NCBI GenBank assembly: GCA_937951485.1
Contig: CALEDJ010000020.1
Coordinates: forward strand, 1-64,000
DNA: 64,000 bases
Direction of reading: 5' to 3'
Source of the DNA: an uncultured bacterium
GTDB taxonomy: Bacteria; Hydrogenedentota; Hydrogenedentia; Hydrogenedentales; CAILVY01
In this document: positions 1-64,000 of the stretch, piece after piece
Layout: each line of letters begins with the position of its first letter
How positions within the stretch are numbered: the stretch's first letter is position 1
Notes under the pieces: model-generated
Seen by the model: only the letters and a program-made list of their open reading frames with translations
Databases searched by the model: none
What the model was told of the DNA's origin: nothing
Made by a program: the position numbers and the translations under genes

Positions 1-168
1 GTTTGTTTTTTCATTTTGACCCGGTTAACATGCACGCAACAGCACTACTTATGGCTGTGGCAACCGTTCACAGGTGATTCATGGATAGTGCCTCAATGGT
101 TTCACTTGTTCCACCGCCGGAGCGGCGCCACGAGATATTTCAATCGTCATGAATGATGGGAACGCACA

Positions 169-396
169 ATGAACACGCCGGGGCAGGGGTCAGACCGGGG
201 TGCGTTGTCCGCGTTGGGGCTGGCAGGAGAGATAGCGTTGTCCATTGCCGGGCCGATTGTCGGTGGCGTGATTGCGGGGGACTACCTCGACCGGCGTTTC
301 GGCGGCGGCGGGCTGATTCTGGGGGGTGTGGTGCTGCTTTCCGTCGTGTTGGGCTTTTACTGCTTCTACCGCGTGGTCTCCCGTCGCGTGCCATAA
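169..396 (+). CDS. atpZ: AtpZ/AtpI-like small membrane protein
   Basis: A 75-residue protein with two predicted membrane segments (about residues 18-38 and 46-68). A glycine-rich GPIVGGVIAGDYLDRRFG stretch links them. This is the pattern of the AtpZ/AtpI family, which normally precedes the F1Fo ATP synthase genes and is linked to Mg2+ handling or c-ring assembly. The start has only a weak GGGA ribosome site. The next gene on this strand is glmS, about 570 bp away, so no atp operon follows. The window begins just upstream, so other atp genes could lie to the left, but that would be an unusual order. Family assignment rests on topology and the glycine motif only. Confidence 0.6.
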   Translation: MNTPGQGSDRGALSALGLAGEIALSIAGPIVGGVIAGDYLDRRFGGGGLILGGVVLLSVVLGFYCFYRVVSRRVP

Positions 397-555
397 GCGC
401 CTTGAACCGTCAGACAAACACCCGGACAAACACCGCAAGCGGGCCGTGTGCGCCGATAAGCACGCAATAATCTCGTCGCGCCGCTCCTGTGTTGCAACGC
501 CTCTTCCGATAGCGCTCCGCGCCGCAAGCATGCTGTTGTTACCATAAGTGGATGT

Positions 556-657
556 GCGACGCGGGAGCGTCGCGGTGGTGCGTGACACCGCAGGATCGGT
601 GTCACGAAGCAAAGCGTGGTGTCACGAGGCAGCGAATGGTGTCCTGAAGAACCTGCC
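556..657. repeat. Paired hairpins plus 20-bp direct repeats
   Basis: Positions 556-573 form a 7-bp perfect stem (GCGACGC/GCGTCGC) closed by a GGGA tetraloop. Positions 581-606 form a 10-bp perfect stem (CGTGACACCG/CGGTGTCACG) with loop CAGGAT. The right arm begins a run of three imperfect 20-bp direct repeats starting GGTGTCACGA or GGTGTCCTGA (598-617, 618-637, 638-657). No T-run follows, so a simple terminator is unlikely. Confidence 0.6.
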
Positions 658-704
658 AAATTTTGCAGGGTATCCGGCGATTGGGGGCCGGCCTCAAGGA
701 ATAA

Positions 705-734
705 TTGAATATCGCAGCCTTTATAGGGTATCCT
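705..734 (+). promoter_or_regulatory. Possible sigma-70 type promoter for glmS
   Basis: TTGAAT at 705-710, an 18-base spacer and TATCCT at 729-734. Each box matches the consensus in four or five positions. It would give glmS a leader of roughly 230 bases. This is a pattern match only. Confidence 0.3.
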
Positions 735-968
735 ATGGGCATCCTTCGCGCGGGGGTGATCCCTGGGAAACGGGACCCCGCACGGAGGTCTGCCTTTCGG
801 ATCGCCATGGCGGCCGCGGCGCAGATTCAAGGTGTACGCATCACCGTGCCGGGTCTCATTTGGCGCCGCGTGGGCCGCATGGCCGGAACCGTTTTCAGAA
901 ACGTCCCGCCGGGACGCGCGCCTGTTTTTCATGTCGAGTTTTGGAACACGGAAAGGAGCATCAAATCC

Positions 969-2804
969 ATGTGCGGTATAGTGGGATACATTGGCGATAA
1001 GAGTCCGGTGGAAGTCATCATGGCCGGTTTGCACCGGTTGGAGTATCGGGGCTATGACTCGGCGGGGGTGGCCGTGGTGGGGGCGGGCAAACTGGACTGT
1101 GTGAAGAGCCTGGGAAAACTGAAGGAACTGGACCGCAAACTTGAAGAGCATCCTTTGCACGGCAATCTGGGCATCGGACACACGCGCTGGGCGACGCACG
1201 GCGCGCCGAGCGAGGTGAATTCGCACCCGCATTTCGACAAGGCAAAGGAAATCGCGGTGGTGCACAATGGCATCATCGAGAATTATCAGGAATTGCGGGC
1301 CGCCCTGCAGGCGGAAGGCGTGCAATTCCGCAGCCAGACGGATACGGAGACCATCGCGCACCTCGTGCGGAAATACTATCAGGGCGATTTGTTTGCGGCG
1401 GTGAAGCGGGCCTTGCAGGATGTCGAAGGCGCGTATGCCATCGGCGTGATCTGCAAGGACGAACCCGAGGTGCTGGTGGCGGCCCGACACGGCAGCCCGC
1501 TGATCGTCGGGCTTGGTGAGAACGAGGCGTTTATCGCTTCCGATGTGCCTGCCATCATGAAGTACACGCGCAAGGTGCTCTATATTGACAATGGCCAGGT
1601 CTGCCGCATTACGCGCGACGGCTATAAAATTGAAGACATCCACGGCAATCCCGTGCAATTGGAAGTGAAGACGGTGGATTGGGACGACGCGGCGGCGGAG
1701 AAGGAAGGTTATCCGCACTTCATGCTCAAGGAAATTCACCAGCAGGCGAACGTCATCCGCAACACGTTGCGCGGCCGCGTGCATGAAGGTTCCGACGAAG
1801 TGAATCTGCCGGACATGAACATCTCCGTCGAGGAGTTGAAGGGGTGCGAGAAGATCGTGATCGTGGCGTGCGGCACGGCCTGGCATGCGGGCATGGTCGG
1901 AAAATACCTCATCGAGAAATTCGCCAAGGTGCCTGTGGAACTCGATCTCGCTTCTGAATACCGCTACCGCGACCCCATTGTTCCGCCGCATACCATCATG
2001 ATTCCTGTGTCGCAGTCCGGCGAAACCGCCGATACCCTGGAGGCGATCCGCATTGCAAAGACCCGGGGGGCGAAAGTCGCTTCGATCGTGAATGTGGTGG
2101 GGTCGAGCGTGGCGCGCGAATCGCACGGCGTCATCTACCAGCATGCCGGGCCGGAAATCGGCGTCGCCTCAACCAAAGCCTACACCTCGCAATGCACGGC
2201 ATTTGCGCTGTTCACCATCTGGCTCGCCGAAGTGCGCGGCGTGATGGGCAAGGCGCAGGCCAGGGAAATGATCGCGCATCTGCGCGAGATTCCCGAGAAG
2301 ATTCAGTGGATTCTGGACAACCAGGAAGACATCAAACGTTGCGCGGCCGATCCCAAATACCGCGACGCGCAGAGCGCCCTGTACCTTGGCCGCGGCTACA
2401 ATTTCCCCAGCGCGCTCGAAGGCGCCCTGAAACTCAAGGAAATCAGTTACATTCACGCCGAAGGCTACGCCGCGGGCGAAATGAAGCACGGCCCCATCGC
2501 CCTCGTCACCAACGAATTGCCCGTTGTGTGCGTTGCGGTCAATGGCGACACCTACGACAAGATGGTCTCCAACATCCAGGAAATCCGAGCGCGCAGCGGC
2601 ATTGTGCTTTCCGTCGCCACCGTGGGCAACGAGGCCATCAGGCCCCACAGCGAGGACGTGTTCTACGTGCCGGAGTGCTTTGAACCTTTCAGCCCCATTG
2701 TCGTCGCCGTTCCCCTGCAGTTGTTCGCCTACTACGTTGCCGCCAATCGCGGTTGCGACGTGGACCAGCCCCGCAACCTGGCGAAAAGCGTCACGGTCGA
2801 ATAG
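969..2804 (+). CDS. glmS: Glutamine-fructose-6-phosphate aminotransferase (GlmS)
   Basis: Converts fructose-6-phosphate and glutamine to glucosamine-6-phosphate in the cytosol, the entry step for peptidoglycan and LPS amino sugars. The 611-residue length is normal. The start is fixed by the family: the N-terminal nucleophile Cys2 follows Met in MCGIVGYIG, preceded by a GGAAAGGAGC ribosome site. The glutaminase half shows HTRWATHG and the NGIIENY segment. The sugar-isomerase half has two SIS domains with CGTAWHAG, SQSGETADT and the C-terminal AKSVTVE ending, including the conserved lysine. It stands alone with a long structured leader, so control of the leader is possible but unproven. Confidence 0.97.
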   Translation: MCGIVGYIGDKSPVEVIMAGLHRLEYRGYDSAGVAVVGAGKLDCVKSLGKLKELDRKLEEHPLHGNLGIGHTRWATHGAPSEVNSHPHFDKAKEIAVVHNGIIENYQELRAALQAEGVQFRSQTDTETIAHLVRKYYQGDLFAAVKRALQDVEGAYAIGVICKDEPEVLVAARHGSPLIVGLGENEAFIASDVPAIMKYTRKVLYIDNGQVCRITRDGYKIEDIHGNPVQLEVKTVDWDDAAAEKEGYPHFMLKEIHQQANVIRNTLRGRVHEGSDEVNLPDMNISVEELKGCEKIVIVACGTAWHAGMVGKYLIEKFAKVPVELDLASEYRYRDPIVPPHTIMIPVSQSGETADTLEAIRIAKTRGAKVASIVNVVGSSVARESHGVIYQHAGPEIGVASTKAYTSQCTAFALFTIWLAEVRGVMGKAQAREMIAHLREIPEKIQWILDNQEDIKRCAADPKYRDAQSALYLGRGYNFPSALEGALKLKEISYIHAEGYAAGEMKHGPIALVTNELPVVCVAVNGDTYDKMVSNIQEIRARSGIVLSVATVGNEAIRPHSEDVFYVPECFEPFSPIVVAVPLQLFAYYVAANRGCDVDQPRNLAKSVTVE

Positions 2805-2949
2805 CCGATTCAAAATCCATCCCTGTGCCGGCAGGACAAAATCCCCGCTGGTCAACCGTAATCCTCATCACTTCGACATCTGATTTTCTCATGCTTCATC
2901 GCTCTTCGCCCTCCACACTGATTTCCGGCAAGGGGCTGTCAAAAACTTG

Positions 2950-3840
2950 TCAGAAAGGGAGCGGGTTGTCCAGCCAGTCGAAGTAGTACTGTTCGAGGCA
3001 GTTCAGGGCGATACGTTCGTATCCGGCCTGGTTGAGATGGATGCTGGTGGTGGCGAGCGGCCCGTATGAAAGGGTATGCGGCGGGCTGGGATAGGCGATG
3101 TCGCCGCCGGCGAGCGGCACGTAGTCCGTGTCGGCGTTGCCGGGAAACGGCACTTCGTGCGGGAGATACACGACGGGGATGTTTTCGGCATCAAACGGCC
3201 CCGGATACCCGAATTCGTACTGCATCAGGCCGAAATTATTGACGTATTCGCAGCGGTCAATCGTCTTGGTCATATCAATGATGTGCCTGGCAAGGCGCAC
3301 GGCGGCGGCATTATAAACGCGTGGTGGGACATGCCGGGTGTGGTAGTCCATATAATCGTAACCGCAGATGGCGACGCGGATATTCGGGCGCTGGGCGAGG
3401 ATGTATTCCACAATGGTCCGCACATTCCCGACGATCTCGTCCACGAGTTCCTGCTCCTCCGCCCGCGAAAGCAACGGACTCCACAAGGCGATGCCGTCGT
3501 TGCCGCCGATGCTGAGGTGGACGATGTCAATGGTGGGTTCGGCGCGGAGCGCCCGCCCGATATTGTGCAGCACGCCGAGCCGGTTGCGCGCGAGCGCCTT
3601 AGCGGTAAGCCCCGGCACGGCGGTGAGATGGCGGATGTTGAGGTGGTCCGAGTATGCTTCATAGCCATGCCGCGCCATGACATTTCCCAGCGACTGCTGA
3701 TAGCCCATCAGAAACGCCCAACTGTCCCCCACCACCAGGATGCGCGGCGTCCGCGCATCGCATCCGGACAGGGCGCCTGCTGTGATTGCCATCACCAGAA
3801 TGACGGCGGCGCGTCGGACGCCGGAGCACACCACAGGCAT
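2950..3840 (-). CDS. SGNH/GDSL-family lipoprotein hydrolase
   Basis: A 296-residue protein with a lipoprotein signal: a hydrophobic stretch from residue 11 and a lipobox ending LSGC at Cys27. It is probably anchored to the outer or inner membrane facing the periplasm. The SGNH blocks are visible: GDSW (block I, catalytic Ser40), GGND (block III) and a C-terminal IHLN holding the catalytic His. Such enzymes hydrolyse esters, often on acylated carbohydrates. The substrate cannot be read from the sequence. The start is chosen at 3840, where GGAGGAGG lies at good spacing. The frame stays open further upstream without a ribosome site. It diverges from the cNMP-binding gene. Confidence 0.75.
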   Translation of the reverse strand: MPVVCSGVRRAAVILVMAITAGALSGCDARTPRILVVGDSWAFLMGYQQSLGNVMARHGYEAYSDHLNIRHLTAVPGLTAKALARNRLGVLHNIGRALRAEPTIDIVHLSIGGNDGIALWSPLLSRAEEQELVDEIVGNVRTIVEYILAQRPNIRVAICGYDYMDYHTRHVPPRVYNAAAVRLARHIIDMTKTIDRCEYVNNFGLMQYEFGYPGPFDAENIPVVYLPHEVPFPGNADTDYVPLAGGDIAYPSPPHTLSYGPLATTSIHLNQAGYERIALNCLEQYYFDWLDNPLPF

Positions 3841-4118
3841 GAGAGCCTCCTCCATCTGTGTCAGCGCGGCTGCGCTGCGCCTCTCCACCCGGATGATAAC
3901 GCACCTTGGGACATATGTCCAAATCATGGGAATCCATGCCGGCCGCTGCGGTGGCGCGCGAGCATTCAGAGGGCGTGGATTGTCATCCCTGGTCCGGCGC
4001 GACGCTGCAACAGAAAAAATATGATTTTTGCGAAAGATGGGTCTAAAATGATTCAATAACGGGTACAAGAGGTTTGGCGTGTTGTGTTGCATGGCCTCAG
4101 AGGCAGGAGGTATACATC

Positions 4119-4571
4119 ATGTCAGAGGATATCAAATATAAACGGTATGCGGAGAAGATACGGATATTTAATGGGCTGAGACCTGAGGAAGTGGAGTCTA
4201 TTATCCATCAGGGGAAGGTGATTTTTTTCCGCGAGGGGCAGGCGATTTTTCACGAAGGACAGTTGGGGAGCAATCTTTTTGTGGTGCTGAGTGGCAAGAT
4301 CGGCATTTTCAACAAAAGCAAAATGATCGCGCAACTGGGCGTGGGCGATGCGTTCGGCGAGATGGCGGTGCTTACACACCGTCCGCGGACGGCGACAGCG
4401 GCGGCACTGTCGGATGTGCGTTTGTTCACGTTGGATGAGAAGGAAATCAATTCCATTCTGGAAAGGCATGTGGCCGTTCGGCTGCTGCTCAACATCATCC
4501 ATGTGCTGAGTGAGCGGCTCGCGGCGGCGGATGCGCTGATCGCGGACATGCGGTCCGGGCCATCGAAGTGA
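4119..4571 (+). CDS. Cyclic-nucleotide-binding-domain protein without a DNA-binding domain
   Basis: A 150-residue protein made almost entirely of one CRP-type cNMP-binding domain (about residues 12-130). It shows the phosphate-binding-cassette pattern FGEMAVLTHRPRTATA, with the conserved Glu and Arg that contact the cyclic nucleotide. Unlike CRP/FNR it ends after the C-helix with no helix-turn-helix. It is therefore probably not a DNA-binding regulator and more likely a ligand-sensing partner of another protein. The start at 4119 follows a strong GCAGGAGG ribosome site. It stands alone between divergent and convergent neighbours, which gives no clue to its partner. Confidence 0.8.
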   Translation: MSEDIKYKRYAEKIRIFNGLRPEEVESIIHQGKVIFFREGQAIFHEGQLGSNLFVVLSGKIGIFNKSKMIAQLGVGDAFGEMAVLTHRPRTATAAALSDVRLFTLDEKEINSILERHVAVRLLLNIIHVLSERLAAADALIADMRSGPSK

Positions 4572-4592
4572 TATGAGGGGCAGTCCGGGGTG

Positions 4593-5471
4593 CTACACGT
4601 CGCAGATGGCGGCCGCCTGCCGCAGCGATGTTATCGGGTCGCGTTTCGGCACGAATTCGTGGGCGACATAGCCGGTAAATCCAGTTTCAAGGATTGCTTC
4701 GCAGATGCGCCGGTAATTCAACTCCTGGGTGTCATCAATTTCGTTACGGCCCGGCACGCCGCCGGTGTGGATATGGCCGATCCAGGCAATGTTCTCGCGT
4801 ATCGTCTGGATGATATCCCCTTCCATGATCTGCATGTGGTAGATGTCATACAGCAGTTTGAAACGTTCCGAAGACAGTTCTTTGGCCAAGGCCGCGCCCC
4901 ACGCTGTGTGGTCGCACATGTAGTCCTTGTGGTCCCGCTTGCTGTTGAGCAACTCCATCATCACATTGACGCCGAGTTTCTCGGCGAGCGGGAGGATGCG
5001 TTTCAATCCCTTTACGCAGTTCTTGCGGCCTTCATCGTCGGGCATGCCCCGGCGATTGCCGGAGAACACCACCATGTTGGGCAGTCCCGCATCGGCGACT
5101 TCGCGCAGGCGTTCCTCCCCCTTCTTGACAAGCGCGTCGTGGTTGCGCGGGTCGTTCCAGCCTGCGGCGATATTTCCCGGTCCGTTGGCCATGGTCACTT
5201 CAAGCCCTTTGGCTTTGATCACGGGCCAGTCCGGCGGGTCCATGAGATCAAGGCCGAGAAGCCCCATGGCTTTCACATGATCGCAGAACTCTTCGAGTGG
5301 GATGGCGCCGTAGCACCACCGCGATACGGCCTGTTTGATGCGCCCATTCACCACAACGGTCTCCTGGGGTTCTTCGGCATGGGCCACGTTGCGGACGGCG
5401 GCGATGGCGGCCGCACCGCCCGCCATCGCACCCAGGGCCGTGCGCCGGGACACTGATTTTTCCTGCTTCAT
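4593..5471 (-). CDS. Tat-exported hydroxypyruvate-isomerase-like TIM-barrel protein
   Basis: A 292-residue protein whose first 33 residues form a twin-arginine signal (SVSRRTALG, then an Ala/Gly-rich core and AHA). It is thus predicted to fold before export. The mature part resembles the AP-endonuclease-2 / hydroxypyruvate isomerase family, with metal-ligand segments MELLNSK, LYDIYHMQ, IHTGGVPGRNEID and AHEF. These enzymes isomerise or epimerise small sugars and ketoacids. Export of such a protein is common in sugar-degrading PVC-type bacteria. The start at 5471 has an AGGGAGAA ribosome site. The substrate is unknown. Confidence 0.75.
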   Translation of the reverse strand: MKQEKSVSRRTALGAMAGGAAAIAAVRNVAHAEEPQETVVVNGRIKQAVSRWCYGAIPLEEFCDHVKAMGLLGLDLMDPPDWPVIKAKGLEVTMANGPGNIAAGWNDPRNHDALVKKGEERLREVADAGLPNMVVFSGNRRGMPDDEGRKNCVKGLKRILPLAEKLGVNVMMELLNSKRDHKDYMCDHTAWGAALAKELSSERFKLLYDIYHMQIMEGDIIQTIRENIAWIGHIHTGGVPGRNEIDDTQELNYRRICEAILETGFTGYVAHEFVPKRDPITSLRQAAAICDV

Positions 5472-5546
5472 GACCTTCGGTTCTCCCTGATGCTTTGTCA
5501 ACGGTATCGCTGCATGAACACGCAAGGACCGGCCCGATACGCGGGC

Positions 5547-6149
5547 TTACTCGCGAATTTCGGTGTTCCAGTAGGCGAGGTCCACGAAGCGCTGCCAACT
5601 GATCAGTTCGTCACGGGGGATTTGGATGCCAAACCGGGGAAGCCAGTGCGGCTTGACGGGTTTGCGCATCAGACGCATGCGCGCCTCCTCTGGGGTGCGG
5701 TTGCCTTTTTTCATGTTGCATTGCACGCATGCGAGCACCAGATTCTCCCACACATCGCATCCCCCCCGGGAACGCGGGAGCACGTGGTCTATGGTCAAAT
5801 CCTGCTTTGAATGACGCACGCCGCAGTACTGGCAGCGGTGGTCGTCCCGCTCGAAGATATTGCGGCGGGACAGGCGCACCTCGCGACGCACGAAACCGTT
5901 GAACACGCTTAACAGGATGACTTCGGGCAGGCGCACCTGGAAATTCGGCGTGTGGATGAAGCGGCCATTCACGAAATTCTCGCGGTGTTTGGACAACTCG
6001 CACCAGTCGTCGAAATCATAAAGAGAGTAGTCGGTGGGATGCACCACGCGTGCGTGGCCCTGAAACAGCAGGGTCAGAGCGCGCTTTACGGGGGTCACAT
6101 GCACCGCAACCCACGACTTGTTCAGCACGAGCACTTGGGCGTCCAGCAT
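5547..6149 (-). CDS. HNH endonuclease family protein
   Basis: About 200 residues. The N-terminal part (VLVLNKSWVAVHV, then RALTLLFQGHARVV) and C-terminal HNH core are typical of a widespread chromosomal HNH family. The core shows HRCQYCG, LTIDHVLPRSRGG, ENLVLACVQCN and KKGNRTPEEA: two CxxC zinc pairs, the catalytic His and the Asn. Enzymes of this type are metal-dependent nucleases, but the cellular role of this single-copy subfamily is not established. I chose the start at 6149 because family members begin near this MLDAQ sequence. The ribosome site is weak, and an upstream Met at 6254 stays in frame. It diverges from nadC. Confidence 0.8.
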   Translation of the reverse strand: MLDAQVLVLNKSWVAVHVTPVKRALTLLFQGHARVVHPTDYSLYDFDDWCELSKHRENFVNGRFIHTPNFQVRLPEVILLSVFNGFVRREVRLSRRNIFERDDHRCQYCGVRHSKQDLTIDHVLPRSRGGCDVWENLVLACVQCNMKKGNRTPEEARMRLMRKPVKPHWLPRFGIQIPRDELISWQRFVDLAYWNTEIRE

Positions 6150-6330
6150 ACAAAAATCCCACCATCCATCCAGACAGGGTGAATACACATGCCCAGTATA
6201 TCCGTGCGCCGAAAAAGAATCAAACGCGTTGTCATGGGGAAAGCGGGCGGGCATCAGAGCGCTGTCAAAATCGCTTTGCCGGTTGGATTTATGTTAGAAT
6301 CCCTCCCTGCCTTTTGGAGGAAGGGCGCCT

Positions 6331-7167
6331 ATGCATACCCCTTTAGAAGAATTGGTGGATGCCGCGTTAGCGGAGGATATCGGCCCGCGTGACATCACGA
6401 CGGAGGCGACGGTGCCGGCGGATGCCCGGTGCGAGGCGCGGCTGATTGCCAAGCAGCCGGGCATTCTGAGCGGCATTGAGCCGTTCCACATGGCTTTTTC
6501 GCTCATGGACGCGGAAATAACGGACTGGGAGTCGCTCTCGGACGGTTCACGGGTGAAACCCGGCGATGTGGTGGCTCGTTTTAAGGGGCATACGCGGGCG
6601 GTGTTGACCGCCGAGCGAACCGCGATGAATTTCGTGCAGCACTTGTCCGGCGTGGCCACGTTGACGGCGAAATATGTAGAAAAACTCGAGGGGCTGAACT
6701 GCAAAATCTGCAACACCCGCAAAACAACCCCGATGATGCGGCAACTGGAGAAGGCGGCGGTGGTGCATGGCGGGGGCGTGGACCACCGGTTTAACTTGTT
6801 CAACGGCGTGTTGATCAAGGAAAATCACATCACTGCGGCGGGCGGCATCCGGGAGGCCATACAAAAGGCTTCCAGGGGCACGCATCATCTGATGCGCATC
6901 GCCATCGAGGTGGAGAATCTTCGGGAATTTGATGAAGCATTGGAGGCGGGCGCTGACGTGATTATTCTTGATAATATGGATTTGGAAAGCATGCGCGAGG
7001 CGGTTCGCCGCGCGCAGGGTTCGCGGGTGATCCTGGAAGCGAGCGGCAACGCCACGCTGGATCGGGTCCGGGCCATGGCGGAGACGGGCGTGCATTTTAT
7101 CAGCGTGGGCGCCTTGACGCATTCCGCCCCGGCCCTCGATATGTCCCTGCTGACCACCAATGTCTGA
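6331..7167 (+). CDS. nadC: Nicotinate-nucleotide pyrophosphorylase, carboxylating
   Basis: Forms nicotinate mononucleotide from quinolinate and PRPP in de novo NAD synthesis. The 278-residue length is standard. Visible signatures include AEDIGPRDITTEA at the N-terminus, AERTAMNFVQHLSGVAT, the NTRKTTP quinolinate/PRPP-site segment, GGGVDHRFNLFNGVLIKENH, and the C-terminal DVIILDNM and LEASGN strands. The start has a strong GGAGGAAGG ribosome site. Its end overlaps birA by 8 bases. It begins a run of cofactor and LPS-export genes. Confidence 0.96.
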   Translation: MHTPLEELVDAALAEDIGPRDITTEATVPADARCEARLIAKQPGILSGIEPFHMAFSLMDAEITDWESLSDGSRVKPGDVVARFKGHTRAVLTAERTAMNFVQHLSGVATLTAKYVEKLEGLNCKICNTRKTTPMMRQLEKAAVVHGGGVDHRFNLFNGVLIKENHITAAGGIREAIQKASRGTHHLMRIAIEVENLREFDEALEAGADVIILDNMDLESMREAVRRAQGSRVILEASGNATLDRVRAMAETGVHFISVGALTHSAPALDMSLLTTNV

Positions 7168-7903
7168 GACCGCGACCATGCCGAGGCTGAATTTGCCTCC
7201 TTTGAACACCGCCGTGGTTGGATCGTCCGTATCTTTTTTCGACGAGGCCGAATCCACCAACAATATCGCTCTCGCGAAGGACACGCGCGAGGACGGAGCG
7301 GTGTTTGTGGCGGAATGTCAGACCGCCGGGCGTGGTCGGCACGGGACCCGATGGCACAGCGCCCCAGGCTTGGGCTTGTGGTTCAGCGTGTCGTTAAAAG
7401 GTCCCTCACGCGGATTGATGTTCGCCGCATCGCTGGCGGTACGCGATGCGGTGCGTCCGCGTGCGGAACTGGCAATTAAGTGGCCCAATGACCTATTGTG
7501 CGGGGACCGCAAAGTCTGCGGCATCCTCGTGGAGCACCGGCAAGGGTGGAGCGCGGTGGGCATTGGCATCAATGTCCGGCACCGCGCCGAAGATTTCCCG
7601 GAAGAACTCCGGGCGAAAGCGGGTTCGCTGGAGAGCGCCACGGGGCTTGTCTGGGACCGCGCGCGGTTGCTGCATGCGGTTTTGCTGGCTTTGGACCAAA
7701 ATGTGATCCGACTGCGTCGGGGAGGCCAGGACGCCATCCGGACGGAGTGGATCGAAGCGTGCAGGATCATTGGGCGGATTGTGCGCCGCGACAGCGTGAT
7801 CGGGCGCGTCGCGGAGATTGATGAACAGGGTGCGCTCGTGGTGGAAATGAGCACCGGCAAGCGGCGGGTGATCACGGGCGACATCGAGGTGGTGTTGGAA
7901 TAG
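7160..7903 (+). CDS. birA: Biotin-[acetyl-CoA-carboxylase] ligase, no DNA-binding domain
   Basis: Activates biotin with ATP and attaches it to the biotin carboxyl carrier protein. The 247 residues cover the catalytic and C-terminal domains: ESTN, the GRGRHGTRW biotinyl-AMP loop, KWPNDLL and the CGILVE strand. The N-terminal winged helix of E. coli BirA is absent, so this is a monofunctional (class I) ligase and cannot be the biotin operon repressor. It overlaps nadC by 8 bases, which suggests translational coupling, and is followed after 28 bases by coaX. Confidence 0.94.
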   Translation: MSETATMPRLNLPPLNTAVVGSSVSFFDEAESTNNIALAKDTREDGAVFVAECQTAGRGRHGTRWHSAPGLGLWFSVSLKGPSRGLMFAASLAVRDAVRPRAELAIKWPNDLLCGDRKVCGILVEHRQGWSAVGIGINVRHRAEDFPEELRAKAGSLESATGLVWDRARLLHAVLLALDQNVIRLRRGGQDAIRTEWIEACRIIGRIVRRDSVIGRVAEIDEQGALVVEMSTGKRRVITGDIEVVLE

Positions 7904-7931
7904 CGTCCGGCGGCCGCGGAGAACCTGAAAA

Positions 7932-8708
7932 ATGCTCTTGGTGGTGGATGTAGGCAATTCGCACACGGTGCTCGGGTTGTACCAGGGAGACACCCTGATC
8001 GGGCATTGGCGCGTGGTCACTTCCAATTACCGCACGGGCGACGAAATGCACATCCTGCTCGCCATGCTCCTGCAGGGCATCGGCATTGACCGCAAGCAAG
8101 TCTCCGGATGCTGTATTTCCAGCGTGGTCCCGCAAATGAATCCTGCCCTGCAGGAGGTCAGCCAAAACGCATTTCGCATCACCCCGCTGATGGTCGGGCC
8201 TGGCATCAAAACGGGCCTGGTGCTGCAATGCGAAAACCCCAAGGAAGTCGGCGCGGACCGCATCGTGAATTCCGTCGGGGCCTTGGAAGAGCACAAAGGC
8301 CCGCTGATCATCATTGATTTCGGGACCGCCACCACGTTTGATGTGATTACGGCAAAGGCGGAGTGGCTGGGCGGCGCCATTGTTCCAGGGATTCAACTCT
8401 CTGCGGACGCACTTTTCGAACACTGCGCGAAATTGCCGCGCGTTGAAGTCCTCGTGCCGCCCTCGGTCATCGGCCGGGATACCATCGCAAATATCCGCGC
8501 CGGCCTGACTTACGGCTACGCAGACATGGTGGACGGCCTCGTGCGCCGGATCAGCGAGGAAATGGGCGAAAAGCCGACGGTGGTGGCCACGGGCGGTTTT
8601 GCGCGGATCATGGCCGAAGTGGCGCATGGCATTGATGTGGTGGACCCGCTGCTTACACTCAAGGGCCTCAAGGCGGTTTACCACAAGAATGTGAAAACTG
8701 CCCCATGA
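7932..8708 (+). CDS. coaX: Type III pantothenate kinase
   Basis: Catalyses the first step of coenzyme A synthesis. The 258 residues carry the type III hallmarks: VDVGNSHTVLG near the N-terminus (phosphate-1 loop), GADRIVN (pantothenate site), DFGTATTFD with the catalytic aspartate, and GGAIVPGI. The enzyme is usually insensitive to CoA feedback and needs a monovalent cation. BirA next to CoaX is a common pairing, and the two are fused in some bacteria. The end overlaps the following lipoprotein gene by 4 bases. Confidence 0.96.
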   Translation: MLLVVDVGNSHTVLGLYQGDTLIGHWRVVTSNYRTGDEMHILLAMLLQGIGIDRKQVSGCCISSVVPQMNPALQEVSQNAFRITPLMVGPGIKTGLVLQCENPKEVGADRIVNSVGALEEHKGPLIIIDFGTATTFDVITAKAEWLGGAIVPGIQLSADALFEHCAKLPRVEVLVPPSVIGRDTIANIRAGLTYGYADMVDGLVRRISEEMGEKPTVVATGGFARIMAEVAHGIDVVDPLLTLKGLKAVYHKNVKTAP

Positions 8709-9280
8709 AACATATACTGTCCGGAATCGTGATCTGCATCGCGGCCGCAGGCTGTGGCGACGGCCCCGCGCCGCCCCCCGCCTATGCACCGGCGGTGAGG
8801 GACGCGCCGGAAGACCTGCTCACCATGAGTGGCATTGATTTGTACCTGCACGATATGCGCCCCACAGCGGGTGTCGCGCGGAAACCGACGTTCTGGCTGC
8901 ATACGGAGAAGTTCTCGGTGCTTGACGAAAACATCTGGGCCTTTGAAGACGCCCGCGCCATTATTTACGGCGAAGGGGAGGAAGACCGACAAGACATTAT
9001 CCTCGAAGCCAGGGAAGGCCGCTTTGAAGAGGGAAAAAGCGCCTACCTCAAGGGCGGCGTCAAGGCGCTGATGGGCAGCCTCCAGATTGAACTCGCGGAT
9101 ATTGAATGGCAGAATCCTGATGCGGAAACGCCGGGCGAGGCCCGTAGCGATAATCCCGTCAAGGTCCTGGACAGCCATGTGCAACTCGAAGCGGCGAGTC
9201 TGCGCATTTACCCCCAGCGCAAGGAATTTGCGTTGACCGGTGTTGTCGGCACCATACAGTTCGGGAGGAATGAATCATGA
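8705..9280 (+). CDS. lptC: LptC-like lipoprotein of LPS export
   Basis: A 191-residue protein with a short signal and lipobox ending AAGC (Cys at about residue 17), so it should be lipid-anchored. The mature region has the beta-rich LptC/LptA pattern (FSVLDENIWAFEDARAIIYG, then repeated strands with YLKGGVKALMG). LptC normally links the LptBFG ABC transporter to the LptA bridge and has an uncleaved N-terminal helix, so a lipobox is a variation seen in some phyla. Position directly before lptA supports the call. It overlaps coaX by 4 bases and lptA by 4 bases. Confidence 0.7.
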   Translation: MKHILSGIVICIAAAGCGDGPAPPPAYAPAVRDAPEDLLTMSGIDLYLHDMRPTAGVARKPTFWLHTEKFSVLDENIWAFEDARAIIYGEGEEDRQDIILEAREGRFEEGKSAYLKGGVKALMGSLQIELADIEWQNPDAETPGEARSDNPVKVLDSHVQLEAASLRIYPQRKEFALTGVVGTIQFGRNES

Positions 9281-10149
9281 AGCGGGTGCTGCTGGTCGCG
9301 GCCCTGACCGCGGGCGTCTGTGCATCGGCCCAGGAACTCAGCGGCGATTTCGGCGGATACTCCGCCATGCAAATTGACGCAGGACGTTTCCTCGGCAGTT
9401 TTGACGGCCCCATGGTCATCAAAGAAATGACCGATGGCGTCCGGATCGTGCTCTTGTCGGATGATCCCGACATCAAACCTCTGCCCATTCGCGCCTATAC
9501 CATGCAGTTCGATTACAAAGACCAGGGCGCCACACCCTCGCGCATCATCATGGAGGGTAACGTCGAGGTGCAGCATCCGCAGGGTTCCGTCACGGCGGAG
9601 CGCGCTGATTGGGATTTCGAAAAGGAACTCCTCGTATTCACGGGCAATCCCGTGATGAACAGCGAAACCATCAGAGGTTTGCGCGGCAGCCGCATTGTCA
9701 TCAACTTCAAGACCAACACCCTTGAAGTAGTGGATATGCAGGCGCAACAAGTGCCGCTGCGCGGCGTGGGCGACGCAGACCCTTCCTTGTTCACCGAAGC
9801 GGATTTCCCCGACTGGCCGGGCTTCGTCCAAGTGCTGAAGGCGCAGGCGGCAAGCGATGAACCTTCTCCCGGCAAGCAAATCCTCGCCCACCTCGGCGCC
9901 GATGTGAGCGGACAATTGGCAACCACCCCGCTGGAAGTGTTGATTGAGAGGAAATCGTCCATCATTAACCAGTTGAACAAAGCCATCAAGAAGCCCGGCC
10001 TGTATAACGAAAAGGCCTGGAAAAACATACCACTATCCGACGAGATAAAGGCTTTGATGGCCAAAACATCCCCGGATGCCGAGGAACAGACCCGGCTCAA
10101 CCGGCTCCTGATGGAAGCGGCGTTTCCGGATAATATTGTAAGACGGTGA
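9277..10149 (+). CDS. lptA: LptA/OstA-like periplasmic LPS transport protein
   Basis: A 290-residue exported protein with a cleavable signal (LVAALTAGVCASA). The OstA-type beta-jellyroll lies around residues 60-160: IIMEGNVEVQHPQGSVTAERADW, then FTGNPVMNSE and strands ending VVDMQ. LptA forms the periplasmic bridge carrying LPS to LptD. E. coli LptA is about 185 residues. This protein has roughly 110 additional C-terminal residues rich in charged helices, with no family I recognise. Its start overlaps the lptC stop, so the two are probably co-translated. Confidence 0.75.
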   Translation: MKRVLLVAALTAGVCASAQELSGDFGGYSAMQIDAGRFLGSFDGPMVIKEMTDGVRIVLLSDDPDIKPLPIRAYTMQFDYKDQGATPSRIIMEGNVEVQHPQGSVTAERADWDFEKELLVFTGNPVMNSETIRGLRGSRIVINFKTNTLEVVDMQAQQVPLRGVGDADPSLFTEADFPDWPGFVQVLKAQAASDEPSPGKQILAHLGADVSGQLATTPLEVLIERKSSIINQLNKAIKKPGLYNEKAWKNIPLSDEIKALMAKTSPDAEEQTRLNRLLMEAAFPDNIVRR

Positions 10150-10226
10150 ACTGTGTGCCGGCGCGACCATAAACCAGCGCCGAAAATGGAAATGAACGAT
10201 ATGGTCCTTAAGGCGCGCCGCAGCGC

Positions 10227-10254
10227 GACCGGAACCGGTCCAGGCGGTCGCCTG
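10227..10254. promoter_or_regulatory. Two adjacent 14-bp palindromes upstream of lptB
   Basis: GACCGG-AA-CCGGTC (10227-10240) is immediately followed by CAGGCG-GT-CGCCTG (10241-10254). Both are perfect. With 2-base centres they cannot form stable RNA hairpins, so dimeric protein binding sites are more likely. They lie about 50 bases before the lptB start, in the 152-base gap after lptA. Confidence 0.4.
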
Positions 10255-10301
10255 GGTTAACATGTTGCTCTGTCCGACTTGGACATTAAAAGGGAAACAC
10301 C

Positions 10302-11063
10302 GTGGCGGACGACGCCCAACCACTATTATACACTCGCGGGCTTGTGAAATCCTTCAAGAAACGCACCGTTGTGCGCGATGTCTGCATCGAACTGCGGGCA
10401 GGTGAGATCGTGGGGCTTCTGGGGCCGAACGGTGCAGGAAAGACCACCACGTTCGGCATGGTGGTGGGATTGATCCGCCCAGACTCCGGCCAAATCTTCT
10501 TTCTCGGCAAGAACATCACCCGGCTCCCCATGTATAAACGCGCACGCGCCGGCATGGCCTATCTATCGCAGGAGCCGTCTGTCTTCCGCCAACTTACCGT
10601 GCGGCAGAACCTCATGGCGATACTTCAATACCAGAAAATGACCGGCGCCGAGCGCCGCCGCCGCGCCGATGTCCTGCTCGAGGAAATGAAAATCGCCCAC
10701 CTCGCCGGAAGCCCGGCCTACACCCTTTCCGGCGGCGAACGCCGCCGCACCGAAATCGCCCGCGCGCTCGTTACTGATCCCAAAATCTTCCTGCTCGACG
10801 AACCTTTCGCGGGCATTGACCCCATCGCCGTGGCGGACCTGCAGGAGACCGTCGCCGCGCTCAAGCGCAATGGCATCGGCGTGCTCATCACCGACCATAA
10901 TGTTCGTGACACCCTCGAGATCACCGACCGCGCCTATATCCTTAGCGAAGGCCGCGTCATCGTTTCCGGGTCCCCCAAAGTCATCGCGGATGATCCGCTT
11001 GCTCGCAAAATTTTTCTTGGCGAAAAATTCCGCATGGATTTCGACAGCATCGCCAAGACCTGA
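10302..11063 (+). CDS. lptB: LPS export ABC transporter ATP-binding protein
   Basis: The cytoplasmic ATPase that powers LPS extraction with LptF/LptG. The 253 residues show the full ABC set: Walker A GPNGAGKTT, the Q-loop region with YLSQEPSVFRQLTV typical of LptB, signature LSGGERRR, Walker B FLLDEPFAGIDP and the switch His in ITDHN. The start is GTG at 10302 with AAAAGGGAA before it. It is separated from lptA by 152 bases holding two palindromes, so it may have its own promoter. LptF and LptG are not in the window. Confidence 0.93.
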   Translation: MADDAQPLLYTRGLVKSFKKRTVVRDVCIELRAGEIVGLLGPNGAGKTTTFGMVVGLIRPDSGQIFFLGKNITRLPMYKRARAGMAYLSQEPSVFRQLTVRQNLMAILQYQKMTGAERRRRADVLLEEMKIAHLAGSPAYTLSGGERRRTEIARALVTDPKIFLLDEPFAGIDPIAVADLQETVAALKRNGIGVLITDHNVRDTLEITDRAYILSEGRVIVSGSPKVIADDPLARKIFLGEKFRMDFDSIAKT

Positions 11064-11338
11064 CATCCTGCGTTCACGGCGAACAGGGAAAAACAGTGTC
11101 GTCAAAAACAGATTCGCACAGACGCTGTACATACGCAGAACTGGTGCAATGACACGCTCAATACGGCCAATGGCTCGCGTCTTTTGAACCCGTAGCCCGG
11201 AGCCCGAGGTTCAATCCTTCACTCAATGAGTTGTCCCGGCAAGTCGCGGACGCCTCGTAAAAACAAGTGCCGGAAACACTTTCAGTGAGATCCGGCGGGA
11301 ATCAGGAGCGCGAATCGCAACTGTTCCAGAGAACAGAA

Positions 11339-11417
11339 TGGTCGGGGTGGCCGGATTTGAACCGGCGACCTCTGCGTCCCGAACGCAGCGCTCTAAACCG
11401 GGCTGAGCCACACCCCG
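11339..11417 (-). tRNA. tRNA-Pro (anticodon CGG)
   Basis: Read on the minus strand, the cloverleaf is complete: acceptor CGGGGTG/CACCCCG, D-arm GCTC...GAGC, anticodon stem CTGCG/CGCAG with loop TTCGGGA (anticodon CGG), T-arm GCCGG-TTCAAAT-CCGGC, discriminator A and an encoded CCA at 11339-11341. The CGG anticodon reads CCG proline codons. Confidence 0.95.
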
Positions 11418-11434
11418 ACGGGAAGGTTGTCGGT

Positions 11435-11464
11435 ATGATAGCGCACGCAGTGCGCGACTATCAA
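11435..11464 (-). promoter_or_regulatory. Promoter of tRNA-Pro
   Basis: On the minus strand TTGATA (11459-11464), an 18-base spacer and TATCAT (11435-11440) stand about 17 bases before the tRNA 5' end. The boxes match sigma-70 consensus well. Confidence 0.5.
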
Positions 11465-11555
11465 CTCCGTTTGTGCGGTGCTTCATTTGCATTACGCTGC
11501 CGCCGATGGGATAATATAGACGGAGTGACGTGAGTGGACCGTGGGAGTGTTGGCG

Positions 11556-11756
11556 ATGAGCGACGTGCTTATCTTCCAACGAGCAACCTTGTGTCATGTA
11601 TTCTGCGAATGCGGCTATGTGGGCCGATTCGACGCGGCGCCGGAGATGTGCCCCATCTGCGGCGGCGCGTGGGATGCGCCCCGCGTGGAGCACCTTCACC
11701 CCCGGCGCGATGATGGCATGAGGCTCGAAAAGACCGCTGTTTCCGATCCGGCGTGA
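11556..11756 (+). CDS. Small zinc-ribbon protein, unknown function
   Basis: A 66-residue protein with FCECGYVGRF and, about 15 residues later, CPICGG. This gives two cysteine pairs spaced like a zinc ribbon or rubredoxin knuckle. I do not recognise a family beyond that. The ATG at 11556 is preceded by GGGAGTGTTGGCG, a weak ribosome site. A GTG 15 bases upstream is an alternative. It is isolated between tRNA-Pro and a long gap. It could be a stand-alone metal-binding protein or a spurious frame, though the clean cysteine spacing favours a real gene. Confidence 0.5.
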   Translation: MSDVLIFQRATLCHVFCECGYVGRFDAAPEMCPICGGAWDAPRVEHLHPRRDDGMRLEKTAVSDPA

Positions 11757-12327
11757 TCACCTCCTGTTCGTCGGGCTGCAAGGCGAATAGAGGTGTCCTG
11801 CCGCTGAACGGGCAACGGACGTGCCATGCGCAGTCGCGCTCAGAGGCATTTGCGAAATGGACTGTTTGTGCGCACAGGAAAATGGTCATATTTCAGCCCA
11901 GTGGCGGGTAACGGGGAATGTGAAAGATCATATAGTGCGCCACGACAATCATGCCGCTCCTCGTAAATAGGGACAATAACCCTTTATTCCCTCCTATCGA
12001 TCAGGGGCTTCCCGTTCACCTTTTTCCTGCGTCACCCCTTCTGACGGCCGACGGGCAAAAGCCGGGTCCGTCGGCGAAAGAGCGCCTCGACTTTGATAAA
12101 GAACGCTTCTTGCGCCAACAAGTGTCCTCTTCGGGTGTGAAATAAATGGTTACTGCCCCATTCACTTGAAGCGATCCTGACGCAGATGCGGGAATTCTCA
12201 CGTCAGATTCTCGCAGTAACAACCCAAGGCGTTCAGAAAAGTGAACGCAGCAAATAAAGATACCTGGGCCTTACGTCAGCGCCATTCGTTACTGTGCCCA
12301 TTTGTATCTATTATTGTCAGACAAGGT
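11757..12327. other. Intergenic region without a recognisable gene
   Basis: About 570 bases between the zinc-ribbon gene and the 3' end of the GH95-like gene. A single copy of an 18-bp motif that recurs near 30.1 kb lies at 11845-11862. Short open frames are present, but none has a ribosome site together with a recognisable product. It is less GC-rich than its surroundings. Confidence 0.5.
11845..11862 (+). repeat. Solo copy of the GGCATTTGCGAAATGGAC motif
   Basis: This 18-bp sequence occurs three times in the window: here and as the two arms of an inverted repeat at 30044-30062 and 30122-30140. Similarity continues loosely for about 15 bases beyond the motif when compared with the right arm. 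Confidence 0.6.
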
Positions 12328-14562
12328 TCATTCCATGTCCTGCGTAATCACTTTTCGATCGCCGGGCTGCATAACGAATTCAAGAACTTCATCTGTGAAT
12401 GGGCAGCGCAGGCGGCATGGGCCGCCGCGTTCGGCGAGAATCTCGACGTGGCGGGTGACGCCGTCGCGGCGTTCGGCGGATACGAGGAATGCGCCTCGGG
12501 CGCGAAGGTTGCGGAATGCAACATGTCGCCAGTGTTCGGGAATAGCGGGGAACACCTCGATGACTCCTGTATGGCTTTGCAGCAGCATTTCCTGCGTGCC
12601 GGCGGCGGCGGCGAAGTTGCCCTCCAGCGTGAAGGGCCGGTAGGTGAATTTGCTGTAACCCTTGCCGGACTGGTCGCCGTTGCAATGAAAACTGCTTCGC
12701 AGGGTGAATGCGGTGGCGAAAATCTCCAGCGCCCGCGCCGCCGCTTCGCCGTTGCGGGCGCGCGCGGCGACGGATGCCTGCCACGCGAAACTGTAGCCGG
12801 TCCAGTAATCCGTGCCCAGACGTTCGAGGTCGGCATAGGTGGCGTGGACAATGGCCGCTGCCTCCGGCCCCATGGACAAGTCAATCAGCCCCAGCGGATG
12901 AATCGCCATCAGATGCGAAAAGTGGCGGTGTGATTCATACAGCGGATGCCCCGCCGCAACCAGCAGTCGCTTGTCTTCGCCCAGCGCAAAATCCGGCATT
13001 TCGGCCAGCGCACGCCGCCAGCGCGCCGCGTCGTCGTCCTGCTTCAATTCGTCCGCCATTTCCGCCGCCGCGCCGAAGAGCCACCGAATCAGCGCGAGGT
13101 CATAGTTGGTGATGGTAGAGAACCAGGCTTCGGGCCTGTTGTCGTGGATTTCCGGCGAGGAACTCAGCGGAAGGCTGCGCTTGCCCGCCGTGTCCCGCGT
13201 TTCCGTGACGGCTTCGAGGAAGACCGCGCAGTCGCGGAGGTAGGGATAGGCGCGTGTTTCCAGAAATTCCGGGTCCGCGCTGTATTTCCAATGGAGGTGG
13301 AAATGATGGGCGAGCCATGCGGCCGTCGTGGCCGAGTGGGTGTACTGCCGCCATCCGCCGATCTGCTTGTTGTGCAAATCGGCGGTCATCGGCACGTTCA
13401 TCCCCGGCAGTTTGTAGAAACGCCGGGTCCATGCGATGCAGTTTTCCCGCGTGTCCCAGAGCCAATCCAGAAAACTCAGTCCTTCCTCCAGCCGGTTGCC
13501 GCTGTAACACGGCCAATAACTCAACTGCGTGTTCAGGTCGTGGTGATAATCGCCTTTCCACGGCGGGAGTTTTCCGTCGTCGGCGGTCCAGGGGCCTTGC
13601 AGCGTGATCGGCGGCGACCCGCGCCGGCTCGCCGCGCCGAACTTGTAGGTGTCCAGATACCATTGACGTTCGATTACCGGGTTGGGCACGGAGATGGACG
13701 ACTTCTCCCAGTACTCCCGCCACCACGCCTCGTGGCTTTCGCGCAGGGCGTCCAGGCCGTTGTCCAGCGCCCGCGCCACCCGTGCCGCCGCGATGGCCGC
13801 CGGGTCCGGACCCTCAAACGACGACGCCACCGACCATGCGCCCAGCCAGCGCCCTGTCTCGGCGCGCCAGCCCAGATGCACCGCAAAGCGGAACCCGCCC
13901 CAGCCTTCCTGCTCGTAGGCCGTCCACTGATCGCCGCTGCGCTCGACCGGCGGCGGATAGCCCAGTTGCGCCAACTCGCCCGCCACAATCGCAGGGCGCA
14001 CCGGTCCCGCTTCCTTGCCGCCGAATGCCGGCGCCGCCAGGCGCGGCTGCACCCCGCCCTTGCCCGTAATCTCGATGACGCCCACCGGCTCCGTGGCATG
14101 AATCCATACGCGCGCGGCGGTCTTGTCCGCGAGATGGAACGCCGCGGTCGCATCGGCGGGCGTCAGGGTTGCGCTTGCGAAGGGCGGCGACTTGTCAAAG
14201 CGGATTTCGATGCGGCCCGCCGGGATTTTCGTGGGCGCGGGCCGGTGATAGGGTTCCTCATAGAGCCGTTTCAGATCATCGTAGCGTCCCTCCCGCTCCC
14301 ATGCCTGCATCACGCCCCAGTCATACTCTTCCGTGTCGAACTCCTCGACGGGGCGCAGGTCCCACAGGTCCGTTCGATCGAGCGAAATCCGCAGCGGATC
14401 GCCATTGCCCCACACCAGCGCCCCCAGCAGCCCGTTCCCCAGCGGCATCGCCTCATCCCAGCGCATCGCCGGCGTGTCGAAGTCCAACCCATGCTCCGGG
14501 CGCGGCTGCATCCTGCCCGTCTCCGCCAGCGCCATGATCAGCATCTGTGACAGCAGCATCAT
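12328..14562 (-). CDS. Glycoside hydrolase family 95-like protein (alpha-L-fucosidase type)
   Basis: A 744-residue protein matching the GH95 layout. It has an N-terminal beta-domain opening with WDEAMPLGNGLLGALVWG, a central (alpha/alpha)6 barrel with HHDLNTQLSYWPCYSGN, and a C-terminal beta-domain with EGNFAAAAGTQEMLLQSHTG and VFPAIPEHW. GH95 enzymes remove alpha-1,2-fucose or alpha-galactose from glycans. The family Asn cluster of the barrel appears as DLN rather than NxN, so specificity may be altered. The N-terminus is weakly hydrophobic, and export is uncertain. The start at 14562 has a GAGGAG ribosome site. A GH29 enzyme lies 12 kb away. Confidence 0.8.
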   Translation of the reverse strand: MMLLSQMLIMALAETGRMQPRPEHGLDFDTPAMRWDEAMPLGNGLLGALVWGNGDPLRISLDRTDLWDLRPVEEFDTEEYDWGVMQAWEREGRYDDLKRLYEEPYHRPAPTKIPAGRIEIRFDKSPPFASATLTPADATAAFHLADKTAARVWIHATEPVGVIEITGKGGVQPRLAAPAFGGKEAGPVRPAIVAGELAQLGYPPPVERSGDQWTAYEQEGWGGFRFAVHLGWRAETGRWLGAWSVASSFEGPDPAAIAAARVARALDNGLDALRESHEAWWREYWEKSSISVPNPVIERQWYLDTYKFGAASRRGSPPITLQGPWTADDGKLPPWKGDYHHDLNTQLSYWPCYSGNRLEEGLSFLDWLWDTRENCIAWTRRFYKLPGMNVPMTADLHNKQIGGWRQYTHSATTAAWLAHHFHLHWKYSADPEFLETRAYPYLRDCAVFLEAVTETRDTAGKRSLPLSSSPEIHDNRPEAWFSTITNYDLALIRWLFGAAAEMADELKQDDDAARWRRALAEMPDFALGEDKRLLVAAGHPLYESHRHFSHLMAIHPLGLIDLSMGPEAAAIVHATYADLERLGTDYWTGYSFAWQASVAARARNGEAAARALEIFATAFTLRSSFHCNGDQSGKGYSKFTYRPFTLEGNFAAAAGTQEMLLQSHTGVIEVFPAIPEHWRHVAFRNLRARGAFLVSAERRDGVTRHVEILAERGGPCRLRCPFTDEVLEFVMQPGDRKVITQDME

Positions 14563-14748
14563 TCCCGTATCTCCTCATAAGTTCTTGCGGCCAAGGTCTG
14601 CATCGCCCCCTGGCCTGATACAATCCGGTCACTGCACGGCGCAGCCTGATTTCCTGCTTCCACGCTTCCGCATATTCACCACAAAAAACGCTTCGGCATT
14701 TGCGGCAAGGGTCGGGCGTCCCATTTCCCCTCGGTAATTGCGTTGTGC

Positions 14749-14754
14749 TATAGT
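14749..14754 (+). promoter_or_regulatory. Extended -10 element before the 14.8-kb lipoprotein gene
   Basis: TGC-TATAGT, an extended -10 motif with no clear -35 box. It lies about 75 bases upstream of the lipoprotein start. Confidence 0.3.
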
Positions 14755-14828
14755 CTATCCCAGTTTCCATTCCCATGTAAACGAATCTGCGTCGCAGAAA
14801 CGGCGCAAGGTGCAAGGAGATTTCAACC

Positions 14829-15503
14829 ATGGCAAGAAAACTGATTACTGTAATCACAATAATAACATTGATGGCGGCAATGGGTGCATGCACCCCCCCG
14901 ACGACCGATGCACCGCAGCGTGCCGAAAAGAAGGCGACCCCAGCCACGAAGCCCGCGCCCCCGGCACCCCTGCAGGCGGAAAAGAAGGAGCCGGCAAAAC
15001 CTGAAAAGAAGGAACCGCCCAAACCGCAACCCCTTCCGGAGATCATCGTGAACGGATCATTTGCCGAGTGGCGCGATGGCGTGCCGCACAGTTGGAATGT
15101 ACGGGAAGGTCAGGGCGATCAGTGGGTGACCGTACAGGCGAAAAAGACTACAGGTTCAAAAGAAGGTTCGGTGGCTGTGGAACTGCCGGTACCCGGCAAA
15201 GACAAGTTGGCGGTGGTTTCCCAGACCATCGCCGCACACCGCATCAGCACGGGTCGGAAACTCACTTTGAGTGCAATGCTCAAGGCTCCGAAAGAAGAGG
15301 AACTCCATGCCGTCGTATCGTACAAGGTTGATGGCAAGGAAGTGAAGGAGCGCGTCTACACCTCCGGCAGCGGCGCGTGGGAGAAACTGGAGAACACCTT
15401 CGAGGTGCCCGCCAATGCCGATCCGGCGTCCTTCCGCATCAGCCTCATTCGGCGTCCCCTCAGTGATGGCGCGGCATTGGTGGAGATGGTTTCCTTGAAA
15501 TAA
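14829..15503 (+). CDS. Lipoprotein with Lys/Pro/Ala-rich linker and carbohydrate-binding-like domain
   Basis: 224 residues. A signal peptide ends in the lipobox MGAC (Cys at residue 20). Residues 25-70 are a low-complexity tether rich in Lys, Pro, Ala and Glu (repeated EKKE and PKP). The rest is a beta-sandwich-like domain starting NGSFAEWRDGVPHSWNV. That opening is typical of CBM-like modules found beside glycan-active enzymes. A membrane-tethered glycan-binding or structural role is plausible but inferred. The ribosome site AAGGAG is well placed and an extended -10 promoter lies upstream. Confidence 0.65.
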   Translation: MARKLITVITIITLMAAMGACTPPTTDAPQRAEKKATPATKPAPPAPLQAEKKEPAKPEKKEPPKPQPLPEIIVNGSFAEWRDGVPHSWNVREGQGDQWVTVQAKKTTGSKEGSVAVELPVPGKDKLAVVSQTIAAHRISTGRKLTLSAMLKAPKEEELHAVVSYKVDGKEVKERVYTSGSGAWEKLENTFEVPANADPASFRISLIRRPLSDGAALVEMVSLK

Positions 15504-16027
15504 TCCATACGGGCTGATATAAATCGGGCGCGGGGTTCCAAGTAATGAATGCATCCCGCGCCTTTGTTTTTTGGAATTCGTAACATTTTTGGCCGACTGA
15601 CATCACCTTTGAAACAATTCACCTGAGATTTTCTTTTCGTCATTGCGATCAGTGCGGCGCACAGCGCCGCCGAGCGAAGAAAACTGCTGCTGTGGCGACT
15701 TTCGCCACGCAAATACGCCGCAATAGGAACATACAGGCAATCTGAAGCAACGGTGGCCGTTTGATATCCGAGATTTCTTCGCTTCGCTCACAATGACGAG
15801 GATTCAGGGTTGGCGGGCAGATTCAAATTGTTGTATTGCTGAGAAAGTGCGTTTCCTTTCTTCCATGAATCGCCGCCGAAGGCGATGTGGGACTCGCAAT
15901 GACGAAATTATGCACAGTGATTACTTCAGTCGGCTAAAATGGTCCCGGAATTCTTGCGGTGATTTCCTTGGAACGCGGTACGACGTTGCTGCGCGCGCAG
16001 CATCAATAGCAGGATTTGGGAGTGCCT
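15504..16027. other. Intergenic region dominated by a dispersed repeat
   Basis: About 520 bases with no credible gene. Half is copy A of a noncoding dispersed repeat (15638-15904). The rest shows nothing I can assign. A possible -10 (TAAAAT) lies some 90 bases before the glycosyltransferase. Confidence 0.5.
15638..15904 (+). repeat. Dispersed noncoding repeat, copy A, with 10-bp terminal inverted repeats
   Basis: A 267-bp element bounded by perfect inverted termini CGTCATTGCG and CGCAATGACG. A related copy lies inverted at about 44582-44790. Shared blocks include GCAATCTGAA, TCCGAGATT, CTTCGCTTCGC, CAATGACGAGGATTCAGGGT, TTGGCGGG and TGAATCGCCGCCGAAGGCG. Copy A has about 55 extra bases in its left part. 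No coding capacity is evident. The CGTCATTGCG / AGCGAAGCGAAG style resembles palindromic repeats that are widespread in environmental bacterial genomes. Confidence 0.8.
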
Positions 16028-17308
16028 ATGGACGGCCAGGCAAACCAGCCTCGTGTGTTGATAATCGTCAATGTATTTCACCCCGATCGCGGAGGCGGCG
16101 CGGCGGTTTTCACGGACCTTGCGCGCGGCCTCGCCGAGCGCGGCTTCGCGGTCACCGTCCGATGCGCCTATCCGTACTATCCTGAGTGGTGCGACAAAAG
16201 CGGTAAAAACGGCTGGCGGATTCAACGTTATGAAGAGGAGGGCGTAAAGGTCGAGCGATACGGCATCTTCATCCCTTCACGGCCCAATCGCCTATTTCAG
16301 CGCCTTGTCTATGAATCTTCGTTTTTCTTTTCACTGTTGCGGTCCCTGCCGCGCGGGCGCGCCTACGACATGGCCATGGTCTTCTGTCCCCTGGTCGGCG
16401 CGGTCGCCTTCGCCACGATAAACAAGTGGGTGTGGCGCAGGCCGCTCTGGCTGAATGTGCAGGACCTTTCCGCAACGGCGGCGAAGGCGGGCGGCATTGC
16501 GCGCGGCCGACTTGTGCCCGCCGTGCTGAACGCCGTCCAGAAAGGCCTGTTCAACCGGGCCGATGTCTGGAGCAGCATTTCGCCGGTGATGATTGACCGC
16601 CTGCTTCCCTTGCGAACAGGAAAGCAACCGGTGTTGTATCTTCCGAATTGGTTGAACGCTTCGCTGGCGGCGGAAATCCGCGCCCTGCCCGACCGCACCC
16701 GGCGCCCGCCGGCCGATCCCGTCAATCTGCTTTATGCCGGCAATATTGGAACCAAACAGGACCTGCTCCGGTTCTGTCAGGCGTTACACGCCAGTGCGGC
16801 CCGCTTCATGTTTCGCATTCACGGCGACGGAGGACATGCTGAAAGCGTCAGAGAATGGGTGGAACACACCGGAGATACCCGCTTTTCATTTGGCCCGTTT
16901 CTGGATGAAGCGGCCTTTGCCGCCGCGCTTCATGCCACGGACTTCTTCGTCATCACCGAGCGCAGCGGCAGCGGCGGGTCCTTCATTCCCTCAAAAATGA
17001 TTCCGGGCATGGCGGCGGGGTGTCCCATCCTCGCCGTATGCGACGCCGACAGCCCGTTGGGGCGCGAAATGCACAACGAAGAACCCGGCCCCTGCTTCGC
17101 TTGGGAACGCCTCGGCGAGGTCCCTGAATTTCTGAACGGCGTTGCCGCACAACCGGAACGCTTTTTTGCCTGGCGGCAAAACGCGGTGCGGCGCGGCGCG
17201 CAACACGACCGCGACCTGGTCGTTGACCGTTTTGCAGAAGCGATACGCGCTATCGCGTCCGCCAAGGGGGTGGACGCATCCGTCTTGCAGGACGGCACCG
17301 TCCGTTAG
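16028..17308 (+). CDS. Glycosyltransferase, GT4-type (WbuB/WcaI-like)
   Basis: A 426-residue protein with two Rossmann-type halves. The N-terminal acceptor domain starts VLIIVNVFHPDRGGGAAVFTDLARGLAERG, typical of WbuB-like GT4 enzymes that act in surface-polysaccharide assembly. The C-terminal donor domain begins near residue 235 (NLLYAGNIGTKQDL) and contains FVITERSGSGGSFIPSKM with the family Glu/Ser nucleotide-sugar contacts. The ATG at 16028 is preceded by GGGAG at good spacing. A TTG 12 bases upstream would also work. It stands alone, so the polysaccharide is unknown. Confidence 0.85.
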   Translation: MDGQANQPRVLIIVNVFHPDRGGGAAVFTDLARGLAERGFAVTVRCAYPYYPEWCDKSGKNGWRIQRYEEEGVKVERYGIFIPSRPNRLFQRLVYESSFFFSLLRSLPRGRAYDMAMVFCPLVGAVAFATINKWVWRRPLWLNVQDLSATAAKAGGIARGRLVPAVLNAVQKGLFNRADVWSSISPVMIDRLLPLRTGKQPVLYLPNWLNASLAAEIRALPDRTRRPPADPVNLLYAGNIGTKQDLLRFCQALHASAARFMFRIHGDGGHAESVREWVEHTGDTRFSFGPFLDEAAFAAALHATDFFVITERSGSGGSFIPSKMIPGMAAGCPILAVCDADSPLGREMHNEEPGPCFAWERLGEVPEFLNGVAAQPERFFAWRQNAVRRGAQHDRDLVVDRFAEAIRAIASAKGVDASVLQDGTVR

Positions 17309-17354
17309 CCATGCATGGCCGACGGGGTGCGCAATTCTTCGCGGGAGAATGGGA

Positions 17355-18512
17355 TCAGGGCGGGGTAATTTTTCCCAATACCACGGAATGGCTGGCGCCG
17401 GTGGCCTGCGGCACGTTGGCGGGAGTGCCAAACAGCGTTTCATTGCCGAGGATGGCGAAGGCGATGGCTTCACGTGCGCTGTGAGGAATACCGAACTGAT
17501 CGCTGGTGAATACCTGGATGCCCGGCAGCCCCCGGCGGAGCAGGCGCATCAACGTAAGGTTCATCGCGCCGCCGCCACCGACGATGACATATTGCGGTTC
17601 GTGTTCCGGGCGAATGAAACGGTTGAAGGCGTTGACGATACTGGTGGCCACGGCATCCGTGACGGTCGCCACGAGGTCTTCAAAGGAATGGTTGCGCCGC
17701 GCTGCCAGGGCATCGCGCAAATACACCTCCGCGCCGAATTCCTCTCGACCGGCACTCTTGGGCGGCACCTTGGCGAAGTAGCGGTGACTTAAAAGAAACT
17801 CCTTGAATTCCTCGATAACCTTGCCCTTCGCCGCCGCCGCGCCGTCCTTGTCCATCTCCTTCATTCCGCGCGTGAGAAGCCGGACCGCGCCATCAATAGC
17901 CATGTTGCCGGGGCCGGTGTCGAACGCGATGATGTCCTCAAAATTCGGCGTCACGACGGTGAAGTTGGCGATGCCGCCGATGTTGAGACAGGCCACCTTG
18001 CGGTCCAGTTTCCGAAACAGCAGCCAGTCGGCGTAAGGGATGAGCGGCGCGCCCTGGCCGCCCGCCGCCATGTCGCGCGTGCGAAAATCCGAAACAACCA
18101 GCCGCCCGGTGCGCTCCGCAATGACCGCCGCTTCGCCGATTTGCATCGTGCCGGGCTTCTCGTTGTGCGGCGGCGGAAGATGCGCCACCGTGTGCCCGTG
18201 CGATGCGATAAAATCAACCGAAACCCCTTCTTTCTGCGCTTCTTCCATCATCGCCAGCACGGCTTCCGCAAAGCGTTCGCCCAATTCAAAATTCAGAATG
18301 CACGCTTCGCGGGCGGTCATGTGTTCATTCAGCAGGCGAATCCGGAAATTGGGCGCATAGGGAAAATGACGATGGCTGATCAGTTTGATGACGATTTTGG
18401 ATCCCGTCCCCTTGATTCTGACCAGCGCCGCGTCAATGCCGTCACTCGACGTGCCCGACATCAATCCAACCACAAAACGCGCCTGCTGTTTTTTCAGGAT
18501 TGATAGATCCAT
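17355..18512 (-). CDS. anmK: Anhydro-N-acetylmuramic acid kinase
   Basis: Hydrolyses the 1,6-anhydro ring and phosphorylates anhydro-MurNAc to MurNAc-6-phosphate during peptidoglycan recycling in the cytosol. 385 residues, the usual size. Hallmarks: GLMSGTSSDGIDAALV near the N-terminus, ASHGHTVAH with the catalytic Asp region upstream, APLIPYADWLLF, FDTGPGNMAID and VGGGGAMN. It is followed on the same strand by the kinase-MurQ fusion at the next step of the pathway. That gene ends 83 bases beyond the anmK start and is transcribed toward it, so the two may be cotranscribed. Confidence 0.95.
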   Translation of the reverse strand: MDLSILKKQQARFVVGLMSGTSSDGIDAALVRIKGTGSKIVIKLISHRHFPYAPNFRIRLLNEHMTAREACILNFELGERFAEAVLAMMEEAQKEGVSVDFIASHGHTVAHLPPPHNEKPGTMQIGEAAVIAERTGRLVVSDFRTRDMAAGGQGAPLIPYADWLLFRKLDRKVACLNIGGIANFTVVTPNFEDIIAFDTGPGNMAIDGAVRLLTRGMKEMDKDGAAAAKGKVIEEFKEFLLSHRYFAKVPPKSAGREEFGAEVYLRDALAARRNHSFEDLVATVTDAVATSIVNAFNRFIRPEHEPQYVIVGGGGAMNLTLMRLLRRGLPGIQVFTSDQFGIPHSAREAIAFAILGNETLFGTPANVPQATGASHSVVLGKITPP

Positions 18513-18595
18513 CCTTGGATTGCCTCCGCTTTATCCGCCCATCGCACAACAATGAGCATACCCCGAACAATGAATGCCGCGCAAAGTTTTATGCA

Positions 18596-20488
18596 TTATC
18601 CCGGCGGTACGGACTTCAGCGCCTCGCGCAGGCGGCCGCCTGCGCGGGCCAAGAACGTTTCCGCCGCGCGCGCGTCCGCGCCCTTGACCGCCATGACGAC
18701 GGCGACAGGGATGCGCCAATCCGCCTCGCGCAGAAGCGATTCCGCGGTCCGCTCCGGAATGCCGGCCAATATCGCAACGATGCGCGCGGCGCGGCGGCGA
18801 AGTTTGGCGTTTGCGGGCCGCATGTGCGTCATCATCCCCTGATACACATACCCGGCAAGGGCCATCGCGCCGGTGGAAACCATGTTGAGCGCCATCTTGG
18901 TCGCGGTTCCCGCCTTCAAGCGGGTGGAACCGGGCAGGGCTTCCGGACCGGTATTCATCGCAATGACCAAATCCGCCGATGCCCGGTCAACCGCTGGATT
19001 GCAGCATAGCAGCGCCGTCCCCGCCCCATACGAGGCCGCCGCGCGGAGCGCGGCAATCACATAGGGCGTTGTTCCGGACGCCGTAATTCCCACCACAAGA
19101 TCGTTCGCGCACACATTTGCGGCAGCAATATCGGCGGCGGCCTGCGCCTCATCGTCTTCCGCCCCTTCAACGCTGCAACGCAATGCCGCATCTCCCCCGG
19201 CAATCAGGGCGATGACACGGTCGGGGTTTACGCCGAAGGTCGGCGGACACTCCGCTGCATCGAGCACGCCGAGTCGCCCGCTGGTGCCCGCGCCGACATA
19301 GACGATGCGTCCGCCGCTCATTAGTGTTTTCGCCGCCGTTTCAATGAGATCGGCGATCCTGCCGCTTTGGGCGGCGATAGCGGGAATAACAGCAGCATCG
19401 AGACGATTCATACGAGCAACGATGCCCTTCGCGCTCAATTGGTCCAACGGCTGCCCGTCAACCGTCGCCTGCTCCGTCGGCGGTAAATTTTCCGCGCTTG
19501 GATCACGTCGCGTGGCGGAACTTTGGACTGCGGCGGCTTGCCGCCGCTTTGTGGCGCCCATGCGTGCCTGGACGGTGGTGATCCACGGGGGTGGCGGAGA
19601 AAGCAGCGCCGCCGCATGCACGGCGCGATGGCCCAATAATGGCGGGTTACAGGGGGTCAGTGCTGCACCGGAGGCGGCCACCGCGTCCAGAAAGGCCGCC
19701 CGATAAGCATCGGACCCCGTTAGCAGACCACCCGTGAGAAACAATGGCGTCTCCGGGGGAAGACACAATCGCCGCCGCGCCGTCCGCGCCAGATTCGCCA
19801 GCGCCGTTGCCTGCGCTTCGATGCACCGCTGCGCCAGCACGTCACCCTGCTCCGCCGCCGCCGTCACTTGGCGCGCCAGCGCCGCGATACGGTCCTTGGG
19901 CGCGTCAGCGGCCCACGCGGGCAGATCGTCAACCGCGTCCACCCCTGCGCTCGTGAGCACAGCCCGCATGAGCGGGCCGGGCGCCTGTCCTTCATCCAGG
20001 GCGTCAAACGCCGCGCGCATGGCGGCGGCGGCCAGCGCCCATGCACTGCCCTGATCGCCGAGGAGTGGACCGCGCCCGCCCAGATGCAGCCATTCCCCCG
20101 CCCCATTTTTCGCGATGACGCCGGACCCCGTGCCCGCCAGCGCCAGAATCGCCGGCGAATGCGGCGCATTCGCCCAAAGCAATGGATGCAAATCAGGACA
20201 CACCGCCGCGGATTCCAGGTCCAGCGCTTCGCGCAGTCCTTCTCCGATGGCCCTCTGGCATTCCTGTGTTTTGGCGCCTGCGATGGCCGCCAGCGCGGAC
20301 ACGGGCGCGTCCGCCTTGTCCAGTAAGCGCGCGGCCAGCGCCACGAGCGCATCCAGACACGCCGACAGCCCCATGGACACGGGATTTGCCGGACCGCCCT
20401 TGGTTTCAGCGACAAGCCGACCCTCTTCGGCATACAGGCCCGCCACACTGCGCGTGCCGCCGCCGTCAATGGCAAGTATCATCGGCAT
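18596..20488 (-). CDS. murQ: Fused BadF-type amino-sugar kinase and MurNAc-6-phosphate etherase
   Basis: A 630-residue fusion. Residues 1-305 are a BadF/BadG-type sugar kinase (AIDGGGTRSVAGL phosphate loop, KGGPANP, LALAGTGSG, GDQGSAWAL, LTGG) like N-acetylglucosamine kinase or the MurK MurNAc kinase. A 30-residue linker leads to residues 333-630, a complete MurQ. MurQ features are an SIS fold with VGAGTSGRLG, the catalytic Glu in AAECPPTFG (about residue 413), VEGAEDDE, ITASGTTPYV and KAGTATKMALNM. MurQ removes lactate from MurNAc-6-P to give GlcNAc-6-P. With AnmK next door, this makes a compact MurNAc salvage set. Starts at 20506 or 20482 are alternatives; the last has GGCGG at 6 bases. Confidence 0.88.
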   Translation of the reverse strand: MPMILAIDGGGTRSVAGLYAEEGRLVAETKGGPANPVSMGLSACLDALVALAARLLDKADAPVSALAAIAGAKTQECQRAIGEGLREALDLESAAVCPDLHPLLWANAPHSPAILALAGTGSGVIAKNGAGEWLHLGGRGPLLGDQGSAWALAAAAMRAAFDALDEGQAPGPLMRAVLTSAGVDAVDDLPAWAADAPKDRIAALARQVTAAAEQGDVLAQRCIEAQATALANLARTARRRLCLPPETPLFLTGGLLTGSDAYRAAFLDAVAASGAALTPCNPPLLGHRAVHAAALLSPPPPWITTVQARMGATKRRQAAAVQSSATRRDPSAENLPPTEQATVDGQPLDQLSAKGIVARMNRLDAAVIPAIAAQSGRIADLIETAAKTLMSGGRIVYVGAGTSGRLGVLDAAECPPTFGVNPDRVIALIAGGDAALRCSVEGAEDDEAQAAADIAAANVCANDLVVGITASGTTPYVIAALRAAASYGAGTALLCCNPAVDRASADLVIAMNTGPEALPGSTRLKAGTATKMALNMVSTGAMALAGYVYQGMMTHMRPANAKLRRRAARIVAILAGIPERTAESLLREADWRIPVAVVMAVKGADARAAETFLARAGGRLREALKSVPPG

Positions 20489-20573
20489 CCGCCTGCGCCC
20501 TTTCATCGCGTTGTTATTGCCTGCGGGAAAATGATAAGAAGATGTTTTCTCGTGGCGGGGATAATCGTATCAT

Positions 20574-21536
20574 ATGTGCCTGAAAGACCCGAAAAGCAGC
20601 GGCTGGTCGGACGCTTCGGCGAGGCCGACGGCGATCGTGGACGCCGTGAGTTTGCTGGCGCTGCGCATGCAGCGTGGCATCGGTGACGCCACCGCACGCC
20701 GCATCATTGTGGCCGCAAAAGAACACCACACGCCCTTGGAAGGCCTGTTTGGCCTGCCGCTGTCGCGGCTGTCACAGCGCTTTCCCGGCGCGCAGGCGCG
20801 CGCGCTGGCCGCATGCGACGGCGCAGCCGTCGCGCAGGCGCAACGGCAAATAGATAATGCCCGCGATTCGGCGATTCACGTCATTCCGCTGGACGCCCCG
20901 CACTATCCCCCCGCGCTGTCCAATGCAATGGGCGAGGCCGCGCCAGTGTTGTTGTTTGCGCAAGGCGAATTAGGGCTTTTGTCACTGCCCGGGGCCGCGG
21001 TGGTGGGACGTCGCACCCCCTCCGCAGACGGCGTGCAGTTGGCCGTCGCAACGGCGCGACGCCTGGCGGCGGAGGGCACTTTGGTGGTGAGCGGGGGCGC
21101 GGCGGGCGTGGACAGCGCGGCGCATCAGGCGGCATTGGAGGCGGGCGGCGGCACCGTTGTCGTGCTGCCCCAGGGCATTTTCACCTATCATCCTCCCGGC
21201 CATCTTCGCAGCGCTGTCGCCGAGGGCCGCGCACTGTTCCTCAGCGCCTTCCCGCCCGAAGACCGCTGGCGCACGCCGCTGGCGGTGATGCGCAACGAGA
21301 TCATCAGCGCACTCGCGGATGTGGTTTACGTCGTGGAACCGGGCCGGCCCGGCGGCAGCCAACTCACCGGCATGCATGGCCTGCGCCGGCACAAACCCGT
21401 GTATTGCCGACCCTGCCCCGGACGACCCTCCCCATACGACCCCGCCCTGGAGATTCCTTCCCCCTTCGCGGGGTATCTGGCCTACCGCCTGCCGCCCTGT
21501 GAATCGCCTGTGCCGAAACAACAGCGGTTCCTGTGA
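20574..21536 (+). CDS. Divergent DprA/Smf family protein
   Basis: 320 residues. An N-terminal SAM/HhH-like region (about 25-85) precedes the DprA Rossmann-like domain. Recognisable stretches are IPLDAPHYPPAL, VVGRRTPSADG (usually VGSR), VVSGGAAGVDSAAHQAAL (usually SGLARGID) and GGSQLTG (usually SGSLITA), so several core motifs are altered. DprA loads RecA onto incoming ssDNA in transformation. The substitutions could mean a nucleotide-binding role of the wider SLOG superfamily instead. No C-terminal winged helix is seen. It is divergent from the MurQ fusion and convergent with yqeY. Confidence 0.75.
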   Translation: MCLKDPKSSGWSDASARPTAIVDAVSLLALRMQRGIGDATARRIIVAAKEHHTPLEGLFGLPLSRLSQRFPGAQARALAACDGAAVAQAQRQIDNARDSAIHVIPLDAPHYPPALSNAMGEAAPVLLFAQGELGLLSLPGAAVVGRRTPSADGVQLAVATARRLAAEGTLVVSGGAAGVDSAAHQAALEAGGGTVVVLPQGIFTYHPPGHLRSAVAEGRALFLSAFPPEDRWRTPLAVMRNEIISALADVVYVVEPGRPGGSQLTGMHGLRRHKPVYCRPCPGRPSPYDPALEIPSPFAGYLAYRLPPCESPVPKQQRFL

Positions 21537-21542
21537 TACGGC

Positions 21543-21989
21543 CTATTGCCCCAGCACTTTGCGGCAAAGTTCGTTGATTACCTTGCCGTCGGCCTGATCG
21601 CCCAGTTGCTGTTTGATGATCCCCGTGAGTTTTCCTGCGTGCGTGATTTCCGGATGCTCCGCGAGACAGGCGCGAATCGCCTGTTCCACCGCTTCCGGCG
21701 ATAGTTGCCTGGGCAGAAACTCCTCCAACACGGCGATTTCCGCCTCCAGGCGGGTCACCTCCTCCGGACGATTCACCTCCCGGTAGGTTTCGATGCTCTG
21801 CTGCCGCTTGCGCACCTCGGCGCGCAGCGCCTTCACGGCGTCCTCGTCGCTCAATTCCGCCTCTTTCGGTCCTTCCTTCTCCTTATTCAGCAAAGCCGCC
21901 TTGGCCAGCCGCAAACACTCCAATCGGACCGTGTTCTTGTTCTTCATGGCCTGCTTCAGTGCTTCCTGCACAGCATTCTTGATGCTCAT
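21543..21989 (-). CDS. yqeY: GatB/YqeY domain protein
   Basis: 148 residues of the stand-alone YqeY family, related to the tail domain of the amidotransferase subunit GatB. The typical features are an N-terminal helical tRNA-binding-like bundle (MKNKNTVRLECLRLAKAAL, KRQQSIETYRE, EIAVLEEFLPRQLS) and a C-terminal domain (GIIKQQLGDQADGKVINELCRKVL). Its cellular role is not settled, and it is often found near rpoD or dnaG. The start at 21989 has GGAGG at good spacing. A longer frame upstream lacks one. Confidence 0.92.
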   Translation of the reverse strand: MSIKNAVQEALKQAMKNKNTVRLECLRLAKAALLNKEKEGPKEAELSDEDAVKALRAEVRKRQQSIETYREVNRPEEVTRLEAEIAVLEEFLPRQLSPEAVEQAIRACLAEHPEITHAGKLTGIIKQQLGDQADGKVINELCRKVLGQ

Positions 21990-22190
21990 GGCGTACGCCT
22001 CCATTGTTCTCGCCAACAATGTAGCGCCGATGCGCACGCGATGCAAACACGATGCCGCCCCCACAGGAAAAAACAAGCGCATTCAAAGAAAACACAAAGG
22101 AAAGGCAAAAGTTTCCGGCGCGGCCGCGGCGCTACGGTGGCGGAAATGCAGGCGCAATGAATTGCGCGAAACAGCAAGGAGCCGGGAACC

Positions 22191-22619
22191 ATGTACCACA
22201 ACAAAGACCGTGAACCGCGTGAAAACCGTAATGCCGTCAAGATTCCCCAGGCTATGATTGACGAATTGAGCCGGCGACAAGGAGCCTGGTATGAAACACA
22301 GGAGGAGATCGCCGCAGGTCTGGACTGGGGCCGTCGCAGGGCGCTGCTCATGCGGTGGGTGCGCCGGCACATGGCGGGTCGCCTGACATTACGCGAACGG
22401 CGATGCATTGAGTTGCACTATCTTTTCGGCCTTAACCACCGGCAGGTGGGCGCGGCCACAGGCACGGCGGGTTCCTCCGCCTGCCGCGCCATCCAGCGCG
22501 GCCTGCGGAAACTCCGTCTTGCCGCCGACGAGGACGCCACATGGCGGCGATGGTGGCGGCCGCGCCGGGTCGCGCCGCCGCCTAGTCCGGAACGGCGGAA
22601 AGCGGGCCGGCCTTCGTGA
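22191..22619 (+). CDS. Sigma-region-4-like helix-turn-helix protein
   Basis: 142 residues. The centre (about 62-112) reads LTLRERRCIELHYLFGLNHRQVG, then SACRAIQRGLRKLR. This is the sigma-70 region 4 / LuxR-like pattern, with a recognition helix near residue 95. No region 2 is present, so it is not a complete sigma factor. Upstream is a short helical region (residues 20-60), possibly another small HTH. The tail is Arg/Pro-rich. It could be a transcription cofactor or a sigma-like regulator. AAGGAG precedes the start. Its last 38 bases overlap the convergent nucleotidyltransferase. Confidence 0.6.
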   Translation: MYHNKDREPRENRNAVKIPQAMIDELSRRQGAWYETQEEIAAGLDWGRRRALLMRWVRRHMAGRLTLRERRCIELHYLFGLNHRQVGAATGTAGSSACRAIQRGLRKLRLAADEDATWRRWWRPRRVAPPPSPERRKAGRPS

Positions 22620-23523
22620 ACACCGCGTCCCGATGGTCGAGGCCGTCATCCAGGAGCGCGCCCGGCATCACCACGCACCGTTCCAGGCGGGCGGGCTTGG
22701 CGATCTGCGCGTGATCGCCCACGACGGTCTCGACCAATTCCACGCCCTCGGCAATGCGGCACTCCGCGCCGACCAGGTGCGTCAAGTGCCGCGCACGCAA
22801 TTCGTGGCGGCAACAGGCGATCAAATCGCCGATATAGGTGATGTTCACGTCCCACAACACAACTTCCGCGGCCCGCACGGGATAGTCGTAGTCAATGAGG
22901 ATTTGTATGGAATCGGTCAGTTCGTATTCGTCACGCATGGCCGTGCGTGGGGTGCGGCGAACGCCGTCAAAGATGCGTTCGTCGAAGAGATAGATGCCGC
23001 AGCCCTTCAAGGTGTTCTCTAGGTGGCGCGGCTTCTCAAAGACCCGCCGCACCGCGCCGTCTTCACCCAGCACGACGCTGAAATTGCGCTTGATTGCCTC
23101 CGGGTCGGGTTCATCTTTGATCCCCAGCACTGCTGCAGGCCGATGCGTCTCATAGATCGCAATCATCGCAGCCAGGTTTTCCACTTCAAAAAAGATGTCG
23201 CCGAGAAACAGAACAAACGGACGGTCCACATGCCGCTCCAGTTGGCCGACGGCATGCGCCAGTCCCAGCCGTTGCTCCTGTTCCACATAGCGCAGCCTGA
23301 CGCCCCATTCCGCGCCGTCGCCCATCACACGAATGATGTGGTGTCCCAAATGGCCGATCACGACGATGACATCCGTGATGCCCAGCCCGCGCAAATGCTC
23401 CAATTGATATGCCATCAACGGTTTGTTGCAGATCGGCACAATCGGCTTGGGCAGTTCCTCGCCGAACGGCCCCATGCGCGATCCATGTCCCGCCGCCAGG
23501 ATTACGCCCAGATAATCGCCCAT
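22582..23523 (-). CDS. Sugar-phosphate nucleotidyltransferase (RmlA-like)
   Basis: 313 residues. The N-terminal nucleotidyltransferase domain shows the sugar-nucleotide pyrophosphorylase signature LGVILAAGHGSRMGPF...PKPIVPICNKPLM, then LGLAHAVGQ and LFLGDIFF with the metal-binding Asp. The C-terminal 60 residues look like left-handed beta-helix repeats (AECRIAEGVELVETVVGDHAQI). Such enzymes make dTDP-, UDP- or GDP-sugars for surface polysaccharides. The sugar cannot be assigned. The start at 23523 has a strong GAGGAGGG site. It is divergent from the phosphatase gene behind it. Confidence 0.85.
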   Translation of the reverse strand: MGDYLGVILAAGHGSRMGPFGEELPKPIVPICNKPLMAYQLEHLRGLGITDVIVVIGHLGHHIIRVMGDGAEWGVRLRYVEQEQRLGLAHAVGQLERHVDRPFVLFLGDIFFEVENLAAMIAIYETHRPAAVLGIKDEPDPEAIKRNFSVVLGEDGAVRRVFEKPRHLENTLKGCGIYLFDERIFDGVRRTPRTAMRDEYELTDSIQILIDYDYPVRAAEVVLWDVNITYIGDLIACCRHELRARHLTHLVGAECRIAEGVELVETVVGDHAQIAKPARLERCVVMPGALLDDGLDHRDAVFTKAGPLSAVPD

Positions 23524-23620
23524 ACCCTCCTCGCTTTCGTCAGCCACACGCGGACTGCCCGTTCATTGTGTTCCACCCCGCAGCCCGACCGCAAGTCGCA
23601 GGAAGAAATGCGTAGCGCCT

Positions 23621-23648
23621 TTGAAATTGCTGCAGAACACGGTATGAT
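23621..23648 (+). promoter_or_regulatory. Sigma-70 type promoter of the phosphatase gene
   Basis: TTGAAA (23621-23626), a 16-base spacer and TATGAT (23643-23648), five of six matches in each box. It lies about 38 bases before the ATG of the purple-acid-phosphatase-like gene. Confidence 0.6.
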
Positions 23649-23685
23649 CGCCCTGCGACAATGATCTTCAAGGAGGTCAACAAAA

Positions 23686-25467
23686 ATGCGCACGGGAAAA
23701 ACAATCCGGATTGCCCTGTGGTTGTTGCCGGCGTTGTGCATCGCCCCGCAAAGCGCAGCGCTGGAATCGCCCGCAGTGGGCGCGGTGATGGACGCCGTCG
23801 TCACGCGGATGTACGCGACACTGAGCGAAGCGGAACGCGCCAATCTTGATGATGCCGCCGTGCTGACATTTCTGACGGAGGAGGAGCGGCGGGTCCTGGC
23901 GACGCAGTACTGGCGTTTCGATGTGAATGCGCCCGTAGAGGTCTATGTGATGCGGCACGAGGAACAGGCGGTCGTTCCGTTCTGGCTGGCCCCGTCGGGA
24001 TTCGAGAAGACAGACATGACCGTGCGCAATGAAAATTATCGCTACGAAATCTGGCGCAAACGCTTCGATGCCGGACCGGTGGAACTGGGCATCAATGGCT
24101 TCGACATGCACCGCCCGCATTACTTCGTCGCCGTCGCGCCCGTGGACAAGACAGCGCAACTGATCTTGAGCAACATCGTGCCCGATGGGCAGACAATCCT
24201 GGAAATGCGCAACGGCGCGATGATCTACCACGATTGGACCGAACTGGTGCTGCTGGATGTGCCGCAGCCGCTGCAAGGCGCGACACTGCTGCCCACGATA
24301 CGGGGCCGTTCCCGCGAAGCGCATCTCATCGGGGCGTTCCGCGTCACGGCGTTCCCCGCGTCTCCCGCGCCGGACCACATTGCATTGACATGGAGCGAGG
24401 ACCCCCGCACCACGCAGACCGTCCAGTGGCGCGCCGCGCAGAGCGTCCTGCGCGGCATGGTGCGTTATCGCATCGCCGAGGCGCAGGAGTGGCGCGAAGC
24501 GCCCGCGGACCGCACGCTGATTCACGACCGACTGTTGTCGAACGACCCCCAATGTGCGCGCTTCACGGCGGTCTTGCGCGATCTGACCCCCGGCGCAGCA
24601 TACCGCTACATGGTCGGCCACCCCGACGAGAACGCCTGGTCGGAGGAAATCGCTTTCAACACCGCGCCGAATCACGATACGCCGTTCACTTTCGGCTTTA
24701 TGGGCGATACCCACAATTCTCCTCACTGGGGACGCCTGCTGTCCGTCGCGTTCGAGCGGCATCCGGAGACCGCGTTCTATCTCCTGGGCGGCGACCTCGT
24801 GGGCACGGGGTTGTTCCGCAACCATTGGGATGAGTTCTTCGAGTACTCCACCGGCGTCTTCCGGCAGCGGCCCGTGATGCCTTGCATCGGCAATCACGAC
24901 GACCAGGACGGCCTGGGCGCGGGCATGTATCTGGGCCTCTTCGCCCTGCCCGGGAACGCCCCGGCGCATGTGACGCCGGAGCGTCTTTACTGCTTCGATT
25001 ACGGTCATGCCTTCTTTGCCATCCTGGATGTTTCCACGCCGTACGACGATCAGGCCGTGTGGCTCGACCAGCGTCTCGCCGAAACCCGGGCGCACTGGAA
25101 ATTCGCCATGGTCCACTTCCCGCCCTACTCCCCCACACTGGACTACGCAGAAATCCGGCGGCATTGGGAGCCGGTCTTCAACAGACACCAAGTGGATATC
25201 GTATTTGCGGGACATGTCCACTACTACATGCGCAGCCACCCCATCCGCGAGGGCCGTGTTGTCGCTCCCGGCGAAGGCGGCACGGTGTATGTCATCTCCA
25301 TCCCGATTCCCAACGAACAACGCCCGCGCCCGACGCCGGACTATGTCGCCGCGCTGATCTCCGGCACGCCCCTCTACCACACCCTCCACATCGCCGGAAA
25401 CCGCCTCCACTTCCGCGCTTTCGACGAAGCAGGAACCCTTCATGATGAACTGGTGCTGGAGAAGTAG
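23686..25467 (+). CDS. Secreted metallophosphoesterase, purple-acid-phosphatase-like
   Basis: 593 residues with a signal peptide (residues 1-25, ending SAALE). After a unique N-terminal region of about 200 residues comes a fibronectin-like PAP N-terminal domain (DHIALTWSEDPRTTQTVQWR). The calcineurin-type catalytic domain follows with all metal motifs: MGDTH, GGDLV, GNHDD, MVHF and AGHVHYY. The family hydrolyses phosphoesters outside the cytoplasm, so phosphate scavenging is the likely role. The start follows CAAGGAGGT, close to a full anti-SD match, and a good promoter lies just upstream. Confidence 0.85.
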   Translation: MRTGKTIRIALWLLPALCIAPQSAALESPAVGAVMDAVVTRMYATLSEAERANLDDAAVLTFLTEEERRVLATQYWRFDVNAPVEVYVMRHEEQAVVPFWLAPSGFEKTDMTVRNENYRYEIWRKRFDAGPVELGINGFDMHRPHYFVAVAPVDKTAQLILSNIVPDGQTILEMRNGAMIYHDWTELVLLDVPQPLQGATLLPTIRGRSREAHLIGAFRVTAFPASPAPDHIALTWSEDPRTTQTVQWRAAQSVLRGMVRYRIAEAQEWREAPADRTLIHDRLLSNDPQCARFTAVLRDLTPGAAYRYMVGHPDENAWSEEIAFNTAPNHDTPFTFGFMGDTHNSPHWGRLLSVAFERHPETAFYLLGGDLVGTGLFRNHWDEFFEYSTGVFRQRPVMPCIGNHDDQDGLGAGMYLGLFALPGNAPAHVTPERLYCFDYGHAFFAILDVSTPYDDQAVWLDQRLAETRAHWKFAMVHFPPYSPTLDYAEIRRHWEPVFNRHQVDIVFAGHVHYYMRSHPIREGRVVAPGEGGTVYVISIPIPNEQRPRPTPDYVAALISGTPLYHTLHIAGNRLHFRAFDEAGTLHDELVLEK

Positions 25468-25643
25468 CGCGCGTCTGTCCCCATAACGCTGTAATGACGG
25501 CAACGCAAGGCGAAGGATGAATGCACCGTGAACCGGCAATGACCGTGCCATCGCCGGTGAACGCGAAGGACATGTTCTTTCTGGTACACTATTCCAGCAT
25601 AGTGTACGGCGCGCCTTGGACGCGCGCGAACCAGGAGGACAAA

Positions 25644-26015
25644 ATGATGGGCGGATTGTGGATGGCGGGCATGGCGGGCGCGCAGGCGATGCAGGCCACG
25701 GCACAGGTGCAACGGGATACCGCCGCCAGGAACGTGGCATATGAGGCGCGGACAGAGGCCATTGAACTCCGCCATCAGGTGGAGCGGCTGTCACTATTGA
25801 ACCAGGCGCTCTGGGAGTTGCTTCGCGAACGCCTGAACGTCACCGACGCGGAGTTGGAAAAGCGGGCCATCGAAATTGATATGCGGGACGGCATTCAGGA
25901 CAACAAGATCAGCGCGCGGCCTGTGCGTTGTCCCACGTGCCACCGCATCTCCAATTCCAAGCATTTCCGGTGCCTGTACTGCGGCCAGTTGTTCGAAAAG
26001 CCGGTCTTCGGCTGA
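25644..26015 (+). CDS. Small protein with N-terminal Met/Ala/Gly-rich and C-terminal zinc-ribbon regions
   Basis: 123 residues. The start is MMGGLWMAGMAGAQAMQ, a low-complexity segment that may be membrane-associated. Next comes an amphipathic or coiled-coil helix (about 30-75), and a zinc ribbon with CPTC and CLYC near the C-terminus. I do not recognise the family. Zinc ribbons of this type occur in many small membrane-linked bacterial proteins. The AGGAGG ribosome site decides the start at 25644, although the frame is open upstream. It precedes the GH29 gene by 129 bases. Confidence 0.6.
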   Translation: MMGGLWMAGMAGAQAMQATAQVQRDTAARNVAYEARTEAIELRHQVERLSLLNQALWELLRERLNVTDAELEKRAIEIDMRDGIQDNKISARPVRCPTCHRISNSKHFRCLYCGQLFEKPVFG

Positions 26016-26053
26016 CACTGATGGCGCAATTTCTGCCTCGTATTTAATTTTTC

Positions 26054-26089
26054 CTGTCCTTGCTGTCCTTGCCGTCCTTGCTGTCCTTG
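26054..26089. repeat. 9-bp tandem repeat array, 4 units
   Basis: Four units of CTGTCCTTG (the third has CCGTCCTTG) between the zinc-ribbon gene and the GH29 gene. One of four arrays with the same 9-bp period in the window. Confidence 0.85.
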
Positions 26090-26144
26090 CGCTATGGTTC
26101 TCTTCAACGCGCCGGGTCAAGGCGCAAAGCACAGGAGAGACCCC

Positions 26145-27509
26145 ATGGACCTGGTCATATCCACAATGCTGGCCGCATGCCTGGGCGCAACGCCCGCGCC
26201 CGCGCCGCTGCCGCCACTGCCGACGCGGCAGCAACTGGCGTGGCAGCAGATGGAATTCGGCATGTTCTGTCACTTCGGCATCAACACCTTCCACAACATG
26301 GAATGGACCGACGGCACGAAAGACCCGAAAACCTTCAACCCCTCGGAGTGCAATCCGCGCCAATGGGTGGAGGTCGCCAAGGCGGCGGGCATGAAATACC
26401 TCGTGGTGACCGCGAAGCACCACGACGGCTTCGCGCTGTACCCCACCGCGTACAGCGATTACAGCGTGAAGGCCAGTCCCTGGCGCGACGGCCAGGGCGA
26501 CGTTGTGCGCGAGGTCGCCGACGCCTGCCACGATCTCGGCGTCATGTTCGGATTCTATCTCTCGCCCTGGGACCGGCATGAGCCGAAATACGCCGATCCG
26601 TCGGCCTATGACGAACATTTCCGCAACATGCTGCGGGAACTTCTCGGCAACTACGGCAAGGTGGGGGTGGTCTGGTTCGATGGCGCGGGCACCGAGGGCC
26701 ACGTCTATGATTGGGACAGTTACTACGCCCTGATTCGAGAGATGCAACCCGATGCGCTCATCGCCATCTGCGGCCCCGACATCCGATGGGTCGGCAACGA
26801 AGACGGCATCGCACCCGATACCCTCTGGAACGTGCAGGAACGCGACGGACAACAGGTCTGGTGGCCCGCCGAGTGCGATGTGCCCATCCGGCGCGGCCAG
26901 TGGTTCTATCATACCGGCGGCGAGAGGAGGCTTCGGTCGCTGGCCGAACTCCTCGAGATTTTCTACCGGTCCATCGGCCACGGCGCGGTGCTGCTCTTGA
27001 ATATCAGCCCGGACCGGCGCGGCCTGCTTCCTGAAGCCGATGTCGCCCGGCTCATGGAACTGAACGCGGTCATCACGGAAACCTTCAGGCATAACCTCGC
27101 GCAATCTGCCAACGTCACCGCGAGCAATACGCGCGGCGGCGCCGCCGCCTTCGCCCCGGTACGCGCCATTGAAGGCCGGCCCGACGCGTACTGGGCTACT
27201 GACGACGACATTACCGAGGCATGGATTGAACTCGATTTCGGCGAAGCGCGCACCTTCGACCGTTTCGTAGCGCGGGAACACATCGCCCTCGGACAGCGCG
27301 TCATAGCGCACCGCATCGAAGTCCCCGACGGGGATGGCTGGAAAACGGTATCCGACGGGACCACCATCGGCTACAACCGTATTCACCGCTTCCCGGAAAC
27401 CACCGCGCGCCGCGTGCGCCTGCACATCACCCAATCGCGCGCCTGCCCCGCCATTCAGGCCATTGGCGTTTACAAATCCTCCCCACGCGAAGCCGCTGCG
27501 ACAGAGTAG
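26145..27509 (+). CDS. Alpha-L-fucosidase, glycoside hydrolase family 29, with C-terminal F5/8-type domain
   Basis: 454 residues. A short hydrophobic N-terminus (LVISTMLAACLGA) suggests export. The GH29 TIM barrel (about 28-330) begins with QQLAWQQMEFGMFCHFGINTF and contains KYLVVTAKHHDGFALYPT, GFYLSPWD and the VVWFDG strand with the nucleophile Asp. The C-terminal 110 residues resemble a discoidin (F5/8 type C) sugar-binding module (AWIELDFGEARTFDRF). The enzyme releases terminal alpha-L-fucose. A GH95-like enzyme in the same window supports fucosylated-glycan use. The start at 26145 is set by CAGGAGAG. Confidence 0.88.
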   Translation: MDLVISTMLAACLGATPAPAPLPPLPTRQQLAWQQMEFGMFCHFGINTFHNMEWTDGTKDPKTFNPSECNPRQWVEVAKAAGMKYLVVTAKHHDGFALYPTAYSDYSVKASPWRDGQGDVVREVADACHDLGVMFGFYLSPWDRHEPKYADPSAYDEHFRNMLRELLGNYGKVGVVWFDGAGTEGHVYDWDSYYALIREMQPDALIAICGPDIRWVGNEDGIAPDTLWNVQERDGQQVWWPAECDVPIRRGQWFYHTGGERRLRSLAELLEIFYRSIGHGAVLLLNISPDRRGLLPEADVARLMELNAVITETFRHNLAQSANVTASNTRGGAAAFAPVRAIEGRPDAYWATDDDITEAWIELDFGEARTFDRFVAREHIALGQRVIAHRIEVPDGDGWKTVSDGTTIGYNRIHRFPETTARRVRLHITQSRACPAIQAIGVYKSSPREAAATE

Positions 27510-27519
27510 CGCGCCGCCT

Positions 27520-29220
27520 TCAGTCTTCGGCGGGGCGGTAGTCTTTCAGGAGAAGTTGCACGGAGGTTTCGTTGCGGTAGGTATTGAGTTGGGGGGTGTA
27601 GGCGATGTCGAGGCGGGACGGCAGCCCCTCTGTGAAGTAGCGTTCGGCCATGAAAAAGCCGATGGCGGAGAACACCACATCACCCTGGCGCAGGGCCATG
27701 CGGAGGTGGTTGTCCTTGATGATGCGGGCGGATTGGGGGACCAGTTCCACGCCCGCCGAGCAGAAGACCGGCGCGGGATTGCCATGCCCGAACGGCTCCA
27801 ACTGCTCGAGCGTTTTTAACAACGCGCCGTCCAGTTGACTGAACGACGCCACGACATCTACGGCGAGTTCAGGCAACAATTCCCCCGCTCCCAACTGGCG
27901 CAAGGCGGCCGCCTCGAAGGCGGATCGGAACACGGTCACGGCATCCTCCGCGAGGGTCAGCCCGGCGGCGGAGCGATGTCCGCCGAAACGTTCGAGGTAT
28001 TCCTGGCATTCCGTCAGCGCGGCCATCATGTCGAAATCGGGGCCGCTGCGCGCAGACCCCCGGCCGACGCCGTTTTCATCCACCGAAATCAGCACCACCG
28101 GGCGGTTGTATTCCGCGTTGATCCGCGAGGCGACAATGCCGATCACCCCGACATGCCACCCGCGCCGCGCCAACACGATGCTGCGCTGACGGGGTTCAAA
28201 GCAGGCGTCCAGTTCCTCCACGGCGGACTCGAAGATTTCGCGTTCGATACTGCGCCGTTCTTCGTTGGCTTCGTTGAGCGCCGCCGCGATGCGGCCCGCC
28301 TCGATGGGGCAATCCGACAGCAGCAATTGCAGGGCGGCGCGACCGTCGTCCAGGCGTCCCGCGGCGTTGAGGCGCGGGCCGAGTTGAAATCCGATCTTTT
28401 CCGAGGAAATGTCGCGCAGGCTCAATCCGGCCTCCGCCGCGAGTTTCGCAAGACCCAGCCGTTCGTAACGCGCCATGTGGCGCAGGCCAAGCGCCACGAT
28501 GATGCGGTTCTCGCCGGTCAACGGCACAATATCGGCCACGGTGCCCAGAGCGGCGATATCCAGGTCGTTCGGCGTGCCGTTCAGCGCCGTGCTCAGTTTG
28601 AATGCGACGCCCGCGCCGCAAAGATTCCGCGCCGGGTGGTCCGGGGCATCCTGTTTGGGATTGATCACGGCGCAGGCTTCCGGCAGTCCCTCCTCGATGG
28701 CGTGATGATCGGTGATAATCAGGTCAATGCCAAGGTCTTTCGCGCGGCGCGCCGCTTCGTGCGCGCTGATGCCGTTGTCCACGGTGATGATGAGATTCAC
28801 GCCTTCGGCGCGGGCGACCGCCACGTGATCCGCGTTGAGGCCATAGCCCTCTGTCAGTCGCATCGGCATGCCGTGCGTGACCCGCTGAAGGCCGAAGCGC
28901 TTCAGTCCGTTGATCAGCAACGCGGCGGCGGCGACGCCATCCACGTCGTAATCGCCGAAAATCAGGACATGCTCATCGCGGTCGCGCGCTTGCGTGATAC
29001 GTTCCACGGCGGCGCGCATGCCGGTGAGCGAGAACGGGTCGGAGAGATGGGCGACGGCGGGCTGCAAATAGCGGCGCGCGGCATCGGCGGTTGCCGCGCC
29101 GCGTTGCAGCAGCAACTGCGCGATGATGTGCGGCAGTCCCGTCGCTTCAACCAGGGCGCGCGTGCGCGCCCGGTCCGTATCGGCGATGGTCCAGCGATGT
29201 CGTATCCGCGGGGCGCTCAT
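27520..29220 (-). CDS. recJ: Single-stranded-DNA-specific exonuclease RecJ
   Basis: A 5'-to-3' ssDNA exonuclease for recombination and mismatch repair. 566 residues, usual size. DHH-family motifs: FGDYDVDGVAAAAL (motif I), the Asp-rich IITVDNGISAHEAA, TDHH (motif III) and GTVADIVPL. The DHHA1 end has GGHRSAAGLTL. The C-terminal OB-like domain ends the protein. The start codon overlaps the cmk stop by 4 bases (ATGA), so the pair is probably one operon with cmk first. Confidence 0.96.
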   Translation of the reverse strand: MSAPRIRHRWTIADTDRARTRALVEATGLPHIIAQLLLQRGAATADAARRYLQPAVAHLSDPFSLTGMRAAVERITQARDRDEHVLIFGDYDVDGVAAAALLINGLKRFGLQRVTHGMPMRLTEGYGLNADHVAVARAEGVNLIITVDNGISAHEAARRAKDLGIDLIITDHHAIEEGLPEACAVINPKQDAPDHPARNLCGAGVAFKLSTALNGTPNDLDIAALGTVADIVPLTGENRIIVALGLRHMARYERLGLAKLAAEAGLSLRDISSEKIGFQLGPRLNAAGRLDDGRAALQLLLSDCPIEAGRIAAALNEANEERRSIEREIFESAVEELDACFEPRQRSIVLARRGWHVGVIGIVASRINAEYNRPVVLISVDENGVGRGSARSGPDFDMMAALTECQEYLERFGGHRSAAGLTLAEDAVTVFRSAFEAAALRQLGAGELLPELAVDVVASFSQLDGALLKTLEQLEPFGHGNPAPVFCSAGVELVPQSARIIKDNHLRMALRQGDVVFSAIGFFMAERYFTEGLPSRLDIAYTPQLNTYRNETSVQLLLKDYRPAED

Positions 29221-29894
29221 GGCAATTTTTCGCGGGCCAGTTGGACAATCCGCGCCACCACTTCGTCCGGAGTCAAGTTCGTCGTGTCCAGCAGCACGGC
29301 GTCATCGGCGCGGCGCAGCGGCGAATCCGCCCGATTCCGGCTGTGTTCGTCGCGTTCATGAATCTCCGCGCGCAGTTTCTCGCGGTCCACCGGCAGGCCC
29401 TTGGCTTCGAGTTCCTTCGCGCGGCGTTCCGTGCGCGCCGCCAGTGACGCATCCAGGTAGATTTTGCAACGCGCTTTTGGAAACACCACGGTGCCGATGT
29501 CGCGTCCTTCGGCCACCGTCGGACCGCGTTCTCCAAACTGCCGCTGCAGGGCCACGAGATGGCGGCGTACCCCGGAATTCTGGTCCAGTTTATAAATCAC
29601 GCGGGTGACCTCGGGACTGCGGATGGCCTGGGTCACGTCTTCGCCATCCACGAAAACCTTCAACCCCTCTTCCGTTTCCTGCATGTCGAGTTGCATCGCT
29701 CTCGCGCACGATTCCAGCGCCGCGGGATCATCCAGATTCACGCCCAAGTGCAGTGCGCGCCACGTCGCCGCACGGTACATCGCCCCGGTGTCCAGGAACG
29801 CATAGCCGAGCGCCTCCGCCGCGCGCCGCGCGACGGTGCTCTTGCCCGCACCGGCCGGGCCGTCAATGGCGATGATCCGGGTTGCTTCGTGCAT
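29217..29894 (-). CDS. cmk: Cytidylate kinase
   Basis: Phosphorylates CMP and dCMP using ATP. 225 residues. P-loop IDGPAGAGKSTVARR at residues 8-22, LDTGAMYRAAT, GRDIGTVVFP and the LID-region Arg-rich ARTERRAKELEAKG. The start at 29894 is the Met immediately before the P-loop strand. The frame extends further upstream without a ribosome site. It leads a two-gene unit with recJ. In many bacteria cmk sits with rpsA or aroA, so recJ is a less common partner. Confidence 0.95.
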   Translation of the reverse strand: MHEATRIIAIDGPAGAGKSTVARRAAEALGYAFLDTGAMYRAATWRALHLGVNLDDPAALESCARAMQLDMQETEEGLKVFVDGEDVTQAIRSPEVTRVIYKLDQNSGVRRHLVALQRQFGERGPTVAEGRDIGTVVFPKARCKIYLDASLAARTERRAKELEAKGLPVDREKLRAEIHERDEHSRNRADSPLRRADDAVLLDTTNLTPDEVVARIVQLAREKLP

Positions 29895-30219
29895 GGGTTC
29901 TCTGCTGCCCTGCGGAACATTACATCGAGGATGGCTGCGCCTCACCAGCCGGCATTCATGGTAACATGCCGGGCCGGCGCGGCTCAATGGCGCACGGCCG
30001 CCGCTTTCCGCAAGTTGGGTCTTTTTACGGAAACAGTACCCGAGGCATTTGCGAAATGGGCGTTTCGGACCCCAGTTCCATCAAAAATCCCGGATATTTC
30101 GTGTTCTTTAACGCAAAAAACCGTCCATTTCGCAAATGCCCCTGCCTGGTTTGCAGGATGTCCGCCGGCATCGCTATCATGGCCGATGAAAAAGAGAGCG
30201 AGATGAAGGCAGGAGATGG
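29895..30219. other. Intergenic region with an inverted repeat
   Basis: 325 bases between divergent cmk and the propeller gene. The central 30044-30140 segment is an inverted-repeat element listed separately. No gene is convincing. Confidence 0.5.
30044..30140. repeat. Inverted repeat with 19-bp arms
   Basis: Left arm 30044-30062 (GGCATTTGCGAAATGGGCG) and right arm 30122-30140 (CGTCCATTTCGCAAATGCC) are inverted copies differing at one base. The 59-base interior is AT-richer. The same motif occurs once more at 11845-11862. It looks like a miniature mobile element or a regulator binding pair. Confidence 0.7.
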
Positions 30220-31797
30220 TTGCCGAAAACACTGGAGAGCGAAGTGCGAGAGCAGTTGTTACCCAACAGACCGCTGTTGAAACGGACGGGAATCCGATTT
30301 CTTGCCTCAGTGCTGGTGCTGGGAATGCTTCTGGCGGGAGTTCCCTGTCTCGCCGGGGAGCATTGGCAATGGGGCGAGCGCCACACCAGAAACATGGTCA
30401 CCGCAGAGGCCGGGCTTCCGGTCCATTTCGATCTGGAGACAGGGGAGAATATCCTGTGGTCTGCGTCGTTGGGGGGCGGCGCTTACAGTTCGCCGGTGGC
30501 CGCGGCGGGCCGGGTCTTCATCGGAACGAACAATGCCGAAGCACTGGACCCGCGTCATCGGGGAGACCGGGGCATCCTGCTATGCCTGGACCAGAAGGAC
30601 GGCAGCCTGCGCTGGCAACTGGTCGTACCGCGCATCGGCGGCGACGATTACCTCGATTGGCCGGGCGTGGGCATTTGTTCGCCGCCCACCGTGGAAGGCG
30701 ACCGGGTGTACACGGTAACGAACCGTGGCCAGGTTGTTTGCCTGGATTTGCATGGCCTGGAAAATGGAAACACGGGGCCTTTCACAAACGAAGGGCGCGT
30801 CATGCTTCCCCCCGGCGATCCCCCCATGGAACCCGCGCCCCCCGATGCCGATATCATCTGGCTCTTCGACATGCGGGCCGAAGTCGGACTCTATCCACAC
30901 GATGCCATTTTCATCTCGATCCTGTTGGACGGCGATTACCTTTATCTCAATACATCGAACGGCGTTGATAATACCCATCTCCGGGTGGGCAACCCCGAAG
31001 CCCCCAGCCTGATCGTGCTGGATAAAAACACCGGGCGGCTTGTCGCCAGGGATATCGAGCATCTCGGACCGCGCATTTTTCATGCGGTGTGGGCGCCGCC
31101 CGCATTGGGCGTGGTCAGGGGTGAACGCCTGATTTTCTTCGGCGGTCCCGACGGCATCTGCTACGCCTTCAAGGCCCTGTCCGGTCCGCCCCCCGATGAC
31201 GTGAAGTTCCTCGAACGGGTCTGGCGTTTTGACTGTGACCCTGAAGGACCGAAGGGGGACCAGTTTCAATTCTCGCGGAACCTTCGGGAGGGACCAAGCC
31301 AGATCGTGGGCATGCCCGTCTTCTACAGGGACCGGGTATATGTGACGGCGGGAGGCGATGTGTGGTGGGGCAAACGCCAGTCCTGGCTGAAATGCATTGA
31401 CGCGGCGCAAAAAGGCGACATCACCGCCACGGCGGAACGCTGGTCCTATTCAATCCCCCGCCAGAGCACGGCGACGCCGGCCATTCTGAACGGCCTGGTA
31501 TTCGTAACCGATGACGCGGGTCATGTGCACTGCGTTGATGCGGAAACCGGCGAAGGCTATTGGACCCACCGTCCGGGCAGGTCCATCTGGGGTTCCACGC
31601 TGGGCGCCGGGGACCGGATATACGTCGGCGCGCGGGACGGATCATTCGCCATCATCGCCGCCGACAAAACCAAGAACGTGCTCTTTGAAACCCGCTTTCC
31701 GGACGAAATCAACGGCACCCCGGCAGCGGACAACGGCGTCCTGTTCGTCAACACCCTCACCCGCCTCTACGCGATAAGCGGCAAATCCGCCGAGTGA
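30220..31797 (+). CDS. Exported PQQ-type beta-propeller protein
   Basis: 525 residues. An N-terminal signal (LASVLVLGMLLAGVPCLAG, about residues 27-46) is followed by repeated blades of the PQQ/quinoprotein propeller type: ENILWSASLGGGAYSSPVAAAGRVFIGT, SPPTVEGDRVYTVTNRGQVVCLDL, QSTATPAILNGLVFVTDDAGHVHCVDAETGEGYW. The calcium/PQQ ligand residues of true alcohol dehydrogenases are not evident, so a scaffolding or binding role is at least as likely. The start is uncertain: TTG at 30220 has AGGAGATGG just before it, and GTG at 30244 has GGAGAG. Both are compatible with the signal peptide. Confidence 0.75.
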   Translation: MPKTLESEVREQLLPNRPLLKRTGIRFLASVLVLGMLLAGVPCLAGEHWQWGERHTRNMVTAEAGLPVHFDLETGENILWSASLGGGAYSSPVAAAGRVFIGTNNAEALDPRHRGDRGILLCLDQKDGSLRWQLVVPRIGGDDYLDWPGVGICSPPTVEGDRVYTVTNRGQVVCLDLHGLENGNTGPFTNEGRVMLPPGDPPMEPAPPDADIIWLFDMRAEVGLYPHDAIFISILLDGDYLYLNTSNGVDNTHLRVGNPEAPSLIVLDKNTGRLVARDIEHLGPRIFHAVWAPPALGVVRGERLIFFGGPDGICYAFKALSGPPPDDVKFLERVWRFDCDPEGPKGDQFQFSRNLREGPSQIVGMPVFYRDRVYVTAGGDVWWGKRQSWLKCIDAAQKGDITATAERWSYSIPRQSTATPAILNGLVFVTDDAGHVHCVDAETGEGYWTHRPGRSIWGSTLGAGDRIYVGARDGSFAIIAADKTKNVLFETRFPDEINGTPAADNGVLFVNTLTRLYAISGKSAE

Positions 31798-31866
31798 AAT
31801 CCTTTCCTCGCTCGATGTGGAGGCATGAATGAGAAACCGTCGCCACGCATCGGCCGGGGCAGAGGG

Positions 31867-32934
31867 TTAATATCCACCAAGAGCCTCGTCGAAGGGCGGA
31901 TGCAGAATACCTTTTTCTGTGATAAACCCCGCGATATACTCCGCCGGGGTGACATCGAAAGCGGGGTTGTACGCTTCAACACCTTCCGGGGCGGACACGA
32001 CGCCATGGAAATGCGTCACCTCGGCGGGGTCCCGCTGTTCGATGGGAATCGCATCCCCTGTTCGCAACGACAAATCAAAGGTGGATGCGGGCGCGGCCAC
32101 ATAGAACGGAATACTGTGTGCGCGGGCCAGCACCGCCACGCCGTATGTGCCGATTTTGTTCGCCGTGTCCCCGTTCGCCGCGATACGGTCTGCGCCGACT
32201 ATCACCAGATCAACCTTGCCTTCGCGCATTACCTGCGCCGCCATGTTGTCGCAGATAACTGTCACGGCCACCCCGCCGTGCATCAACTCCCAGGCCGTCA
32301 GGCGCGAACCTTGCAACAGCGGCCGTGTCTCATCCGCAAAGACGTGGAATCTGCGTCCCGCCTCGTGCGCCCGGTAGATGGGCGCGAGCGCGGTGCCATA
32401 TTCCACCGTGGCCAGCCCCCCCGCATTGCAATGGGTCAGGACGCCGCAGCCTTCCCGAATCAGTGGCGCGCCGTGGTCGCCGATCGCCCGGCATGCCGCA
32501 ATTTCGCCGTCGCAAATCGCCCGGGCGGCATCTTCCAGGCACCGTTCAAACACGGCCACGCTGCCGACATTCCGCGCGTCGCGCGCCGCCGTCCGCATAT
32601 GGTCCAGCGCCCAGAACAGATTCACCGCCGTCGGTCGCGCCGTGGCGAGATAATCCGCCGTTTCCAATGCCGCCGCCACCGCCGCATCGAGGTTCTTTGG
32701 CGCACGTTCCTTCAGCCCCACCAGCACGCCGAAAGCCGCGCAGACCCCTATCGCCGGCGCGCCGCGTATGCGCAGGACTTTGATCGCCTCCCAGACATCC
32801 GCCCTGGTGCGCAGTTCAATCCAGCGCAACTCCCCCGGAAGCAGGGTCTGGTCAATAATGCGCAACGCGCCATCATGCCATTTGAGTGCCTGCAACGCCA
32901 CAGTCTCATCCTTTGCCGCGTGTGTTTCCGCCAT
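31867..32934 (-). CDS. mtnA: S-methyl-5-thioribose-1-phosphate isomerase
   Basis: Isomerises methylthioribose-1-phosphate to the ribulose form in methionine salvage. 355 residues from the chosen Met. Signatures: IRGAPAIGVCAAFG, LTHCNAGGLATVEYG with the catalytic Cys, TAWELMHGGVAVTVICDNM, GADRIAANGDTANKIGTY with the catalytic Asp, and FYVAAPASTFD. The start at 32934 has GGATAGC before it, and 32967 is an alternative with GCGGAA. No other mtn gene is present. Archaeal and bacterial relatives can also act on ribose-1,5-bisphosphate, but the full NGDTANKIGT motif favours MtnA. Confidence 0.95.
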   Translation of the reverse strand: MAETHAAKDETVALQALKWHDGALRIIDQTLLPGELRWIELRTRADVWEAIKVLRIRGAPAIGVCAAFGVLVGLKERAPKNLDAAVAAALETADYLATARPTAVNLFWALDHMRTAARDARNVGSVAVFERCLEDAARAICDGEIAACRAIGDHGAPLIREGCGVLTHCNAGGLATVEYGTALAPIYRAHEAGRRFHVFADETRPLLQGSRLTAWELMHGGVAVTVICDNMAAQVMREGKVDLVIVGADRIAANGDTANKIGTYGVAVLARAHSIPFYVAAPASTFDLSLRTGDAIPIEQRDPAEVTHFHGVVSAPEGVEAYNPAFDVTPAEYIAGFITEKGILHPPFDEALGGY

Positions 32935-32991
32935 GCTATCCAATGCGCTTCGGCAAACACAACCCATGTCAATTCCGCCGCGTTGTTTGAC

Positions 32992-33019
32992 TTGCTTCGC
33001 GAATTTCTGATAGTATAAG
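32992..33019 (+). promoter_or_regulatory. Promoter of tRNA-Ala
   Basis: TTGCTT (32992-32997), a 16-base spacer and TATAAG (33014-33019), about 11 bases before the tRNA. An overlapping TTGACT (32987-32992) with GATAGT is an alternative reading. Confidence 0.5.
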
Positions 33020-33030
33020 TCTGAGTCCGC

Positions 33031-33106
<76 letters not shown>

Positions 33107-33119
33107 GATAAGTTACTGT

Positions 33120-33160
33120 GCGCCAATGGGTTATGGTTTTTCCCATTGGCGCTTTCCTGT
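33120..33160 (+). terminator. Rho-independent terminator after tRNA-Ala
   Basis: Perfect 11-bp stem GCGCCAATGGG (33120-33130) / CCCATTGGCGC (33142-33152), an 11-base loop and a short T-rich tail (TTTCCTGTT). It lies 14 bases after the tRNA end. Confidence 0.7.
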
Positions 33161-33432
33161 TGCGATGCGGTGCAGGCCAGGCCGTTTCTCCGAAACAGGC
33201 GCGTCTCATATCTTCTCAAATACTCGCAATAGGTTTTTCGGTAACAAATGGTCATTGTCGGTGGGATTGCTCTGTATTTGACCACTTTCTGTTGCATATG
33301 CTTCACAGGGTTGCGATTTTGCAACATATAGGGGTAGGCTTGCCGGTATGGATGTCGCGGCGATTGGGCTGCATATGCGCAACTGTGGACCGCCTCAATC
33401 GCGGCGCGCGGAGTACTACGGGAGGACGGGTC

Positions 33433-36249
33433 ATGCGGGCAATCATCGTTTTGGTCGGCGTATCGGCGTTTCTGGGCGCGGCAACGACGCACGCCTCGGA
33501 GACATCCGGTGCTCCAGTGTCCATTGAAACCGATCATCTGCGCATCGCGGTGGACGCGCAGGCGCGCGTCATTGCATTCACGGACATTGCGTCGTCGAAA
33601 GATTATCTGGGGGAATCGCCGGGGCCGGCCGTTGCGCGAATCACGCAGTCCGGCCGGACGATTGAGGCGGCATCCGTCGTCTACGACGACAACCGGCTGC
33701 GCGTGATTTTTGGGGAAGACGATGCACGCGCCGTGATTCATGTCGGCATCCATCGGAACCACCTCACTCTGGAAGTGGAATCCCTCACGGGGGAAAACGT
33801 GGATGAACTCACCTTTCTGGATGTGCCGCTGGCGCTCGCGGGAAACCTGGAGGAACCCTTTGCGGCCTGTGCCCTGGCGCTCAACCTGCAAACGCGCGTG
33901 CCGGAAATTCCGGGACCGAACGCGCGTCTGCGCGCGATGTGCTATCCGCGCTTCGGTTTCGCGGGCGCGCGCGTGGCCGTCATCGGCGCGCCGCAAGCGG
34001 CGTTGCGCGACATCATGAAGGAAGTGGTCGCTGCAGCGCCGGAGTTGCCGCAGTCGAGGATTGGCGGGCCGTGGGCGCTCGACGCCGAGATCAGCCGCGG
34101 ATCCTATCTCTTCGACTTCGGCCATTGCACCGAAGAGACCGTGGACGACTGGATCGCTCTGGTAAAGACCCTGGGCCTGAAGCAGATTGACTTTCACACG
34201 GGCACGTCGCTGCGCTTCGGCGACTACGAACCAAATCCCGAATTGTTCCCGCGCGGGCGCGCGAGCGTCAAGGCGGTGATTGACAAACTGCACGACGCGG
34301 GTATCGCCGCCGGCCTGCACACCTACGCCTTCTTCATCGCCAAGAACGCCAAGTACGTCACGCCCGTGCCTGACCCGCGTCTGGGCAGGAGCGCCACGTT
34401 CACCTTGGCTGCGGACCTGACCGCAGACGCCGCCGAGGTGAAGGTGGAAGAGCGTACCAGCGATGTCTCCACGATCACCGGTTTCTTCGTGCGCAACAGC
34501 GTGACGCTGCAGATTGGCGATGAACTGATCACATTCTCCGGCGCAGCCAAAGATCCGCCCTATGGCTTTACGGGCTGCGTGCGCGGCGCGCACGGCACCA
34601 CCGCCGCGGCACATGCAAAGGGCGCCCAAGTCCGCCATCTCAAGGAATGCTTCGGTTTGTTCACGCCCGACGCCGATTCGACGCTGCTGGCGGAGGTCGC
34701 CGCGAACACCGCAGATACCTTCAATGAATGCGGTTTCGACATGATTTACCTCGACGCGCTGGACGGCGAGGACATCCTTGCCGGGGGCGAATATGGCTGG
34801 CATTACGGATCAAAGTTCGTTTTCGAGATTGCAAACCGCCTCCATAAACCCGCTCTCTTCGAGATGAGCACCTTTCACCATCACCTCTGGTATGTGCGCG
34901 CGCGGATGGGCGCGTGGGACCATCCCAACCGCTCCCACAAGCGCTTCATTGACGTGCATTGCGCGGAGAACGACGCGGGCCGCCGCATGTTCCTGCCCAT
35001 GAACCTCGGCTGGTGGGCCGTGAAAACGTGGACCGGGCCGCGCGCCGAACCGACTTTCCCCGACGACATCGAATACTTGATGGGCAAGGCGCTCGGCTGG
35101 GACTGGAGCATTGCGTTGATGGGCGTGAACCCATCGAACCTGCCCACGGTCCCCGCCTATCAACGCCTCGCGCCGATTTTCCGCCAATATGAGGAACTCC
35201 GGCTGGCGCGCCATTTCCCGGAACCGGTCAGGGCGGCGTTGCGCGAACCGGGCGCGGAATTCACGCTGGAACAGGACGAATCCGGCGCATGGGCTTTCCG
35301 CCGCATGCAGTACGCGCGGCATCGCGTGCGCGGCGTGGACGGCTGGAGCAATTTCTGGACCATCGAAAACGCCTTCGATGAACAACCCCTGCAACTCCGC
35401 ATCGAGGCGCTGATGGTCGCAGGGCCATACGACGCACCGGAAAATAGTGTGTTGGCAGATTTCGCCGAACCGGACGGCTTCGGGCCGATTGTCGCGCAGG
35501 ACGGCGTGCAGGCGGCGTTGAGCGTCTCGGAAGATGACGAGCGACACGGTGCCACGTGCGGCGTTTTCACCGCGATGAATGCCGGCCGTCCGCCGAACGG
35601 CGCGTGGGCGCGCGCGGACATGACTTTCGAACCGCATCTGAACCTGGATAAGCACCGCGCCCTGGGGGTGTGGGTGCATGGCGACGGCAGCGGCGCGTTG
35701 TTGAACCTGCAACTCAGAAGCCCCGGTCATCTTGCGCACGGATTTGGCGACCACTATGTGCTGCTGGATTTTTCCGGCTGGCGCTATTTTGATCTCATCG
35801 AGCACGAAGGCGCGCGCATTTCCGACTATGTCTGGCCCTATGGCGGCGCATACGGCATCTATCGCGAGGACATCCACCACGGCCACATCGAGGGCTTGTC
35901 GTTGTGGTTGAATAACGTGCCGGAAGGCGGGGAGGCGCGCTGCATGATGCGACCGATCAAGGCATTGCCCGTCGTACCGTGCGTCCTGCGGCGGCCAAGG
36001 GTGCGCATCGGCGATCAGACCGTGGTTTTCCCTGTGGAGATCGAAACCGGCGCGTATCTCGAATTCCGCTCGATGACGAACTGCAAACTTTACGCGCCCG
36101 ACGGCGAACTCCGCGCCGAGATAACGCCCGAAGGGCAGCATCCGGTGCTTCGATCCGGACAGAATGCCATTGCCTTTGAATGCGATTCCCCGGAATCCGG
36201 CGCGCGCGCCCATGTCACCGTTATCACGCGGGGAGAACGCATTCGTTGA
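33433..36249 (+). CDS. Large secreted protein with TIM-barrel-like core, family not recognised
   Basis: 938 residues with a signal peptide (residues 1-23, ending THAS). The region of about residues 200-520 looks like a TIM barrel of glycoside-hydrolase type, with QIDFHTGTSLRFGDYEPNPELFPRG, IAAGLHTYAFFIA and FDMIYLDALDGED, where the acidic residues end strands. A beta-rich insert (about 315-395) interrupts it. The C-terminal 250 residues resemble a carbohydrate-binding sandwich. Distant similarity to alpha-galactosidase-type clans is possible, but I cannot name the family. The start is set by GGGAGGACGGG. It is probably a glycan-active enzyme in keeping with its neighbourhood. Confidence 0.7.
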   Translation: MRAIIVLVGVSAFLGAATTHASETSGAPVSIETDHLRIAVDAQARVIAFTDIASSKDYLGESPGPAVARITQSGRTIEAASVVYDDNRLRVIFGEDDARAVIHVGIHRNHLTLEVESLTGENVDELTFLDVPLALAGNLEEPFAACALALNLQTRVPEIPGPNARLRAMCYPRFGFAGARVAVIGAPQAALRDIMKEVVAAAPELPQSRIGGPWALDAEISRGSYLFDFGHCTEETVDDWIALVKTLGLKQIDFHTGTSLRFGDYEPNPELFPRGRASVKAVIDKLHDAGIAAGLHTYAFFIAKNAKYVTPVPDPRLGRSATFTLAADLTADAAEVKVEERTSDVSTITGFFVRNSVTLQIGDELITFSGAAKDPPYGFTGCVRGAHGTTAAAHAKGAQVRHLKECFGLFTPDADSTLLAEVAANTADTFNECGFDMIYLDALDGEDILAGGEYGWHYGSKFVFEIANRLHKPALFEMSTFHHHLWYVRARMGAWDHPNRSHKRFIDVHCAENDAGRRMFLPMNLGWWAVKTWTGPRAEPTFPDDIEYLMGKALGWDWSIALMGVNPSNLPTVPAYQRLAPIFRQYEELRLARHFPEPVRAALREPGAEFTLEQDESGAWAFRRMQYARHRVRGVDGWSNFWTIENAFDEQPLQLRIEALMVAGPYDAPENSVLADFAEPDGFGPIVAQDGVQAALSVSEDDERHGATCGVFTAMNAGRPPNGAWARADMTFEPHLNLDKHRALGVWVHGDGSGALLNLQLRSPGHLAHGFGDHYVLLDFSGWRYFDLIEHEGARISDYVWPYGGAYGIYREDIHHGHIEGLSLWLNNVPEGGEARCMMRPIKALPVVPCVLRRPRVRIGDQTVVFPVEIETGAYLEFRSMTNCKLYAPDGELRAEITPEGQHPVLRSGQNAIAFECDSPESGARAHVTVITRGERIR

Positions 36250-36358
36250 TGGGGGGCGGCATAGTCGTCGTTGTTTGCATGGCTTCGCCCCGCAAATTTC
36301 GGCGGGTGCGCGTTGGAAATGTCGGGTATGCGTCGCGTATGGCGTTTGACGTGCAGAT

Positions 36359-37828
36359 ATGGCTGGGAACAGCATGATCGTCGAGGAAATGATCTGTCCT
36401 TTGCAGACGGCCGCCGACCGCGATCCGGACGGCCTTGCGTTGCTTGCGCCGCACCGTTCCTATGATTGGCAGACGCTGCACGCGCATGTCTGCGGCGCGG
36501 AAACAAAGTTGCGGCACGCGGGCATCGGAGAAGGTGACCTGACGGCCATCGCGCTGCCGCCGGGACCGGCGCTCCCGATTCTTGTCATGGCGCTCATCCG
36601 GATCGGCGCGGTCGCTTTTCCTGTCAACACGCGTTTCCCCGCCGTGTTTCTCATTAACATCCTGGACCGGGTTCGATGTCGCAATATCATTGTGCCCTAT
36701 GGCGCGTCCATATCCACGGTGCATGCACATCTCTACGGGCTGGCCCCGCACGATCTGGTCGAATTCCCGGAAAACGGTCGCCGCGCGGCCCCCCTCCCTT
36801 TGGGAAGACCCGCAACGATTGTGTTGACTTCCGGCAGCGCAGGGCCGCCCAAGGCCGCGCTGCTGAGTTTCGGCAACCATTATCACAGCGCCCTGCGGTC
36901 GAACCGCAATCTCCCGCTGGCCGCCGGAGACCGCTGGCTGATGTCATTGCCGATGTACCACGTGTCGGGGCTGGGTGTAATGTTCAGGTGTCTGATCGCG
37001 GGCGCGACGGTGGTCTTTCCCGGTGCGAAGGAGGGCATCGCCGAGGCAATTCCGAAATACGACATCACCCATGTCTCGCTGGTCGCGACGCAGTTGCACC
37101 GGTTGATGGAAGACGCGGACGGCGTCGCGGCGCTCCGCCGCCTGAAGGCCATTCTGGTCGGCGGCGGCCCGATTCCCGAATCGCTCATGCGGCGCGCCCA
37201 TGCCGCCGGGCTGCCGCTCTTCGCCACCTATGGCCTCACGGAAATGGCAAGCCAGGTCGCCACCACCCGCCCCGGCGATCCGATAGATAAGTTGCTGAGC
37301 GCGGGACGGCCGCTTGAGTCCGACACGGTGCGCATTACACCCGAAGGCGAGATTCTGGTCCGGGGCGAGACGTGTTTTCTCGGCTATGTGGAAGGGCATG
37401 AGATTCTGCGACCGTTCAGCGGCGACGGCTGCTTCGCCACGCGCGATCTGGGGCGGCTGGATGTGGACGGCTATCTGCATATCACCGGCCGCAAGGACAA
37501 CATGTTCATCGCAGGCGGCGAGAACATCCAGCCGGAGTGCATTGAAGCCGCTTTGTGCCGCCTGGACTATGTGGCGCAGGCGGCTGTGGTGCCGGTTCAG
37601 CACGAGGAATTCGGCTGCACGCCGGTCGCTTTTGTGCGGCTTGCGCCCGACGCCACGCTTGATCCCGCCAGAATCTCCACAGACCTTGCCAACGCACTAC
37701 CGAATTTCATGGTCCCGCGCCGCTTTTTCCCCTGGCCGGAAGAGGACCCGGCGCCCGACGCCAAGATCGCCCGCAAAGATCTCGCGGCGCTCGCCCGCCG
37801 ACTCATGGACGCCAGTCAAAGAGGGTGA
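36359..37828 (+). CDS. AMP-forming acyl-CoA ligase, MenE-like
   Basis: 489 residues of the ANL superfamily. Core motifs: LTSGSAGPPKAAL (phosphate loop), MYHVSGLGVMFR, YGLTEMASQVA, TRDLGRLDVDGYLHITGRKDNMFIAGGENI and the C-terminal catalytic lysine in APDAKIARK. Overall length and the VSGLG and GGENIQPECIE segments best match MenE (o-succinylbenzoate-CoA ligase of menaquinone synthesis). No other men gene is near, so another carboxylate substrate is possible. A second ATG at 36374 with GGGA at 6 bases may be the true start. Confidence 0.8.
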   Translation: MAGNSMIVEEMICPLQTAADRDPDGLALLAPHRSYDWQTLHAHVCGAETKLRHAGIGEGDLTAIALPPGPALPILVMALIRIGAVAFPVNTRFPAVFLINILDRVRCRNIIVPYGASISTVHAHLYGLAPHDLVEFPENGRRAAPLPLGRPATIVLTSGSAGPPKAALLSFGNHYHSALRSNRNLPLAAGDRWLMSLPMYHVSGLGVMFRCLIAGATVVFPGAKEGIAEAIPKYDITHVSLVATQLHRLMEDADGVAALRRLKAILVGGGPIPESLMRRAHAAGLPLFATYGLTEMASQVATTRPGDPIDKLLSAGRPLESDTVRITPEGEILVRGETCFLGYVEGHEILRPFSGDGCFATRDLGRLDVDGYLHITGRKDNMFIAGGENIQPECIEAALCRLDYVAQAAVVPVQHEEFGCTPVAFVRLAPDATLDPARISTDLANALPNFMVPRRFFPWPEEDPAPDAKIARKDLAALARRLMDASQRG

Positions 37829-37875
37829 TATTGTTTCACCATCGACCAAAACATCTGCTTTTTCGTCTTATTTTC

Positions 37876-37904
37876 TTGACATCCTAGACAACACATTGTA
37901 AAAT
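37876..37904 (+). promoter_or_regulatory. Near-consensus sigma-70 promoter
   Basis: Perfect TTGACA (37876-37881), an ideal 17-base spacer and TAAAAT (37899-37904). No credible protein gene follows on this strand for almost a kilobase. It points directly into the hairpin at 37911. Confidence 0.65.
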
Positions 37905-37910
37905 TTAATT

Positions 37911-37971
37911 GGAGATTCGGCGCAGGGGCGGCTTTCGGGCGGCCTCGACGGCGTTATCTCCTTTTCTTTTA
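37911..37971 (+). ncRNA. Candidate small RNA with terminal hairpin
   Basis: Transcription from the promoter just upstream would start at about 37911, exactly where a GGAGAT/ATCTCC outer stem begins. An inner GGGGC/GGCCTC pairing is possible, with a GC-rich core. The closing arm is followed by TTTTCTTTT, a terminator-like T-run. The predicted RNA is about 60 nt. It resembles no family I recognise. It could alternatively be a terminator for the upstream ligase gene. It ends where the convergent DUF3800 gene ends. Confidence 0.4.
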
Positions 37972-38682
37972 TGGTATCCTTCCTTCGTAGGGGTCAGGCA
38001 CATGCACGATGCCAAAAGTATCCAATCTTTGGCTTTCCCGATAACCTCTTCCAATAAACTGCAATCTGCGCAGCCAAGGTGCAAACTCTTCTATTTCTGA
38101 TCGCGTCTCCGCATTCATTCCGACGTTGGGCAACCGAAATCCCCAGTTGACGCAATAAATGCATAGATCGGCAGCCTGCAACGGGATAGTCATTTCCGAG
38201 GCTACGAAAAAAGGAGTCGGCACTATCCAGTCCCTACGCTCACGACCTGTCTGTGTTTTTTGAAAGTTATTCTGCGGTATCGCCGCCGCAAATAGGACCG
38301 CTTCGTGATCATGCAACAATTGGAAGACTTCGTTTGCCATCTTTAAGCACGCCTGACCATACGCGGTGAATTCTTCTCTCGAAGGCGACTGTTTTTCCAA
38401 GCCTTCAGTGAGAAATATGCGGCAGTGTTTTCGCCTTGATTCATCTGAGATCGGAGCATTCTGTGACGCCCACCTGAAGCGATCTCTGTCAAGCAATTTT
38501 GCCCCCTTCAATTCCTTCTGATACTGGGCCAAATTGGCGCCGAACACGACAGACTCCAAGTATTGCCACTTTCGGACAAAAGACCAAAGTTGCCGCGCAT
38601 GAATTGCGATGCCACCCCTGACTTCATAAGGCATGTGGCGATGGTCGTGTCCACTCTCATCCATGAAAAGCAGCCAACTCAT
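37969..38682 (-). CDS. DUF3800 domain protein
   Basis: 237 residues. The family's N-terminal DESG motif is at residues 8-11 (FMDESG), and the C-terminal motif PLQAADLCIYCVNW is present. DUF3800 proteins are uncharacterised, thought to have an RNase H-like fold with the Asp and Glu as metal ligands, and often sit in mobile or defence regions. The gene and its flanks are visibly less GC-rich than neighbours, with many AT-ending codons, which suggests horizontal acquisition. No integrase, IS end or partner gene is seen. The GATGAGGA ribosome site is adequate. Confidence 0.75.
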   Translation of the reverse strand: MSWLLFMDESGHDHRHMPYEVRGGIAIHARQLWSFVRKWQYLESVVFGANLAQYQKELKGAKLLDRDRFRWASQNAPISDESRRKHCRIFLTEGLEKQSPSREEFTAYGQACLKMANEVFQLLHDHEAVLFAAAIPQNNFQKTQTGRERRDWIVPTPFFVASEMTIPLQAADLCIYCVNWGFRLPNVGMNAETRSEIEEFAPWLRRLQFIGRGYRESQRLDTFGIVHVPDPYEGRIP

Positions 38683-38879
38683 TCCTCATCAATCCTTTCT
38701 GTCCGCAGTTCTCAGTACAAACATGCGCTGTCATAGGCCAACACAGCGATGCAAATATGGTGGCGTCTCTTTCCTGCAAGTCGTGGAGAATTCACGATGA
38801 TTTGCGCGAGGATGGCGCTTAAGGCATGATTATTTGGTATGAGGTCGTCAGAGGGTCTGGGGCGGCCGGGGAGCATGTC

Positions 38880-40289
38880 ATGTCCAACCAGGAAGACGTA
38901 TTTCTGGAGCGCATCCGCGCAAGCGTCGCGGCGCACAAGATGGTGCTGCCGGGAGACCGGGTGCTGGCGGCGGTGTCGGGCGGGGCAGACTCCGTGGCGA
39001 TGCTGTACGCCCTGCGGGCGCTGGACATCCCGCTGGAAATCGCGCATTTCGACCATCAGACGCGCGGCAAGGAGAGCCGGGCAGACGCCGCTTTTGTCCG
39101 CGCCCTTGCCGGCGAATGGGGTCTGCCGTTCCATTTGGAATCGCGTCCGGTGGCGCGCGAAGCGCGGCAGGCGGGTCTGTCGTTCGAGCAGCACGCCCGG
39201 GCCGTGCGCTACGATTTCCTGTTGCGCATCGCGTTGGAACGCGGATGCGCCGCGCTGGCGACGGCACATCATGCGGATGATGTGGCGGAGACAGTGCTGA
39301 TGCGGGTATTGCGCGGCAGTGGTCCGTCGGGACTGACCGGCGTGCCGCCAGTGCGGATGGAGCGCGGGGTGCGCATCATCCGCCCGTTGATTGACTGCGC
39401 GCGCGCGGACATCGAGGCGTGGCTGCGCGCCCGGGGCATCTCGTGGCGCGAAGACGCCAGCAATCGCGACCCACGTTATCTACGCAACAGAATCCGACAC
39501 CAGTTGCTGCCGGAATTAGTCCAATCCTATAACCCGCGCCTGCGCGGGGCGCTGCTGCGGCTGGCCGAAGCGCAGCGACTGGAAAATGAAGTACTGGACA
39601 GATTGGCGGAGGAGGCCCTCGCCGCATGCATGAGGAGGCCGGATGCGGTCGCGCGCGAGGTGTTCCGGGGCCTGCATGAGGCTGTCCGGCGGCGCTGCGT
39701 GCTGCGCATTGCCTGGGACCGGAAGGTCGAGATTCCTTTTGAACGGGTCGTGGACGCCGCCGCATTCATCGCCGGGGCGCCGACGGGACGGTACTTTGAT
39801 CTCGGCGGCGGCGTTTCATTGTACAGCGGACGGCATGCTGTGGAGATCATTGACGCCGGACCATCGCCCGTAAAAAGCGGCGGCGTACCGCTGCCGGTTC
39901 CCGGCGAGGCCGTGGCGCAGGGGCGGCGTTTCCGCGCTTCGCTGTTGAAAGCGCCGCCCGCCGCGAATCTTGCCGCATGGTGCAGGCCACATCGCCAGGT
40001 CTTCGACGCCGATGCCGCAGGCGACCGGTTGGAAATCCGGGCGCGGCGTGCGGGGGACAGGTTTCGCCCGCTGGGCATGGCAGGCACACGCAGATTGAAG
40101 GATTATTTTATTGATATCGGCGTCCCCGCACCCCGGCGCGATGCGGTGCCGTTGCTGGTCGCCGGAGGGCGGATTATCTGGGTGGTGGGATTTATGCCCG
40201 GAGCGGACGCCGCCATTACCCCTGAGACAAAGCGATTCCTGAAAATCGAGGTGGAGAGCCATGCCGCTGAGCCGGAAACCGTTGATTGA
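38880..40289 (+). CDS. tilS: tRNA(Ile)-lysidine synthase
   Basis: Converts C34 of the CAU-anticodon tRNA-Ile to lysidine with ATP and lysine, changing its decoding to AUA. 469 residues. The PP-loop motif AAVSGGADSVAML is at about residue 28, with HFDHQTRG, TAHHADDVAETVLMRVLRGSG, ISWREDASNRDPRYLRNRIRHQLLP and the C-terminal substrate-recognition domain (KDYFIDIGVPAPRRDAVPLL). The start at 38880 has GGGGAG at 7 bases, and the frame is open 54 bases further up. It overlaps hpt by 29 bases, a common tilS-hpt pairing. Confidence 0.96.
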   Translation: MSNQEDVFLERIRASVAAHKMVLPGDRVLAAVSGGADSVAMLYALRALDIPLEIAHFDHQTRGKESRADAAFVRALAGEWGLPFHLESRPVAREARQAGLSFEQHARAVRYDFLLRIALERGCAALATAHHADDVAETVLMRVLRGSGPSGLTGVPPVRMERGVRIIRPLIDCARADIEAWLRARGISWREDASNRDPRYLRNRIRHQLLPELVQSYNPRLRGALLRLAEAQRLENEVLDRLAEEALAACMRRPDAVAREVFRGLHEAVRRRCVLRIAWDRKVEIPFERVVDAAAFIAGAPTGRYFDLGGGVSLYSGRHAVEIIDAGPSPVKSGGVPLPVPGEAVAQGRRFRASLLKAPPAANLAAWCRPHRQVFDADAAGDRLEIRARRAGDRFRPLGMAGTRRLKDYFIDIGVPAPRRDAVPLLVAGGRIIWVVGFMPGADAAITPETKRFLKIEVESHAAEPETVD

Positions 40290-40776
40290 CGCCAGGCATA
40301 TTCAAGAGCGCGTTGCGGCGCTGGGCGCGGAAATCACCCGGGACTACCGGGGACGCGACCTGGTGCTGCTGGTGGTGCTCAAAGGGGCGCTGGTTTTTGC
40401 GGCGGACCTGATACGCAACATTGACATGGACTTCAGCCTGAGTTTTATCCGGGCGCGCAGTTACCGGGGCGCTGCAAGCAGCGGCGATGTATGCTTCACG
40501 CTGCTTCCGGAAAGCAGTGTGCGTGACCGGCACATCCTGGTCGTTGAAGACATCCTGGACAGCGGGCGGACATGGGCGGCGATCCGCACATGGCTGGAAG
40601 GACGCGCTCCGGCGGGTATCGCGCTTTGCACACTGCTCGACAAGCCCTCCCGACGTGTGGAAAACGCCCGCCCGGATTATGTCGGATTCGCCATTGACGA
40701 TCATTTTGTGGTGGGGTATGGCCTCGATTTGGAGGAACGCCACCGGGGACTGCCGGCCATATACGCTGTGGAATAA
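40261..40776 (+). CDS. hpt: Hypoxanthine (guanine) phosphoribosyltransferase
   Basis: Purine salvage: hypoxanthine or guanine plus PRPP to IMP or GMP. 171 residues. VVLKGALVFAADL (pyrophosphate loop region), the Ser-Tyr flexible loop RARSYRGAAS, and the PRPP motif VVEDILDSGRTW with its two acidic residues are present. The C-terminal DYVGFAIDDHFVVGYGLDLEER closes the base pocket. The start lies inside the tilS end with GGAG before it. The two proteins are also physically linked in some bacteria. Confidence 0.95.
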   Translation: MPLSRKPLIDARHIQERVAALGAEITRDYRGRDLVLLVVLKGALVFAADLIRNIDMDFSLSFIRARSYRGAASSGDVCFTLLPESSVRDRHILVVEDILDSGRTWAAIRTWLEGRAPAGIALCTLLDKPSRRVENARPDYVGFAIDDHFVVGYGLDLEERHRGLPAIYAVE

Positions 40777-40785
40777 CTGGAAGAT

Positions 40786-41883
40786 TTACGGAATCACTTC
40801 AAACGTCGCGCCGTTGTGGAACACCAGGGCGGTATCCCGGCCCGACGCCTTGTGCCGGGAAATGCTCACCACGCGGTGCTCGGGATCGTTCACCCCGTCC
40901 TCGGCATAGATGCGCGCCGCCTCCTCGTCGTCAAAGACTTCGATGTTCAGATTATCATAGGCGGCGAATCGGGCGCGCAGGTCGCGCGCCATCTGCTCGA
41001 GGTCCTCGCGGCGGCTGCCTTTCGGGGTCACACAGACCATTCCCTTCAGCGAGGACGCCTCCGGTCCCAGGTTTGCCGCCTCTTCCGGCGAACGGCCCCA
41101 CTCCTGCAAGACGGTATAGGTGAATTGGACGGGTTCCGGCAGGGCTTCTATCTGCGCGGCGTCTTCCATACCAATATCAAACCGATCTTCCGGCACATAC
41201 TCCATCCGGGCGTCTTCCCAGAGCGTTTCAAGAAGGCCGCCGCCCGGCCGCGGCACGCGCGGCCCTGCGCCCAGCGCCGCCGGGTCCATGCGCATGTAGA
41301 GGCGGCGCAATTCCCACCTGAGTTGCTCGTTCTCCTCTTCCAGATCCGTCATGATGCGCCCGATCAGGAAATCCAGCGTTTCCTGTAACTGGCGCATATC
41401 CTGGCGCAGACCGTTCAATTCCTCGCGAATTGCCGCCAGTTCCGCCGCGTTTTCCGCCGATGCCTGGGCGGCGGCCGCTTTTTCGGCGTGGCCACGTCCG
41501 CGCAGCATAGCCGCCTGGTCCGCCACCCATTCCAGCCATGCCAGTGTTTTGGGGGGGTCTTCGGGGGCTGACGCCTCCGGCGCGGTGGCTTCCACAGGCG
41601 GACTCACTGGCTCCTCGGCGGTTACCGCGGCGCAAAGCGCCACAAAGACCAGGATGGCTGGCAACGAATGCAGGAAAAGGGGAACGGCAATAGGACCTAT
41701 AGGAGGTATAGGACGTATAGGAGGTATAGGACCTGCAGGACGAACAGGACGCCGAAGGAAAAAAGAAGTCGCTGGAGCACCAGCATCGGAACAGTTTTTC
41801 CAAAGATTTTCTTCGCTGGGCCTTTCTTGTACCAAAGGTCTTGTTCGTCCTGTATATCCTATTAAAAACCGCAGTCCTTCCAT
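40786..41883 (-). CDS. Exported coiled-coil protein, unknown function
   Basis: About 365 residues from the chosen Met, but the start is uncertain. A hydrophobic signal-like stretch (LPAILVFVALCAAVTA) lies about 75 residues in. The code before it is the 9-bp repeat array at 41689-41751, translated as Pro/Ile/Gly/Arg repeats, so the real start may be nearer the signal. The signal is followed by a Pro/Glu/Ala-rich stretch, a long coiled coil (about 120-190: AELAAIREELNGLRQDMRQLQE) and a C-terminal globular domain. The Met at 41883 has AAGGACGG upstream. I do not recognise the family. It is convergent with hpt. Confidence 0.55.
   Translation of the reverse strand: MEGLRFLIGYTGRTRPLVQERPSEENLWKNCSDAGAPATSFFLRRPVRPAGPIPPIRPIPPIGPIAVPLFLHSLPAILVFVALCAAVTAEEPVSPPVEATAPEASAPEDPPKTLAWLEWVADQAAMLRGRGHAEKAAAAQASAENAAELAAIREELNGLRQDMRQLQETLDFLIGRIMTDLEEENEQLRWELRRLYMRMDPAALGAGPRVPRPGGGLLETLWEDARMEYVPEDRFDIGMEDAAQIEALPEPVQFTYTVLQEWGRSPEEAANLGPEASSLKGMVCVTPKGSRREDLEQMARDLRARFAAYDNLNIEVFDDEEAARIYAEDGVNDPEHRVVSISRHKASGRDTALVFHNGATFEVIP
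41689..41751. repeat. 9-bp tandem repeat array, 7 units
   Basis: Seven 9-bp units on the plus strand: AATAGGACC, TATAGGAGG, TATAGGACG, TATAGGAGG, TATAGGACC, TGCAGGACG, AACAGGACG. It lies in the region where the convergent coiled-coil gene appears to begin. It shares the 9-bp period, and on the minus strand the GTCC core, of the arrays at 26.05, 54.76 and 57.6 kb. Confidence 0.85.
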
Positions 41884-41986
41884 GCTTTCCGTCCTTTTCC
41901 ATCGCGCACCGGCCATCAACCCATCGTATCCATAAACGATCCGGGAAGCGAAACGGTTGATAGGCAAGGCGCGCACTGAGTCCGCC

Positions 41987-43072
41987 TCAGAAAAGCGCCG
42001 GTTCCTCCCGCAGCAGGTGCAGGAACTTGTGATTGGCTTTGGGGAAAGCGTAATCGTCGAATTCGGCGGCGGAAACCCATCGCAGTTCGGTGTGCGCAGC
42101 GGACTGAGCGGGAATCTTGCTTTTGCCCGCGATGCTGCAGCGATAGGCGCTGAGGGTGATGCGGAAATGGGTATAGGCGTGCTTTATGGTGGCGATCAGG
42201 CCGCCGGGCCGCACCGCAACGCCCAGTTCCTCACGGCATTCGCGCACCAGCGCAGCCTGATGGGTTTCGCCCGGGCGCACCTTGCCGCCGGGAAACTCCC
42301 AGAGTCCACCGAGCAGGCCTTCGGCCGGGCGTTTTCCAATCAGGTAGCGCCCGTCGCGGGCGATGACGGCGACGACAATCTCATGATGCGGAGACGGAAA
42401 CTTGCGTTTGCGCACCGGGCGCTGCTCCTGCACGCCGAGCGCGCGCGCGACGCACCACCGCGCCACCGGGCAATGGGTACAATCGGGCTTGCGCGGCACA
42501 CATATCGTTGCGCCCAGTTCCATGATCGCCTGGTTGAAATCGCCGGGATTGCGCGCGGGCGTCAGCGAGGCCGCGATGCGCCACAACTCGCGCTCCGTCT
42601 GCGGGTCATCAATGCAGGTGTCGAGATTGTAAAGCCGGGCAAGGACCCGCCGGACATTGCCGTCCACAACGGGAACCGCTTCGCCGAAGGCGATACTTGC
42701 GATGGCCCCCGCCGCATAGGGACCGATGCCCGGCAACAGTTGCAGGAGTTCCGCCTTTTGCGGGAATTCGCCGCCGTATTCCTCGACGATGCGCCGGGCG
42801 GTGCGGTGCATGTTGCGCGCGCGGGTGTAGTAGCCCAGGCCTTCCCAGAGTTTCAGCACGTCATCTTCGGATGCAGCGGCCAGATCGCGCACGGTCGGAT
42901 AGCGCGCTGCATAGCGCTCATAGTATGGCAGTCCCTGGTCAATCCGGGTTTGCTGCATAATCACTTCACAGAGCCAGATGAGGTAGGGGTCCCGCGTCTG
43001 CCGCCAAGGCAGGGGCCGCGCCGCCCGTCGGAACCATACCAGCAGGGCGCGGCGTAAGGCTGACGTCTGCAT
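41987..43072 (-). CDS. mutY: A/G-specific adenine glycosylase with intact Nudix box
   Basis: Removes adenine mispaired with 8-oxoguanine. 361 residues. The glycosylase domain has EVIMQQTRIDQ with the catalytic Glu, LPGIGPYAAGAIASIAFG (helix-hairpin-helix), VDGNVRRVLAR with the catalytic Asp, and a 4Fe-4S site of spacing C-x6-C-x2-C-x5-C (CVPRKPDCTHCPVARWC). The C-terminal domain contains a full Nudix signature GKVRPGETHQAALVRECREELG, which is normally degenerate in MutY. The start at 43072 shares one base with the stop of the preceding hydrolase gene. Confidence 0.95.
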   Translation of the reverse strand: MQTSALRRALLVWFRRAARPLPWRQTRDPYLIWLCEVIMQQTRIDQGLPYYERYAARYPTVRDLAAASEDDVLKLWEGLGYYTRARNMHRTARRIVEEYGGEFPQKAELLQLLPGIGPYAAGAIASIAFGEAVPVVDGNVRRVLARLYNLDTCIDDPQTERELWRIAASLTPARNPGDFNQAIMELGATICVPRKPDCTHCPVARWCVARALGVQEQRPVRKRKFPSPHHEIVVAVIARDGRYLIGKRPAEGLLGGLWEFPGGKVRPGETHQAALVRECREELGVAVRPGGLIATIKHAYTHFRITLSAYRCSIAGKSKIPAQSAAHTELRWVSAAEFDDYAFPKANHKFLHLLREEPALF

Positions 43073-44502
43073 TACAGCGCCTTCAGTAGTGCATCGAGTT
43101 CCTGCTCGAGGCGGTTTACGGTGATTTCCGATCCGAAAGGCCGGATGGGACAAGCGCGGTACAGGGCAACGAGATGCCGGAAGTGTGCATCCCCCAGTCG
43201 GGCGTAATCCAGCAGCCCGGTCAACACGTCCCGTCGTTCCAGCAATGGGAAATTGAGGCGGTTGCCAAGGCGCCCGTCGGCCAGTTGCGGCAGGGTGCTC
43301 AGCGTCAGCGTGTAGCGCTCCATGAGATGCAGCATCTTGGCGGCATTGAGGATGTCCACCGATGGGACGACGTTTTTGTAATGCGCGACATAACTTTCCG
43401 GGAACAACGGCCAGTTGAGGACTGTATGGCCGGCATTGGGTTCAGGAGGGCCTTCGTCGAGGTACAGCAGATTCCATTGCACACCGGCGAACCAGGGCTT
43501 GTCCTGAAGACCGCCGGACACTTCGTCCGGCGTCATCACGTTGACGTAATAACTGCCCGACGGCAATGCCTCCTCAAAGGGTATTCGCGCGGCCTCATTC
43601 AGGGTGAGCGCATCGAAGTCGTTGACATACCCCGGGGGGAATCGGTCGTGATCAAAAGGCCGAACGTGCACACGGCTCATTTGATTGATCGGCGTCAACA
43701 TGTCGCCGGTGGCGGCAGTGATCAGGACGGGGTTGGCGATGCGGTCAATCCACGCGATGGGGCTGATCCTCAGCCAGACATCATCGGTGAGATCATTGCC
43801 GAAATGCGCAAATGCAAGATTGGAAATAAAAAGCACCGAACAGACGGCCGGCAAAGGCGAAGAAGCGCAACCGACGGGACCGTAGGCAATACTGCGATTG
43901 GCTTCCACATAGGTCAGGTTGTACGCCCAATTGACTATGGGACAATCCGCGGTGGCGGCGGTTACGGGGAACATGTCGGCGCTCATTGCCAGACTCATGT
44001 AGCCCCCTTGGCTGGCGCCGTCAATATGCAGGCGGCTTCGGTCAATGTATGGGAGCCGCCGAATCCATTGGATAATCGCCCGGTTGAGGTTATGACTGTT
44101 GCCGACGGCCGCGTCGAGGGGATAAGCGCCGTCGGCCTCCGTGTTCAGCGGAGAAAAAACCGCCCATCCCCTGTCGCACCAGAACTTCGCCGCCGAAGCA
44201 TTTACCGCATAATGGGCGTGGAACAGCGCGGGCAAAGGACGCTTTACCCTGAAATCCCGGCGGTGCACGTACATCTTCGCCAGTCCTACCCGCCCCCGGG
44301 CTTCGAGATCCAGGTAAGGCACCTGTACCCAAACCACGCCGTAGTTGCCATCGAGCGCGGTTCTATACGTGCGTACCGCTCCGTCAAAACCGCTTTCATC
44401 CGGCACATATTGCCGGAGCAGAAAGGCGTCGCACCCTGACAGCGGCAACACAACGACCGCGGCCAACAAATACGGGAAAACGCCACGCATTGTTCGCTTC
44501 AT
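43072..44502 (-). CDS. Lipoprotein alpha/beta-hydrolase (prolyl-oligopeptidase-like)
   Basis: 476 residues. The lipoprotein signal ends LPLSGC at about Cys23. An N-terminal beta-rich region leads to an alpha/beta-hydrolase core: WCDRGWAVFSPLNTEADGAY, YIDRSRLHIDGASQGGYMSLAM with the nucleophile elbow GASQGG, and VLITAATGDMLTPINQM, where the catalytic Asp is expected. The substrate could be an ester or peptide of an extracellular polymer. The start at 44502 is supported by GATGAGA, and 44514 is an alternative. Its stop overlaps the mutY start by one base, so the two are probably cotranscribed. Confidence 0.75.
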   Translation of the reverse strand: MKRTMRGVFPYLLAAVVVLPLSGCDAFLLRQYVPDESGFDGAVRTYRTALDGNYGVVWVQVPYLDLEARGRVGLAKMYVHRRDFRVKRPLPALFHAHYAVNASAAKFWCDRGWAVFSPLNTEADGAYPLDAAVGNSHNLNRAIIQWIRRLPYIDRSRLHIDGASQGGYMSLAMSADMFPVTAATADCPIVNWAYNLTYVEANRSIAYGPVGCASSPLPAVCSVLFISNLAFAHFGNDLTDDVWLRISPIAWIDRIANPVLITAATGDMLTPINQMSRVHVRPFDHDRFPPGYVNDFDALTLNEAARIPFEEALPSGSYYVNVMTPDEVSGGLQDKPWFAGVQWNLLYLDEGPPEPNAGHTVLNWPLFPESYVAHYKNVVPSVDILNAAKMLHLMERYTLTLSTLPQLADGRLGNRLNFPLLERRDVLTGLLDYARLGDAHFRHLVALYRACPIRPFGSEITVNRLEQELDALLKAL

Positions 44503-44581
44503 CGCATTTCTCATCAACAAACGCACAACATCCTGAGTGGGCAACATTTTAACCGACTGAAGCAATACTCGTGCATAGCCG

Positions 44582-44790
44582 CGTCATCGCGGGTCCCATA
44601 CCGCCTTCGGCGGCGATTCAAAGAAGAAAAAAATCGCGCTTTCTTGACAATGCAGCAATCTGAATCCACCCGCCAACCCTGAATCCTCGTCATTGCCGGC
44701 GAAGCGAAGTAATCTCGGACATCATGAGGCCGCCCTTGTTTCAGATTGCTTCACCGAGTGGCGCTGCGCGCCGTCGCGCTGCGCCCACCC
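44582..44790 (-). repeat. Dispersed noncoding repeat, copy B
   Basis: In reverse orientation this segment aligns with copy A at 15638-15904. Shared runs include TCCGAGATT, CTTCGCTTCGC, CAATGACGAGGATTCAGGGT, TTGGCGGG and TGAATCGCCGCCGAAGGCG. One terminus is recognisable as a degenerate CGTCATCGCG (44582-44591). The other has drifted. It sits between the hydrolase start and the DUF1080 stop. Confidence 0.8.
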
Positions 44791-44801
44791 TTCATGGATT
44801 G

Positions 44802-46118
44802 TTACAACTTCTTTATCCGTATGTTACGAAAGGCCACGTAATTGTTGTGGTCCTGCAGGCCGATGAAACCACGGCGCAACCGATAACGCAATTCCTCGTG
44901 TTCCTCGAAATTGACGTCTTGCACCACCTGTCCGTTAAGGGTTGCCTTCAAATGCGGACCGTTGAAGACAATCTCCACCGCATTCCATTCGCCGAGGGGA
45001 TTTCCTGCATTCACCAGCGGCGGCAACACGTCATAGACCGCACCGGTGCCGGTTTTGGTGGGTTCGATGCCGGGATCGCCCATGATTTGAAATTCCATGC
45101 CGATTTTTGACTGGCGGGCGTCGCGCGGCGCGCGCAGATAAATGCCACTGTTCGCGCCTTCATCACGCACCATCCATTCCAGCCGCAGGATAAAATTATC
45201 GTAACGTTCCCTGCTGTAGAGCGCGCCGCCGCCGGCCATCACCCACTCGATGTATCCGTCTTCATTGACGCGGAAGCCGTCTTTGTTGTCGCCGAAAAAC
45301 CACCAGCCGTCGAGGTCGCGGCCATTAAACAGCGATACGAAGCCCTCATTGCGCTCCTCCTCGCTGAGCGCACTGTTGTCGGGGATCCAGGGGGCTTTCT
45401 CTTCGGCCTGGGTGAGCGCGGCATCCAGCGCGGGGTAGTCACTGTCGCGTCCCGGCAGCACGAAATGCACATGCGCCATCGTTCCGAAGTCGGGCATCGC
45501 GCCCGCAAGCAGCGTCAGGCGTCCGGGGTCCGCCGCCGGAGGCGTGGAAATTACGGCAAGATCGCCCGCCTGGGGCGCGGCCACCACGAGATTCGGCGCT
45601 GTTTTTTTGAAACGGCGCGCCAGGTCATCCGCGTCCGGACCGTCGAACCAATACACCGCCAATCCCTGTGTGCGCAAGGCTGCGGCGGCGGTCTGCACGG
45701 CTTTCCTTCGGAACGCCGCATCGGAGGCATCGCCCGCCACCCGCAGCATCGCGCCCATGCGCTGGTCTTTCGCGCGCGTGGCGATCGTTGCAATTGTCTC
45801 CACCATGGCCGGGTCAAGCGCGGTACCGTCTTCATTAAAGCCGACCAAATCGAAACAGACCACATTGCCGCCGACTTCCGCGATGCGCGCCAACGCCGGC
45901 ACCATGGTCTCCAGAGTTCCTCCGCCTTTGGCCAAATCGGGAACCTGGATGGCTTTGATGGTGAAATCCTTGCCGCCTTTCTTGAGTTTTCCGGCAACAA
46001 CGCTGAAGTCGTCCTTGCCCACCCGCGTCGGCATCAGCGAAGCGCATCCCGCAAAGACGGTGTTGATCATCACTATCATGGCGGCCCCTGCCGCCATGCG
46101 CCAAACAAGACTGCTCAT
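44802..46118 (-). CDS. DUF1080 (3-keto-disaccharide hydrolase-like) lipoprotein
   Basis: 438 residues. The lipoprotein signal ends VFAGC (Cys at about residue 24). An N-terminal domain of roughly 230 residues (TIKAIQVPDLAKG, then alternating strands and helices) looks TIM-barrel-like but is not a family I recognise. The C-terminal DUF1080 domain (about 245-438) is clear: GFVSLFNGRDLDGWWFFGDNKDGFRV, GGALYSRERYDNFILRLEWM, NSGIYLRAP, WNAVEIVFNGPHLKATLNGQ and YVAFRNIRIKKL. DUF1080 proteins are concanavalin-like lectin or hydrolase folds abundant in PVC-type bacteria. The start at 46118 has AAGGAAAC. Confidence 0.85.
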   Translation of the reverse strand: MSSLVWRMAAGAAMIVMINTVFAGCASLMPTRVGKDDFSVVAGKLKKGGKDFTIKAIQVPDLAKGGGTLETMVPALARIAEVGGNVVCFDLVGFNEDGTALDPAMVETIATIATRAKDQRMGAMLRVAGDASDAAFRRKAVQTAAAALRTQGLAVYWFDGPDADDLARRFKKTAPNLVVAAPQAGDLAVISTPPAADPGRLTLLAGAMPDFGTMAHVHFVLPGRDSDYPALDAALTQAEEKAPWIPDNSALSEEERNEGFVSLFNGRDLDGWWFFGDNKDGFRVNEDGYIEWVMAGGGALYSRERYDNFILRLEWMVRDEGANSGIYLRAPRDARQSKIGMEFQIMGDPGIEPTKTGTGAVYDVLPPLVNAGNPLGEWNAVEIVFNGPHLKATLNGQVVQDVNFEEHEELRYRLRRGFIGLQDHNNYVAFRNIRIKKL

Positions 46119-46307
46119 GATATGTTTCCTTCGCTCCATTGTAGGTTGTCGTTCGTTGGCCGTCCATTGATGATCAGCGGGCATCATGGGATATACTTCG
46201 GCAAAGAAAAGCGGCATGCGTCGCTTATACATTGGGTACTGTAGCAAATTTTCGCCGGTGAAGGCATGTTGGCCAACGCATCTGATGGCGAATGATTACT
46301 GGAGGCC

Positions 46308-47813
46308 ATGCGAGGTATCAAGCGCTGTCTTTTCTGGACGCTTATTGCCGTATGCTGGGCGGCAACGGCGGGGCTGTGCCTGGAGATGTACGAACGCTAT
46401 CGCTTTCGCGCCGCGATACCCGCCATGCAGGCCTATGGTCGCGAACGCTGGGCATTGGCGGCCGCAGCGGACGAAGCCGTTGTCAAAAAATACGCCGGCA
46501 GACGGCCGGATGTCGGCGCGGACATGCGCGCACGCGAGGCGTTTGCCGCCATGGACGACGCGCAACGCCGGGAACAGGCCGCCGCGCGTGAAGAACTGGT
46601 CCTCGTCTGCGACGGCCATGGGCGAATACGCCGCATTTATGACGGATCCTCTCTGGCGCCGGTGCGCCGCATTGCCGAGGCGGCCGGCGAAGGCGACCGC
46701 CTGTCGTTGATACTTCCGCCCGATCCTGCGGTGGATGCCGAGACGGCCATCCGCGCCGTGGTCGCCGGCAAGCAGCATCAATCCAGAGAATACCCCGTTC
46801 CGCAGCCTGATGAAACGACACATGTGCTGCAATTTTTCTTCTATCCATTCGCCGATGAGCAGGGACAAGTTGCGGAAATCGGCGTTTTCGTGCGCGATTC
46901 CATCTGGGACGTGCTCTGGAAGCGGTTCAAACCGAATGTCCATCAAAACGACGCTTTCGACATCCGCACCAACCGCTACGGGTTCCGTGACGAGGACATC
47001 ATCGTTCCCAAGCCGGCAGGCGTATTTCGCATTGCGTGCATCGGCGGGTCAACGACTGCGGAAGGCCCCTCGAACGAACTGACCTATCCGAAAATGGTGC
47101 AGCGGAAACTGCGCGATCATTTCAGCACCAACGCCATCGAAGTGCTGAATTGCGGCGTCTTCGGGGCGACCAGCGCTGTCGAACTGGAACTGTTACCGGC
47201 GGTGTTGCAGACCGAACCGGACCTCATCGTGCAGTACAACTTCGTGAACGATCTGATACAGGATTTTCCCACATGGATTCATCCGAAAAGGCCCTTGCGG
47301 GAACCCGTCAAAACCTTGAAGCGTTTCTTGCGCCACTCGCATTTTATGTTGCAGCATTGCAATCGTTTCCTGCTGCCCCCCGCACAGGAACTGGCGCGAC
47401 GCATGGACGAAAGGATTCTGGACAACCTCCGCCGCATCCGCGCGCGGACGCGCGAGGCGGGCGTGGAGATGGCTGTGTGCAGTTTCGCGCGCCCCGAGGT
47501 CGCACGGCTGAATGTCCAGGAGCGCGCCTATTACAATTACCTCATCAACACCATGCAGTGGGGCCGCATGATGGACATGGAAAGTTACGTCATGCTGGTG
47601 GACCTTTATAACGGGTTAATCAAATCCTGGGCCGCCGAAGAAGGCGTGCGCTATATTCCCGTTGCTGAGCGCGTCAACGGCGGCACCCTGGAATTCACCG
47701 ATATCTGCCACATGCACCTCTCCGCCATGGACCAAAAGGCCGAGGTCGTCGCCCAGACGCTGATTGATCATCTCGCACCGCGATTCCCGTCTTCCAATAA
47801 AGCAACGCAGTGA
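46308..47813 (+). CDS. Membrane-anchored SGNH hydrolase-like protein
   Basis: 501 residues. One N-terminal membrane anchor (residues 8-26) is followed by a region of about 180 residues with a long helix and then a PAS/Cache-like beta domain (ELVLVCDGHGRIRRIYDG; HVLQFFFYPFADEQGQVAEIGVFVRD). The C-terminal SGNH domain has FRIACIGGSTTAEG (block I Ser), NFVNDLIQDF (block III-like) and DICHMHLSAMDQ, where the catalytic Asp/His are expected. Related proteins modify surface glycans with acyl groups. GGAGG precedes the start. It overlaps or abuts the transporter gene that follows. Confidence 0.65.
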   Translation: MRGIKRCLFWTLIAVCWAATAGLCLEMYERYRFRAAIPAMQAYGRERWALAAAADEAVVKKYAGRRPDVGADMRAREAFAAMDDAQRREQAAAREELVLVCDGHGRIRRIYDGSSLAPVRRIAEAAGEGDRLSLILPPDPAVDAETAIRAVVAGKQHQSREYPVPQPDETTHVLQFFFYPFADEQGQVAEIGVFVRDSIWDVLWKRFKPNVHQNDAFDIRTNRYGFRDEDIIVPKPAGVFRIACIGGSTTAEGPSNELTYPKMVQRKLRDHFSTNAIEVLNCGVFGATSAVELELLPAVLQTEPDLIVQYNFVNDLIQDFPTWIHPKRPLREPVKTLKRFLRHSHFMLQHCNRFLLPPAQELARRMDERILDNLRRIRARTREAGVEMAVCSFARPEVARLNVQERAYYNYLINTMQWGRMMDMESYVMLVDLYNGLIKSWAAEEGVRYIPVAERVNGGTLEFTDICHMHLSAMDQKAEVVAQTLIDHLAPRFPSSNKATQ

Positions 47814-47872
47814 TCCAGCGCCTCATACCAAATCACACCTTTTGCATTTCATTTGACAGACCTCGCGGAAAA

Positions 47873-50278
47873 ATGATTATGTACACGGATATGTCCAGAG
47901 CATTGCACAGAATCGCCTGGGTTGCGATGTTCCTTCTGGCCGGATGCGGCAAGGCCGGTGTGATTCTGGATGGTCGCACGCCGGTTACCTTCAGTTTCTG
48001 GGGTGGCTACAAAGACCTCGAACTCTGGAAAGCACTCGCAGCCGATTTTGAACAGAAGCGTCCGGATGTCCGCGTTGTGCTGCAGTACACCACGGTTGAT
48101 TACGGGCAAAAACTGCAACTGCAACTCATCAGCAATTCCGCGGCGGATATCATCCTTATGGACGACGAGCCGTATCCGTCCTTTGCAATTCGGGGGTATC
48201 TGGAGGATTTGGCGCCCTACATCGAACGCGACAGGGACGAATTGCGCGTGGACGACTTCTTCCCCACCGCGCTGGATGCGTTCACCTTTCGCGGTCTCAC
48301 CGCCGCCATACCGTGGGACGGCATGGCCACGATGATGTACTACAACAAAGATCTTTTCGACGCGGGGCGTATTCCCTATCCTGATGAAGACTGGACATGG
48401 CAGGATTTCCGCGAGATCGCCAAGCGACTCACCGTGGACCATGATGGTGATGGACGGCCCGATCAATTCGGCGCACTGCTCATCTTTTCGTGGCTTGACA
48501 TCCAGCCCATCCTCTGGAGTTTTGGCGCGCGCATGCTCGACGAGGATTGCGTCCGCGCGGCGATTGACACGCCGGAGGCGCGGGAGGCCGCCCGATTCAT
48601 GCAGGAGATCAAGTTCCAGGATCGTTCTGCCGTATGGTTCGGCGATCAGCAGGGTTTGCATCCCGGCGTGCAGATTCTCACCGGGCGTCTGGGCATGACA
48701 GCGGCGGGCTGGTTCATGTCGCAAGTGCTCAGCGACATTAAGGGCGGCATGCGGTGGGGGGTGTGCCGGATGCCGCGCGGTCCGGCCGGTCGCTACACGC
48801 GGGTGACCTGGGACGGCATCAGCATCAACGCCGCGCGCCCGCAACATATCAAGGACATTGCATGGGATTTCATCAAGCACCTTTTGAGCGAGGAATCGCA
48901 GCGGAAGATTGCCGAGTCGGGCCGTGGCATTCCCGTTATCCGGGACTATGCGCTGAAATACATCGAGAATCCGGAAACGGAAGTGGACGAGATGCAGGTG
49001 ATCTTTGCCATGCAGGAAGATGCCCGGCTGACCCCGATCACCGCAAAATTTCTGGCGCTGCGCCGCGCCATTGACGAGCAGTGGCGCATGCTTGAACGGG
49101 AAGACCCCGCACGCCGGAAAACCCCCGAGGAAGTGATCCCCGAAGTGGCGCGGAGAGTCAATGAAGTGATGGCGAGCGAATTGGAGGCGTTCGGCGTCGA
49201 GCGCAAACACGCCCCGGCGAAAAATCCCTTGCCTTATCAACTCGCGGGGGCCGTGCTGGCGCTGGGATGCATTACGGGGCTGGTGTGGCTGGGGCGCAAG
49301 ACTGCATCCCTCGATGATCTCCGCATGATGATCACCAGCGCGAAACGACGTAAAGAGGCGCTGTGGGGCCTCTTGTTCGCTTCGCCGTGGATGGCCGGTT
49401 TCTGCCTGTTTCTGGCCTTTCCGATTGTCTTCAGCATGGTGCTGAGTTTCAGCGAGTGGGACCCCTACGATCCGGTTGACCAGCGCACCTTCATCGGCTG
49501 GGACAACTATGTGCGCGCCCTCACGCAGGACCCGCTGGTCTGGGTGGCCCTGCGCAAGACATTCACTTACGCCTTCGTGGCGGTGCCGGTCACCCTCTGC
49601 TGTGCGCTGGGGCTGGCTATCCTCCTGAATCAGGGCGTGCGCGGCATCCGCGTTTTCCGCACCATTTTCTACATCCCCAACGTGGTCGGCGGCGTCGCCA
49701 CGGCCATCATGTGGCTTTACATCTTCAACCCGGTTTTCGGGCCTTTGAACGGCGGGCTGGCGCGGTTGAATAAATTGCTCGACATGACACCGCTGGCGTT
49801 CATCAATCTCCCGGAACCCCAGTGGCTCACGGACCCGAAGTGGGCGATGCCGTCGCTGTTTATCATGATGCTGTGGGGGACCGGCGGCGGCGCGATGATC
49901 ATCTTTCTGGCGGGGTTGCAGGGGGTTCCGCATCATCTCTATGAGGCGGCGGAACTGGACGGCGCAGGGCGCTGGCGCAAATTCTGGAATGTCACCCTGC
50001 CCATGCTGTCTCCGACCATCTTCTTCAATCTCATCATGGGCATGATCGGCGCGCTCCAGGTTTTCATGCAGGCCTTCGTCCTGTTGGGTCGAGACGGCGG
50101 CGCAGAGAATCAACTTCTGTTTTTCGTGCTCTATCTCTACCGAAAGGCGTTTCTTGACTATGAATTCGGCTATGCCGCAGCGCTCGCCTGGATTCTCTTC
50201 GCCATCATCCTGACCTTCACCCTGCTCGTGGTCCGCTCAAGCGCGCTGTGGGTCTATTATGAAGGGGAGCGGCGCTGA
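47873..50278 (+). CDS. Fused extracellular solute-binding protein and MalF-type sugar permease
   Basis: 801 residues. A lipobox MFLLAGC (Cys25) precedes a family 1 solute-binding domain (about 40-450: VTFSFWGGYKDLELWKALAADFEQKRPDV, IPWDGMATMMYYNKDLFD). A linker segment crosses the membrane at about residues 455-475. A complete MalF-like permease follows (about 493-801) with six membrane helices and the EAA loop EAAELDGAGRWRKFWNVTLPML that contacts the ATPase. Normally these are two proteins. The start is uncertain: a GTG at 47810 overlaps the previous stop, while 47873 fits the signal better. The partner permease follows after one base. Confidence 0.88.
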   Translation: MIMYTDMSRALHRIAWVAMFLLAGCGKAGVILDGRTPVTFSFWGGYKDLELWKALAADFEQKRPDVRVVLQYTTVDYGQKLQLQLISNSAADIILMDDEPYPSFAIRGYLEDLAPYIERDRDELRVDDFFPTALDAFTFRGLTAAIPWDGMATMMYYNKDLFDAGRIPYPDEDWTWQDFREIAKRLTVDHDGDGRPDQFGALLIFSWLDIQPILWSFGARMLDEDCVRAAIDTPEAREAARFMQEIKFQDRSAVWFGDQQGLHPGVQILTGRLGMTAAGWFMSQVLSDIKGGMRWGVCRMPRGPAGRYTRVTWDGISINAARPQHIKDIAWDFIKHLLSEESQRKIAESGRGIPVIRDYALKYIENPETEVDEMQVIFAMQEDARLTPITAKFLALRRAIDEQWRMLEREDPARRKTPEEVIPEVARRVNEVMASELEAFGVERKHAPAKNPLPYQLAGAVLALGCITGLVWLGRKTASLDDLRMMITSAKRRKEALWGLLFASPWMAGFCLFLAFPIVFSMVLSFSEWDPYDPVDQRTFIGWDNYVRALTQDPLVWVALRKTFTYAFVAVPVTLCCALGLAILLNQGVRGIRVFRTIFYIPNVVGGVATAIMWLYIFNPVFGPLNGGLARLNKLLDMTPLAFINLPEPQWLTDPKWAMPSLFIMMLWGTGGGAMIIFLAGLQGVPHHLYEAAELDGAGRWRKFWNVTLPMLSPTIFFNLIMGMIGALQVFMQAFVLLGRDGGAENQLLFFVLYLYRKAFLDYEFGYAAALAWILFAIILTFTLLVVRSSALWVYYEGERR

Positions 50279-50279
50279 C

Positions 50280-51188
50280 ATGGACCTGCGGGAAGAAGAT
50301 ATCGCCCTGGCGCCGACCGGCCCGCCCCGGCGGCGCGCCGCATTTCGCGAGAGCGCGGCCTGGGGCAGGGGTATCGAGCGGGCAGTAGTCTGGTTGCTGC
50401 TGGTGGGGCTGGGCATCATCTTTCTCATCCCTTTCCTGATCACCCTCGGTGACAGCCTGAAAACGTTTCAGCAGATTTACACCATGCCCAGGGTATGGAT
50501 TCCGAAGCCGCCCCAGTGGCGCAATTATGTTGACATCTTCCATGTGCTCCCCTTCTTCACCTTCTTCAAAAACACCATTATCATCACGTTGACCGCTTTG
50601 TCCGGGCAGGTGGTCAGCGCCTGCCTGGTGGGCTACAGTTTTGCGCGGCTGCGCTGGCCGTTCCGCGACCTCTGTTTCATCCTCCTCCTGAGCACCATGA
50701 TGCTGCCGGGGCAGGTGACCATGATCCCCATCTTCCTCTTCTTCAACTGGCTGGGCTGGGTCAATACCTGGCTGCCGATCGTCGTACCCGCCTATTTCGC
50801 CGTGAACGTGTTCAACGTGTTCCTGATGCGGCAGTTCTTCAAGACGATCCCGTACTCGCTCGAAGAAGCGGCGCTCATTGACGGCGCGGGCCACCTGCGC
50901 ATCCTCACCACCATCATGTTGCCCCTGGCCAAGCCCGCCGTCCTGGCCATCATCGTGCTCGGCTTTGTGCACTGGTGGAACGACTTCATGGGGCCGCTCA
51001 TCTACCTCAGCGATCACACCAAGTACCCCATCTCGCTGGGCATCAAAATGTTCAGCGACGCGCAGACAGTGAATCCCCACTACATTATGGCGGCAAGCCT
51101 GGTCTCCATTATTCCCGTGGTCATCCTGTTCTTCTCCGCGCAGAAATACTTCGTCCGGGGCATCGCCTTGACCGGCGTAAAGGAGTAA
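50280..51188 (+). CDS. Sugar ABC transporter permease, MalG-type
   Basis: 302 residues, six predicted membrane helices, and the EAA motif EEAALIDGAGHLRILTTIMLPLAKPA. It forms the heterodimeric channel with the permease half of the preceding fusion. The ending AQKYFVRGIALTGVKE is typical of CUT1 family permeases. AAGGGGAG precedes the start, and the gene begins 1 base after the fusion stop. No ATP-binding subunit is encoded nearby, so a shared MsmK-like ATPase elsewhere is expected. Confidence 0.93.
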   Translation: MDLREEDIALAPTGPPRRRAAFRESAAWGRGIERAVVWLLLVGLGIIFLIPFLITLGDSLKTFQQIYTMPRVWIPKPPQWRNYVDIFHVLPFFTFFKNTIIITLTALSGQVVSACLVGYSFARLRWPFRDLCFILLLSTMMLPGQVTMIPIFLFFNWLGWVNTWLPIVVPAYFAVNVFNVFLMRQFFKTIPYSLEEAALIDGAGHLRILTTIMLPLAKPAVLAIIVLGFVHWWNDFMGPLIYLSDHTKYPISLGIKMFSDAQTVNPHYIMAASLVSIIPVVILFFSAQKYFVRGIALTGVKE

Positions 51189-51279
51189 TCACGCTTGTCA
51201 AGGCCGACACGATTGGCGGAAAATGTTACCCGGCTTCAGGAAACAAGCATAAAATGTTGGAGGGTGTTTCAAGAGATCA

Positions 51280-51444
51280 CATCCCCCGGCGCTTCGCGCC
51301 GCCGCCTTCGAAGGGGGACTTTATTGGTATGTCAAAAGGAGACTTGTATGCCCTTGGGAAGATTGCCCTATAAAGATGGGTCATTGATCAGAACTGCCCT
51401 GAAATATCCCCCTCTGGAGGGGACGGCGCAAAGCCCCGGGGATG
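51280..51444. repeat. MITE-like element with about 40-bp inverted arms
   Basis: The left arm (51280-51321) begins CATCCCCCGGCGCTTCGCG and ends GAAGGGGGAC. The right arm (51403-51444) is its imperfect reverse complement, with CATCCCCGGGGCTTTGCGCC and AGAGGGGGATA when read on the minus strand. The roughly 80-base centre has no coding capacity. Similar CCCCC...GGGGG edge repeats are common in environmental genomes. Confidence 0.65.
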
Positions 51445-51495
51445 TAAGAGGCGGGCCAGTATGACCTGAGAATTCGCGCCAGTCCGTTAACATGT

Positions 51496-51501
51496 TATAA
51501 A
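51496..51501 (+). promoter_or_regulatory. Possible extended -10 promoter of the esterase gene
   Basis: TGT-TATAAA, with only a poor -35 (TTCGCG) 17 bases upstream. The implied leader would be only about 12 bases. Confidence 0.3.
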
Positions 51502-51519
51502 AAACGAAGGAGAAGGAAA

Positions 51520-53802
51520 ATGCTTGGACTGACCTTGACGGCATTTGCGCTGGCGGCGGGCAATGGAGCCGTGGTTTGGGTGGATGCATGGCAGGCGGCG
51601 GAGGCCGTCGTCCCACAGAAGGGCGAGTATCAGGTCTGGGTGTGGGCGAAGGCGGGCCATGCGACCCATGTCACGGTTGCGGGAAAGCGCCTGGATATTG
51701 ACCGCAAGAAGGACAAGAACGATCGTGACTATGTGTGGGTGAATGCGGGTATGGTCCGCCTGGATGCCGGGCCGGTCCCCCTGATATTCGGGGAAGAAGT
51801 GAAAACGCTGGCCCTGAGCGCCGCGCCGTCCTTCGACCCGAAAAAGGCGATGGGCGATCGCCGCGTGTACGCCGAACCACGCGGCGTCGAAGACCGCCGC
51901 GCGCGCACCGTCCGCCATACCAACACGGTCTTCATGATGCCGCATCATGAGTCGCTGGAGGCTTGGGAACGCGATGCGGGCCGCCTGCGGCGGCGCATCC
52001 TGCTCTCGTCGGGGCTCTTGCCGCTGCCGGAACGCACCCCGCTCAACGCCAGGGTTTTTGACCGCATCGAGCGCGACGGGTACAGCGTGGAGAAGGTCCA
52101 TTTCGAGGCATGGCCGGGTTTCCTGGTGACCGGCAACCTCTACCGCCCGATCGGCGAAGGGCCGTTCCCCGCCATTGTCAACCCGCACGGCCATTGGCAG
52201 AACGGACGTCTGGAAAACAGCGAGACGGGGTCGGTGCCGGGGCGTTGCATCACCCTGGCGCGCATGGGTATTGTGGCCTTCTCCTACGACATGATCGGCT
52301 ACAACGACAGCATGCAGTTCCCGCACAACTGGGGGGGCGAACGTGAGAAACTATGGGGGGTGCATCCCTTCGCGATGCAACTGTGGTCGAGCATCCGCGC
52401 CGTGGATTTCGTCGAAAGCCTGCCCTATGTGGACCGGGACCGCATCGGCTGCACCGGTGCATCCGGCGGCGGCACGCAGACCTTTGCTCTGATGGCCGTG
52501 GACATGCGCATCAAAGCCGCCGCGCCGGTCAACATGATTTCCTCGACCATGCAGGGCGGTTGCCTCTGTGAAAACGCGCCTGTCCTGCGCCTGGACAACT
52601 CGAACATGGAGATCGGCGCGCTCATGGCGCCGCGCCCGCTCCTGCTGGTCTCCGCCACGGGCGACTGGACCCGCGAGACGCCCCGCGTCGAGTATCCCGC
52701 CATCCGATCCATCTACGCGCTCTATGACGCCGCCGACAAGGTCAGCAACGTCCACATTGACGCGGGCCACAACTACAACCAGGCCAGCCGCGAGGCGATG
52801 TACCGCTTCTTCGGCAGGTGTTTCCTCGGTGAACGCGACTGGGACCAGTTCACGGAACCGCCGTTTGAGGTCGAGGACGAGGCGGCGCTCCGCGTCTTTG
52901 CCGACAAGCAGGCCATAAGCGGATACCCATCCAGGGACGAGGTGATTGCATCGGTCATTGCGCGCATCCGCGACAAATGGAGGGCGATCCTGCCACAACG
53001 GCCCGAGGATGCGCCCGCATTCCGGAAAAGGTACGGCGGCCTGCCGGCCGAGGTGATTGGCGCGACCGTGCCACACCCCAATGACTTGTCGTGCGAACGG
53101 GTTTCCATCGAAAAACGCGGGGACCACGTACTCGAACGCTGGATCATCGGGCGCGCGCGCGAAGGTGATGCCATTCCCGCGCTGTTTTACCGTTCAGACG
53201 GCCCCGAAGCGCAGGACGCCGTGCTGCTCGTGCATGGCGCGGGCAAGGCCGCGCTCGCCGACCCGGACGGCAACGGTCCGGGACCGCTCGTGTCCGCGCT
53301 GATCGCCGAAGACAGGGCCGTGCTGTGCATTGACGCCTTTCTGATTGGCGAACACCACGCGCCCGACGTGCGCACCGAGCGCCGCCGCGAGGGGAATTTC
53401 ATGGACACCTTCCAGCCCACCGACGCCGCATACCGCGTGCAGGACGTGATCACCGCCATGACCTTCCTCCGCGCGCGGCGCGACCTCACCGGACGCATCA
53501 CGCTGGCGGGTTTGGAAGAGGCCGGGTTGTGGTGCCTTTTCGCCGGCGCGATTGACGGCGGCGCGGCGGCCACCCTGGCCGACATGAACGGCTTCGCGCT
53601 GGACGATGACGACGCCTGGGTGAAGGACTGCTACATTCCCTGCATCCGCGCCGTCGGCGATGTGCGCACCGCCGCCGCGCTGATCGCGCCGCGGCGGCTC
53701 ACCCTCATGAACACCGGCGCGCCGGACGACGGCGGGTGGTGCGGCGCGCACGTCGAAACGGGCACCTTGCCGCTCGATGCCATTGTGGAGGCGCTCCGGT
53801 GA
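51520..53802 (+). CDS. Two-domain alpha/beta-hydrolase, acetyl-xylan-esterase-like
   Basis: 760 residues. The N-terminal half carries a full acetyl-esterase-type alpha/beta-hydrolase core: GNLYRPIGEGPFPAIVNPHGHW, YVDRDRIGCTGASGGGTQTF with nucleophile Ser in GASGGG, PRPLLLVSATGDWT and a His in DAGHNYNQ. A second hydrolase-like fold follows (about 560-760: VLLVHGAGKAAL, VLCIDAFLIGEHHAP). Its elbow reads AGLEEAG, so the Ser is missing and it is probably inactive. A secretion signal is weak. Such proteins occur beside glycoside hydrolases in planctomycete-type bacteria. GAAGGAGAAGG precedes the start. Its stop overlaps the next start (GTGA). Confidence 0.78.
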   Translation: MLGLTLTAFALAAGNGAVVWVDAWQAAEAVVPQKGEYQVWVWAKAGHATHVTVAGKRLDIDRKKDKNDRDYVWVNAGMVRLDAGPVPLIFGEEVKTLALSAAPSFDPKKAMGDRRVYAEPRGVEDRRARTVRHTNTVFMMPHHESLEAWERDAGRLRRRILLSSGLLPLPERTPLNARVFDRIERDGYSVEKVHFEAWPGFLVTGNLYRPIGEGPFPAIVNPHGHWQNGRLENSETGSVPGRCITLARMGIVAFSYDMIGYNDSMQFPHNWGGEREKLWGVHPFAMQLWSSIRAVDFVESLPYVDRDRIGCTGASGGGTQTFALMAVDMRIKAAAPVNMISSTMQGGCLCENAPVLRLDNSNMEIGALMAPRPLLLVSATGDWTRETPRVEYPAIRSIYALYDAADKVSNVHIDAGHNYNQASREAMYRFFGRCFLGERDWDQFTEPPFEVEDEAALRVFADKQAISGYPSRDEVIASVIARIRDKWRAILPQRPEDAPAFRKRYGGLPAEVIGATVPHPNDLSCERVSIEKRGDHVLERWIIGRAREGDAIPALFYRSDGPEAQDAVLLVHGAGKAALADPDGNGPGPLVSALIAEDRAVLCIDAFLIGEHHAPDVRTERRREGNFMDTFQPTDAAYRVQDVITAMTFLRARRDLTGRITLAGLEEAGLWCLFAGAIDGGAAATLADMNGFALDDDDAWVKDCYIPCIRAVGDVRTAAALIAPRRLTLMNTGAPDDGGWCGAHVETGTLPLDAIVEALR

Positions 53803-54668
53803 CGGATGCCGCCCAAAACCCTCCGCGTGACGCGCTTGTGCACATCACCGACATCCATTTCTGGGAGATTGTGCGCAATCCCCTGCAACTTCTGAACAAA
53901 CGCTTCCTCGGCAACCTGAACGTCATCCTGCGGCGGCGGCGCGCCTTTGACACCAGCCACGCCGCCGCGTTCGCGGACGCCCTCGCCGCCACCGGTGTGC
54001 GCGTGCTGTTTGCGGGCGGCGATTTCACGTCCACCGCGACCGACGGCGAGTTCCGCCAGGCCGCCGCGTTTCTGGAGAATCTGGCCGCGCGCGGCATGCA
54101 GATCATCATCATTCCCGGCAACCACGACGTCTATACCTTTGAATCCGTGCGCAAGCGCCGCTTTGAGCGGCATCTGGGGGCCTTTTTGCCGGAAGCGGGG
54201 TACCCCTGCCGCATCACCCTGCCCGGCGGCACGCCGATGGTGCTCGCGCCGACCGTCTGCCCGAATTGGCTCTCCTCGCGCGGGCGCATCGCCGACGCCG
54301 ACGTGGACCGCGTCGCCCGGTTGATTGCCGAAGCCCCCCCAGGCCCCCTCATCGTCGGCAGCCACTACCCCGTGCTGCACGCAACAGAAGGTTATGCCTC
54401 CGGGCCTATGCGCCGCCTGCGCAACGCCGACGCGCTCCGACGCGCGCTCGTGGACGCCGCCGCGCAGCGGCCCATCCTCTTCCTCTCCGGGCACGTCCAC
54501 CGCTTCAGCGACCAGCCCGACCCCGAAGCGCCGCGCCTGCGCCACTGCACCACCCCCGCCTTGTTTCATCGCCACCGCCAAGGCGGCATCGCCGGGGCTT
54601 TCTCAGAGATACACGTCGGACAGGAAGATTTCCTGGTCCGCCCCCACACCCTCCGCGACGACACCTGA
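53799..54668 (+). CDS. Cytoplasmic metallophosphoesterase
   Basis: 289 residues, calcineurin-like. It starts with a GTG that overlaps the esterase stop by 4 bases (GTGA), with GGAGG before it. Metal motifs are complete: HITDIHF, GGDFTS, IPGNHDVY, GSHYPV and LSGHVHRF. No signal peptide is present. Domain architecture is like the 3',5'-cyclic-nucleotide or general phosphoesterase groups, and the substrate is unknown. Coupling to the esterase suggests both act in the same unit. Confidence 0.8.
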   Translation: MTDAAQNPPRDALVHITDIHFWEIVRNPLQLLNKRFLGNLNVILRRRRAFDTSHAAAFADALAATGVRVLFAGGDFTSTATDGEFRQAAAFLENLAARGMQIIIIPGNHDVYTFESVRKRRFERHLGAFLPEAGYPCRITLPGGTPMVLAPTVCPNWLSSRGRIADADVDRVARLIAEAPPGPLIVGSHYPVLHATEGYASGPMRRLRNADALRRALVDAAAQRPILFLSGHVHRFSDQPDPEAPRLRHCTTPALFHRHRQGGIAGAFSEIHVGQEDFLVRPHTLRDDT

Positions 54669-54758
54669 CCGTGCAATCCCCGAGCATCAACCCGTGGGGT
54701 GTGTCACACCGCGGGACCGGCCTGACGCGAGGAAAAACCGGCCCGATACGGCGCAGGG

Positions 54759-54794
54759 GTCGGACCAGTCCGACTTGTCGGACCAGTCCGACAA
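54759..54794. repeat. 9-bp tandem repeat array, 4 units, upstream of the helicase gene
   Basis: Units GTCGGACCA, GTCCGACTT, GTCGGACCA, GTCCGACAA. Each contains a GTC(C/G)GAC core, so the array is also dyad-rich. It lies about 120 bases before the helicase start. Confidence 0.85.
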
Positions 54795-54916
54795 AAACAA
54801 TCACCCAGCCGCCCTTGGGGGCGGAACCTTTCCGATTTCTGGAATGCCTGGGGGCTTGAAGTCTGAAAATTTATTCAGTATTCTAAAGGGCGCATCAACA
54901 ACAAAGGAGACCGGCC

Positions 54917-57520
54917 ATGAAGATGACGGAACTGATCCGATACGATGTGCCTGCGGACGTGGTGGCGTTGTGGCGGGAGCGGGAAGGGGAGACGCTGCTG
55001 CCGCTGCAGGAAGTGGCGGTGAAGCGGCACGGGCTGTTCGGGGGGGAGAATCTGCTGATTCAGGCGCCGACCAGTTCGGGCAAGACCTTTATCGGAGAGA
55101 TGGCGGCGATTCAGACGGCGCTGCGCCGCCGGAAGGTGGCGTATCTGGTGCCGCTGAAGGCGCTGGCGGAGGAGAAATACCGGGATTTTCGGGAGAAGTA
55201 CGAGCATTACGGGCTGAAGGTGATTGTGTCGAGCCGGGACCGCCGCGAATATGACCGCGACTTCGAGGCGGGCGACTTCGCGATTGCGGTGGTGGTGTAC
55301 GAGAAACTGGCGCAACTGCTGGTGCGGCGTCCGGAGCGCCTTTCCGAGATTCATCTCGTGATAGCGGACGAATTGGAACTGCTTTCCGATCCGGACCGGG
55401 GGGCGATGGCGGAATTGCTGTTGGCGCGGGTGCTGCGGGCGGGCCGCCGCCTCATCGGGCTTTCGGCGGTGCTGGGCGGCGCGGATCGGCTGGCGGCGTG
55501 GATGAACGCCCGGCTGGTCGCCTACGAGCGGCGCCCGGTGGAACTGCGCTACGGCGTGCTGCACGGCGGCGTGTTCCGCTACCGCGGCTACAACGACGGC
55601 GCAGAGGGCGAGGAGGCGATGGAGGACGCGCCGGGCGAGTCGGCCTGGGAGATTCTCACGCGGAACGTGGCGCGGTTGGCAGAGCGGGGCGAATCGAACC
55701 TGATTTTCGTGAAGGCGAAGCACGAGTCGCGCCGTGGCGCGGAATTGCTGGCGGGCCGGTTGCGGCTTCCGGCGGCGGAACACGCGATCGCGGCACTGCG
55801 CCGGCGCGAGCCGACCCGGTCGCGCGACACGCTCATCGAGACGCTCGGCAGCGGAATCGCCTTCCACAACGCCGATATGTCGCCGGAGGAGCGGGCCATC
55901 GTGGAGCGGGCATTCCGCGAAGGGGAAATCAGGGTGATGGTGTCCACCAGCACGCTGGCGGCGGGGATGAACCTGCCCGCGCGCAACGTGTTCCTCAGCG
56001 CCGAGAAGTGGCGCTACGATCAGCGGCTGGGCATCCCATGGAAAACGCCGCTGCTGCGGGCGGAATACGAGAACATGAGCGGCCGCGCCGGCCGTTACGG
56101 CGCGGGCCACGCCTTCGGGCGCTCCGTGCTCATCGCGACCACGCCGTTCGATCAGGAAACGCTGTGGCGGCGCTATGTGGAGGGCGATCGGGAAGCGGTC
56201 GAGCCGCGCCTGGCGGGAGAATCGCTGGAGAACCATGTGCTGCGCCTGACCGCCTCCCGGTGTTGCCGGACTTCCGAGGAGTTGCTGGATTTCCTGGAGA
56301 GCACGCTCAGCGGGCGCTGGGTCTGGGCGGAGAACTATCCCCTGGACGAGATCGCCTTCAAAATCCGCGCCGCCGTCAACCGCTGCGCCGATGCCGGGGC
56401 GATCCAGATCAACCCGGAGGGCGGGCTGGACGCCACGCCCTTCGGCATGGCGGCGGCGGCGCGGGGCGTGTCCATCACCACGGCGCACGAACTGGCGCAC
56501 TGGATCAGCGAGTCGGAGACGCGGGACTGGATTGACCTGGACCTGCTGTTCGCCGCCGCATCGGTCCCCGACGCGCGGCTGGTGCAGGTGTCGCTGAGCG
56601 CACGCGAATACGAGCGGGCGGACTACCCCGGCCTGCTCAAGCGCGTCACGCGCGACGAGCCGATCGCCGCCGATGTCCCCATGAACCGCATCCGCAACTG
56701 CAACCTGCAGCCCTTTTTCGACGAGGTGCGCGCCATCAAGATCGCCCTGTTCCTCAACGAATGGATCGCGCAGTCGCCGGTGCGCGACATCGAGGATCGC
56801 TACCACACCATGATCGGCCAAATCCTCGCCGCCGCCGACCAGATCAGTTGGATCATTGACGCGACCGCCGCCATCGCCGCCGCGCGCGGCGCGTGCGGCG
56901 CGTTCACGGACCGCATCCGCACGCTGGCTGAGCGGACGCAGCGCGGCCTGCGCGAGGAAATGCTGCCGGCGGCGCGGTCCGGCGCGCCGGGACTTGACCG
57001 TAACGCATTGATCCGGCTGCATGCCCACGGCCTCTGCGACGCCGCCGCCATCGCCGCCGCGCCCCAGGCCGTACTCGCCCAGTGGATGCCCGCCGATACC
57101 GCGCGCGCCCTCAGGGCGTGGGCGCGCCTGGAACACCCCCCCGCGCCGCCGGGACCGCCCGAAGCGCCGCCGGCCGCGCGGATGCCGGCGCTGATCGTGG
57201 ACGACGCCTCCCCCGGCGAGGCGCTGGTGGACGGCGCGCGCGTGCCGCTCCAGGAAAAGCAGTACCGGATGATCCGCGTGCTCGCGGCCAATCCGGGCGT
57301 CTGTGTGCCCTATGACTGTATCTACAAGGCGGTTTGGGGCGACACCGTCGTCGAGGACAACCAGATGCACTTCCAGAAACGTAAACTCGCCGCCGCCATC
57401 GCCGCCGCATCGCCCCGCCGCGACGGGCTGATCAAGACCATTCCCAAACGCGGCTTCATGCTCGACATGCCCCCCGAAGAGGTATTGGTGAAAGCCTTGG
57501 CGGTCGTGCATGCCGCGTGA
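54917..57520 (+). CDS. Ski2-like superfamily 2 helicase with C-terminal OmpR-type winged helix
   Basis: 867 residues. The helicase core has Walker A APTSSGKTF (residues 50-58), a DExx box reading DELE at 151-154 (Hel308 has DEIH), motif III SAV at 183-185, motif V TSTLAAGMNLPA (about 344-355) and motif VI MSGRAGRYG at 387-395. This is the order of Hel308/Ski2 enzymes, which unwind DNA or RNA 3'-to-5'. A helical region follows. The last 105 residues (about 763-867) match an OmpR/PhoB transactivation winged helix (LQEKQYRMIRVLAANPGVCVPYDCIYKAVWG; IKTIPKRGFML). No nuclease domain is seen. It is flanked by 9-bp arrays. Confidence 0.85.
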   Translation: MKMTELIRYDVPADVVALWREREGETLLPLQEVAVKRHGLFGGENLLIQAPTSSGKTFIGEMAAIQTALRRRKVAYLVPLKALAEEKYRDFREKYEHYGLKVIVSSRDRREYDRDFEAGDFAIAVVVYEKLAQLLVRRPERLSEIHLVIADELELLSDPDRGAMAELLLARVLRAGRRLIGLSAVLGGADRLAAWMNARLVAYERRPVELRYGVLHGGVFRYRGYNDGAEGEEAMEDAPGESAWEILTRNVARLAERGESNLIFVKAKHESRRGAELLAGRLRLPAAEHAIAALRRREPTRSRDTLIETLGSGIAFHNADMSPEERAIVERAFREGEIRVMVSTSTLAAGMNLPARNVFLSAEKWRYDQRLGIPWKTPLLRAEYENMSGRAGRYGAGHAFGRSVLIATTPFDQETLWRRYVEGDREAVEPRLAGESLENHVLRLTASRCCRTSEELLDFLESTLSGRWVWAENYPLDEIAFKIRAAVNRCADAGAIQINPEGGLDATPFGMAAAARGVSITTAHELAHWISESETRDWIDLDLLFAAASVPDARLVQVSLSAREYERADYPGLLKRVTRDEPIAADVPMNRIRNCNLQPFFDEVRAIKIALFLNEWIAQSPVRDIEDRYHTMIGQILAAADQISWIIDATAAIAAARGACGAFTDRIRTLAERTQRGLREEMLPAARSGAPGLDRNALIRLHAHGLCDAAAIAAAPQAVLAQWMPADTARALRAWARLEHPPAPPGPPEAPPAARMPALIVDDASPGEALVDGARVPLQEKQYRMIRVLAANPGVCVPYDCIYKAVWGDTVVEDNQMHFQKRKLAAAIAAASPRRDGLIKTIPKRGFMLDMPPEEVLVKALAVVHAA

Positions 57521-57589
57521 TTCGGATTGTTGTGGCCGATTCCCCTTTGTGTTGTGGCCGGTCTTCTTTGTGTTACACCCCCATTAACT

Positions 57590-57634
57590 TCCGACTCGTC
57601 TGACTCGTCCGACTCGTCCGACGTCTATTGCCAC
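57590..57634. repeat. 9-bp tandem repeat array, 5 units, downstream of the helicase gene
   Basis: Units TCCGACTCG, TCTGACTCG, TCCGACTCG, TCCGACTCG, TCCGACGTC. It shares the GTCCGAC core with the array upstream of the helicase gene, so the gene is bracketed. Confidence 0.85.
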
Positions 57635-57755
57635 CGATCCCCGGCATTCCGGGAACTCTTTTCATCCGTCGGTGTTTCACCACACGGAACGCGCCGACAT
57701 CGTCAAACAGCACGAAACACGGCGCAAGTCAACCCAACCTTGGAGGACCTTGAAC

Positions 57756-58475
57756 ATGAGCAGTACACGCCTGCGTATTCTCGCCGCCATCACGATGACC
57801 GTGCTGGCATGGCCCGTTTTCGCCCAACAGCCGCCCCCGCCGCCGGGACCGCCTCCCTTGGACCACCCGAAAGTCCGCGAGATATTCGATAACGCGGACA
57901 AGGACAAGGATGGCAAACTGGATTTCGAGGAATTCAAGGCCGCATTGCAGGCAGGCCGCGAAGTCCTGCGCGAACGCCGCCCGCAGGGTCCGCCGCCTGA
58001 TCGCATGCAACTCCTGGAGCGGCTGCGCGCGGCGGATACGGACGGCGACGGCCGGGTCTCCCTGGAAGAGTTCCGCGCCGCATTCCCCGGTGCGCCGGAA
58101 GCCCGTTTCCGGGAACTTGACCGCAACGCCGACGGCTTCATCAGCCGGGAAGACCTCGTTGACGAGGGTCCCTTGGGACCTCACCCTGAAGCAGGACCGC
58201 ACCCCGGCATCGGACCACGCCCAGAGGGGCAACCGCGCATGCCTTTGCGCGATCGCCTGCACGCCGCCGACCGCGACAGCGACGGCAAGGTGACACTGGA
58301 GGAGTTTCGCGCCGCATTCCCCAACGCGCCGGAAACCCGTTTCAAACAACTTGACACTGACGGTGACGGCGTCATTGACCTGAACAATCTCCCGCCCCGT
58401 CCGCCCAGAGCGCCGCGTGAAGGGGGCGAGGGTCGTCGGCCACGCGAGGGCCGACAGGCGCCCCCCATACAGTAA
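57756..58475 (+). CDS. Exported EF-hand protein
   Basis: 239 residues. A signal peptide (LRILAAITMTVLAWPVFA, ending FAQQ) and a Pro-rich stretch precede five EF-hand-like calcium loops: DNADKDKDGKLDFEEF, AADTDGDGRVSLEEF, LDRNADGFISREDL, AADRDSDGKVTLEEF and LDTDGDGVIDLNNL. They come as pairs separated by Pro/Arg/His-rich linkers. Such proteins bind calcium outside the cytoplasm. A partner is not evident. The start at 57756 is set by GGAGGACC. A strong bidirectional terminator follows. Confidence 0.85.
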   Translation: MSSTRLRILAAITMTVLAWPVFAQQPPPPPGPPPLDHPKVREIFDNADKDKDGKLDFEEFKAALQAGREVLRERRPQGPPPDRMQLLERLRAADTDGDGRVSLEEFRAAFPGAPEARFRELDRNADGFISREDLVDEGPLGPHPEAGPHPGIGPRPEGQPRMPLRDRLHAADRDSDGKVTLEEFRAAFPNAPETRFKQLDTDGDGVIDLNNLPPRPPRAPREGGEGRRPREGRQAPPIQ

Positions 58476-58501
58476 ACCCTTTCCCCCGGAGCAATCCCAT
58501 C

Positions 58502-58531
58502 AAACGCCCGGCGCAAGACGCCGGGCGTTTT
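58502..58531. terminator. Bidirectional Rho-independent terminator
   Basis: A perfect 12-bp stem AAACGCCCGGCG/CGCCGGGCGTTT with loop CAAGA. The A and T edges extend it in both directions. It lies between convergent EF-hand and GH10-like genes and could end both transcripts. Confidence 0.8.
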
Positions 58532-58639
58532 GGGTCATGGAATCCATTACGTTACACCGCAGGAACGGTGGAACGGGGGAAAGTAGATGCCGCGAGGCCG
58601 TTCATTTACAAACCGAGTCCAGACAAGCCTGGCCGGTTG

Positions 58640-61078
58640 TCAGGGACGCCGGGTGATGCCCATGCCGCAGCGCGGCAGGATTTCCTCCGCCTCCGCCGCG
58701 CCGAGGTTGAAGACGGTGAATCCGCCGGTTTTGTACTTGCGCGTGGCGTTGATTTGGTCAATCAGAGTGATCATGCGATCGGGCGTGGGCCAGACGCTCA
58801 GACCGATGCCGGGATAAAGCGACGTCGCGCCGGCCCATTCCCGTTGGCGGCGCACCAGATGATCGAATTGCGCCGCCCCCGGCGTGTAGTTCATCGGGCA
58901 GACGAAGTCGAGATAGCCCCGTTCGCACCACATCTTCCAGTCCTGCCCGATGTTCTCGCGGTCCATCGGCCAGTTGGGAAAGACGGCGGCGGAGATTTTG
59001 ACGCCGGGGCGCGCGGCGCGGACTTCCTGATGCACTGCCGCGACCACGCCGGTGATCTGGTTCCGCCGGAATTCCCGCCAGGCCGCCTGCAATGCGGCGT
59101 CATCCACGACGGCTTTCGGCCATCCGCGCACCGGCGCGCCGATGCGTTTTTCAAAGCGTTCCCGGCATCCCTCACAGAAACAGGTCCGCCGGTCGGGGTA
59201 TCGGATATAGTCCAGATGCACCCCATCCACCGCATAATTGCGGACCACTTCCACCAGGCTTTCCACTTCGAGCCGCTGATTGGCGGGATGCGACGGACAG
59301 AGCCAGTCCGCCACCGGCGCGCCGTCAATATTCTTCTGGATGCGCCCCTCGGCCTTCATGCGGTCCCGGAAGGATTGCGGCGTCCGCGCGCCCATGTTCC
59401 AGCAGACCTTCCAGATATGGCATTCCAGGCCGTATTTGCGGCTGGCCGCAAGGCAGGCGGCGATGGCGTCGCCCTGTTCCGTCACCTGCGGCGCGACAGG
59501 CAGGACCGTGCTGGGGTAATAGGCCACGCCGCCCCAGACCATGTTGGGAATCACGGCGGTGAATCCGTTTTCCGCGAGGATACGAGCACTGTCGTCCCAG
59601 GTTTTTCCCGGAACGCCATAGGCGTCGTGGCACCAGAAGAGACGCTGCTCGCCGGGCCGGGGCGTCTGTACGCGACAAAAGGCTTCCACGAGCCGATCGC
59701 GCGCCGCCTCAGCGGCGGCGATGGCCGAAGCATAACCGCGTTCCTGAAACAATTGCCGGGCGCGCGCATGCTGCGCCTCCGCCTGCGCGATCGCGTCGCG
59801 CGCCGCATCATCGCGCGCCTGCGCGCGCAGCGCCGCGACGGCGTCCGCGAAATCCGCGCAGGGTCCCAGCGCGCCCGCGCGCTGGATGCGAAACTGCGCC
59901 GCGTCCTTCCAAGACGCCGGGGCAAAGGGGCCGATCATGGAGAGCAGCAGCAGACGCTTGTTTTCCGGGTCATCACGCAGAAGGATATGGGTCATGTGTG
60001 CGGCGTGTTCCGTGATGACGATAGCGGGATGGCCCGTGTTTTTCCCGGTATCGTCGTGCCAGTAGCCGGCGATGCGCCCCTTGCCGCCGATGGGTTCCAC
60101 CGTTTCTATGTTCCAGGACATCTGGCGCGTCACTTCGGGCATGCCGGCCGGGGCGTTTATTGCGGCTTGAATCCGTGCGAAGTGGCCGGGACGTTCCTGG
60201 CCGATGCTGCGCACGGCGCGGATGCCTGCCGCCGCCTGCACGGCGGGCGGCAGGCGGAAAAACGATACCAGGCCGCCGCCGCCCTGGGTGAAACGCTGCA
60301 GGCATGCCGCCGAGGTATCGGTCATCGCAGGGTTGTAGGGCAGGATGATCGCTTTGCGTCCCGCGACCCGCCGATCCGTGAGGTCTTCGTCGCTGATGAC
60401 GGCGTAGTCCAAGCCAAGGTCGTCAAGCAGGCGCGCCGCAGTTTTCGCCGCGTCCAGGATGGCGCGCGATTCCGGCACATGCTGTCGCGCGGCCCAATCC
60501 CCCCGGATGATGGCCAGCGCCGCGTCGCCCGCAGTCAGAGCAAAATTCGCGATCAGGAACGCCGTGGCGGCGCTGCCGCCGCGCCATGCTGCGATGCGGA
60601 TTCCGTCAATCTTGCCCCAGCCGGCGGGGTTTCCCTCCGTACCCATCTCCGCCTTGGCGATGGTGACGAGATTCCATGTGTCGAGGTCGTTGATGGAAAA
60701 CGGCGCGGAATACCAGCCGCCGCCGCTGCGGCAGTAGAAGGTGAATCCGGATATCGGTTCCGGGTTCTCGCAATAGAGATGGAAACGCAACCCGCGGCTT
60801 TCGCTGAGGTCAATGCGAATGTCCAAATCCCAGGTGATACGCTCCATCTCTCCCTGCTGAAAGGGGCAGGGAAAGCGCATGGCGTATTGTCCCGCTTCCG
60901 GCGCGGGGACGGGCGCCGCCGCCGGCAACGACGGCTTCCACGCGCCGGGCGTTCTCGAAAACTCCGCCAGCCGCATTCCCGCCGCACCGGACGGCGCGGG
61001 CGGGGGCGACGCCGCCGCGACGCCGATAAAGCCGAGGACGAAAAGCGCAGTACATGCAATGAAATGATTTCGAAACAT
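58640..61078 (-). CDS. Secreted glycoside-hydrolase-like protein (GHL10/DUF187 type)
   Basis: 812 residues. The signal peptide ends VAAAS (residue 24). N-terminal part (about 40-200): beta-sandwich module (RGLRFHLYCENPEPISGF). Middle (about 200-430): Rossmann-like stretch (DYAVISDEDL, AIILPYN) like the trimerisation domain of beta-galactosidases. C-terminal part (about 500-800): a GHL10 TIM barrel with IWKVCWNMG, WLCPSHPANQRL, YAVDGVHLDYIRYPDR and FCEGCRERF. GHL10 proteins are predicted glucosidases without a proven substrate. The start at 61078 overlaps the stop of the 50-residue gene (TGATG). Confidence 0.78.
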   Translation of the reverse strand: MFRNHFIACTALFVLGFIGVAAASPPPAPSGAAGMRLAEFSRTPGAWKPSLPAAAPVPAPEAGQYAMRFPCPFQQGEMERITWDLDIRIDLSESRGLRFHLYCENPEPISGFTFYCRSGGGWYSAPFSINDLDTWNLVTIAKAEMGTEGNPAGWGKIDGIRIAAWRGGSAATAFLIANFALTAGDAALAIIRGDWAARQHVPESRAILDAAKTAARLLDDLGLDYAVISDEDLTDRRVAGRKAIILPYNPAMTDTSAACLQRFTQGGGGLVSFFRLPPAVQAAAGIRAVRSIGQERPGHFARIQAAINAPAGMPEVTRQMSWNIETVEPIGGKGRIAGYWHDDTGKNTGHPAIVITEHAAHMTHILLRDDPENKRLLLLSMIGPFAPASWKDAAQFRIQRAGALGPCADFADAVAALRAQARDDAARDAIAQAEAQHARARQLFQERGYASAIAAAEAARDRLVEAFCRVQTPRPGEQRLFWCHDAYGVPGKTWDDSARILAENGFTAVIPNMVWGGVAYYPSTVLPVAPQVTEQGDAIAACLAASRKYGLECHIWKVCWNMGARTPQSFRDRMKAEGRIQKNIDGAPVADWLCPSHPANQRLEVESLVEVVRNYAVDGVHLDYIRYPDRRTCFCEGCRERFEKRIGAPVRGWPKAVVDDAALQAAWREFRRNQITGVVAAVHQEVRAARPGVKISAAVFPNWPMDRENIGQDWKMWCERGYLDFVCPMNYTPGAAQFDHLVRRQREWAGATSLYPGIGLSVWPTPDRMITLIDQINATRKYKTGGFTVFNLGAAEAEEILPRCGMGITRRP

Positions 61079-61230
61079 CAGGACGACTTCTTGATAATCG
61101 CGTCCACTTCCGACAGGATAATCCGGCCCACCTCCTTGCGGTGTTCCGGGGAAACCTTGTAATGTTGCAACTGTTCCAGCAATTCGATGGTGCGCATAGC
61201 GACCTGGTAGGCGAAATCCTGCACTTTCAT
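61078..61230 (-). CDS. Small helical protein coupled to its neighbours
   Basis: 50 residues, probably two amphipathic helices (VQDFAYQVAMRTIELLEQLQHY; EHRKEVGRIILSEVDAIIKKSS). I do not recognise the family. It is too short for confident prediction from content alone. Reality is supported by an in-order ATGA overlap with the upstream psiE-like stop, a TGATG overlap with the downstream gene, and a GAAGGAAG ribosome site. Its role is unknown. Confidence 0.6.
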   Translation of the reverse strand: MKVQDFAYQVAMRTIELLEQLQHYKVSPEHRKEVGRIILSEVDAIIKKSS

Positions 61231-61766
61231 GATGTATCTTCCTTCGTGCTGACAACCCCCGGCAGCAAACGCCGCCATACATGGCCACTGTATTTGTCGC
61301 CAACGGATACAAGGAAATAAACGATGCCCACCGCCACCACCAGCGCCGCCATGGAAAAGATAAACATGGGGGAATAGTCGCTGGCGTCCAGGATGATGAT
61401 CTTTCGGGCGATGGCCATCAGCGCCGTACCTACCACGATCTTGGCGTGAAATACCTCTTCGCGAAGATACACGGTGATGTTCACGAAAATCTCGATCGCG
61501 ATCAACACCGCAAGAAAGGCCCCGAAAAGTTCCATGAACCCGCTGATCTTGAATATCATGTGCGGCGGCGACAACAACTCGTCCCAGAACATCAGCATCA
61601 CATCAAGCACACCGAAGAAGATGACAAAGGTCATCATCACCGCGAGTATCTTCACCGCAAAATGAATGCAGCGATGCAGCGTTTCCATCAGCGCGTCCTG
61701 CTGATCATTATTGGGCGGATCAGGAGGCGGCAGGGCCGGTTTCTTCTGGTCTGTCTCAGTGGCCAT
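61227..61766 (-). CDS. psiE: PsiE-family membrane protein
   Basis: 179 residues with four predicted membrane helices, the layout of the phosphate-starvation-inducible PsiE family. The central segment FWDELLSPPHMIFKISGFMELFGAFLAVLIAIEIF and YLREEVFHAKIVVGTALMAIARKIIILD are typical. The biochemical role of PsiE is not established. The start at 61766 is chosen for its GAAGAG site, and a Met at 61808 is an alternative. It begins a set of three overlapping genes. Confidence 0.85.
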   Translation of the reverse strand: MATETDQKKPALPPPDPPNNDQQDALMETLHRCIHFAVKILAVMMTFVIFFGVLDVMLMFWDELLSPPHMIFKISGFMELFGAFLAVLIAIEIFVNITVYLREEVFHAKIVVGTALMAIARKIIILDASDYSPMFIFSMAALVVAVGIVYFLVSVGDKYSGHVWRRLLPGVVSTKEDTS

Positions 61767-61917
61767 GGCGATTCGCACTCTTCGGTTGTATGTCTGCGAT
61801 ATGCGCATGAATGACGGGGAAAGTGTAACAAGGAGACGCTGGGAATTGCCAATCCCGTCATACGACGGTTTGCGGGTTCTCTGCGCTTTCGCACGGCCTG
61901 GACAGGATGATCCGATA

Positions 61918-61946
61918 TTGACATTTTTTACCCCCGCAGATGTTAT
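61918..61946 (+). promoter_or_regulatory. Promoter of the LOV-PP2C gene
   Basis: Perfect TTGACA (61918-61923), a 17-base spacer and TGTTAT (61941-61946), about 80 bases before the start. The -10 match is moderate. Confidence 0.5.
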
Positions 61947-62028
61947 TATCAGGGAGGGGCAACAAGAGAGTTTTCACTTCAGATGAAGGATTTGGGATTT
62001 CACCGGCAACCTGAAAGGGATGCATTCC

Positions 62029-63390
62029 ATGATTAGAGGGAAGAGACGGCGACTGCATCCATGCGCAGGAGTCCATTCACGGTTGGCGGCGCGCGTGGAA
62101 GACTTGGAGGCGCAATTGCGCCGCGCGCGGCGCGCCGAGCGGGCGCGGCGCCTGGAAAGCGAACGCCTGAACGAGCAGTTGCAGGTGTTGCAGCGCGCCA
62201 TGGCCACCACTTCTGAAGGCATCACAATCAGCGATGCCCGCCGCGCGGATATGCCGTTGATTTACGTGAATGAGGGTTTCGTCCGGTTGACCGGATATTC
62301 CCGGCAGGAGGTGCTGCACCGGAATTGCCGCTTTCTGCAAGGACCGGATACACCTCCGGAAGAAGTGGACAAAATCCGCGCGGCGCTGAACGAAGGCCGG
62401 CAATATACCGGCGAACTGTTGAACTACCGCAAAGACGGCTCGCCTTTCTGGAACCGCATCTCACTGACGCCGCTGCGAAACAGCCAAGGCAAAGTGACGC
62501 ATTATGTCGGCGTGCAGTCCGACATCACAGAGCGGGTGCAAGCCGAAAAATCCGTCCGTGACGCCCTGACACTCCTGGAATCGGTCAATCAGCAGTTGAC
62601 CGGCGCGAACCGGCGCATGAAGCGCGAACTCGCGGCGGCGGCAAAGATGCAGCAGGCGCTGCTGCCCGACCGGGTTCCGGAAACGCCGACGGTCCGCTTT
62701 CATTGGAAATTGATCCCTTGTGAAGAACTGGCCGGCGACATTCTCAACATATTCCGATTGGATGCGGACCATGTCGGTATCTATCTCCTGGACGTTACAG
62801 GGCATGGCGTGGCGGCGGCATTGCTGGCGGTTTCCGCCAGCAGGATGCTCTCCCCCGTCGGCAATGTGGAGACTCTTCCCTGTGAAGCCAACCATGAGGA
62901 GAGTCACAGTTACCGGTTGCTGGAACCGGCCGAAGTGGCGAACAACCTGAACCGCATTTTTCCCTGGGAGCCGGAATCGGGACAGTTCTTCACCCTGATC
63001 TATGGGGTGCTGAACCTGCGCCGCCTCACCTTCCGTTATGTCTCAGCGGGGCATCCCCCGCCGATTCACCTCAAGGTCTCCGGCGACGCCGTGTTGCCGC
63101 GCGGCAAGGGCCTGCCCATCGGCCTGAGCGAAACACCTTACGAAGAGCAGGTGATTCAAATGACACCGGGCGACCGCCTGTGGATCTATTCCGACGGCGT
63201 CACGGAAACCGCGAACCAGAATCATGAAGCCTTCGGCAATAACCGATTGTTGGACACGCTGCGCAGACAGGCGGAGACCCCGCTGGAGAAAGGAATGGAA
63301 GCGCTACTCGCTGAATTGCGCGCATGGCGCGGCAATCGCCCTCTTGAGGACGATATTTCACTGGTTGCAGTGGACGCCAGGACGGCATAG
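62029..63390 (+). CDS. LOV-domain PP2C (SpoIIE/RsbU-type) phosphatase, putative blue-light sensor
   Basis: 453 residues. After a coiled coil (about 18-57), residues 58-165 form a LOV domain with the flavin-adduct cysteine in the canonical NCRFLQG (Cys100), NYRKDG (Asn132), FWN (Asn142) and the switch Gln in GVQSDIT (Gln163). A second helix (170-210) leads to a PP2C phosphatase (about 205-450) with AGDILNIF, DVTGHGVAAALLA, AGHPPP, LWIYSDGVTET and DDISLVA. RsbU-like phosphatases usually act on anti-sigma-factor antagonists, so light control of a partner-switching sigma cascade is the natural inference. The start at 62029 has AAAGGG at 9 bases. No rsb gene is adjacent. Confidence 0.9.
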   Translation: MIRGKRRRLHPCAGVHSRLAARVEDLEAQLRRARRAERARRLESERLNEQLQVLQRAMATTSEGITISDARRADMPLIYVNEGFVRLTGYSRQEVLHRNCRFLQGPDTPPEEVDKIRAALNEGRQYTGELLNYRKDGSPFWNRISLTPLRNSQGKVTHYVGVQSDITERVQAEKSVRDALTLLESVNQQLTGANRRMKRELAAAAKMQQALLPDRVPETPTVRFHWKLIPCEELAGDILNIFRLDADHVGIYLLDVTGHGVAAALLAVSASRMLSPVGNVETLPCEANHEESHSYRLLEPAEVANNLNRIFPWEPESGQFFTLIYGVLNLRRLTFRYVSAGHPPPIHLKVSGDAVLPRGKGLPIGLSETPYEEQVIQMTPGDRLWIYSDGVTETANQNHEAFGNNRLLDTLRRQAETPLEKGMEALLAELRAWRGNRPLEDDISLVAVDARTA

Positions 63391-63496
63391 ACAGACACGT
63401 GCCCCCCGCACTCTCAACGTCTTGGTTCGCTCGATGCCTTCAGTGAAATGAAGCGTCCAGTGCCTTGGAATGGCCGGGCGCTTTCGGGGTGAAGAA

Positions 63497-63943
63497 CTAT
63501 TGCATCGCTTCCAGGCGTCTACGCGCTTCGCGCACCCCGATCGTTTTCAACTCAAGCACGGCTTTGCGCGTAGCATTACGCAGCCGCAACCGGCCGCCGC
63601 GACGCTCCCACTGATACACCGACTGACTGCTGACGCCCAACAGTTTCCCCATTTCCACCTGGGTAAGTCCCAGTCTCTCCCGCATGGTGCGGATTGTTTT
63701 GGAGGAGATGCGCGCCCGGTCTTTTTCTTTAGTCTCTTCCGGCGCTCTTTGCAGCCCGCCTTTGACCGCCTTTTCTGCAATCCGCTTGTTTTCCTTCTGC
63801 AAGGACGCAACGGTTTTTCGAAGTTGCGACACGGCGCGTCGCGTCTCTACAAGGTCCTTTCGGACATTCTCCAGAGACGCCTTGAACTCTTTTCTTGCGA
63901 GCCTTCGTACTTCTTCCTGGAACAACTTGTTGAAATTCGGCAC
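63497..63943 (-). CDS. Coiled-coil HTH (XRE-like) regulator
   Basis: 148 residues. The first half is a charged coiled coil (KLFQEEVRRLARKEFKASL ... RKTVASLQKENKRIAEK). The second half holds an XRE helix-turn-helix (TIRTMRERLGLTQVEMGKLLGVSSQSVYQWE, about residues 85-115). The GTG at 63943 is preferred, with GAAGGAG 8 bases before it and a start like that of related proteins (PNFNKLFQEEVRRLARKE). The in-frame TTG further up lacks support. Target and ligand are unknown. The upstream end is close to the window edge. Confidence 0.7.
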   Translation of the reverse strand: MPNFNKLFQEEVRRLARKEFKASLENVRKDLVETRRAVSQLRKTVASLQKENKRIAEKAVKGGLQRAPEETKEKDRARISSKTIRTMRERLGLTQVEMGKLLGVSSQSVYQWERRGGRLRLRNATRKAVLELKTIGVREARRRLEAMQ

Positions 63944-64000
63944 GAGAGCCACTCCTTCTTTGGACAAGTGAATAGTTATAGGAACGTTTAGAGAAGGTCC

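Follow-up and report, generated by a model that had tools for sequence, protein, structure and literature searches.

A Hel308-like helicase with an OmpR/PhoB-type winged-helix tail and a predicted LexA box in its promoter in Hydrogenedentota

Helicase gene and domain architecture

The window analysed here, a 64,000-nucleotide stretch from an uncultured Hydrogenedentota bacterium (contig CALEDJ010000020.1, positions 1 to 64,000), carries a gene for an 867-amino-acid protein at positions 54,917–57,520 of the forward strand, on which all features of the window described below also lie. Pfam, a PDB search, an AlphaFold2 model and Foldseek identified the protein as a Hel308-like helicase with a C-terminal OmpR-type winged helix–turn–helix (wHTH) domain. 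It matched the Pfam families DEAD (1.2e-21), Helicase_C (6.5e-11) and Helicase_dom4_arc (3.8e-10), and all three matches, like that of the tail to Trans_reg_C, were above the Pfam gathering cut-offs. The best PDB sequence match was the archaeal Hel308/Hjm structure 2zj2 (E 2.9e-73, residues 16–693), bearing out, together with the Pfam matches, the full SF2 Ski2/Hel308-like core recognized in the initial annotation. Furthermore, Hel308 structures were the top Foldseek matches (E 1.4e-38) of the model (pLDDT 82.8).

The Hel308 domain order RecA1–RecA2–winged helix–ratchet–helix-hairpin-helix (HhH) was found over residues 1–740 by Pfam, the PDB search, the model and Foldseek. The RecA1 domain (residues 1–215; positions 54,917–55,561), delimited by Pfam, motif alignment and the model, includes motif I APTSSGKT, motif II DELE (residues 151–154; 55,367–55,378) in place of DEIH, and motif III SAV (residues 183–185; 55,463–55,471) in place of SAT. 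The RecA2 domain (residues 216–430; 55,562–56,206; Pfam and model) includes motif IVa FHNADM (residues 316–321; 55,862–55,879) in place of F/YHHAGL, which in archaeal Hel308 is a switch controlling annealing and unwinding (PMC10484726). The motif alignment confirmed the DELE and SAV readings made earlier and indicated that DELE, SAV and FHNAD are lineage-wide variants rather than peculiarities of the window. Walker A, motif V and the GRAGR of motif VI are all intact. The usual central winged helix of Hel308, domain 3 (residues ~431–520; 56,207–56,476), was located by the model and a Hel308 alignment, and domain 4, the ratchet helix bundle (residues ~521–690; 56,477–56,986), by the model and Pfam (PF21280 at residues 599–677). 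Domain 5 is HhH-like in the model (residues ~691–740; 56,987–57,136), with sub-cut-off HHH_5 matches in the relatives L060, L061 and L066. It is followed by a linker of variable sequence modelled with low confidence (residues 741–757; 57,137–57,187; pLDDT <50 at residues 744–754).

The gene is flanked upstream by a gene for a calcineurin-like phosphoesterase and downstream by one for an EF-hand protein; no nuclease or partner gene lies next door, as noted previously. Neither neighbour is kept beside the helicase in relatives, and no conserved partner gene was found across 21 Hydrogenedentota neighbourhoods, that of the window included.

The C-terminal OmpR/PhoB-type winged helix

The tail (residues 758–859; 57,188–57,493) was identified by Pfam, the PDB search, the model and Foldseek. 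Residues 774–849 matched Trans_reg_C (PF00486) at 8.9e-7 within the whole protein and at 3.3e-8 when the tail was searched alone. Modelled alone (pLDDT 89.7), the tail showed the OmpR topology of an N-terminal beta-sheet, three helices and a C-terminal beta-hairpin. Its sequence match in the PDB was the ArlR DNA-binding domain (E 0.02), and its fold matches were BaeR, ArlR, CadC, PhoB and other OmpR-family members (E down to 2.5e-6), including the RpaA/RNA polymerase and GlnR transcription complexes. Contacts with RNA polymerase are known for OmpR-family domains. No receiver domain was found by Pfam ahead of the tail in the 867-residue protein, in which only helicase domains precede it. The assignment of the C-terminus to the response-regulator kind in the initial annotation is thus upheld by the profile, the model and the fold search; Pfam and the model ruled out both a tail without a winged-helix profile match and a tail that is simply Hel308 domain 3, the latter being present separately in the model.

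The helicase is single-copy in 59 of 68 Hydrogenedentota genomes and in 36 of the 38 of good quality, a count in which a few split genes were scored as two pieces. The tail was present in all 32 analysed orthologues whose C-terminus was not cut by a contig end, and the helicase–tail architecture is phylum-wide and old. The tail has a mean pairwise identity of 60% among orthologues, above that of the HhH region (37%) and of the linker (26%), which indicates constraint on the tail. The combination of a helicase with an extra OmpR-type winged helix is neither a chance pairing nor an orphan. The earlier interpretation of a Hel308-like core with such an additional domain holds, and what it had overlooked is the spread of the architecture through the phylum and the LexA box described below.

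Within Hydrogenedentota, Q816, H818, Q820, K821, K844 and R845, located in the recognition helix and the wing, are invariant or nearly so. The recognition helix alpha3 (residues 816–831; 57,362–57,409), defined from the model and the tail alignment, begins with Q816 and carries K821. The corresponding Q was present in 22 of 22 OmpR-type tails compared, and the K five residues later in 21, the remaining one having R. This Q-x4-K signature is common across phyla, and the ArlR comparison sequence has neither the Q nor the K. Its retention across phyla argues against recognition of a species-specific operator, and the conservation of helix 3 would better fit a common nucleic-acid feature.

Promoter and predicted LexA box

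Alignment of 32 orthologous promoters placed a −35 element, TTGAAG, at positions 54,856–54,861 (phylum consensus TTGACA) and a −10 element, TATTCT, at 54,879–54,884 (phylum consensus TATAMT). The spacer between them is filled by a predicted LexA (SOS) box, CTGAAAATTTATTCAG (54,863–54,878), which fits CTGAAN6TTCAG and was recognized by comparison with orthologue and lexA promoters. A ribosome-binding site, AGGAG (54,905–54,909), was read from the upstream sequence 7 nt before the ATG. A generic promoter scan did not call the helicase promoter, whose −35 and −10 elements are weak in the window member (8 of 12 consensus bases). The layout TTGACA, one base, CTGA-N8-TCAG and TATAMT was nonetheless shared, with small variations of the box, by 31 of the 32 orthologues.

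A perfect CTGA-N8-TCAG within 250 bp upstream was found for 26 of 32 helicase orthologues, compared with 0.13% of shuffled regions and with 5 of 193 genes in the surrounding regions (Fisher p 1.7e-23); by coordinates, at least two of these five boxes are the helicase's own, so that the contrast is understated. In the 4.55-Mb assembly of the window, CTGAAN6TTCAG occurs at only two sites, one of which is the helicase box; the second is not evidently linked to any repair gene. The divergent family f5 has GTGA-N8-TCAC at the helicase and a GTGA half-site in its lexA promoters as well, indicating that the two boxes change in concert.

The box comparison covered lexA loci L109–L138 and L196–L207 and recA loci L142–L170. 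Of 30 genomes, 28 have CTGA-N8-TCAG ahead of lexA. For recA, a box with zero or one mismatch preceded each of the 29 genes located, mostly with GTGA or ATGA half-site variants, and these boxes cluster ~35–110 bp ahead of the start, usually in the form GTGA..TTCAG; the recA gene of the window's own genome (L157) also has a half-site variant upstream. Because ~7% of shuffled 250-bp upstream regions contain a box with one mismatch, the evidence from recA lies in the consistency among genes and not in single sites. The promoters of lexA, recA and the helicase together predict CTGAA-N6-TTCAG as the Hydrogenedentota LexA box, with GTGA half-sites in f5.

The lexA gene is present in 36 of the 38 good-quality Hydrogenedentota genomes. 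A search of the assembly containing the window (G000; 94% complete) found none, and the two nearest relatives have the gene. LexA-type boxes are nonetheless present at the helicase and recA, and the missing lexA may be due to a gap in the assembly or to loss of the gene. Outside Hydrogenedentota, lexA is immediately followed by the helicase, in the same orientation, at two loci, L060:6656-10017, where the genes overlap, and L062:1-3139. Their promoter holds a GCTAAC-N4-GTTAGC dyad between −35 and −10, which is probably the LexA box of another lineage. In L106, lexA adjoins the helicase divergently.

The promoter palindrome thus recurs at lexA and recA, covaries with the lexA box in f5 and belongs to a gene that is lexA-adjacent in another lineage, which together argue that the helicase is a member of the SOS regulon; DNA damage very probably induces its expression. 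Autoregulation by the tail, considered as the source of the palindrome, was dropped because lexA and recA carry this palindrome too.

Relatives outside Hydrogenedentota

Matches were found in ~20 of 318 sampled bacterial genomes and in 8 of 294 Planctomycetota genomes, a few of them partial or limited to the shared core. The relatives read at full length include a first set whose OmpR-type tail is homologous to that of Hydrogenedentota (hhalign E 1e-29). A second set has a tail designated 'GW', which matched the OmpR-type set from outside the phylum at E 2e-7 and whose direct link to the Hydrogenedentota tail is weak. The 'GW' wHTH, which has no Pfam match, was seen in L061, L067, L068, L074, L075, L080–L082 and L171. 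Other C-termini without a Pfam match occur in L085:1588-4209 (+), L066:5780-8560 (−), L069:5739-8531 (−) and L007:8001-10895 (+); that of L085 holds ELLIECKSV, which is reminiscent of a PD-(D/E)XK nuclease motif.

A quick tree built from the helicase core separated the bacterial lineage and HamB-like proteins from archaeal Hel308 with an SH-aLRT of 99, on a weak rooting. The protein scored 264.5 bits against the NCBI Hel308 equivalog NF040935, far below its cut-off of 1200. By that cut-off it would not count as a Hel308 orthologue, and it appears to represent a bacterial sister lineage marked by DEL[E/Q], SAV and FHNAD. Despite falling outside Hel308 membership, it in all likelihood works in a Hel308-like manner.

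Phage and plasmid origins were also considered and rejected. Phage matches were partial and mostly to archaeal-virus helicases. Three near-identical IMG/VR matches (L171–L173) encode a 'GW'-related helicase, a distant relative with the other tail type, the tail having been read in L171. The bacterial plasmid matches inspected proved to be HamB-like. Plasmids of Agrobacterium, Hymenobacter and Bosea (L192, L193 and L195) carry HamB-like helicases near genes for TIR, caspase-family, multiubiquitin or UvrD-helicase proteins, and these regions are possibly uncharacterized defence loci.

Discussion

Hydrogenedentota carry a helicase of two-part architecture, conserved throughout the phylum and preceded by a common LexA-type operator. 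We propose, with a probability of about 0.78, that it is a DNA-damage-inducible SOS repair helicase in which a Hel308-type core is joined to a tail giving a second contact. Its most likely task is fork or gap repair, a function that we infer from homology and regulation only. In the scenario considered, LexA would occupy the CTGA-N8-TCAG operator inside the promoter in undamaged cells, blocking RNA polymerase. RecA-coated single-stranded DNA would lead to LexA self-cleavage, and the helicase would then be made. Judging from the biochemistry of Hel308 and HELQ, the core may use the single-stranded DNA of stalled forks or gaps as its loading site and, on the same grounds, may move 3' to 5' and unwind or remodel the branch. 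The tail, on its flexible linker, would most likely provide a second contact, with duplex DNA or a partner, helping to recruit or hold the enzyme at the damaged fork.

Two other roles for the tail may be weighed against this scenario. The tail might bind DNA sequence-specifically and so direct the helicase to defined sites, a plausible suggestion already made in the initial annotation, or allow the enzyme to control its own or other promoters. Its confident OmpR/PhoB fold and the near-invariance of Q816, H818, Q820, K821, K844 and R845 in the phylum are in keeping with such a role, which we nevertheless regard as doubtful, as Q-x4-K is kept across phyla whereas operators diverge, the promoter palindrome is accounted for by LexA, and the receiver domain of a response regulator is missing. 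A related proposal, equally tentative, is that the tail of an SOS-induced enzyme reads a particular fork structure or DNA sequence that has been conserved from phylum to phylum and so aims the Hel308-type motor at defined chromosomal sites. The tail might also be chiefly a protein-interaction module, for example for RNA polymerase, SSB or a part of the replisome. The contacts of OmpR-family domains with RNA polymerase, the RpaA and GlnR complexes among the fold matches, and the variation of tail type among relatives around a constant core point that way; the basic and polar residues conserved on the DNA-facing helix and wing point the other, and we consider a predominantly protein-binding tail unlikely.

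Two further readings concern the core itself. An ordinary bacterial Ski2-like RNA helicase would have the same core, which is found in Brr2, Mtr4 and Ski2, but in both sequence and fold the protein is closest to two DNA helicases, Hel308 and Pol theta, and regulation by LexA also makes an RNA helicase very improbable. An anti-phage helicase of the HamB type, in Hachiman or a variant of it, was suggested by PADLOC HamB models matching the core (E 2e-35), by the position of HamB-like helicases as the sister group in the core tree, and by the role of HamB as a sensor of genome integrity (PMC12278908). The hallmark of HamB is an N-terminal alpha-helical bundle (PMC12278908). By Pfam and the model, this bundle is absent from the protein, whose core starts at about residue 26, compared with ~260 additional amino acids in the HamB-like plasmid proteins. 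HamA was found in 3 of 68 Hydrogenedentota genomes and not in that of the window, and the helicase occurs in one copy across the phylum without conserved neighbours. A defence system was thus rejected, the PADLOC matches reflecting the shared core only, and the HamB-type reading, to which we give hardly any credence, is largely refuted. The LexA box in the promoter likewise argues for SOS repair rather than defence.

Hel308 has been stated to be absent from bacteria (PMC12278908). The present analysis describes a Hel308-like lineage that is near-universal in one bacterial phylum, sporadic elsewhere and tied to the SOS response, offering a bacterial setting for studying repair of the Hel308/HELQ type. 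The helicase is a likely repair relative of HamB, the sensor helicase of Hachiman, and raises the testable question of why a helicase needs the DNA-binding domain of a response regulator. In the literature searched, which included few subscription journals, neither a LexA-regulated or OmpR-tailed Hel308-like helicase nor a LexA box of Hydrogenedentota was described.

Among known systems, the helicase resembles archaeal Hel308/Hjm (2zj2, 2p6r and 2va8) and metazoan HELQ in its five-domain layout (Foldseek TM ~0.86 on the target). It differs from Hel308 in its extra C-terminal wHTH, its separate tree branch, its score of 264.5 against 1200 bits and its motifs, the bacterial lineage having DEL[E/Q/D], SAV and FHNAD where Hel308 has DEIH (or DEVH), SAT and F/YHHAGL. 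With HamB of Hachiman (8vx9), the nearest tree branch, it shares a Ski2/Hel308-like DNA helicase core; unlike HamB, it is chromosomal, conserved in its phylum and equipped with an OmpR wHTH, and has neither HamA nor the HamA-binding bundle. The tail resembles the OmpR/PhoB DNA-binding domain (PF00486) in its fold and its above-cut-off Pfam match, but, unlike in OmpR/PhoB regulators, it is fused to a helicase without a receiver or sensor domain and carries Q-x4-K in helix 3. DinG and UvrD are LexA-controlled DNA-repair helicases in other bacteria; they belong to other helicase families, DinG being XPD-like SF2 and UvrD SF1.

Follow-up and report, generated by a model that had tools for sequence, protein, structure and literature searches.

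The stretch of DNA analysed here (64,000 nucleotides, part of contig C20 and referred to as the window) carries a gene that an earlier note had read as a LOV domain fused to an RsbU-type PP2C phosphatase, which raises the question of what signal this protein would sense in a heterotrophic phylum and on which partner it would act. The ORF was found to be intact, open from 62020 to 63390 on the forward strand and 456 aa in length (residue numbers refer to this ORF; three are subtracted for a start at 62029), and both domains were identified with Pfam, bearing out the proposed fusion (Table 1). Judging from the sequence, ATG 62029 is a better start than ATG 62020, since the Shine-Dalgarno-like motif sits 9 nt upstream of the former but abuts the latter. 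The gene stands alone, with a divergent PsiE-family gene upstream and a convergent XRE-type regulator downstream, and a scan for promoters and terminators found none. Approximately 22 full-length or near full-length homologues were identified within the host phylum, indicating that LOV-PP2C is a conserved gene and not a chance product. Elsewhere in the window, 54917-57520 (+) encodes a DEAD-box helicase whose C-terminus, unusually, carries a winged-helix Trans_reg_C domain, and 57672-58475 (+) a secreted-looking protein with several EF-hand motifs.

Table 1. Features of the LOV-PP2C locus, with positions in the window.
Feature	Position	Strand	Basis
Shine-Dalgarno-like AAAGGG	62014..62019	+	9 nt before ATG 62029; read from sequence
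LOV-PP2C gene	62029..63390	+	ORF, Shine-Dalgarno spacing, Pfam SpoIIE and PAS_9
N-cap helix (residues 16-63)	62065..62208	+	AlphaFold2 model
LOV domain (residues about 56-172)	62185..62535	+	PDB sequence matches over 56-184, Foldseek 9vf7
Adduct cysteine Cys103 codon (RNCRFLQ)	62326..62328	+	Alignment of 27 homologues
Signalling helix / coiled-coil linker (residues 170-213)	62527..62658	+	Model; linker lengths in homologues
RsbU/SpoIIE-type PP2C domain (residues 225-453)	62692..63378	+	PF07228 E 1.2e-43; Foldseek RssB, SiaA, Rv1364c

The sensor gave a PAS_9 match (Pfam, E 1.5e-25), and LOV domains were identified as its best solved relatives by sequence (PDB sequences, best E 1.6e-39). The NCBIfam YtvA blue-light family matched the LOV part with an E of 6e-43 and a score under the whole-protein cut-off, as expected because the effector differs from that of YtvA. 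The sequence and fold features of a LOV photoreceptor were found, namely a PAS/LOV fold with the NCRFLQ cysteine, the flavin-contact asparagine pair N135/N145 and the switch glutamine Q166, and the homologue alignment showed N102, C103, N135, N145 and Q166 to be present; the usual glycine of GxNCRFLQ is His100 here, at a position that is also variable among other orthologues. The adduct cysteine, the two flavin-contact asparagines and the switch glutamine described as intact in the earlier note were therefore seen, and its prediction of photoactivity is kept as a prediction, every photochemical LOV residue being present; flavin binding and a photocycle would be expected. As a candidate second LOV protein of the host genome, the PAS domain of a 1209-aa ORF on contig C63 was found to have no RFLQ motif. 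Another possibly light-linked host protein is that of a DNA photolyase-family gene at G000:C43:23729-24190 (L266).

The PP2C core, previously described as complete, was found to be so, with a strong SpoIIE/PP2C profile match and all metal aspartates in place (D240, D258, D392, D444 and D445), the metal aspartates being kept in 27/27 homologues. An AlphaFold2 model built on these 27 homologues (mean pLDDT 89.7) places the N-cap helix at residues 16-63, the LOV core at 67-168, an unbroken helix at 170-213 and the PP2C domain at 225-453, and its Foldseek matches were Meiothermus LOV 9vf7 for the sensor and RssB, SiaA and the phosphatase of Rv1364c for the effector. The protein thus has features of the RsbU/SpoIIE type, these being the SpoIIE profile, the metal aspartates and a helical linker to an N-terminal sensor, with a dimer presumed. 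By analogy with LOV kinases, the N-cap helix is likely to form part of the dimer interface.

Linker length, counted between the conserved DIT-motif aspartate and the first glutamine that is invariant in the phosphatase, took one of four values in 26/27 homologues (43, 36, 29 or 22 residues). These values lie multiples of seven apart, and the lone exception is 21. Within the LOV core and where the PP2C domain begins, distances hardly vary, and deeper in the PP2C domain they vary irregularly; the seven-residue periodicity is therefore specific to the linker. This periodicity reads as the signature of a coiled coil held in fixed register and fits signalling through such a coil. The same signature has been reported for LOV histidine kinases (PMC6798134), and it agrees with the activation through the linker that was demonstrated for RsbU and suggested for PAS phosphatases (PMC12143880).

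That LOV-PP2C fusions exist in bacteria, as had been remarked, is supported by surveys of prokaryotic LOV proteins, which list LOV-SpoIIE phosphatases of the same architecture, with the SpoIIE/PP2C effector placed after the LOV sensor (PMC4844311). The survey lists the type only, and the papers searched described neither a target nor a partner pair nor a series of cysteine losses for it. A close functional likeness is to RsbP (PAS-PP2C) and RsbU of Bacillus subtilis, in which an N-terminal dimeric sensor is joined by a helical linker to a PP2C domain acting on the STAS antagonist of the RsbW kinase. The PAS domain of RsbP is activated by RsbQ and the N-terminal domain of RsbU by RsbT, whereas the sensor here is a LOV domain with an adduct cysteine; by this analogy, LOV-PP2C may work like a light-input version of RsbP/RsbU. 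YtvA and Lmo0799 (LOV-STAS) likewise feed light into an Rsb-type pathway through a LOV domain (PMC4844311), but their effector is a STAS domain and they operate within the stressosome, ahead of the phosphatase in the pathway, whereas here the phosphatase itself bears the LOV domain. The protein design is already known; the testable partner assignment, the phylum-wide co-occurrence and a natural series of light-competent and cysteine-less forms on one scaffold are new.

Candidate partners were sought in the host genome (4.55 Mb, 77 contigs, 94% complete). The earlier note had proposed a search for STAS and RsbW homologues, with their absence counting against its reading, and this search revealed an overlapping rsbW-STAS pair on contig C53, whose kinase (C53:40912-41265) has no stand-alone RsbW-like counterpart at E < 1e-9 elsewhere in the genome. 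The STAS protein retains the acceptor (phospho-serine) motif YLSS, which is kept in 42/42 STAS proteins of its type. The kinase scored below the cut-offs of both equivalogs tested (28 bits for SpoIIAB, cut-off 135; 23 bits for RsbW, cut-off 145) and passes only the general HATPase_c_2 family. No RsbU-type phosphatase other than LOV-PP2C was found in the host genome, which at 94% completeness could be missing another from its assembly; LOV-PP2C is probably the only such phosphatase that feeds a small kinase/antagonist switch in this host. The LOV-PP2C gene was not found adjoining a kinase-STAS pair in the host genome or in any relative examined.

Other candidates were set aside. A second SpoIIE match, on contig C45, is a PrpC-type PP2C_2 adjoining a chloride channel and does not represent a parallel RsbU. 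The STAS protein of C11 is encoded directly before an ABC-transporter ATPase-like ORF and was judged from its neighbours to be of the transport type. A 655-aa protein encoded upstream of the C53 kinase was rejected as a cytoplasmic partner, having a lipoprotein-like signal and no Pfam match; one relative of it shows a weak DUF3352 match. A further STAS gene lies inside the dcw cell-division cluster (L016:1303-1824; G000:C4, mraZ-rsmH interval), and its product is disfavoured as a substrate because it has VSYMGLG in place of a motif with the acceptor serine.

Comparison of 68 genomes of the host phylum, all in one order, showed two main groups of RsbW-like kinase: type I, usually preceded by a phosphatase of its own, and type II, to which the C53 kinase belongs. 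Judging by the single order of the phylum and by gene content, the host is probably a member of Hydrogenedentota. LOV/PAS-PP2C orthologues, some of them fragments, were identified in 23 of the 68 genomes. Within the 42 genomes that are at least 90% complete, the type II pair was present in 15/15 of those with LOV/PAS-PP2C vs 14/27 of those without (Fisher p = 0.001, a test that, like the others here, ignores shared ancestry and includes some fragmentary genomes), while the type I kinase showed no association (p = 0.74). Furthermore, LOV/PAS-PP2C was found in 1/11 genomes where the type II pair has an adjacent phosphatase vs 17/26 where the pair is an orphan (p = 0.003, with adjacency classes set by hand); nine genomes have an orphan type II pair without LOV/PAS-PP2C. 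In the mixed family f2, LOV/PAS-PP2C and the type II pair occur together in two genera and are jointly missing from four. Fusion of a PP2C domain and an RsbW-like kinase in one frame was observed at L238 (G020), L161 (G005) and G067:C38:54911-56143.

The reading that we favour, and consider somewhat better than an even prospect, is that LOV-PP2C is a dimeric blue-light-regulated Ser/Thr phosphatase with the phosphorylated C53 STAS as its most likely substrate, the latter because LOV-PP2C is the sole RsbU-type phosphatase and the C53 kinase the sole stand-alone RsbW-like kinase (E < 1e-9) found in the host, the acceptor serine is conserved and the genes co-occur. Blue light would cause the flavin to form an adduct with Cys103, with protonation of flavin N5 and flipping of Gln166, and the signal would pass by way of the N-cap helix and the unbroken coiled-coil helix (170-213) to alter PP2C pairing through the switch helices and so set phosphatase activity, the direction of the light effect being inferred, like the substrate and the downstream target. 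The enzyme would act on the phosphorylated STAS of the unlinked pair, which lies outside the window on C53. Once dephosphorylated, this STAS would engage the RsbW-like kinase, which would then release whatever it holds; alternatively, it may serve as the output in its own right, as HmpV and SypA do. Such wiring is minimal, with one RsbU-type phosphatase bearing the LOV domain, one stand-alone kinase and one phosphorylatable STAS, and the question of the LOV-PP2C target is therefore directly testable with three small purified proteins.

The earlier note had suggested a sigma-factor partner switch as probable. Of this the RsbW-like kinase and STAS pair are present, but a sigma-factor output is not supported as stated, since no SigB, SigF or SigG was detected above the TIGR02980 cut-off in any of the 68 phylum genomes (1/14 control genomes was above it). 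The Bacillus subtilis RsbP/RsbU system has SigB whereas none was detected in the host phylum, and membership of LOV-PP2C in a SigB system is not shown, since the search for its defining sigma factor came back empty. Of region-3 sigma factors, the host genome showed RpoD, a group-2 RpoD-like factor and FliA/WhiG. A classical switch in which the C53 kinase sequesters FliA/WhiG or the group-2 factor until light releases it is a version of the favoured reading with a defined output, and a possible though doubtful one. It draws on Chlamydia, where an RsbW governs the housekeeping sigma factor (PMC8256260), and on the distribution of FliA/WhiG, present in 45/68 genomes and in 35/42 with the type II pair vs 10/26 without (p 2e-4), although this association ignores ancestry. 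Four genomes of 91-100% completeness (G005, G014, G064 and G067) have the pair with FliA undetected, which sets FliA aside as an obligate target, and no sigma gene was found among the recurrent neighbours of the pair.

These recurrent neighbours are an AraC-type regulator, an exported lipoprotein of approximately 600 aa and, at 10 loci, a UDP-glucose dehydrogenase. The lipoprotein, weakly DUF3352-like, is encoded directly upstream of rsbW-STAS at L102:6803-8767 and at 14 further type II loci. Several LOV/PAS-PP2C orthologues adjoin a conserved block comprising pilT, a secreted coiled-coil protein and a 66-aa membrane protein, which was observed at L170, L172, L173, L175 (f7) and L176 (f2), and without pilT at L167 (f6) and L174 (f9). 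The pilT pair of the host lies on contig C9 (C9:59980-62012; L253, L260) without the LOV/PAS-PP2C gene. Nostoc HmpUVW and Vibrio SypE/SypA are partner switches with a STAS output tied to pilus motility or polysaccharide and with no defined sigma target; neither has been described as taking LOV input, and the output parallel with the host rests only on gene neighbourhoods. By this parallel, the neighbours give a hint of pili or envelope polysaccharide as the output. A bolder extension, which we regard as unlikely, is a sigma-independent light-gated switch for surface behaviour (type IV pili, envelope or exopolysaccharide) in a heterotrophic phylum, with relatives having swapped light for another flavin- or ligand-based signal and left linker, phosphatase and target unchanged.

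A light-regulated phosphatase may also act on a substrate other than the C53 STAS, such as the mraZ-rsmH STAS or a component of the type IV pili, given that the genome has two free STAS proteins and that the pilT block adjoins the gene in relatives from several families. However, the dcw STAS lacks the acceptor serine, the pilT block is away from the gene in the host genome, co-occurrence favours the C53-type pair, and RsbU-type PP2C phosphatases act on STAS proteins in known systems (PMC11418112); this alternative is accordingly held to be rather improbable.

The sensor was found to vary among relatives. Reading of the motif state from the alignment of 19 phylum orthologues showed that six, the host protein included, retain NCR[F/L]LQ, that the cysteine is replaced by alanine in seven (SARFIHGP or SARVLHGP) and that the motif is degenerate in the remaining six, one of which still has cysteine at that column. 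A seventh NCRFLQ copy was identified in G053, where the LOV and PP2C parts lie in different frames. The canonical motif is gone in more than half of the scorable orthologues, and the host protein therefore belongs to a predicted photoactive minority; since orthologues of related families are without the adduct cysteine, light input is a trait of the branch of the host and is not shared by the family as a whole. On a tree of the phosphatase part, the motif must change state several times, and the nearest outgroup proteins keep the cysteine; repeated cysteine loss is thus the simpler reading, although the deep branches are weakly supported.

Cysteine-less LOV proteins can still signal, by flavin photoreduction (PMC4682037), which, together with the conserved linker and PP2C domain of the orthologues with SARFIHGP instead of NCRFLQGP or with degenerate motifs, could suggest a vestigial or redox-sensing LOV domain on an RsbP-like phosphatase that answers to energy or redox cues and not to light, but this is very unlikely for the host protein, in which all photochemical residues are kept (hard to explain without selection for photochemistry), as they are in the closest outgroup proteins (L019-L021), and whose genome also encodes the photolyase-family protein. 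Within the phylum, orthologues that have kept the adduct cysteine and others that lack it, with no change in linker length, constitute a natural experiment on the swapping of PAS and LOV sensors over a fixed phosphatase output. Directly before one motif-degenerate PAS-PP2C gene, in G049, an alpha/beta hydrolase gene was observed (L178:5441-6295), an arrangement that recalls RsbQ-RsbP.
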